DNA of 24,963 nt, from IMG/VR virus record IMGVR_UViG_3300021091_000397, positions 1 to 24,963 of that record; one strand, 5' to 3'. This document shows positions 1-24,963 of this stretch, in pieces. The notes beneath the pieces are model-generated. The model was not told where the DNA came from. It saw nothing but the letters and a program-made list of their open reading frames with translations, and made no database searches. The position numbers were made by a program, and so were the translations under genes. Within the stretch, counting starts at the first letter, position 1, and each line of letters opens with the position of its first letter. The DNA comes from a virus.

Positions 1-144
1 AGCTCTTTGGATAGTCTTAAAAGGTCTGGTAAGACTATTACCTTGATTATCAACACTATCAGTGGAGTCGATACTATTGGGATCAACGTAAAGAATAGTA
101 CCGCGAACTGATTTCAGAAAATTATCTAATCTGGAGAGACCCAT
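1..144 (-). CDS. Large virion structural protein, N-terminal 48 residues (partial)
   Basis: Only the first 48 codons are in the window; the gene continues past the left edge. It begins MGLSRLDNFLKSVRGTILY and goes on with a VDPNS and a TRPFKTIQ segment. I recognise this opening as that of a long conserved structural protein of T4-like cyanophages. The TRPFKTIQ type of segment is common at the start of beta-helical (pectate-lyase-like) tail proteins, so a tail fibre or baseplate-attached role is an inference. The gene is separated from its upstream neighbour by a terminator and has its own late-type promoter box about 31 bases before the ATG, which fits a virion gene. No good Shine-Dalgarno sequence is visible. 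The reading frame is open to base 1. Confidence 0.75.
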   Translation of the reverse strand, partial: MGLSRLDNFLKSVRGTILYVDPNSIDSTDSVDNQGNSLTRPFKTIQRA

Positions 145-175
145 CTTATTAATACTTATAGTTTCCGTTATGGAT

Positions 176-183
176 TATTTATC
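176..183 (-). promoter_or_regulatory. Late promoter box GATAAATA
   Basis: The minus strand reads GATAAATA, a 7 of 8 match to the T4 late consensus TATAAATA. It sits about 31 bases before the ATG of the left-edge structural gene and just after a terminator. The spacing is like that of the perfect box before gp4. The assignment rests on motif, spacing and context. Confidence 0.6.
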
Positions 184-188
184 ATACA

Positions 189-246
189 ACAAAACCCTCC
201 GAAGAGAGTTCTGAAGCACACGGAAGGGTCTGGTTTAAGTATCACC
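189..246 (-). ncRNA. Candidate short RNA (about 58 nt)
   Basis: A consensus sigma70 promoter (TTGACA, 18 bases, TATAAT) would start transcription near base 246, and a terminator hairpin with a T-run ends near base 190. The product would hold only the last few codons of the Mom-like gene and the hairpin. Either this is a small RNA, or the hairpin is a leaky attenuator before the left-edge structural gene. Inference only; no transcript data. Confidence 0.3.
191..228 (-). terminator. Rho-independent terminator after the Mom-like gene
   Basis: On the minus strand CCCT-T-CCG (one bulged T) pairs with CGGAGGG around a 19-base loop and is followed by TTTTGTT. It begins 7 bases after the stop codon of the Mom-like gene and separates that operon from the left-edge structural gene. 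Confidence 0.65.
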
Positions 247-864
247 TCTATTATTATACCACTTTTCTTCTTTCCATGTCAAGCGTTTTTGTAACTCTTT
301 ATCAAAAACCAAGAGGTATCTATGCTTTCTTGAACGTTCTTTCCATTCTCCTTCGAAACCTTTTACTTGCCCACGAGAGTGTTTAGTTCCGTCTGAATAA
401 TAGAAATCTTTTTTTCTATCCGTGAGACCGTAATACTTAAAGTTGCAAGCGCGATAAATTGTACCAGAATGGTGATCTGAATCAGCATAAGAAAGGATTG
501 CTTTAACTTCAGTATCTCTCCGAAATTGTCTAATCGTTTTTGACACAAACCAAGAAGTGATGTTATATTCGCATGACTGCGTACTAGGTTCGATACAAAG
601 TCTTGAGAGTTCAAAGAGTCCTTGTTGTTCGTGTCTTTCAAGTTCAAATGCTCCTTTCGCAATTTCAGGTACAGGTAATCCAGTAAAAATGCAGACTCCT
701 TGAAGTCCACCAATATTCAAAGGAGAGAACTCATTCTTCTTAAAGAGTCCATAGTTCCAACCTGATTTGAAACCCTTAGAAATATCTTTAAGATAATGAT
801 ATTGAAGTAAAAGTTCTTCTGCTTGTTTTTTTGTTACTTTATCAATATAGAAGTCAGACTTCAT
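235..864 (-). CDS. Mom-like DNA-modification protein (GNAT-fold acyltransferase family)
   Basis: The 209-residue protein has the layout I associate with phage Mu Mom-type proteins: HYLKD near residue 23, FELSRLCI near residue 85, then SYADSDHHSGTIYRACNFKYYG (residues about 124-145), close to the Mom-family pattern SYAD...GH.G.IY.A.N..Y.G, and a basic segment with KHRYLLVF near residue 180. Mom converts adenine in phage DNA to a carbamoylmethyl form that blocks restriction; the family is related to GNAT acetyltransferases. Whether this protein modifies DNA or acylates another substrate cannot be read from the sequence. The ATG overlaps the upstream stop (ATGA), so it is coupled to the 57-residue gene before it. 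Its last codons contain a consensus sigma70 promoter. No Com-like regulator is visible nearby. Confidence 0.65.
   Translation of the reverse strand: MKSDFYIDKVTKKQAEELLLQYHYLKDISKGFKSGWNYGLFKKNEFSPLNIGGLQGVCIFTGLPVPEIAKGAFELERHEQQGLFELSRLCIEPSTQSCEYNITSWFVSKTIRQFRRDTEVKAILSYADSDHHSGTIYRACNFKYYGLTDRKKDFYYSDGTKHSRGQVKGFEGEWKERSRKHRYLLVFDKELQKRLTWKEEKWYNNRGDT
253..282 (-). promoter_or_regulatory. Sigma70 promoter TTGACA-18-TATAAT
   Basis: Both hexamers are exact consensus on the minus strand: TTGACA at 277-282 and TATAAT at 253-258, 18 bases apart. The promoter lies inside the last 16 codons of the Mom-like gene. Transcription would start near 246, about 18 bases before a terminator. Confidence 0.55.
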
Positions 865-1034
865 TCAAGTTGCTTACATTCCATCATATATTCTACCGTA
901 TTTGCTACATCATTCATAGCATCACGAAGAAATGGTTGTTGCCCAGATTCTTGTTTGAGAATGGGATGTGCATCATCAGTAAGAACCCAACGCCACTGCT
1001 TCATATCCTTGCAATACCAAAGATTAATTTTCAT
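861..1034 (-). CDS. Conserved cyanophage hypothetical protein, 57 aa
   Basis: I do not recognise a function. The protein starts MKINLWYCKDMKQWRWVLTD, is rich in tryptophan near its start and ends with a predicted helix (residues about 36-52). The frame is open further upstream, but the ATG at 1034 is preferred because it overlaps the previous gene by only 11 bases and because similar proteins I recall from marine T4-like phages begin MKINLWYCKDM. Its stop overlaps the start of the Mom-like gene (ATGA), so the two are probably co-translated. No membrane segment or signal peptide is visible. Confidence 0.65.
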   Translation of the reverse strand: MKINLWYCKDMKQWRWVLTDDAHPILKQESGQQPFLRDAMNDVANTVEYMMECKQLE

Positions 1035-1179
1035 GTTTGAAATATTCCAGTCGTATCCAGTTGAGAAGTGCGTTGAATTCTGCTCGCTTTTCTTCGCTGA
1101 AGTCTTGTCCTTTGCTGAAGAGATAAAAGTCAAGGGATTCAATAACGTTTTCACGATCTTGTTGGGAAATTAATGACAT
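1024..1179 (-). CDS. Small hypothetical protein, 51 aa
   Basis: Function unknown. The protein is 51 residues, mostly helical in appearance and charged (a QQDRENVIESLDFYLFSKG region and a WIRLEYFKHEN end). An upstream in-frame start would run back into tRNA-Thr, so the ATG at 1179, between the tRNA and the next gene, is chosen. It overlaps the downstream 57-residue gene by 11 bases. The upstream sequence has a small hairpin (GAGTT with AACTC) just after the tRNA, possibly involved in tRNA 3' processing. No clear ribosome binding site is seen. Confidence 0.6.
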   Translation of the reverse strand: MSLISQQDRENVIESLDFYLFSKGQDFSEEKRAEFNALLNWIRLEYFKHEN

Positions 1180-1200
1180 TTTGGAGTTTATAGAACTCAG

Positions 1201-1273
1201 AGCCCCCAGACGGAATTGAACCGTCCTCTCCGCTTTACAAGAGCGGTACATCGCCACTTAATGCTTTAGAGGC
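1201..1273 (-). tRNA. tRNA-Thr (anticodon UGU)
   Basis: The minus strand folds into a 73-nt cloverleaf: acceptor GCCTCTA with TGGGGGC (two G-U pairs), D stem GCAT/ATGT, anticodon stem CCGCT/AGCGG with loop CTTGTAA, 4-base variable loop, T stem GACGG/CCGTC with loop TTCAATT, discriminator T. The anticodon is at 1237-1239. CCA is not encoded. It reads ACA, a frequent codon in AT-rich phage genes. Confidence 0.93.
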
Positions 1274-1276
1274 AAA

Positions 1277-1546
1277 TTAATCAACAGGCAACATTTCTGG
1301 ATTTTCCAGTTCAAGTTCAAACATCAAAGGATGGCACTCTTCATCAATCAAATAGAAAGATGTTCGGTATAAATCCTCTGGTTCATATCTTCTTTCGTTG
1401 TTTGCTAGATGAATGATTTCCAAATCTTGCATTGCACAATCTGGAAGTTCATCAAAAGTAAAAGGAACGTTGTTTATGAAATACATTAAGACAATCATCT
1501 TGCCTTCATTGTACCAAACATATGCAGTATCGATACGGTACTTCAT
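1277..1546 (-). CDS. Hypothetical acidic protein, 89 aa
   Basis: I do not recognise a family. The protein starts MKYRIDTAYVWYNEGKMIVL and has an alternating hydrophobic pattern at residues 1-35 that looks like beta-strands, followed by an acidic half (EPEDLYRTS, DEECHPLMFELELENPE). No membrane segment is clear. It lies between the two tRNAs, ending three bases before the tRNA-Thr 5' end. A late-like box (TCTAAATA) is 21 bases before the ATG, so the gene may be transcribed both from there and by read-through from tRNA-Leu. Confidence 0.65.
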   Translation of the reverse strand: MKYRIDTAYVWYNEGKMIVLMYFINNVPFTFDELPDCAMQDLEIIHLANNERRYEPEDLYRTSFYLIDEECHPLMFELELENPEMLPVD

Positions 1547-1567
1547 ATGACATTTCCCACTTTTGAT

Positions 1568-1575
1568 TATTTAGA
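1568..1575 (-). promoter_or_regulatory. Late-promoter-like box TCTAAATA
   Basis: A 7 of 8 match to TATAAATA, 21 bases before the 89-residue gene and just after tRNA-Leu. The mismatch is at position 2, unlike the N-ATAAATA form of the other boxes in this window, so support is weaker. Confidence 0.3.
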
Positions 1576-1587
1576 GGGAGTACCGCA

Positions 1588-1660
1588 TACCCGTGGTCGG
1601 ATTCGAACCGACACTGGGAGGATTTTAAGTCCTCTGTCTCTGCCGTTGGACTACACGGGC
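1588..1660 (-). tRNA. tRNA-Leu (anticodon UAA), short variable loop
   Basis: A 73-nt cloverleaf on the minus strand: acceptor GCCCGTG with CACGGGT (G1-U72 wobble), D arm with GTC/GAC, anticodon stem GAGGA/TCCTC with loop CTTAAAA, T arm GTCGG-TTCGAAT-CCGAC, discriminator A73, CCA not encoded. The anticodon TAA (1625-1627) reads UUA. The variable loop is only CCAGT, so this is a class I tRNA, whereas bacterial Leu tRNAs have a long variable arm. The decoding assignment is firm; the charging amino acid rests on the anticodon alone. Confidence 0.88.
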
Positions 1661-1662
1661 AT

Positions 1663-1686
1663 AAAAAACTCAGGGAAGACTGAGTT
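1663..1686 (-). terminator. Rho-independent terminator before tRNA-Leu
   Basis: On the minus strand AACTCAG pairs with CTGAGTT around a 6-base loop, followed by a run of T (TTTTTT overlapping the stem end). It includes the stop codon of the 59-residue gene and ends 3 bases before the first base of tRNA-Leu, so it may also help process the tRNA 5' end. Confidence 0.6.
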
Positions 1687-1849
1687 GATCGTTTGATTCT
1701 ACCACATAAGTGGGTAGATGTAACCGACAGTATTCATTAAACGTAATCTTCATCTCTTTGTTAGTAAGACCACAGTTTACTGCTGCGGTTGGAACATTCC
1801 ACTTTGCAGTGAAAAGCATTTCCATTGATTGTCTAGTTTCAGGTCTCAT
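1670..1849 (-). CDS. Small helix-turn-helix-like protein, 59 aa
   Basis: The ORF starts MRPETRQSMEMLFTAKWNV and is 59 residues long. Residues about 19-41 (PTAAVNCGLTNKEMKITFNE) have the spacing of a helix-turn-helix: helix, Gly-Leu-Thr turn, second helix. A DNA-binding role is possible but not shown. I recall similar small proteins in marine T4-like phages. The ATG overlaps the stop of the upstream 60-residue gene (ATGA), so the two form a two-gene unit fed by the sigma70 promoter at 2054-2082 and closed by a terminator whose stem contains this gene's stop codon. Confidence 0.65.
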   Translation of the reverse strand: MRPETRQSMEMLFTAKWNVPTAAVNCGLTNKEMKITFNEYCRLHLPTYVVESNDQLSLP

Positions 1850-2028
1850 AGAGGACTTGCATAAGAAAGAGTATCTTCATCAACAACAGAACGAACATAA
1901 GTTAGAACGTTCATAAACTCTTCGACAGTATCACAGATGACTTCTTTACTATCACCTTCATTAGAATACAGATACACGGTTCGTCTCACTGGATCAATCA
2001 CGCATCGTGACAGGTACTCATCTTGCAT
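1846..2028 (-). CDS. Conserved cyanophage hypothetical protein, 60 aa
   Basis: Function unknown. The sequence starts MQDEYLSRCVIDPVRRTVYL, followed by an acidic turn (SNEGDSKEV) and a predicted helix with TVEEFMNVLTYVRSVVDED. It looks like a small alpha/beta protein with no membrane segment. Proteins with the CVIDP-x-R-RTV-x-LYS pattern recur in T4-like cyanophages as I remember them. It is the first gene behind a near-perfect sigma70 promoter, with a leader of about 19 bases and no clear Shine-Dalgarno sequence, which points to early expression. Its stop overlaps the next start. Confidence 0.7.
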   Translation of the reverse strand: MQDEYLSRCVIDPVRRTVYLYSNEGDSKEVICDTVEEFMNVLTYVRSVVDEDTLSYASPL

Positions 2029-2053
2029 TAGTTCGTTTTTTGATTACCCAGGT

Positions 2054-2082
2054 ATCATAGCACCGCTTGGGCGCAGTGTCAA
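2054..2082 (-). promoter_or_regulatory. Sigma70 promoter TTGACA-17-TATGAT
   Basis: TTGACA at 2077-2082 and TATGAT at 2054-2059 on the minus strand with the ideal 17-base spacing. It straddles the stop codon of the oxygenase gene and should start transcription near 2047, just before the 60-residue gene. The sharp change from virion genes to a small early-type module at this point supports it. Confidence 0.75.
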
Positions 2083-2678
2083 TCTTCTTTGTACCAAAGT
2101 GATAAAACGTATCTTTCTCCATTTTCAACTTTTGAAACATGATGCAAATATAAGGAGTTTGAAAATATTATGAGTTTGCCTGGTTCTGGTTTAACTTCAA
2201 AATTTTCAAAACAGGTATAACCACCTTCAAAATCATCGTTTAGATAAAGCATTGCTGCAAATACATCCTGTCCATGTACATCATTTTTATCAAAGTGAGG
2301 TTTCATGAAAGTTCCAGAAGGCCACCTTACAACACCAACATAATCTAAAATGATCTCTTTATCAAAGGATTTGCATATTTTTGTGATAGCATTTACAACT
2401 TCTGCATGTAAATCATCATTATTAATTTCAATATTAGTTGGATCTACGTTTCCTCCCAAGTAAATCGCACCATAATTGCCATCTGGTTCTGGAACCATTG
2501 GTTCTTTGGGTAAGGATTCATTGGGATTTGAATGAGTTACTGTGGTAAGAAATGTGTCTCCACCTCTACTCTCGTCTCCGTATGGTATTTCTTCCCTGTT
2601 ACTTTTTGCAAAATTGATGAATGATTTACACAAAAAAGGATCTAAAAAATTTTCTTCAATGTAAATCAATTTTTTCAT
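2079..2678 (-). CDS. 2OG-Fe(II) oxygenase, prolyl-4-hydroxylase-like
   Basis: The 199-residue protein carries the iron- and 2-oxoglutarate-binding residues of the P4H family: H128-x-D130 in KPHFDKND, the distal histidine in LHHVSKV (H179 or H180) and R189 in ERYVLSLW, which would hold 2-oxoglutarate. The strand MLYLNDDFEGGYTCF and the PGKLIIFSN turn between them are typical. The enzyme would hydroxylate a protein side chain or other substrate using O2 and 2OG. Such genes are common in marine T4-like phages. Here it is the last gene of the tail cluster, with its ATG overlapping the stop of a structural gene (ATGA), so a virion protein is a plausible substrate. The stop codon overlaps a sigma70 promoter for the next genes. 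Confidence 0.85.
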   Translation of the reverse strand: MKKLIYIEENFLDPFLCKSFINFAKSNREEIPYGDESRGGDTFLTTVTHSNPNESLPKEPMVPEPDGNYGAIYLGGNVDPTNIEINNDDLHAEVVNAITKICKSFDKEIILDYVGVVRWPSGTFMKPHFDKNDVHGQDVFAAMLYLNDDFEGGYTCFENFEVKPEPGKLIIFSNSLYLHHVSKVENGERYVLSLWYKED

Positions 2679-3451
2679 AGTGTTTTGGTATTCACTTTAT
2701 TTGCATACTGAGGATCGTTGTAATCCTTGTCTGGATAATCACTCCATTCGTTGCCTTCATATTCAACGACCAGAGCATTCACATCCTTTCTTTCGGCATA
2801 TACATGATAGAAACAGTCGATTGGCATACCGCCATTTGATTGAAGATAAATTTTTGAATCATCCCATCTCTTTACAATCACATTCTGATGGGATCCAATT
2901 GGTTGGAGTTGAACTGAGATACTATCAGTATGCACTAAATCTTTCCAATACCAAGGAAGTTTAATTTCTGTTTTATTTTTTAGTCTACCTCTAAAATATA
3001 CGCCAACCTCTGGTCCCTCAATACATGCGTAACGGAGACGATTTCCTTCACCCAAAGATGGATGAACCATATCAAAAGGTTTTGGTCTTGCATCTGCCTG
3101 GCTAAATCTATCTGCTAATGCACCTTTATTTCCACAATCAACCTTACCATTAACAAGAACATCTCCATCGATAACAAGAACATTAATTCCAGATCTTTGG
3201 TCTCCCTCAATTTTTACATCTCCTTTTACATAAAGAGATCTATCAGATGATGTATCACTATTTTCCATCTGACCGATCATTACAGTCGCTTTTACTTCGG
3301 AGAAACTACTATCCTTTCCAGCTAGAACAGGACTTTGTAGATAAGCTGATCCATTAATTTTCTTTTTCCCTCTACCAAAAAGATTTGGTTTTACCTCATC
3401 CTTCGCAACAAATAATTGATTAATATATTCAGAGTCACTAAACGATGACAT
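2675..3451 (-). CDS. Virion structural protein with KPFD...RLRYACIEGPE module
   Basis: The 258-residue protein has an N-terminal region of mixed charge and, from about residue 123, a module reading KPFDMVHP ... RLRYACIEGPEVGVYFRG ... LPWYWKDLV ... PIGSHQNVIVK. I know this module from the C-termini of cyanophage and other phage tail-associated proteins, but no precise function is established for it. Residues 55-105 have short beta-strand-like repeats around glycine turns (VKGDVKIEGD, VIDGDVLVNGKVDCG). A strong ribosome binding site (AAGGAGAG) precedes the ATG. It lies between a beta-helix-like protein and the oxygenase. Tail fibre or baseplate appendage is the likeliest role. Confidence 0.65.
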   Translation of the reverse strand: MSSFSDSEYINQLFVAKDEVKPNLFGRGKKKINGSAYLQSPVLAGKDSSFSEVKATVMIGQMENSDTSSDRSLYVKGDVKIEGDQRSGINVLVIDGDVLVNGKVDCGNKGALADRFSQADARPKPFDMVHPSLGEGNRLRYACIEGPEVGVYFRGRLKNKTEIKLPWYWKDLVHTDSISVQLQPIGSHQNVIVKRWDDSKIYLQSNGGMPIDCFYHVYAERKDVNALVVEYEGNEWSDYPDKDYNDPQYANKVNTKTL

Positions 3452-3465
3452 AATTATCTCTCCTT

Positions 3466-4062
3466 TTAATTTGAACCTGGTTTAGATGAACCCAATAATC
3501 TTGAATTAACTGGGATTACTGGTGACTTTAATGTACTAGCAGAACTTAACTTTTGAAAAGATCCTGCGGTCATCTTCATAATATTTTTGGCAGTAGTATT
3601 TAGTTCTCCGTCAGAAAGTATGCTCATTGCCTCAGCGGCATTGATATTAATCTGCTTTGAATCTAATTTTATTTCTTCGTTGGATTGAAGAGTAATCCTA
3701 CCAGTACTATTATCTGTTCCAGTTGCAATTAATTGAATTTCCTTTGCATTAACTTTGAAGACACCTTTTGTATGAATCTCAATATTTCCTAGATTCAAAC
3801 CATTTTCACCAGCAGAACTTATGAAAATTGCAACATCTCCTTCTGGAATGTTATCTCCACATTTAATCTGATATCGACCTCTACACCTAGAAGTGATCCA
3901 TGCTTTTCTTTTTCCAGTTTGGTCAATGGTTACATATTCAAGACCACCTTGACCTTGCATCATAATCGAAGACTTTACTTGGTCTTCATGAATATGACCA
4001 AATCTTAGATTTCCATCTTTTGTTCTTACGTCTTTTGTTTCTAAATTTTCTGAACGTGCCAT
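3466..4062 (-). CDS. Beta-helix-like structural protein, possible tail spike component
   Basis: The start MARSENLETKDVRTKDG at 4062 is chosen because GAGGTAA stands at correct spacing before it; the frame is open further upstream without such a site. The N-terminal half contains a glycine-rich part (MMQGQGGLEYVTIDQTGKRK) and the second half repeats short alternating strands: IEIHTKGVFKVNAKEIQL, then ITLQSNEEIKLDSKQININ. This pattern resembles the triple-stranded beta-helix of T4 gp5 C-terminal domain and VgrG. Because the gp5 homologue here lacks such a tail, this protein could be the needle part of the hub. That is inference; a general structural role is the safe call. It starts 5 bases after the upstream gene. 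Confidence 0.6.
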   Translation of the reverse strand: MARSENLETKDVRTKDGNLRFGHIHEDQVKSSIMMQGQGGLEYVTIDQTGKRKAWITSRCRGRYQIKCGDNIPEGDVAIFISSAGENGLNLGNIEIHTKGVFKVNAKEIQLIATGTDNSTGRITLQSNEEIKLDSKQININAAEAMSILSDGELNTTAKNIMKMTAGSFQKLSSASTLKSPVIPVNSRLLGSSKPGSN

Positions 4063-4067
4063 TTTAG

Positions 4068-5150
4068 TTACCTCGGTACAATATCGAAAATTTGTTTGGG
4101 TGGAATTTTTCCTACACAATCAACAACTTCAACCACATTTGCACCCTCAGGAACAATAAATGGATCTTTTGGTCTTGGAGTTGCTTTGAAAATTGGTGTG
4201 AATGTTGCATTAAATCCTGTTGGGGAATCAGTTCTCATATCAGGAATATCATTAAAACCACATCCCACTCTCAGAACTTTTACTTCTGCAATTTGACCAA
4301 ACTCATTTATTACAAGTTCAGTCTCAGTTCCATTGTTTGGTGTAATGATTAATCTATCTCCTTGCCTATATCCAAATCCTTGATCAAGAACTTCTATTTT
4401 TTCTAAACACAAATAAGTTGGATATGTTGTGGCTTTTGGTGGGTCTACTGGAACTAATGGTAAATTGATAACCTCATCTGTTTCAAGAACTCTTGGTGGA
4501 CCATCGGGAGGATAATAGGTGCTACCTTTTTTAACTTGAATTGGTCTATAAGGTTGCACAACATAATAACGACCATCTTCTGTTTCAACATATCCTTCAT
4601 CAGGTTCTTTCCAAACTCTTTCATTGCCACCTAAACTACCGTCAGGTGAAGCAATATATCCATCTCCTGGTGCAACAGGAACCATATCTTGAATTTGACC
4701 ATTTTTAATATTAACTCTTACACTGGATCCTGCGCCCTTTCCGCATGGATCAATAAGTTCTGCATTTGGCGGAGACTTGTACCCCTTTCCACGATTGACA
4801 ATATCAAATCCAATTACAGAAGATGAAATGGGACTAATGATTGCATTTGCAGCTGCTCCAAATCCACCACCACCAAAAAACTTAACCACGGGCGGTCCAC
4901 ATTTTACTGGTCCAGTATTGCAATTTGATTTGGAAGGAAGTATATTTTTCTTATTTGGAAGTTTTTTAACCTCCTTAATAGTGAGTTCTTGTTCTGTACC
5001 ATCACCTGTTTTAAAATAAAACAGAGTTTCATTATTACGTTCCCAAACTTTAACAGCTTGTTTAATACTCAACCCTTCTACTTTTTGACCATCCTTGTCA
5101 AAAAAAGATACTTTAATAGCAGAATCAAATGGTATACTAGTGGAAAGCAT
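4068..5150 (-). CDS. Virion structural protein with GxGY repeats
   Basis: The 360-residue protein contains repeated glycine-tyrosine modules: NRGKGYKSPPNAELIDPCGKG near residue 119, APGDGYIASP near 157 and DQGFGYRQGDRLIITPNNG near 255, each followed by beta-rich sequence with a G-x-I strand. Proteins with this G-x-G-Y-x-x-x-P repeat recur in cyanophage virions as I recall them. It has a proline-rich middle (PYRPIQVKKGSTYYPPDGPP). No enzyme motif is seen. It starts 9 bases after the gp5 stop and ends 5 bases before the next ATG, so it belongs to the hub operon. Baseplate or spike-associated role is inferred from position. Confidence 0.6.
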   Translation of the reverse strand: MLSTSIPFDSAIKVSFFDKDGQKVEGLSIKQAVKVWERNNETLFYFKTGDGTEQELTIKEVKKLPNKKNILPSKSNCNTGPVKCGPPVVKFFGGGGFGAAANAIISPISSSVIGFDIVNRGKGYKSPPNAELIDPCGKGAGSSVRVNIKNGQIQDMVPVAPGDGYIASPDGSLGGNERVWKEPDEGYVETEDGRYYVVQPYRPIQVKKGSTYYPPDGPPRVLETDEVINLPLVPVDPPKATTYPTYLCLEKIEVLDQGFGYRQGDRLIITPNNGTETELVINEFGQIAEVKVLRVGCGFNDIPDMRTDSPTGFNATFTPIFKATPRPKDPFIVPEGANVVEVVDCVGKIPPKQIFDIVPR

Positions 5151-5159
5151 ATGTTTTAA

Positions 5160-7055
5160 TTAAAAAAGTGTAAATCCTGTTGTTTCAGAGTCTCCTGATC
5201 TAACAGCTTCTCTAAAATTATCTGTTGTAGGAGTATCTATATTGTTTTGACTTGGAACATTATTCACTACGTTTGCCGCAGATGCAGAAGGATCTCCTGT
5301 TCCAACTGGTGCTCCTCCGTCCTGAGTTGGAGATGCCGCAGCATCTCCACCCGGAATTGCAGGTCCATCTAATGATATTTCTGTATATTTTACAGGACTT
5401 TCTTCATCATCGCAAGAGAAGAATTGTTTAATTCCCTTTACATAGTCAAGAGCATTAAACATATTTCCAAATTCTCCACCATCCAATTCAAATCCTTTTA
5501 GGGAAGATCCGATAGCACTAACTGTATCCGCAGCACTAGATGCTTTTTGAAGAGCACTAGATGCTGAACCAAGAACCCCTCCAATAGCACCAAGAGTTCC
5601 TGTTATTGATGCAAGAGCTGAATTAATCATTGAAAAAACTTTGCTCAGAGCATCAGTAAGTTTTTTTATAACATTATTCATAATTGCAGACAAAACATTT
5701 TCTGCCGCACATAATGGAGCATTGATCATTTTATCAAGAAGACCTTTAAGCAAATCTTTCAAAAGTCCTGGCATATTTGCAGTAATTTTATTGAATACAC
5801 AATTCATCAAAGCAATTCCTTCTTCTATCTTTTTATAAAATTTTGGAACCTCTGATGGAAAAAGATTTCCTGCTGCTTTTTTAGCTTGATCCGATAGTTT
5901 GGATAGAGTATAAGAGCGAACTCCTCCCATTATATTTTTTGTAAATCCAGAAATTTCACCTACAATACCATTTATTTGACTTTCAATCTTATTTGAAAAT
6001 TCTTTTGCTTCTGTCGCAAGTGCAGACACTTGGTTGTGTGTCTTTTTCAGTTCTTCAACAGTATTGATTAAATTCTTAATTGAACGTTGAATTCCTGTTA
6101 TATTGCTATTATTCTTTTTTGATACGTCGAGTAGAGGAATTTTTACTTTTTGATCTTTTTTTAGATCTTTGGTTGACTTTACGCCAATATGGAGTGCTTC
6201 TGTTGTTGAAAGTGGAGTAGAATTTAAAACCAGATTATCGGGGACTTTTGAAGATTTTTCTTCTGAACCATCTCTGAATGTATTATTAAATTGTTGATAT
6301 CCCAGATTACAATTGGCATTTGTTCCTGCGTCAGCACCAGGTTGTCTAGATGCCTTTACAGTAGCTGCTAATACCAGTCTTTCAACTTCTGCCTCTGGTA
6401 AACCTGCTGCCTTTGCTTTTTGTCTTGCCTTAGATGCTTCTTTGAAAACTGCTGATGAGGGTGTTTTTGATGGATCTAATAGTTTTTTAAGTTGATTTGT
6501 ACTTAACTGATCAACATTTTGGGGAACTGGTTGAGTAGCGGCACTTCCAGGTCCTGTTGGTGGTGTTGGGGGATTTGTTTTTGTTGGTGTTGGTTTTCCA
6601 CCTGTCGTTGCTGTTGGTGGTACAGATGTTTGTGGTTGATTGGGAGCAGATTTTCCTCTTTCTTTGGGAACATTATTATTTGAGTTGCCGACAAGACCTA
6701 CAATATATCCCTCTTGACCTGCCATCCCATCCATGAAAAATCCAAATACTATGGATCCTGCTTCAATAGACGGTGTTTGTGCTGCTCCACCATGTCCAGA
6801 TCCAGCAGTGACAGGTAGGATAACCTGACAGAATGCCATCTCTTTAGGTTGAAGTTTGCTTACATCACCAGTATGCCAGTTAAAAATTCTTACTTTATAT
6901 CGATGCCCCCAACCTTTAATATCTGCAACATTAGTAAAGGTCTTTCCTTGAATATTGTCTTTCCATACTTCTTTATCCTCAACTCTTCCAATCCACCAAG
7001 GTGGATTCATGAAAAATTGAGGATTAAATGTAGTTCCAGTGGTTACATCAGACAT
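5160..7055 (-). CDS. 5: Baseplate hub subunit gp5-like, no lysozyme domain
   Basis: The N-terminal 130 residues match the gp5 OB-fold: PPWWIGRVEDKEVW, then KVRIFNWHTGDVSKLQPKEM, CQVILPVTAGSGHGG and GSIVFGFFMDGMAGQEGYIVG, parallel to T4 gp5 GVVEDR ... GRVRVRV ... PWMSVIQPIT ... VYGHFLD. After a proline/threonine linker (about 135-175) comes a long helical region of about 450 residues rich in Ala, Ser, Lys. The T4 lysozyme domain and the C-terminal beta-helix are absent. The product sits at the hub centre. The start at 7055 (MSDVTTG) is preferred over an upstream in-frame TTG; the cp12 stop lies 2 bases before it. Total 631 residues, longer than T4 gp5 (575). Confidence 0.8.
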   Translation of the reverse strand: MSDVTTGTTFNPQFFMNPPWWIGRVEDKEVWKDNIQGKTFTNVADIKGWGHRYKVRIFNWHTGDVSKLQPKEMAFCQVILPVTAGSGHGGAAQTPSIEAGSIVFGFFMDGMAGQEGYIVGLVGNSNNNVPKERGKSAPNQPQTSVPPTATTGGKPTPTKTNPPTPPTGPGSAATQPVPQNVDQLSTNQLKKLLDPSKTPSSAVFKEASKARQKAKAAGLPEAEVERLVLAATVKASRQPGADAGTNANCNLGYQQFNNTFRDGSEEKSSKVPDNLVLNSTPLSTTEALHIGVKSTKDLKKDQKVKIPLLDVSKKNNSNITGIQRSIKNLINTVEELKKTHNQVSALATEAKEFSNKIESQINGIVGEISGFTKNIMGGVRSYTLSKLSDQAKKAAGNLFPSEVPKFYKKIEEGIALMNCVFNKITANMPGLLKDLLKGLLDKMINAPLCAAENVLSAIMNNVIKKLTDALSKVFSMINSALASITGTLGAIGGVLGSASSALQKASSAADTVSAIGSSLKGFELDGGEFGNMFNALDYVKGIKQFFSCDDEESPVKYTEISLDGPAIPGGDAAASPTQDGGAPVGTGDPSASAANVVNNVPSQNNIDTPTTDNFREAVRSGDSETTGFTLF

Positions 7056-7057
7056 AA

Positions 7058-7273
7058 TCAATCTTCATAAATTTTACACTCTATTGCGCCTGGGTTTTCG
7101 TTACAATAAAGTTCCAATGGAGTTGGGTCGTGATCATCTTCTGGATGACTTGTATGATAAACTTTTAAAGAATTTAATTCACCCTCTAAGTGACGACGCC
7201 GCTGACTACTTGTATTTGAATTGTCTAGTTCGTCTTTATTATCATTAATGTGTTGTTGGATTGTTCTGTCCAT
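7058..7273 (-). CDS. cp12: CP12-like Calvin cycle inhibitor
   Basis: The 71-residue protein ends PLELYCNENPGAIECKIYED, a clear match to the C-terminus of CP12 (pattern SLE-x-FC-x-x-NP-x-x-x-EC-x-x-YED). In cyanobacteria CP12 binds GAPDH through this end and phosphoribulokinase to form an inactive complex; C57 and C66 would form the redox disulfide. The N-terminal cysteine pair and the AWD-VEEL core of host CP12 are missing, replaced by a charged helix (SQRRRHLEGELNSL). Phage CP12 genes are known from T4-like cyanophages and are thought to turn down carbon fixation in favour of the pentose phosphate pathway. It lies between gp27 and gp5, behind a late-type promoter box, with no good ribosome binding site visible. 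Confidence 0.75.
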   Translation of the reverse strand: MDRTIQQHINDNKDELDNSNTSSQRRRHLEGELNSLKVYHTSHPEDDHDPTPLELYCNENPGAIECKIYED

Positions 7274-7296
7274 AGGGACACAAAATATACTTAACT

Positions 7297-7304
7297 TATT
7301 TATT
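7297..7304 (-). promoter_or_regulatory. Late promoter box AATAAATA before cp12/gp5
   Basis: 7 of 8 match to TATAAATA on the minus strand, 23 bases before the cp12 ATG and overlapping the TAA stop of gp27. Same arrangement as before gp26 and the 82-residue gene. Confidence 0.5.
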
Positions 7305-8826
7305 ATCTAAATCTAAATTGTGCTTCTGCTTCTTCTGGTGTTAAAATATCAGCATTTGTCAAATTTTCTTGATTTCTATTGCTGGTAGAGTTTGCAGCAG
7401 CTTGATCACTCAACAGTTTTCTTTCACCAGCAGCTGCTTGAATCGCATCTGCATCTGGAATTCCAGTTTGCCCACTAACTAATGATCCTGATGGTGAGGA
7501 TGCTGTTTCCTTACTTGACGATGCCATTCCGCTTGGTTTTCTTCCATAAGAATCACGAACCAATTCTAATGATGTTATTCCCTGAAATCCTGAATTGTTT
7601 GTTCCTGGGGTAACTTTATGGCAAAGTGCTGAAATAATATAAATTCCACTCATTCTTGAGTTATTATCTGGATTTGTTTTAGAAGACTGCTCTGGAAAAT
7701 CAACAAATATTGCTTGCCCTGCTTCCAAACTAAAATCAGCAGCGATTGTAATATTAACTTTGTTTGTAAAGAACTGATTATATCGTGATGATGATGTTGA
7801 TAAAATTTGAGACTTTTGTACATCATACTCGTGTGAACGATCAATATCAGTCAATGCTCCTATTGCTTCATTTCCAGTAAAAAAACGAGATGGATCTTTG
7901 ATAAAAAATGAATTCAAATTTTTTCCATACTCGGTTCCTGGATACTTGATAGCAGATTCTTGCGCTCCAATGTTAAGTGGATTGCAATTGAAAGCACTTT
8001 CAAATGAATTAAACAAATTTACAGATGAATTAAATGCTCCCATCATCAACTTATCATTCATATCAGAAGTAAAGTTTGAATCATAATTAATAATTTTGCC
8101 AGTATATCCCTTAGGAATCTTTGATGAAGTTGTGTTATTATAAATGTATTTTTTTGTTGGAGTCTGTCCAAGTAAAGCATCTATGGATTTAAATTTATAT
8201 CCCGATTTTGTTTCAAAGAAAAAATAACCAGCAGTTAAACCCAAAGCACTTGTATTCTCACGAATTGATTGAGATGCTAACCAATAGATAAACCAAAATG
8301 GTTTCTTAGTCGTACCAATAAAGGCTCTTTGATTCTTTGTAGATTCAATATCTAATGGTTTTGTAGTTTGTAAAACTTCTTGCAATATTTTTTTAATAGA
8401 GTCGGATATTTTGCCTTCATATTTCTTTATGACTCTAACACTTTCATTTCTAAGATTTTCTTTTGAAACTATCTCTAAAATTTCTAGATCATTTAATTTC
8501 TCAGTTAATCTTTGTCTTGAACCAACATGAATGTCTTTGAGTGTAATTTTTTGCCCAAGAGCATCTTCTAGTTCAATCTCACACTTTTCCATTCCAGTAA
8601 GTTTTATCTTTTCTGCCGCTGTTATTTTTGCACCACTACCGTCATTTGCCCCTGCTGCACGACCAGTATCTATAAATCCTGTGGTAACTCGAACAGTTGG
8701 TGACATAATATCTTCATAGTAACTCAATTCAACTACACCACCTGCAACATTTATTTCCTTTCCGCCTGCATTTGGGTAAATATTAAACTTTTTAATATCG
8801 GCTTTTGAATTAGCATCTAATGACAT
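7303..8826 (-). CDS. Baseplate hub subunit, gp27-like
   Basis: The 507-residue protein lies directly upstream of gp5 as the hub partner gp27 would. Its start has strands typical of hub proteins (FNIYPNAGGKEINVAGGVVELSYYEDIMSPTVRV) and it continues with LKDIHVGSRQRLTE, FWFIYWLASQS near 175 and a late AGQAIFVDFPEQS/GIYIISALCHKV segment near 365-405, which resembles the hub domain III of gp27 and related proteins. The C-terminal 80 residues are low-complexity Ser/Ala. T4 gp27 is 391 residues. The upstream gap of 14 bases is AT-only and no ribosome binding site is clear. The call rests on gene order and fold-like motifs rather than on strong identity. Confidence 0.65.
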   Translation of the reverse strand: MSLDANSKADIKKFNIYPNAGGKEINVAGGVVELSYYEDIMSPTVRVTTGFIDTGRAAGANDGSGAKITAAEKIKLTGMEKCEIELEDALGQKITLKDIHVGSRQRLTEKLNDLEILEIVSKENLRNESVRVIKKYEGKISDSIKKILQEVLQTTKPLDIESTKNQRAFIGTTKKPFWFIYWLASQSIRENTSALGLTAGYFFFETKSGYKFKSIDALLGQTPTKKYIYNNTTSSKIPKGYTGKIINYDSNFTSDMNDKLMMGAFNSSVNLFNSFESAFNCNPLNIGAQESAIKYPGTEYGKNLNSFFIKDPSRFFTGNEAIGALTDIDRSHEYDVQKSQILSTSSSRYNQFFTNKVNITIAADFSLEAGQAIFVDFPEQSSKTNPDNNSRMSGIYIISALCHKVTPGTNNSGFQGITSLELVRDSYGRKPSGMASSSKETASSPSGSLVSGQTGIPDADAIQAAAGERKLLSDQAAANSTSNRNQENLTNADILTPEEAEAQFRFR

Positions 8827-8840
8827 TATCTTATATTATA

Positions 8841-11774
8841 TTATAGGGTTAGGATATCGTATGTATTATCTATGCCGCCGCCACCAGACATTCCCATTCC
8901 CCTACTAATAGGAACGGGAACTGCAGCAGGAACTTCGATTGTTATATAAACAATCTCAGGTTCTTCACCATAAGGTGCATTATACGACATGTATGATTGA
9001 AGAATATTTTCAACTTGTTTTTCAGTTTTTGCTATATTCAATTTGTCTAAGAGTTGTGGCGCGAGTCTATCCAATCCAGCAGTTGTATCAGCATCAAAGA
9101 CAAACTCTGGACCCCTTTCTCCCAGAATAGCTCTTGTTAATTTACGAACTCTGCCACCTTTAAAATATGCGACATGAACATGATTATGATGATAATTTGG
9201 TTCATTTTTTCCATGTAACAGTTGCACAGGTTTTACACCTTTCATTCTATTAAACTCAGATATTACATTTAAAATTGGACCTTGCTCATGAGTAAAAGCA
9301 CCAATATCAAGTGCCCTGCCTTGATAATGTAAAGATCCAGAACTATGTCCAGAAGTTAAACTATAAGGTGGGTGCTCTGGATGACGATGAACTAGTGAAA
9401 AATCTTGCGGTGATTTTAATTTACTTTTTATATATCTACCAAGTTCACCTGCAATTTTACTTCCCTCGCTGCCATATCCCTTTCCTAAGGCAATTTCTCC
9501 ACCAACGAAAGATCCTCCTGGACCAGCTCCACCAGCAGTCGCTGTTGCTCCAAAGTTTGGGACAGAACCTATTTTATTTTGTTTATAATTATATTCCCAT
9601 CCAAACCAATTATCTCCACCTTTTCTCTGAATACTTGGAGGTCCACCCGAATTAGCACCTTTAAAATCAGTTCTTCCCTGAACAAATTGTCTTGCATTTT
9701 CCTGTAGGGTTGGGTTTAAAATTGAAGCTGCGACCGATTTCATCGCTTCTTCTGACATTCCAGAGGCAGCTGCAGCACTTGCAGCGTCCTTAATCGCAAA
9801 CCACTCTGGATTCGGTTTATTTTTAATGTTAGGAGCTCCCTTAGGATACTGCCAGGTTGGTTCATACTGACCACCGGCAGTAATCAAATCCTTAATTGTT
9901 TTTCCTGTATATGCTCCCGATGCAAGTCTGTTATAGATTGACTGTGCAACGTCAGCAGACCCTTGAGGATCTGCATCCTCTCTTGATACAATAGCAACGA
10001 GAGTCCAAAAATCAGCACTACCACCTTGTATATTAACCGTGCTTGGATCCCCAGGTTTAGTTGGTCCAGGAACACCAGCAGGTTGAGAAGATGGTTGTAG
10101 CATCAACTGACGCATCAAGTCTTGAATAGCCTTATCAACCTCAGATGAAACAGAATCTTTAACTGATCTTGCTATTACATCACTATAATCTTCACCTGAG
10201 ACAATGCTCTCCATTTTAACTTCGCCACCACCTGCATATGCAAGAGTTCCTGATGCGATTGATCTATTCATCCAGTTGTTGATGCCGACACCAGCATTTT
10301 TATAATCTGCTGTGGTTGGTCTATCTCCCAGTACGGGTTTCATTGCAAGAGCAACTAATGATCCAAGTCCAGTAGATTTTGAGAAAATATCATATGTCTT
10401 TTTCAGGAACTCAAAAGAGTTCATTTCTTTTTTGTTTTTCGAATCAGGGAATAATTTCTTAATATTCTTTTCACCACCAACAGCACCACCCGGTCTTAAT
10501 CTTGGTGCAGTTGCTTTAACTGTTCTTGGAGTTTTCTTTTTCTTTACCGTTCTTTTTGCAGGACCACTAACTAATTTTCCACCACGAGTTGCAGGTTTTC
10601 CACCACCCGCTGCTTTTGCTGTTTTTTGAGTTGGTTTTTTACCACCGGAAAACATAAAATCATATAGTTTTCCAGCCGCTTCACCACCTAAATATGCTCC
10701 CAATCCACCAGTGAATAAGGCAAATGGTCCACCTAATGCGGCACCAATGGCACCAAATAAAACTGACCCAACTGCTCTAAATCCAGCTCTACCAGGACTG
10801 TCTCCTTCCATTAGAGCGAGTCCAAACTCAATCAGTCCACCAATAACTGGTATTGCTTTTGTTAGTGGTTTTATAATTTTTATTGCTGCTTTTACTCCAC
10901 CTTTACCAAGAACACCAACAGCACCTTTTCTTGCTAGATTTGTAACTCCTGATCTAGCAAATTTTCCACCTAATGATTTAATCCCTTCTTGACCAAATTT
11001 TTGTCTTGCGGCATCTATTCCATATCTTTGTATAAATCTTCTTACAACTTGCGGATTGACTCCACGTTTTCCACCAACTTTTAGAAAGTCTGTTGCACCA
11101 GGACCACCAGGAGATCCAAAATCATCACCCATTGTGGCAGCAGATATTGCAGCAATAACTGCAATATCCAACATTTTGCTCAGTGCTCCATTAAACCTAT
11201 CGAAATTTTGTGCGAGTCCATTGCCACCAATATTTTTTACAAACTCACGACTTTTATCTACAACATCGTATGCTTTATCAACAAAAGTTACCAATCCATC
11301 TAGGAGTTTTCCTCCCATATCAATGATGAATTCACCAGCTGAGAAAATAATAGGAACTATTTTTATTAGTTTTGGTAGATGATCAAATAATCTTACTGCA
11401 ATAAATCCTAAAAATGTATTGAAAACAAAGTTTTTAATCCAGTCAAATACCCCCAATCTAGGTGGGGTTGGAATATTGATTCCTTGGATTGCTTTTGGTT
11501 TTTGTTTCTCTAATTCCTTTTCTCTATTCTTAAACTTCTCTTGTTCTGTTAAAGTTCTTTTTTTCTCAGTATCTTTTTTAGTGGTTAGCAAAGAACTTTT
11601 TAAAAGTTTATCAATTTTGATTACTTTATTCTTGATTGTAAATAGAATCTTCCCATCAGAGTTTGATTTTGCAATAATTGCAGAATCATCTTTCTTTACA
11701 AGAGAACTTGAAAGAAGTTTTGATCGTTTAATAATAGAAGAACTAGATTTATTGAAAGGAACTAAGTTTGCCAT
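8841..11774 (-). CDS. Tape-measure-like tail protein with two peptidoglycan hydrolase domains
   Basis: A 977-residue protein. Residues 1-100 are basic and coiled-coil-like; 108-150 and 305-370 are hydrophobic and glycine-rich as in tape measure proteins; 380-440 are Lys/Pro-rich. Residues about 588-735 match SleB-type cell-wall hydrolases (LVAIVSREDADPQGSADV, IYNRL, NWFGWEY), with E599 a likely catalytic residue. Residues about 770-870 match M15-type peptidases: LHYQGRALDIG gives H816 and D823, NHVHVAY gives H865 and H867, probable zinc ligands. A GERGPEFVFDADT segment near 885 resembles the GEFVM motif of the upstream protein. It would open the cell wall during DNA entry, a task done by gp5 lysozyme in T4. 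It starts TAA-TAATG style right after the 752-residue gene. Confidence 0.7.
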   Translation of the reverse strand: MANLVPFNKSSSSIIKRSKLLSSSLVKKDDSAIIAKSNSDGKILFTIKNKVIKIDKLLKSSLLTTKKDTEKKRTLTEQEKFKNREKELEKQKPKAIQGINIPTPPRLGVFDWIKNFVFNTFLGFIAVRLFDHLPKLIKIVPIIFSAGEFIIDMGGKLLDGLVTFVDKAYDVVDKSREFVKNIGGNGLAQNFDRFNGALSKMLDIAVIAAISAATMGDDFGSPGGPGATDFLKVGGKRGVNPQVVRRFIQRYGIDAARQKFGQEGIKSLGGKFARSGVTNLARKGAVGVLGKGGVKAAIKIIKPLTKAIPVIGGLIEFGLALMEGDSPGRAGFRAVGSVLFGAIGAALGGPFALFTGGLGAYLGGEAAGKLYDFMFSGGKKPTQKTAKAAGGGKPATRGGKLVSGPAKRTVKKKKTPRTVKATAPRLRPGGAVGGEKNIKKLFPDSKNKKEMNSFEFLKKTYDIFSKSTGLGSLVALAMKPVLGDRPTTADYKNAGVGINNWMNRSIASGTLAYAGGGEVKMESIVSGEDYSDVIARSVKDSVSSEVDKAIQDLMRQLMLQPSSQPAGVPGPTKPGDPSTVNIQGGSADFWTLVAIVSREDADPQGSADVAQSIYNRLASGAYTGKTIKDLITAGGQYEPTWQYPKGAPNIKNKPNPEWFAIKDAASAAAASGMSEEAMKSVAASILNPTLQENARQFVQGRTDFKGANSGGPPSIQRKGGDNWFGWEYNYKQNKIGSVPNFGATATAGGAGPGGSFVGGEIALGKGYGSEGSKIAGELGRYIKSKLKSPQDFSLVHRHPEHPPYSLTSGHSSGSLHYQGRALDIGAFTHEQGPILNVISEFNRMKGVKPVQLLHGKNEPNYHHNHVHVAYFKGGRVRKLTRAILGERGPEFVFDADTTAGLDRLAPQLLDKLNIAKTEKQVENILQSYMSYNAPYGEEPEIVYITIEVPAAVPVPISRGMGMSGGGGIDNTYDILTL

Positions 11775-11776
11775 TA

Positions 11777-14035
11777 TTATCTCTTAGTTCCAGATGCAGT
11801 TTGAGCAAGTCTTGTACCAGCTTTATGCCTTGGTGAAGGACTTGGAGCTGTTTGAGATTTTGATGAACTGGATCCACTACCTCGCATACCTCCCATACCA
11901 CCACCAGCAGGGTTATACTTTGGTTTTGGTTTGGGGAGTGGTTTTACGCCTGATTTTTTTCTTTGTTCGTGAGCAAGTTTTGCTGCATTATAATCTTTAT
12001 AATATTTCCCGTCTGAAGAGGAAAAATATCTCCCAATGGAAGCAGCACCTGCTTGTTTCATTTTAAATGTTGCTGCTGCGTCTGCTGCTTTATTTTTATC
12101 AATATCTTTTTGAGATCCAAACATTGAGGTCAAACTTCTTCCTATTTGACCCAGGAGTCCACCTCTCTTCTCAAAATCTTCACGTCTTACTTTATCTTCC
12201 GCATCAAATCTAACTCCTCTTGATGTTGATTGAGTGCGGCTGCCTCCCCGAGCACCAGCATAACTTAACTTATCAAGTCTTTGTTGAGATGCAAGAGAAG
12301 TCATTCTTGATTTTCTTGCTGCTTCTGCATCATTATAATTTCTATATGTTTTTTGATCTGATGATGAATAATATCTGTTCTTTGATGCCGCATAATCCAT
12401 TCTTGCTGACATTCTTGGACCACCAAATAATCCTCCTGGTTGAAATAATCCTCCACTAGGGACAGCTCTGTCTCTACGATCTAATGCAACATACACCGCA
12501 TCATTACCTCTTCTCATTCCATAATATCTTTTGCCACCTAAAGTAATGGATAAATCCATTTTCTCAGCACCACCTTTGACTACAACTGCATCACGTCCTT
12601 GATTTTTTGCACCATAACCTGTTCCAAGATCTCTACCGGTGCTTTCTCCCTTTAACGATAGTCCAGATCCAGAGGATAGTGCTTTCTGTGCTTGTAGTTG
12701 AGACTTTGCAAGTCTTTCTCTTTTTTCTAAAATGGGATCCTTAATTTTCTCTTTCTTTTCCTCCTGAGATCCAATATACCCTCCTCCCTGAGCATAAGTA
12801 ACTCCATCAGTAATCTGTGGAATATTAGTTCCACCCCCAGCAGCATTCATTGATTCAAGAGTATCAATACCATACTTTTGCACGGCACCTTTTGACATCA
12901 CGAACTCTCCGTCCGTTAACATCGCAGGAACTTTATCTCTTCCTTTTGGTCCTTTTACAAGACCGCTAAACATATTACCGAAGAAATTTTTAATTCCTCC
13001 TGCCCAACCACCGCCAAAGAATCCAGGAACTTTAAAATCACCGCCTGCAAGACCCTCAATAGTACCTGATGCTCCTGCTGTTATAGCAACATCTGCACCA
13101 ACTGCTAATCCAGCACCAAGCAGTCTTCCTCCTCTACCACCAAGAAAACTTGCTAGTTTTCCTGCTTTTTTAAGACCCATTTTTGCTGCAATACTTGCAG
13201 TAATTTGAATGAGTTTTAAAGAACCTTTGATTAAAAGTCTGGATAATCCTCCGACAAATCTACCAAGACCAGTTCCAAACCTTAAATATAATGCTAAAAT
13301 TGTTGGCCAATGATCCTTGAAAAATCTTATTAAACTTTGTATCTTCTTCTGGTTTTCTTTATTACTAAACCAATCAAACAACTTCACTACTACTCTACCA
13401 AGTAGCGTGAAGAAAATGAAGTTCATGATCTTATCAAAGATCGATTGGAATGGTTTAGTTACAGCAGCAACTGCTTTTTTAAGACCATCGAAAGTTTTTG
13501 ATTCTAAACCAGTTTCTCTTTCCGCTCTTTTTTTCTGCTCATCACCTCTTCTTCTTTTTTCATTCTCTTTTTGGTTTTGTTTGTTTATTCCAATCAGAGT
13601 GTTTAAAATAGAATCAAGAGTTTTGCTGATTGTGAGCAGAGGATTTTCTTCTCCTACTTTATCTTGTGAGATCGCATCAATTTTATCTTTTTGCCCTGCC
13701 CCAACACCTCCGGAAGGAGCAAGCATTAGTCTCTTTTGAGTTCCTCTTACTTGCTTTCTAATTCCACCAAGACCCAATCCAGTAGCACTGATCTTGGTTT
13801 TTTTAATTTTAAATCTACCTTTTTTCCCTCTAACTCTTTTAAACTCCGCTTTTATTCCTTCTACCTCACTACCATCAATCTTTCTTGATCCAGTAGTAAT
13901 TTCTGCTAAAAGTTCTCTTAGATTACTTTTATAAGTTTCATAATCAAGTTCTTCAATTTCATTAGGCTCTAAGGCTAGTAATCTTAAAATTACCTCATCA
14001 ATATTCTCTGTGGGTAAATTAAAATTACCAGCCAT
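11777..14035 (-). CDS. Tail tape-measure-like structural protein
   Basis: A 752-residue protein placed immediately after the gp26/gp51 pair, where tape measure genes normally follow tail-assembly chaperones. Residues 1-190 are charged and helical; 198-350 hold several hydrophobic stretches (IMNFIFFTLLGRVVVKLF near 203) and glycine-rich loops; 368-390 reads DKVPAMLTDGEFVMSKGAV, a motif I know from the C-terminal part of many tape measure proteins. The last 250 residues are Ser/Arg/Gly-rich and hold a duplicated motif (RYYSSSDQKTYRNYN at 554, RYFSSSDGKYYKDYN at 669). T4 gp29 (590 aa) is the probable functional counterpart, but sequence identity cannot be claimed. Its ATG overlaps the end of gp51 by 11 bases. 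Confidence 0.6.
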   Translation of the reverse strand: MAGNFNLPTENIDEVILRLLALEPNEIEELDYETYKSNLRELLAEITTGSRKIDGSEVEGIKAEFKRVRGKKGRFKIKKTKISATGLGLGGIRKQVRGTQKRLMLAPSGGVGAGQKDKIDAISQDKVGEENPLLTISKTLDSILNTLIGINKQNQKENEKRRRGDEQKKRAERETGLESKTFDGLKKAVAAVTKPFQSIFDKIMNFIFFTLLGRVVVKLFDWFSNKENQKKIQSLIRFFKDHWPTILALYLRFGTGLGRFVGGLSRLLIKGSLKLIQITASIAAKMGLKKAGKLASFLGGRGGRLLGAGLAVGADVAITAGASGTIEGLAGGDFKVPGFFGGGWAGGIKNFFGNMFSGLVKGPKGRDKVPAMLTDGEFVMSKGAVQKYGIDTLESMNAAGGGTNIPQITDGVTYAQGGGYIGSQEEKKEKIKDPILEKRERLAKSQLQAQKALSSGSGLSLKGESTGRDLGTGYGAKNQGRDAVVVKGGAEKMDLSITLGGKRYYGMRRGNDAVYVALDRRDRAVPSGGLFQPGGLFGGPRMSARMDYAASKNRYYSSSDQKTYRNYNDAEAARKSRMTSLASQQRLDKLSYAGARGGSRTQSTSRGVRFDAEDKVRREDFEKRGGLLGQIGRSLTSMFGSQKDIDKNKAADAAATFKMKQAGAASIGRYFSSSDGKYYKDYNAAKLAHEQRKKSGVKPLPKPKPKYNPAGGGMGGMRGSGSSSSKSQTAPSPSPRHKAGTRLAQTASGTKR

Positions 14036-14207
14036 TAGTTTGTTGATTCTGCTTGAACTCTTCTTCTTCTATATGTTGCTTGAGAAGTTCAACGTATACG
14101 TCTCTTTCCCAAGGTATCATATTTTCAATTTCCGTCAATGAATATTTATGGTACTGCATCAACGAAAAATTAAGACGGAAGTAGTTTTGGAGGTCCATAT
14201 GGACCAT
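14025..14207 (-). CDS. 51: gp51-like / tail chaperone extension, likely made by -1 frameshift from gp26
   Basis: A 60-residue reading frame (from an ATG at 14207) with LNFSLMQYHKYSLTEIENMI then PWERDVYVELLKQHIEEEE. The compact PWERDVY...LL...EEEE ending looks like the second part (T) of tail-assembly chaperones of the lambda G/GT type. Cyanophage annotations call this frame gp51, the hub assembly catalyst, but T4 gp51 is much longer. The frame is open back into the 3' end of gp26 and meets a T TTT TTC slippery heptamer, so a gp26-gp51 fusion is predicted. Independent starts at 14207 or 14198 (MDLQNYF) are possible; only the second has an AGGG at usable spacing, and it lies in the predicted hairpin. 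Confidence 0.6.
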   Translation of the reverse strand: MVHMDLQNYFRLNFSLMQYHKYSLTEIENMIPWERDVYVELLKQHIEEEEFKQNQQTNGW

Positions 14208-14222
14208 CCCTATGCGAAAAAA
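14189..14222 (-). promoter_or_regulatory. Programmed -1 frameshift signal (slippery heptamer plus hairpin)
   Basis: On the minus strand, gp26 reads AGT TTT TTC GCA TAG. The heptamer T TTT TTC (14216-14222) has the canonical X XXY YYZ form. A -1 slip continues as CGC ATA GGG ATG into the gp51 frame without a stop. Eleven bases after the heptamer is the perfect dyad GGTCC-ATAT-GGACC (14192-14205), extendable by GG/CC across a small internal loop so that the stem begins about 6 bases after the slip site, which is the usual spacing. Confidence 0.65.
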
Positions 14223-14929
14223 CTTGATAACCCTTCAAGAACAACTTCACTTTCAACTTCTGTTTTTGGATTTTTAACCTTTACAGTATGAGAAAGTTTT
14301 GGCATAGTTTCAAAGAACTTCTCAATCTGTTTGAATTGTGTTGTGTTCATTTGATCCAAGAACTCCATGAGTTCTTTTTTGGTCACATCAGATGCAGACC
14401 AAGCCTCTTCTTCGTTAAAGATTTTATCGACACAAGATGCAACAAGTTCAAATGACTGTTCCATTGCATTGTCATTTGAGAAATCAAAGTTACTCTTAAT
14501 AAATTGATCCAAAGATGGATACTTCATTTGCATCATTAAACTATCATCTAGTTTAATTTTATTTGTGTGCTCATCATTTCTTTGGACTTGAATATCATCT
14601 ACATTGATCTTGATAGGAACGGATGTTTCACCATCATCTGGGCAGATAATATTTACTTCAATATCTTCACCAACAGACTTGCCACGAATATTCAAAAACA
14701 AATACTCGATATCAAAAGTTGGTAGAGATTCTACTTTAATTCCTTTTGTCTCAATACAGTTTTTAATAACTGTTTTAATTGCAGTAGTAATCTGTTTTGT
14801 ATCCTCAGATTCCAATGCAATAACAAGAAGTTTTTCTTCTTTGACAAGGAAAGGTCTATATTTTACTGTTTCTCCAGTTGAAGGCAATTCCAACTCATAA
14901 GTTGGCGTAGCAATTTTTGGTAAAGGCAT
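14210..14929 (-). CDS. 26: Baseplate hub subunit gp26-like (T4 baseplate protein family)
   Basis: The 239-residue protein starts MPLPKIATPTYELELPSTGE followed by a YRPFLVKEEKLLVIALESED segment, which matches the gp26-type baseplate protein family found in T4-like phages. It is acidic, with a helical C-terminal half (KELMEFLDQMNTTQFKQIEK) and ends VVLEGLSSFFA. T4 gp26 is 208 residues and acts in hub assembly. Position directly before the gp51 frame and the tape-measure-like gene suggests it is the N-terminal tail-assembly chaperone, with gp51 as its frameshifted extension. An AGGAGA ribosome binding site and a late-type promoter box precede the ATG. Confidence 0.8.
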   Translation of the reverse strand: MPLPKIATPTYELELPSTGETVKYRPFLVKEEKLLVIALESEDTKQITTAIKTVIKNCIETKGIKVESLPTFDIEYLFLNIRGKSVGEDIEVNIICPDDGETSVPIKINVDDIQVQRNDEHTNKIKLDDSLMMQMKYPSLDQFIKSNFDFSNDNAMEQSFELVASCVDKIFNEEEAWSASDVTKKELMEFLDQMNTTQFKQIEKFFETMPKLSHTVKVKNPKTEVESEVVLEGLSSFFA

Positions 14930-14954
14930 AATCTCCTATACAATTCAGTTACTT

Positions 14955-14962
14955 TATTTATT
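14955..14962 (-). promoter_or_regulatory. Late promoter box AATAAATA before gp26
   Basis: 7 of 8 match to TATAAATA, 25 bases before the gp26 ATG, overlapping the TAA stop of gp54 on the minus strand. Confidence 0.55.
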
Positions 14963-15938
14963 AGATACCAGAAAATCGTGAGATTGGTCCACGATTTCTT
15001 CCAACATAAGGCAAACCTGCCTCAACTTGTCTATTATTTGCAGTGATAGCATTTATAATTTCTCCACCTTCTCCACTTTCAGTTAAAGACCCAGGAGAAA
15101 GATTAAATTGGTTTGGAGAAATATTGTTAAAAAAGTTTCCAGAAATTGGTGAAACTCCAGAAAATGCATTGGTAAGTGCTTTTCCATTAGCATATGCAAC
15201 ATCACTTGGATTTGCAACACCAATAGCAGGAGTTTGTGAGGGCTCTCTTTCTTGTCCTGTAAGTGGTTTACTGTCAACAACATATCTGTCATATGTAAAC
15301 GATACAGTACATTTTAAAAGCGAAGATGTATCGTAAGAGACTGGCATTGATGTTATTGATGTTGGAAAGGCATTAAAAAAACTGTAATAAATGCTTGATC
15401 CCTGATAGGAACCATTTGTTTCATTTTGTCTATCCTTTCCTGTTTTTGATCTTGCAGTTCTTTCAAATTTTGTTATATAAATGGTTGTTTTATAAGTTTT
15501 TGGATACATCATTCTATAATGATTCGTCAATCGAGCAGACTCAGATATTTGCTCCCCTGTTATAAATTGCATCCATCTTTCAAATACTAGTATTTGATTA
15601 TAACTTGTATCCACATAAAATGTAAAATCTGCTCTATCGTCATATAATCTTCTATATGCATGTCTTTGAGTAACACCAGTGAAATCATTATTTAATTCAA
15701 CGGTAGCGAGATTTGATCCAGGAAGAGATGCCTCAGAGCAGGATAATATTAAAAGTTCTGTATTTACTGGAACAGATTTTTGAATAAAATCTTTTACTTT
15801 TCCTTGTCTATCAGACAAAAAGGTATTTGGAATATTGAAAAAGCATTCAAAATGAGACGTAAGGGCTGGATGCAGTAAACTACCTTTTATATCATTGATA
15901 GTTCTTATTTTTGGCGCAGCTGGTCTTGGTTGAGTCAT
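14961..15938 (-). CDS. 54: Baseplate tail tube initiator gp54-like
   Basis: A 325-residue protein close in length to T4 gp54 (320). It contains segments I know from the cyanophage gp54 group: LLHPALTSHFECFFNIP near residue 20, LLILSCSEASLPGSNLAT near 62, NDFTGVTQRHAYRRLYDDRADFTFYVD near 84 and SITSMPVSYDTSSLLKCTVSFTYDRYVV near 195. The alternating strands and the EASLPG loop are those of tail-tube-fold proteins (gp19/gp48/gp54). It would sit on top of the hub with gp48 to start tube polymerisation. It is the first gene of the minus hub operon, divergent from gp4. Upstream there is only a weak late-like TATAAAGG and no clear ribosome binding site. Confidence 0.75.
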   Translation of the reverse strand: MTQPRPAAPKIRTINDIKGSLLHPALTSHFECFFNIPNTFLSDRQGKVKDFIQKSVPVNTELLILSCSEASLPGSNLATVELNNDFTGVTQRHAYRRLYDDRADFTFYVDTSYNQILVFERWMQFITGEQISESARLTNHYRMMYPKTYKTTIYITKFERTARSKTGKDRQNETNGSYQGSSIYYSFFNAFPTSITSMPVSYDTSSLLKCTVSFTYDRYVVDSKPLTGQEREPSQTPAIGVANPSDVAYANGKALTNAFSGVSPISGNFFNNISPNQFNLSPGSLTESGEGGEIINAITANNRQVEAGLPYVGRNRGPISRFSGI

Positions 15939-15939
15939 T

Positions 15940-15947
15940 TATAAATA
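15940..15947 (+). promoter_or_regulatory. Late promoter TATAAATA (perfect match) before gp4
   Basis: Exact T4 late promoter consensus on the plus strand, 34 bases before the gp4 ATG, in the divergent intergenic gap with gp54. It should drive the gp4, 130-residue, gp48 and gp53 genes. Confidence 0.75.
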
Positions 15948-15981
15948 CTTTTTGACCTTTATATATTATGTAGTAGGGATA

Positions 15982-16425
15982 ATGGCAGAAAGTATTAAAA
16001 GCATTTATAAGCCTTCTTATCCAGAAAAGTATCAAGGAAATGCTAATAATATCATTTGCAGAAGTAGTTGGGAAAGAAAATTTTGCTATTGGTGTGACCA
16101 TAATTCAAGTATAGTTTCTTGGGCATCTGAGGAATTTTCAATAGGTTATATTTCACCAGTAGATAACAGAATTCATCGTTATTTTCCAGATTATTTGATC
16201 AAAGTTAAGGAACAATCTGGAAATATCAAGACTTATGTAATTGAAGTAAAACCAAAAAAACAGACTATTCCACCCAAACAAAAATCGAGAGCAACTAAAT
16301 CTTATCTACATGAATGTAAAACATATGCAGTCAATCAAGCAAAGTGGAAAGCTGCAAAAGAATGGTGTGCTGATAGAATGTTAGAATTTAAAGTCATTAC
16401 CGAAGAAGAATTAGGTATCAAATAA
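15982..16425 (+). CDS. 4: Head completion protein gp4-like
   Basis: The 147-residue protein (T4 gp4 has 150) starts MAESIKSIYKPSYPEKYQGN and has the gp4 pattern CRSSWERKFCYWCD near residue 26. It also shows a PD-(D/E)xK-type core: FPDYLIKV followed by TYVIEVKPKKQ, giving D-x(n)-E-x-K residues, and a C-terminal helix region (AKWKAAKEWCADRM). Gp4 completes filled heads before tail joining; the nuclease fold suggests it may trim DNA ends, an inference from fold. The ATG at 15982 is chosen over an upstream in-frame start because it agrees with the promoter spacing. Its TAA overlaps the next ATG (TAATG). Confidence 0.8.
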   Translation: MAESIKSIYKPSYPEKYQGNANNIICRSSWERKFCYWCDHNSSIVSWASEEFSIGYISPVDNRIHRYFPDYLIKVKEQSGNIKTYVIEVKPKKQTIPPKQKSRATKSYLHECKTYAVNQAKWKAAKEWCADRMLEFKVITEEELGIK

Positions 16426-16817
16426 TGGCAGAAGGTTTCGGTCAATATGTAGATACTAGCACAACAGCACGAGTTAGAGAACTCAAAAAAAGAATTTTAG
16501 AATCTGGAACGAATGATCCAGAAGATTTGATGCTCATCATCACAGAATTGTTTACAGAAGAAGTATTATATCCAGAACCAGGAAAGTTTTATACCTTCAT
16601 TTACAATCCCAAAACACCAGGTATTGAGTATGATCAACACCCACTGATTGCCTGCACTTCATTAGAACGATGGGGATTTAAAGCAATCAACTTTCACTGG
16701 CAGCAAGGGAGACAATATACTTGGAATGAAGTTGCGGGTAAACTTCATACTATCAAATTTAATGAACTTGATGAGTTACTTGCGATACCATATGCAAAAT
16801 TCCGTCTAAATAAATAA
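16425..16817 (+). CDS. Conserved cyanophage hypothetical protein, 130 aa
   Basis: I do not recognise a function. The protein has an N-terminal helical part (ARVRELKKRIL, DPEDLMLIITELF) and a middle segment KFYTFIYNPKTPGIEYDQHP followed by LIACTSLERWGFKAINFHW, a strongly patterned beta-rich stretch that I recall as conserved among T4-like phages. No catalytic motif or membrane segment is visible. It overlaps the gp4 stop (TAATG) and precedes gp48, so it is expressed late with head-completion and baseplate genes. A minor virion or assembly role is the natural guess from position only. Confidence 0.7.
   Translation: MAEGFGQYVDTSTTARVRELKKRILESGTNDPEDLMLIITELFTEEVLYPEPGKFYTFIYNPKTPGIEYDQHPLIACTSLERWGFKAINFHWQQGRQYTWNEVAGKLHTIKFNELDELLAIPYAKFRLNK
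16809..16816 (+). promoter_or_regulatory. Late-promoter-like box AATAAATA before gp48
   Basis: 7 of 8 match to TATAAATA at the very end of the 130-residue gene (it overlaps its TAA), 15 bases before a 20-codon frame and 77 bases before gp48. It repeats the stop-codon overlap seen on the minus strand. Confidence 0.4.
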
Positions 16818-16831
16818 AAATCTCTTCATAA

Positions 16832-16894
16832 ATGTCTCATACTCTACAAAAAATTGAGATGATGAATCTTCTTTTGATTGAGGAGGTAGTCTAA
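16832..16894 (+). CDS. Possible 20-residue leader peptide before gp48
   Basis: The frame MSHTLQKIEMMNLLLIEEVV ends in TAATG, sharing bases with the gp48 start. Its last codons contain the strong gp48 ribosome binding site AGGAGGT. It has no Shine-Dalgarno sequence of its own. It may only be a chance frame, or it may couple translation to gp48. Confidence 0.3.
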   Translation: MSHTLQKIEMMNLLLIEEVV

Positions 16895-18267
16895 TGGCGG
16901 GAAATTTCCAGTGCCCACAGGGGCAAATTTGCAGCAAAGAATATGGAACTGCTGTCGGACCAAGAAATACTAATCTATTTGTCAGAACTTCCACTGCAAT
17001 AAGACAGGCTAGTGGAGGAACAGAAGTTTCTGGTGGAACAACAACATTATATACTTGGGTTTCAGATACAACAAGTGAACTTACTTATGGAACAGGTCAA
17101 GGAAGTTGGAAACCAGCAGCTAGAACAAATGATGGTAAAAAATGGGAACTTTTAAAAGACTCTAACGGAAAGCAAATCTTAGGTGCTGATGCTGAAAAAT
17201 CATTAGTATCAACAAATGGAAATTTGAATAAAAATGTAGCAGCAAATACAACAAAAACTTTAACTGCTGCTGGTGTAAGACCAGATCAAGCTCAAAAAGT
17301 AATTCAATCTAACGCACAAACTAATCCATCTGATGGAGCAACCGGATCTCCACAGGGGCAAACAAAACCATTAACACAAGATGAAGTTTTAAAGGGAGAT
17401 GATATTCAAGATGGTGGAGTTAGAGAAAAGTATAAACAAAATTTAACGTATCCAATCAGTAAAGATCCCAAACAGGATTATATTAAATTTTCAATGTATC
17501 GATACTCTCCTAAGAAAGTTTCAACGACAGCAGCAGGGGATGAATTAGGTGAAAGAATTGGCGGTGATACTAGAAAGATTTTAGGATCAGTATCTCTACC
17601 AATTCAACCATCCATCACAGATTCAAATAATGTAAATTGGGGAGAAGATAAACTCAATGCACTTGCAGAAACTGGAACAAGAGTATCTTTATCATTAATG
17701 GGAGGCAATACGGAAGCTGCTGCTGCGGCAGTTACTGGACCATTAACATCAGATCCACAAGCAGCAAAAACATTATTAACGACTAGTCTAGCATCAGCCG
17801 CCGTTGGGACAAATAAAAACCTTTTTACAAGATTAACTGGAGCAATCGTCAATCCAAACTTAGAACTACTCTTCGATGGTCCTTCACTCAGATCATTTAG
17901 TTTTACATTCTCAATGTCTGCAAGAGAGAAACTAGAGGCGGCGGCAATCAGAGAAATTATTAGATTCTTTAAACAAGGAATGTCCGTAAAGAGAGCAAAG
18001 AGTTCTTTATATTTAAAGTCTCCAAACACATTTGGAATTTCTTACATTTATGGGCAAGACGGAAAAGATAAAGATCATCCATGGTTGAATAAAATTAAAG
18101 AATGTGCGCTTACATCATGCAATGTTAATTATACTCCTGCTGGAAATTATGCGACGTATGAAGATGGTGCAATGGTTCAATACGATCTTTCACTAACATT
18201 CAGTGAACTTGATCCAATCTATGATGACGATTATGATTCAGATAACGATACATCGATAGGTTACTAA
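16894..18267 (+). CDS. 48: Baseplate tail tube cap gp48-like
   Basis: The 457-residue protein (T4 gp48 is 364) has an N-terminal low-complexity part (residues 1-170, Thr/Ser/Gly/Gln-rich) and a C-terminal part with the gp48 signature: VNPNLELLFDGPSLRSFSFTF near 315, then EKLEAAAIREIIRFFKQGMS near 340, SPNTFGISYIYGQ and YDLSLTFSELDPIYDDDY at the end. Gp48 sits on gp54 at the top of the hub and starts tube and sheath polymerisation. A strong AGGAGGT with 6-base spacing fixes the start. It is followed 2 bases later by gp53, so the pair is probably co-translated. The partner gp54 is encoded on the opposite strand only 1 kb away. Confidence 0.8.
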   Translation: MAGNFQCPQGQICSKEYGTAVGPRNTNLFVRTSTAIRQASGGTEVSGGTTTLYTWVSDTTSELTYGTGQGSWKPAARTNDGKKWELLKDSNGKQILGADAEKSLVSTNGNLNKNVAANTTKTLTAAGVRPDQAQKVIQSNAQTNPSDGATGSPQGQTKPLTQDEVLKGDDIQDGGVREKYKQNLTYPISKDPKQDYIKFSMYRYSPKKVSTTAAGDELGERIGGDTRKILGSVSLPIQPSITDSNNVNWGEDKLNALAETGTRVSLSLMGGNTEAAAAAVTGPLTSDPQAAKTLLTTSLASAAVGTNKNLFTRLTGAIVNPNLELLFDGPSLRSFSFTFSMSAREKLEAAAIREIIRFFKQGMSVKRAKSSLYLKSPNTFGISYIYGQDGKDKDHPWLNKIKECALTSCNVNYTPAGNYATYEDGAMVQYDLSLTFSELDPIYDDDYDSDNDTSIGY

Positions 18268-18269
18268 AA

Positions 18270-19286
18270 ATGGCATCTTATTTTAGACAAGTCCCCAATT
18301 TTGCATATGTTTCAAGAGGCAGAGAAAAACAAAATATATCTGATTATATTAGTGTAAAAAATTTCTTTAAGAGAGGAAAACTGAGAGAAGACATTTTTGG
18401 AAATTTATCATTCTTTGAAAAATATACAATTCTTGGCGACGAAAGACCTGACAATGTTGCATACAAATTTTATGAAGATGATACCTTAGATTGGATTGTC
18501 TTGCTTTCTAATAATATTCTAAGTGTTCAAAGTGAATGGCCATTACAACAAAATACTTTTGATAAGGTTATGTTGGAAAAGTATGGATCCTATGAAAATC
18601 TATATTCTGGAATTCACCATTATGAAACAATAGAAATTAGAAACTCTTCGGGAGCAGTTGTTCTGCCTGCTGGATTGAGATCTCCAAATACATGGAGAAC
18701 CGAAGGAAACTTTATACAAGTAATCAATACTCGCATAAATCAAATTTTTGCTGGAAGTGCCGGTGAACCATCAAGAACAGTTACAGTTACGATGAACAAT
18801 GGTATTCTTGATCTAAAAGTTGGAGATCAAGTTTATATCAATAATGTATCAGAATCAGAATTTAATGGAAGATTTACTGTTACATCTATCAACGCAGCAA
18901 TTGATAATATAGTAATTTCTTTCAGTTATGAACTTCCAGTAGTTGCTTTAGTAGCAAATCCCGTTATGAGCACATCTGGAAGAGAGGAAGTTATTTTTAC
19001 TGTTGATGGAGATATTAACATAGGAAACGCATATTACTATGAATATTATGATGATGGATTTGGGTATTACACGACTCTTCCTGCATCAAGTATATTAACT
19101 CCTGTGACTAACTATGAATACGAGTCTCAAATTGAAGCAGAAAAGAGAAATATATTCGTTCTTAAATCAGCATATTTGCGTATCGTACTCGATGATATCA
19201 ATAGTATTATGCCATATAAAATAGGTGCTGCCCAATATCTGAACAGCACCCTTAAAAAAGCAGATAATATTAGACTTTTTGAGTGA
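18270..19286 (+). CDS. 53: Baseplate wedge subunit gp53-like
   Basis: A 338-residue protein beginning MASYFRQVPNFAYVSRGREK and continuing through FFKRGKLREDIFGNLSFFEKYTI and DERPDNVAYKFYEDDTLDWIVLLSNNI, the conserved start of gp53 wedge proteins. T4 gp53 has 196 residues; here a beta-rich insertion (about 105-255, with VTVTMNNGILDLKVGDQVYI) enlarges it, followed by the conserved end (NYEYESQIEAEKRNIFVLKSAY, a typical gp53 motif). Gp53 binds the wedges to the hub during baseplate assembly. It starts 2 bases after gp48. It ends exactly where the convergent gp32 gene ends, with no intergenic base. Confidence 0.85.
   Translation: MASYFRQVPNFAYVSRGREKQNISDYISVKNFFKRGKLREDIFGNLSFFEKYTILGDERPDNVAYKFYEDDTLDWIVLLSNNILSVQSEWPLQQNTFDKVMLEKYGSYENLYSGIHHYETIEIRNSSGAVVLPAGLRSPNTWRTEGNFIQVINTRINQIFAGSAGEPSRTVTVTMNNGILDLKVGDQVYINNVSESEFNGRFTVTSINAAIDNIVISFSYELPVVALVANPVMSTSGREEVIFTVDGDINIGNAYYYEYYDDGFGYYTTLPASSILTPVTNYEYESQIEAEKRNIFVLKSAYLRIVLDDINSIMPYKIGAAQYLNSTLKKADNIRLFE
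19216..19250 (-). terminator. Candidate terminator of gp32, inside the gp53 coding end
   Basis: On the minus strand GGTGCTG pairs with CAGCACC around a 13-base loop and is followed by TATTTTATAT. It lies 37-70 bases after the gp32 stop, within the convergent gp53 gene. The large loop lowers confidence. Confidence 0.4.
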
Positions 19287-20231
19287 TCATTCCTCAGCAA
19301 GACGCTGGAAATAACTCAAAGCGTCATCTTCATCTTCATCAGCAGTACTAATTGCGGGAAGTGAAGGGGATTTGGAACGAGCATAAGACTCTTCCAACTC
19401 TTCTACTACTTTGGTCTCACCGGTTGGTTTTGAAAGATAGGAATCATAATCTTCTTCTTGCTCCATGACTTCACGAGAACGTGAAGGAGTTGTTTGAAGA
19501 CCTAGAACAGCATTCAAACGATTTTCGAGTTCTTCATAAGTTTTGAACTGGTCGGGAGCGGTGACTGCTGCCAGAGAATACTCTTTTTTCCAAAGAGCTT
19601 CCAGAGCATCGTCATCATCAAGTAGTGGTTCAACTGAACCAAACTCAGATTTGTCGTAGTTCCAATACCCATCTTTCTTTACGATTTTGAGTTTGAAATT
19701 AGCACCCTGCCAGAAATCAAAGGGATTGATGGGAGTTTCATCTTCAAACTCAGGTTGCATTGCTTCCATGATCTTGTCAAAGATCTTCTTGCCATACTTG
19801 AACAGGAAGACTTTACCTTCGTTAGAAGGATTAGTTGGATCCTTTACAACATAGATATTGGAATAGTAAGATAGTTTACGCTTCTGTTTACGAACAGTTT
19901 CTTTATCTTTATCGCTACCACTGTTCCACAATTTACGGTTGTACTCAGAGACAGGATCTTTTTGTCCACTAGTGGTCAGAGAGTTCTCAATATACCAACC
20001 ACCAGGACCTTGGAAACCATGGGAATACATTTTTGCCCAGGGAACATCTTCCCCTTCGGGTGCAGGAAGAAAACGGATCACTGCAAAACCGTTTCCAGTT
20101 TTGTCCATTTCTGGTTTCCAAAGACGCTCATCTGCGCCACTGGAAGTTGCACTCATCTTCTCAACTTCTTTCACCAGTTTAGAAGTGAGAGAACCAAGTT
20201 TGGATTGCTTTTTAAGATCTGCAAAAGACAT
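19287..20231 (-). CDS. 32: Single-stranded DNA-binding protein gp32-like
   Basis: A 314-residue protein (T4 gp32 has 301) starting MSFADLKKQSKLGSLTSKLV, with the basic Lys/Ser/Thr stretch that mediates cooperativity. The OB core follows: FAVIRFLPAPEGED, HGFQGPGGWYIEN, YYSNIYVVKDP, NEGKVFLFKYGKKIFDKI, WQGANFKLKIVKKDGYWNYDKS. The C-terminus is acidic (TADEDEDDALSYFQRLAEE) for partner binding. The zinc ligands of T4 gp32 are gone: H71 remains, but the cysteines correspond to S84, D92 and S95. The ATG at 20231 is preceded by GAGGTAA and by a sigma70 promoter. It coats single-stranded DNA in replication and recombination and recruits gp59. Confidence 0.9.
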   Translation of the reverse strand: MSFADLKKQSKLGSLTSKLVKEVEKMSATSSGADERLWKPEMDKTGNGFAVIRFLPAPEGEDVPWAKMYSHGFQGPGGWYIENSLTTSGQKDPVSEYNRKLWNSGSDKDKETVRKQKRKLSYYSNIYVVKDPTNPSNEGKVFLFKYGKKIFDKIMEAMQPEFEDETPINPFDFWQGANFKLKIVKKDGYWNYDKSEFGSVEPLLDDDDALEALWKKEYSLAAVTAPDQFKTYEELENRLNAVLGLQTTPSRSREVMEQEEDYDSYLSKPTGETKVVEELEESYARSKSPSLPAISTADEDEDDALSYFQRLAEE

Positions 20232-20277
20232 CAGATTACCTCGGATTTGTATGGATTTGGCTTTTGTGTACTTTGTT

Positions 20278-20306
20278 ATTTTACAGGTCTGAACCTGTTT
20301 TGTCAA
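20278..20306 (-). promoter_or_regulatory. Sigma70-like promoter of gp32, TTGACA-17-TAAAAT
   Basis: TTGACA at 20301-20306 and TAAAAT at 20278-20283 with 17-base spacing, placed over the last codons of the 114-residue gene. Start site near 20271 would give an A-rich leader of about 40 bases before gp32. The spacer holds the dyad CAGGT-TCAG-ACCTG. Confidence 0.65.
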
Positions 20307-20625
20307 TCTGCTCTTTCATCACATCGAGCATCTGAGACATGTTGTTAAGAATAATATTCATGTCAGTTCCAGGTGGCATACCCATCATGATAGCAGACTT
20401 CATAATTTTATCTTTCATTTCTTTCGCTTCTGGATCATCAGATAAACTCATTCTTGTGTAAAGAACTTTTTGCTTATCCAAAAGTCTTTCCAGAAGTTCC
20501 ACATGTTCAAGTTTTTCTTCTTTTGACATCGCAGGAAATTTGAAGACATTTGAATAAATCTCTTCTTGAAGGTCTGCAATTTCAGTCATCTCTGATCGGA
20601 CAACTTCCGAATTGAAGAAACTCAT
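20281..20625 (-). CDS. Conserved hypothetical protein between gp59 and gp32, 114 aa
   Basis: Function unknown. The protein is helical and charged: MSFFNSEVVRSEMTEIADLQ, then FKFPAMSKEEKLEHVELLER, ARMS-type leucine spacing around LLERLLDKQKVLYTRMSLSDD, a methionine-rich middle (KIMKSAIMMGMPPGTDMN) and a final helix. Short coiled-coil interaction is plausible. Similar proteins sit next to gp32 and gp59 in marine T4-like phages as I recall. Its start overlaps the gp59 stop (ATGA), so it is likely co-translated with the helicase loader. Its 3' end carries the gp32 promoter. A role in replication is inferred only from neighbours. Confidence 0.7.
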   Translation of the reverse strand: MSFFNSEVVRSEMTEIADLQEEIYSNVFKFPAMSKEEKLEHVELLERLLDKQKVLYTRMSLSDDPEAKEMKDKIMKSAIMMGMPPGTDMNIILNNMSQMLDVMKEQIDKTGSDL

Positions 20626-21218
20626 GAATCCTCCAAAATAATTTCTTTCAAGATTTTACGAAAACAAAATACATCAATATTTAGAAACGGATTATATTTT
20701 TTAATCCGACGACTGACGGTTTCCCACACCGGGTCTTTAAGTTTGCTATCAAACTTCTTCCCGTACAGGAATATTCTATCGTATATGACCATTGTTTCTA
20801 GGCTAATTTTCCCGCTCAGGAACTTTTTCAAAAGAACGGGATGCCCTTTGGAACAATTAAAAATATCTTCAAATTTATTTTCTTCAAACAAAGATCGACT
20901 TTCTTCTTTAAAGATATAGGAGAGGGACTGAACCTTTTTCTGCCAATTTTTGTATCGATCTTCACCTTCTTTGATCATTTCTCCGATCCAGAGAGTTTCT
21001 GGATCATTACATGTGACAAAATTTGCTACGAAAAATTCTTCTACTTCCTTGTCTGTTTTTTGTCGTGATACTTTTTCAAACCACATTCTATCCTTTCTTT
21101 TATAGAATGATTGTAGAGTTGCACGACTTTTACCACAATATTTGTGGTAGTCATAACTGTCCTTGGTGAAGTGATTTTTCAAAGACAGATAACACTTATA
21201 GGCATCATATGGCATCAT
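20622..21218 (-). CDS. 59: Helicase loader gp59-like
   Basis: The 198-residue basic protein (T4 gp59 has 217) shows the gp59 pattern: PYDAYKCYLSLKNHFT, YDYHKYCGKSRATLQSFYKR, KDRMWFEKVSRQ, then FFVANFV near 63, and in the second half SLETMVIYDRIFLYG and KDPVWETVSRRIKKYNPFLN, matching the gp59 order of helices. Gp59 loads the gp41 helicase on gp32-covered forks. Two adjacent in-frame ATGs (21218 and 21215) are possible starts; neither has a clear ribosome binding site. The gene follows gp33 after a G- and A-tract spacer. Confidence 0.8.
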   Translation of the reverse strand: MMPYDAYKCYLSLKNHFTKDSYDYHKYCGKSRATLQSFYKRKDRMWFEKVSRQKTDKEVEEFFVANFVTCNDPETLWIGEMIKEGEDRYKNWQKKVQSLSYIFKEESRSLFEENKFEDIFNCSKGHPVLLKKFLSGKISLETMVIYDRIFLYGKKFDSKLKDPVWETVSRRIKKYNPFLNIDVFCFRKILKEIILEDS

Positions 21219-21272
21219 TCAAAAAAGTAATATAGGGATTTTTTTGCCGGGATTTTTTCCCCCAAAAATGGA

Positions 21273-21530
21273 TCATAAAGGCAATTTTGCTCTGGAACTC
21301 TTTTTAAGAAAGTTAAGTTCCATCGCTTCGTATTTAATTTTATCTTTTAACGGTTTTGAGATAAGTTTAGGAACTGATTCTAAGTCAATGTTGTTCTGCT
21401 CGCAGAAATGAACAATCGCATCAATATAATTCATCTCAGTATTTACTTGCACAAGATTTTCAATCTCCTGTGCAAATCTTGAGGGACAGAAAAATTTACT
21501 CTCTAATACTTTTTCTAACTCATTCTCCAT
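21273..21530 (-). CDS. 33: Late transcription coactivator gp33-like
   Basis: An 85-residue protein starting MENELEKVLESKFFCPSRFA. The segment FAQEIENLVQVNTEMNYIDA ... FCEQNNIDLESVPKLI ... LKDKIKYEAMELNFL follows T4 gp33 (IEKMVEEFGMSYLEA ... LEENSIPETQFAKFI ... IIEKIQSEAIDENLL) in order and spacing. Gp33 bridges host RNA polymerase and the sliding clamp at late promoters. The C-terminus ends KLPL, in place of the T4 clamp-binding DFLL. The ATG at 21530 is preferred over a TTG further upstream; an AGGT stands just before it. The gene overlaps the nuclease stop by 11 bases and has its own sigma70-like promoter inside the nuclease gene. T4 gp33 is 112 residues. Confidence 0.75.
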   Translation of the reverse strand: MENELEKVLESKFFCPSRFAQEIENLVQVNTEMNYIDAIVHFCEQNNIDLESVPKLISKPLKDKIKYEAMELNFLKKSSRAKLPL

Positions 21531-22200
21531 CTGACCTAGTATTGTGACGTACAAATTCTTTGATATAGCGAACTAATAGTCTAATATAATCCCCTTTGTT
21601 TCTTTTGTCAAATACTTTAACTTCGCCACCAGGAGTAACCATTAATGTGATGAGTTTGACGGGAGGGATTTTTGTCAACTCATAATACGCTGCTGCGTAA
21701 AATGTTTCTTGAACGAAATAATTTTCGATCCACTCTTCTGGTTTTATTTTTTCTGATGTCTTAAAGTCAATGACAGCGAGCTCGCCATCATACTCTGCAA
21801 TACAATCAACTCTTCCAGCAAGCCCTAAGTATTCGGAATAAAGAGTTCTTTCAATTGCATGAATATTATTTATCTTATCAAGATAAGGCTTTGCATGATA
21901 AAACATAAACTTTGTCAGAGGTTGATAATCATCCCAGTTGAGTTCTTTGTTTTCCAAATAATCTTGGCAGACTTGATGAAAGTCAGTTCCTCTTGCGGTT
22001 GCTTTTCTTGTAATTGCATTTGCTTTCTCAAGACCAACTCTCTTTCTCCATTCGGTAAAGATCTGTCGATTGTAGAAAGAGGTTACAGAGGTAATTGATG
22101 GCACCCAGTCTCCATTCGGGAGATTATAGAGACGGATGCCATTTGTTTCTTTCTTTTCTAGTTCGAGTTCACCTAAGTAATTATGATGAATAAATGTCAT
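21520..22200 (-). CDS. PD-(D/E)XK exonuclease, MGME1/RecB-like
   Basis: A 226-residue protein with the RecB-family nuclease motifs in order: VPSITSVTSFYNR near 33, RGTDFHQ (H75), E117 in AIERTLYSE, GRVDCIA (D132), AVIDFKTSEK (D145 and K147), and YFVQETFYAAAYYE (Q164). This set resembles mitochondrial MGME1-type exonucleases, which trim single-stranded DNA ends. A role in replication, recombination or host DNA breakdown is inferred. The ATG overlaps the PhoH stop (ATGA). The 3' part of the gene contains the sigma70-like promoter for gp33. Confidence 0.75.
   Translation of the reverse strand: MTFIHHNYLGELELEKKETNGIRLYNLPNGDWVPSITSVTSFYNRQIFTEWRKRVGLEKANAITRKATARGTDFHQVCQDYLENKELNWDDYQPLTKFMFYHAKPYLDKINNIHAIERTLYSEYLGLAGRVDCIAEYDGELAVIDFKTSEKIKPEEWIENYFVQETFYAAAYYELTKIPPVKLITLMVTPGGEVKVFDKRNKGDYIRLLVRYIKEFVRHNTRSDGE
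21583..21611 (-). promoter_or_regulatory. Sigma70-like promoter of gp33, TTGACA-17-TATATT
   Basis: TTGACA at 21606-21611 and TATATT at 21583-21588 with 17-base spacing, within the nuclease coding sequence. The start near 21576 gives a leader of about 46 bases before gp33. Confidence 0.55.
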
Positions 22201-22949
22201 GCACCAACTTCCATTTTTGCGAGAATATATTCTTTAACTAAACCTGAACGAACAATATCATCAACACCAAATTCAATGATATCGATAGACGGCATGATAC
22301 GAAGGATTTTCATGAAATCAACGATACCATTCTTTTCATTCGATTTAATTAGGTCACTTTGAGTGGCATCGCCACAAAACATAATCTTAGAGTTTTCACC
22401 TACACGAGTAATGATACTATCAAGTTCGTGGAAGTTTAAGTTTTGGAATTCATCAACGATAATAACAGAATTATCAAGAGTCGTTCCGCGAATAAAGGAA
22501 GTAGACCAGAAGCTGATCGTTCCTTGCGTTTTAAGATTGCCATAAAGCATCTCAAACGATGCATCATCTGGCATTTGGAACATGAATTTCACCATGTTCT
22601 TATATGGGATTTGATAAAGTGAGGATTTATCTTCATGATCGCCAGGAAGAAATCCAATTTCACGAGTGGCAACAAGAGATCTAACGATGTAAATTTTTTC
22701 GTAAGGTGCTCTATCGTCTAAAACGTCTTGAAGGGCATTATACAATGTGATGAAAGTTTTACCAGTTCCGGCACATCCATATGCAACAATGTTTTTGTTT
22801 GCTTCATACGCTTCATACAGAAGTTTTTGATTTTCTGTTAAAGGTTCAATCTCTCTCATTAAATCAAGATTGATTGGCTTCTTACGCTTCATTTGCTTTG
22901 CGGTCATTCCGACACCAATCGGTTGATCATCCTTTCTTCTTCTTGCCAT
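22197..22949 (-). CDS. phoH: PhoH-like P-loop ATPase
   Basis: The 250-residue protein has Walker A GCAGTGKT (58-65), Walker B VIIVDEFQN (162-170) and GDATQSD (193-199), with the PhoH-type order QKLLYEAY ... NKNIVAYG ... IYIVRSLVATREIGFLPG between. The LPGD...K segment is characteristic of the family. Phage PhoH is widespread in marine viruses and is related to host phosphate-starvation proteins; its role in infection is not known. It starts 17 bases after the 82-residue gene and its stop overlaps the nuclease start. No clear ribosome binding site or promoter is seen before it. Confidence 0.9.
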   Translation of the reverse strand: MARRRKDDQPIGVGMTAKQMKRKKPINLDLMREIEPLTENQKLLYEAYEANKNIVAYGCAGTGKTFITLYNALQDVLDDRAPYEKIYIVRSLVATREIGFLPGDHEDKSSLYQIPYKNMVKFMFQMPDDASFEMLYGNLKTQGTISFWSTSFIRGTTLDNSVIIVDEFQNLNFHELDSIITRVGENSKIMFCGDATQSDLIKSNEKNGIVDFMKILRIMPSIDIIEFGVDDIVRSGLVKEYILAKMEVGA

Positions 22950-22966
22950 ATGGTTTTATAAAAAAT

Positions 22967-23215
22967 TTAGACTGGTTTTACGTTTGACCCAGGTGCTTTG
23001 GATGCCTTACGAAGGACATCATTCCATCCTGGATGAGACTTTCTAAGTTTGTCATAGACCTCACCAATTTCTCCCGAAGCGGGGCAAGTTGATGGATCTG
23101 ACCAATCTCTGTCCCATTCGGGATTGTCTCTTTTCCATTGGTCCCAATCATGAATACTCATGGTAACTTCTTTTTGTTCACCAGTTTGTTTATGAATAAC
23201 AGGATAAGTTGCCAA
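22967..23215 (-). CDS. Hypothetical protein, 82 aa, TTG start
   Basis: I do not recognise a function. The protein starts MATYPVIHKQTGEQKEVTMS, with tryptophan-rich acidic sequence DQWKRDNPEWDRDWSDP and a basic end. The opening M-x-TY with K-x-TGE and a CPASGE later is faintly reminiscent of FmdB-type zinc ribbons that lost cysteines; weak evidence. The start codon is TTG: GGAGGAG stands 5 bases before it, and no ATG is in frame there. The promoter box AATAAATA is 26 bases before it, so late expression is predicted although it precedes PhoH and replication genes. Confidence 0.65.
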   Translation of the reverse strand: MATYPVIHKQTGEQKEVTMSIHDWDQWKRDNPEWDRDWSDPSTCPASGEIGEVYDKLRKSHPGWNDVLRKASKAPGSNVKPV

Positions 23216-23241
23216 GTTTACTCCTCCATTTTATATGTTGA

Positions 23242-23249
23242 TATTTATT
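23242..23249 (-). promoter_or_regulatory. Late promoter box AATAAATA before the 82-aa gene
   Basis: 7 of 8 match to TATAAATA, containing the TAA stop of thyX, 26 bases before the TTG start. Confidence 0.5.
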
Positions 23250-23937
23250 CAATAGTAATCGATGGTGCATCGTTACATTCTGAGCAGTTTTCATTACGAG
23301 ACCAACCAAGTGCCTCAGATACGGCAGGGAACTGGCAAATAAAGATGCAGCGAACTAACTCTGCAATCTCCATATGTTCCTTCTGTGTACCGTGTGCAGA
23401 ACGCAAATCAATGTAATGTATCCATGACCTTACAGAGCCAGTCATATAGAGTCTTGTGGGCGTCGCTAAGGGCAATACAAACCTTGCACATTCCTTTGCC
23501 ACTCCTTTTTCCAGAAGGCGGTTGTAGACCCTCTGAGAGTGCTCAAAGAGAATGCGAATGTCTTCAAGTAAAGTTAGTTTCAGATAGTCAGGAATATCAT
23601 CAATTGAGTTTTGACGATTCTTGTCATCTTGCCTACGAAGTTCTGGAAGAGGAATCGTTCCACCTAGAAGGTTTGTATCAGCATATCGTTGAGAAAATTC
23701 TTGATATGTAAATGAGCGGTGTCGAAGAATTTGAGCCGCTATACCTCTTGTTGTATTGATCTCAACGGTCATTGAAGCTTGCTCAAAGATGCTCCAATGC
23801 TGATGGGCAATACAATACTTTAAGAGACCAGCAAACTTCTCGTTTTCTTGGTTACTTGGATTGCTGACACGAGCACAATATGCCATGTGTTTTTCAGCAT
23901 CAGGAGTAACACTAATGAGTTTAACTTCTGGTTTCAT
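23245..23937 (-). CDS. thyX: Flavin-dependent thymidylate synthase ThyX
   Basis: The 230-residue protein carries the ThyX signature RHRSFTYQEFSQRY (residues 72-85) for FAD and dUMP binding, plus HWSIFEQASMTVEI before it and VRSWIHYIDLRSAHGTQKEH after it, which contains the conserved RS...H..AQ-like segment. It makes dTMP from dUMP using methylenetetrahydrofolate, FAD and NADPH, supplying phage DNA synthesis. The start at 23937 (MKPEVKLISVTPDAE) is chosen because it lies just past the upstream stop; an earlier in-frame ATG at 23973 would overlap that gene by 26 bases. The stop codon sits in a late promoter box. Confidence 0.92.
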   Translation of the reverse strand: MKPEVKLISVTPDAEKHMAYCARVSNPSNQENEKFAGLLKYCIAHQHWSIFEQASMTVEINTTRGIAAQILRHRSFTYQEFSQRYADTNLLGGTIPLPELRRQDDKNRQNSIDDIPDYLKLTLLEDIRILFEHSQRVYNRLLEKGVAKECARFVLPLATPTRLYMTGSVRSWIHYIDLRSAHGTQKEHMEIAELVRCIFICQFPAVSEALGWSRNENCSECNDAPSITIE

Positions 23938-23947
23938 AAACTCGAAC

Positions 23948-24130
23948 TCAGTCGGGATATCCATCATCGTCATAAAAAATTTCGTCGTAGTCGTGAATGT
24001 GTGATGTAATTTCTTCGTATCTTATATCTTTCGAAGTATACATTGAAGCATCAGAATAAACTTCTGACTTCAAACATTCTACAAGAGATTCAAGATTTCT
24101 GATAATTAATTTTAGTTTCTCTCTGTCCAT
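23948..24130 (-). CDS. Small conserved hypothetical protein, 60 aa
   Basis: Function unknown. It starts MDREKLKLIIRNLESLVECL, a predicted amphipathic helix, and ends in an acidic stretch (HDYDEIFYDDDGYPD). The helix-plus-acidic-tail form resembles other small cyanophage proteins I recall. It lies directly upstream of thyX and downstream of a terminator, with a sigma70-like promoter inside and after that terminator, so it is the first gene of the thyX unit. No strong ribosome binding site is visible. Confidence 0.65.
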   Translation of the reverse strand: MDREKLKLIIRNLESLVECLKSEVYSDASMYTSKDIRYEEITSHIHDYDEIFYDDDGYPD

Positions 24131-24151
24131 AAGATAGTATTTTCTTGAATT

Positions 24152-24180
24152 ATCATAACATAAAAAAAGGAGGGGATCAA
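24152..24180 (-). promoter_or_regulatory. Sigma70-like promoter TTGATC-17-TATGAT, overlapping a terminator
   Basis: TATGAT at 24152-24157 with TTGATC at 24175-24180, 17 bases apart on the minus strand. The -35 element is made of the terminator loop and one stem base. It would drive the 60-residue gene and thyX. The -35 matches 4 of 6. Confidence 0.45.
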
Positions 24181-24187
24181 CCCCTCC
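24162..24187 (-). terminator. Strong rho-independent terminator
   Basis: On the minus strand GGAGGGG pairs perfectly with CCCCTCC around a 5-base loop (TTGAT) and is followed by seven T. It ends 8 bases after the stop of the 58-residue gene. Confidence 0.9.
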
Positions 24188-24195
24188 AATGAACG

Positions 24196-24372
24196 TTATG
24201 GTTTACTCAACATCTCTAGACATACCCTTTTACAGTGTTGTCGATTCTCATTGCGCTCAATCAAACAATTAAAATAGTCATTAATTAATTCATTTTGTTC
24301 GTTACATCTATCTATGGTATCCTCAAATTGTTTCCATCCAGCTAGTTGATTGTAAGAAATTAAGTTGTGCAT
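24196..24372 (-). CDS. Small conserved hypothetical protein, 58 aa
   Basis: Function unknown. It starts MHNLISYNQLAGWKQFEDTI, is helical and charged, and carries three cysteines (DRCNEQNEL, YFNCLIE, HCKRVCLEML region), two of them four residues apart near the end. I recall similar MHNLIS-type proteins in marine T4-like phages. The ATG at 24372 has GGAGG at 5-6 bases, so it is preferred over an upstream in-frame TTG. It is a single-gene unit between two terminators, with a 130-base leader containing a dyad. Confidence 0.65.
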   Translation of the reverse strand: MHNLISYNQLAGWKQFEDTIDRCNEQNELINDYFNCLIERNENRQHCKRVCLEMLSKP

Positions 24373-24421
24373 AATGCCCTCCACGCACAAAGAATATCAT
24401 AACAAAGAAGTTTTCGTTCAT
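24323..24421 (-). CDS. Possible 32-residue overlapping peptide
   Basis: An ATG at 24421 with AGGTG at ideal spacing opens a 32-codon frame (MNENFFVMIFFVRGGHYAQL...) that overlaps the 58-residue gene in another frame. Its first 12 residues are hydrophobic. The good ribosome binding site is the only real support; it could be a leader peptide or chance. Confidence 0.25.
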   Translation of the reverse strand: MNENFFVMIFFVRGGHYAQLNFLQSTSWMETI

Positions 24422-24437
24422 TTGTATCACCTCAGAT

Positions 24438-24457
24438 ATTCTACTACTATGTAGAAT
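24438..24457. promoter_or_regulatory. Inverted repeat ATTCTAC-N6-GTAGAAT
   Basis: Perfect 7-base arms separated by 6 bases, just before the AGGTG site at 24421. One arm contains TAGAAT, a 5 of 6 match to a -10 box on the minus strand, but no good -35 is present. It could be an operator or a 5' leader hairpin. Confidence 0.4.
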
Positions 24458-24503
24458 GATTGTGTTGATTTTCTGATATTACGCAATAAAAATTTATGCC
24501 TAT

Positions 24504-24523
24504 TAAAAAGGGGGGTTGCCCCC
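24504..24523 (-). terminator. Rho-independent terminator of the small-gene operon
   Basis: On the minus strand GGGGG and CCCCC close a 3-base loop (CAA), followed by TTTTT. It begins 6 bases after the stop of the 29-residue gene. Confidence 0.85.
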
Positions 24524-24528
24524 GGTGA

Positions 24529-24618
24529 TTAATACTTATACAACCATTGAATATAGGTTGAAAGTAAGATTGTTCCCAGAGCTGCTGCGGCAGTTAAAGA
24601 TACGACGATTTGTGCCAT
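24529..24618 (-). CDS. Single-pass membrane micro-protein, 29 aa
   Basis: The frame reads MAQIVVSLTAAAALGTILLS followed by TYIQWLYKY. Almost the whole protein is one hydrophobic helix ending in an aromatic, basic tail, so a single membrane segment is predicted. Small one-helix proteins of about this size occur in photosynthetic complexes, but no motif links it to one. Its ATG overlaps the stop of the 32-residue gene (TAATG), which argues for a translated gene. A terminator follows at once. It is too short for usual gene callers. Confidence 0.55.
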   Translation of the reverse strand: MAQIVVSLTAAAALGTILLSTYIQWLYKY

Positions 24619-24716
24619 TACTTTGCTCCTACTAGTTGTGCTAGTTGTGCTTGATGACGACGCTCCTCTCTTTGCTTTTGCTCCTTAATCAATTGCAGGA
24701 AGTTAAGTTTTTTCAT
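24618..24716 (-). CDS. Basic micro-protein, 32 aa
   Basis: The frame MKKLNFLQLIKEQKQREERR then HQAQLAQLVGAK is a charged helix with a repeated AQL unit. It is joined to both neighbours by start/stop overlaps (ATGA upstream, TAATG downstream). A GGAGGAG ribosome binding site lies before its ATG within the end of the upstream gene. Function unknown. Confidence 0.55.
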   Translation of the reverse strand: MKKLNFLQLIKEQKQREERRHQAQLAQLVGAK

Positions 24717-24874
24717 TTCTTCTCCTCCCAGTTCCAGTTGTTACAAGGACGGTAAGCAACACCACGATACTTATTTGATGGATGCGATGGAGCATGTGTT
24801 ACAGAATACCACTTACGATATTCTAGTTTCGGAGTGTGAGTATTATACTTCACACCACGATAGGTTGCTGTCAT
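24713..24874 (-). CDS. Small TYRGV-motif protein (DUF4278-like), 53 aa
   Basis: The frame starts MTATYRGVKYNTHTPKLEYR and contains a second KYRGVAYRP unit, then ends WNWEEKK. The TYRGV-x-Y opening is that of DUF4278-type proteins, which I know from cyanobacteria and their phages; their function is not established. The ATG overlaps the stop of the upstream partial gene, which has the same motif near its end. The end of the gene carries the ribosome binding site GGAGGAG of the next. Confidence 0.65.
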   Translation of the reverse strand: MTATYRGVKYNTHTPKLEYRKWYSVTHAPSHPSNKYRGVAYRPCNNWNWEEKK

Positions 24875-24963
24875 CCCTTGGTCCCCTCTTTTACAAACTT
24901 GACCCCACGATAGGTCTCATTGTATTGTTGAGGTTGTTGTTGCATTTGCTGTTGGTAGGCGAT
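24871..24963 (-). CDS. Glutamine-rich protein with TYRGV motif, C-terminal 30 residues (partial)
   Basis: The gene enters from the right edge. The visible end is glutamine-rich (QQQMQQQPQQYNE) and closes TYRGVKFVKEGTKG, the same TYRGV-x-(Y/F) unit as the next gene, so it is probably another DUF4278-like protein. Its TGA overlaps the following ATG. Length and start are unknown. Confidence 0.6.
   Translation of the reverse strand: MAYQQQMQQQPQQYNETYRGVKFVKEGTKG

Follow-up and report, generated by a model that had tools for sequence, protein, structure and literature searches.

The gp26-gp51 junction

Is gp51 of T4-like cyanophages a gene of its own, or the continuation of gp26 in the -1 frame? 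The question is raised by a 24,963-base viral fragment from IMG/VR (the window, by which we mean the whole stretch of DNA analyzed), which holds the tail region of a T4-like cyanophage on its minus strand. Here gp26 ends in tca agT TTT TTC gca TAG. A sequence-only reading of this DNA had pointed out that these last codons contain the canonical slippery heptamer T TTT TTC and that the -1 frame is open from there into gp51; both statements were confirmed, the frame being open through to the gp51 stop (Table 1). With a probability of about 0.9, we interpret these sequences as a single recoded gene, coding for a short protein and a predicted -1 frameshift fusion. Tail chaperones made by frameshifting are a familiar feature of lambda-like and P2-like phages, and the T4 group is among the best studied phages and the most abundant in the sea. 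In the freely readable literature we found, provisionally, no prior report of a frameshifted gp26/gp51 in T4-like phages and none of T4 gp51 as a long form.

The first frame belongs to PF12322 (T4_baseplate; E value of 9.5e-77, 258 bits against a curated cutoff of 24.5) and matches phrog_150 (E value of 3e-82). Databases label it a baseplate hub subunit, and its AlphaFold2 model has a pLDDT of 88.6. The extension in the -1 frame is recognized by phrog_634 (E value of 2.1e-29) and also matches the end of phrog_150. After the slip, this frame reads CGC ATA GGG ATG GTC CAT ATG GAC (SSFF-RIGMVHMD... across the junction), and the predicted fusion has 238 + 63 = 301 aa. The preceding gene codes for a protein with the fold of a tail tube (phrog_45 tail tube, E value of 1.4e-31; PF23849 Phage_TTP_2, E value of 2.7e-13). 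As for the following gene, the pair had been described as standing directly before a tape-measure-like gene. The adjacency holds, and the identity of this neighbor relies on weak matches, namely to the tail length tape measure family phrog_10030 (E value of 3e-4, residues 361 to 411), a region with the sequence DKVPAMLTDGEFVMSKGAV, which we take to resemble a tape measure motif. The protein also carries two hydrophobic stretches. Elsewhere in the window, positions 238 to 864 (minus strand) match a Mom-like DNA modification family (phrog_1384, E value of 5.6e-34).

Table 1. Features of the gp26-gp51 region, in coordinates of the window
Feature	Position	Strand	Details
Preceding gene, protein with the fold of a tail tube (tail tube or initiator of the gp54 type)	14961..15938	-	phrog_45, PF23849
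gp26, short (G-like) product	14210..14929	-	239 aa; stop TAG 14212-14210
Slippery heptamer U_UUU_UUC	14216..14222	-	In gp26 frame
-1 frame extension, gp51/T-like domain	14025..14216	-	Post-slip length of 63 codons; stop at 14027-14025
ATG in -1 frame	14205..14207	-	2 nt past gp26 stop; gp51 start of the annotated type; not conserved
Second -1 frame ATG	14196..14198	-	Within hairpin; conservation frequent, not universal
Downstream hairpin	14189..14209	-	Core GGTCC/ATAT/GGACC 14205-14192 (arms 14205-14201 and 14196-14192), starting 10 nt past heptamer; extended by GGA/UCC (14209-14207/14191-14189) with one bulged U, starting 6 nt past heptamer
Next gene, candidate tape measure protein	11777..14035	-	752 aa; overlaps gp51 end

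Conservation and spread of the slippery site

Taken alone, the heptamer and hairpin of this window are weak evidence, since the 21.4 kb of coding sequence checked contain 7 in-frame T6N heptamers and the folding of the hairpin is weak by itself when compared with shuffled sequences (z = -1.61). Apart from the site at the gp26 end, two in-frame T6N heptamers are found in the minus-strand tail gene at 7306-8826, at codons 203 and 316, far from its end, and can serve as a control inside the window. The comparison with relatives was based on 244 distinct junctions, derived from IMG/VR and from phage records; each IMG/VR scan provided its best 80 loci, and the set was thus sampled by similarity to a few seeds. 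An in-frame U_UUU_UUN no more than three codons from the gp26 stop was present in 241 of the junctions, with UUC as the last codon in 204, UUA in 20, UUU in 16 and UUG in 1. The gp51 frame is open at -1 in all 241, extending 164 to 203 nt beyond the gp26 stop. Every Kyanoviridae-type junction examined has both the heptamer and the open -1 frame, and the three junctions that lack the heptamer are all non-cyanophage.

The six T's behave differently from their surroundings. Fitch counts on the protein tree of 235 gp26 sequences, used here as simple change counts, gave zero for every one of the six T's. In the codon that precedes the slip, base 1 changed 35 times and base 2 changed 34 times, and the median for the third codon positions of gp26 was 59. 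That preceding codon appears as AGT, TCT, AAT, GCT, GAT or GGT, i.e., its third base is always T. Where Phe-Phe is found elsewhere in gp26 genes, it is most often encoded by TTC TTT (149 of 253), and TTT TTC is rare (15). The six-T pattern is not needed by the gp26 protein and is needed for a tandem slip to -1, which indicates selection on the slip site. Together, the retention of the heptamer in nearly all junctions and the absence of substitutions at the six T's place the site of the window beyond chance.

The slippery site is also found outside the cyanophages, in KVP40, ValKK3, Aeh1, Ahp1, Aeromonas 65, Cronobacter S13 and Stenotrophomonas Yut3, and in the phages of rhizobia (Sinorhizobium, Agrobacterium) phiM7, phiM9 and OLIVR6. 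An intact pair with no slippery site, which the sequence-only reading had regarded as counterevidence, was found solely in one clade (support of 100/98), made up of Vibrio and Serratia Ackermannviridae phages and Pseudomonas phage Cygsa01. Their pair (e.g., in Vibrio phages VAP7 and K474) has the same two-frame layout as in cyanophages, with gp51 at -1, but without the heptamer; of the six members examined, five have stop and start overlapping as TAATG. With this overlap and no heptamer, these phages probably make two separate proteins, and the missing heptamer is a loss specific to this lineage and not a refutation of frameshifting in the others.

gp26 and gp51 of phage T4

Unlike the cyanophages, with their one slippery gene, T4 has two separate and related genes, and no frameshift is needed. 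Both T4 gp26 (208 aa) and T4 gp51 (249 aa) are members of PF12322 (215.6 and 177.5 bits, respectively). By profile comparison, cyanophage gp26 aligns with residues 6 to 200 of T4-type gp51 (E value of 3.7e-12) and residues 204 to 248 of T4 gp51 match the -1 frame domain of the cyanophages (E value of 1.8e-10). Given both alignments, T4 gp51 corresponds to the predicted fusion in one frame, joined at the slip point; judging from these sequences, T4 gp26 is the short form and T4 gp51 a natural zero-frame fusion. The predicted models of cyanophage gp26 and T4-type gp51 (pLDDT of 84.8 for the latter) share the order of their elements, and gp51 adds three C-terminal helices.

T4 and its close kin would, in this manner, obtain the same two products from separate paralogous genes, gp26 for the short one and gp51 for the long one. 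These genes are in tandem on one strand in Klebsiella phage KP15 and divergent in T4. In the tree, T4 gp26 and gp51 are adjacent, opposite to all slippery and coupled forms; with a support of 81/83 and no root, a duplication in the T4 line is favored, not proven. We consider it probable that gp51 serves T4 as the long, GT-like chaperone of the tape measure protein and that the T4 lineage has swapped the frameshift for a duplication. If true, the T4 family would display three solutions for a single pair, namely slippage, stop-start coupling, and duplication, and would provide a natural case of related lineages that reach the same pair of products via recoding or gene duplication. T4 gp51, listed as a hub assembly catalyst, would then be a long gp26 chaperone that acts on the tape measure protein.

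Putative role as tape measure chaperones

Lambda gpG/gpGT, with counterparts in HK97, P2, and others (PMC5009743), offers the comparison for the function of the pair. As in lambda, two overlapping frames follow a tail-tube-type gene, the predicted slip to -1 lies toward the end of that first frame, and there is a short product plus a predicted rarer one with a C-terminal extension, known here from the gene layout. Unlike in lambda, the cyanophage pair belongs to PF12322, has a first frame of ca. 239 aa and uses U_UUU_UUN, and no significant sequence similarity between the two systems was found. The Phage_TAC tail chaperone families of Pfam gave no match, even at relaxed thresholds, and a search by sequence for gp26 relatives with solved structures returned nothing meaningful. 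A Foldseek comparison with solved structures gave a weak match to the HK97 tail assembly chaperone 2ob9 (probability of 0.72, E value of >1, rmsd of 2.8 over 62 columns) and others, also weak, to 3klu and 3fgx, none of them significant. The last two are presumably related phage tail chaperones.

By analogy, we infer that gp26/gp51 would be the same chaperone system as G/GT. The gene order, the listing of the T4 proteins as chaperones, the zero-frame fusion in T4 and the weak likeness to the HK97-type fold all agree with this role. The tape measure protein would be coated by the short form, whereas the long form, the rarer of the two, would recruit tail tube subunits through its added domain.

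The frameshifting could also be real and its products be structural proteins of the hub, not chaperones of the tape measure, in line with the hub subunit label of the databases and with genetic studies, cited in PMC3004832, that place gp26 in the hub. However, the same source counts both T4 proteins among the chaperones of hub assembly and reports that gp51 (described in 2010 as of unknown function) is needed for assembly and absent from the final particle. Besides, in two Acinetobacter phage records the T4-type genes carry the label tape measure protein assembly chaperone, and the weak fold matches include the HK97 tail assembly chaperone, so that a structural role for the products seems to us unlikely.

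Downstream hairpin and proposed mechanism of slippage

On a single recoded gene of this kind, the majority of ribosomes would end at the gp26 stop and release the short protein. A minority would pause at the hairpin, located 6 to 10 nt downstream of the heptamer, and slip by -1 on U_UUU_UUC, both tRNA-Phe re-pairing with UUU_UUU; the slipped ribosomes would read on in the gp51 frame and produce the gp26-gp51 fusion of ca. 301 aa. Both the slippage itself and its rate are inferred.

The hairpin (GGTCC/GGACC with a four-base loop) had been placed 11 bases downstream of the heptamer, or 6 if extended; our values of 10 and 6 differ only by the counting convention. As a check, it had been proposed to look for conservation of heptamer, open frame, and stem across T4-like cyanophages. 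The first two are conserved, and the stem has compensatory changes in several clades and is absent in others. In the clades of the window and of S-PM2, the predicted folding energy reaches its minimum directly after the heptamer, with about -11 versus a background of about -6 kcal/mol per 50 nt. Among the 73 distinct sequences of the window clade, all five core pairs show compensatory changes, with 39 double-change cells versus 11.9 in shuffled versions, and the stem is paired in 85.5% versus no more than 54.2% in slid versions. In a second clade this place is taken by an unrelated stem of 11 bp, for which 13 double-change cells were counted versus 3.3 shuffled, one of the slid versions having 17 with only 44% paired. 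Both this clade and its stem were chosen after viewing the sequences, which makes the statistics less independent here than in the window clade, where the stem had been named beforehand by the sequence-only reading. S-PM2 has a 14-bp hairpin with about the same spacing (z = -4.33).

Selection for a stimulator would be expected to give just this, stems that differ between clades and share their position. A folding-energy scan detected no stable hairpin after the site in the ACG-2014d-type and Methylophilales-type clades, which rules out a universal hairpin; the element is not obligatory, or has another form in these two clades. We discarded a Shine-Dalgarno-like stimulator (GAGG/AAGG, ca. 9 nt before the heptamer), as any Glu-Gly gives this motif and synonymous conservation is not raised there.

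The conserved element being a T-run, the -1 product might also derive from slippage in transcription, in which the RNA polymerase adds a U and the same fusion sequence is expected. Against it, most sites stay at six T's, the register is always X_XXY_YYZ and the covarying hairpins are found at ribosomal spacing. Six T's are, besides, short for the transcriptional slippage reported in bacteria, and we consider this origin of the fusion very improbable.

Initiation of gp51

The sequence-only reading had also suggested that gp51 may not depend on a start of its own, for which the junctions provide strong support. In 78 of the 241 with a heptamer, the first ATG of the -1 frame is found at codon 15 or later after the slip; with none in the first 14 codons, independent initiation of gp51 is untenable in these phages. 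In 43 of the 241, neither ATG, GTG nor TTG is found within 18 codons of the slip, a point at which the conserved gp51 domain is well under way. By itself, the sequence of the window is compatible with independent initiation, because of its ATGs at 14207 and 14198. The first of them is often lost in relatives, and the position of the second is occupied by ATA in relative L005 and by TTG in L050. L005, with a gp26 that is 85% identical to that of the window, reads RLALIYIDLESYF, and its first ATG is at codon 20. Conservation extends to the residues FFR(I/L) of the -1 frame, located upstream of any start, and in a tblastn comparison with 555 phage records the gp51 matches of many distant phages set in before the first ATG.

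The two -1 frame ATGs at no more than 14 nt from the gp26 stop in the window, the database records that annotate gp51 as its own gene, and the TAATG overlap of the distant heptamer-free clade would fit a gp51 made separately, from an ATG after the gp26 stop that is used through translational coupling or reinitiation, with the T-run as a mere coincidence of codons. The ATG-free junctions (L005 having none near the junction), the selection acting on six T's for which the gp26 protein has no need, and a -1 frame conserved 5' of any start make this very improbable.

If the reading of gp26 and gp51 as one recoded gene is right, the annotation of both in hundreds of cyanophage genomes needs to be changed, since gp51 would not be a free-standing protein. 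The gp51 domain is unannotated in the records of ACG-2014d, Aeh1, Cronobacter S13, and S-CAM1 (L082, L091, L345, and L357), and the records without this annotation show an apparent gap of ca. 160 to 190 nt downstream of gp26. In Serratia phage 2050H1 (L086, positions 1484 to 1660) and in L350 and L351, the gp51 domain is open at -1, with no U6 heptamer and no ATG, GTG, or TTG before the core of the domain. The gp26 of this type ends in cag GTT TTC atc TGA, and its gp51 domain is perhaps reached by slippage on G_GUU_UUC or from a CTG start.
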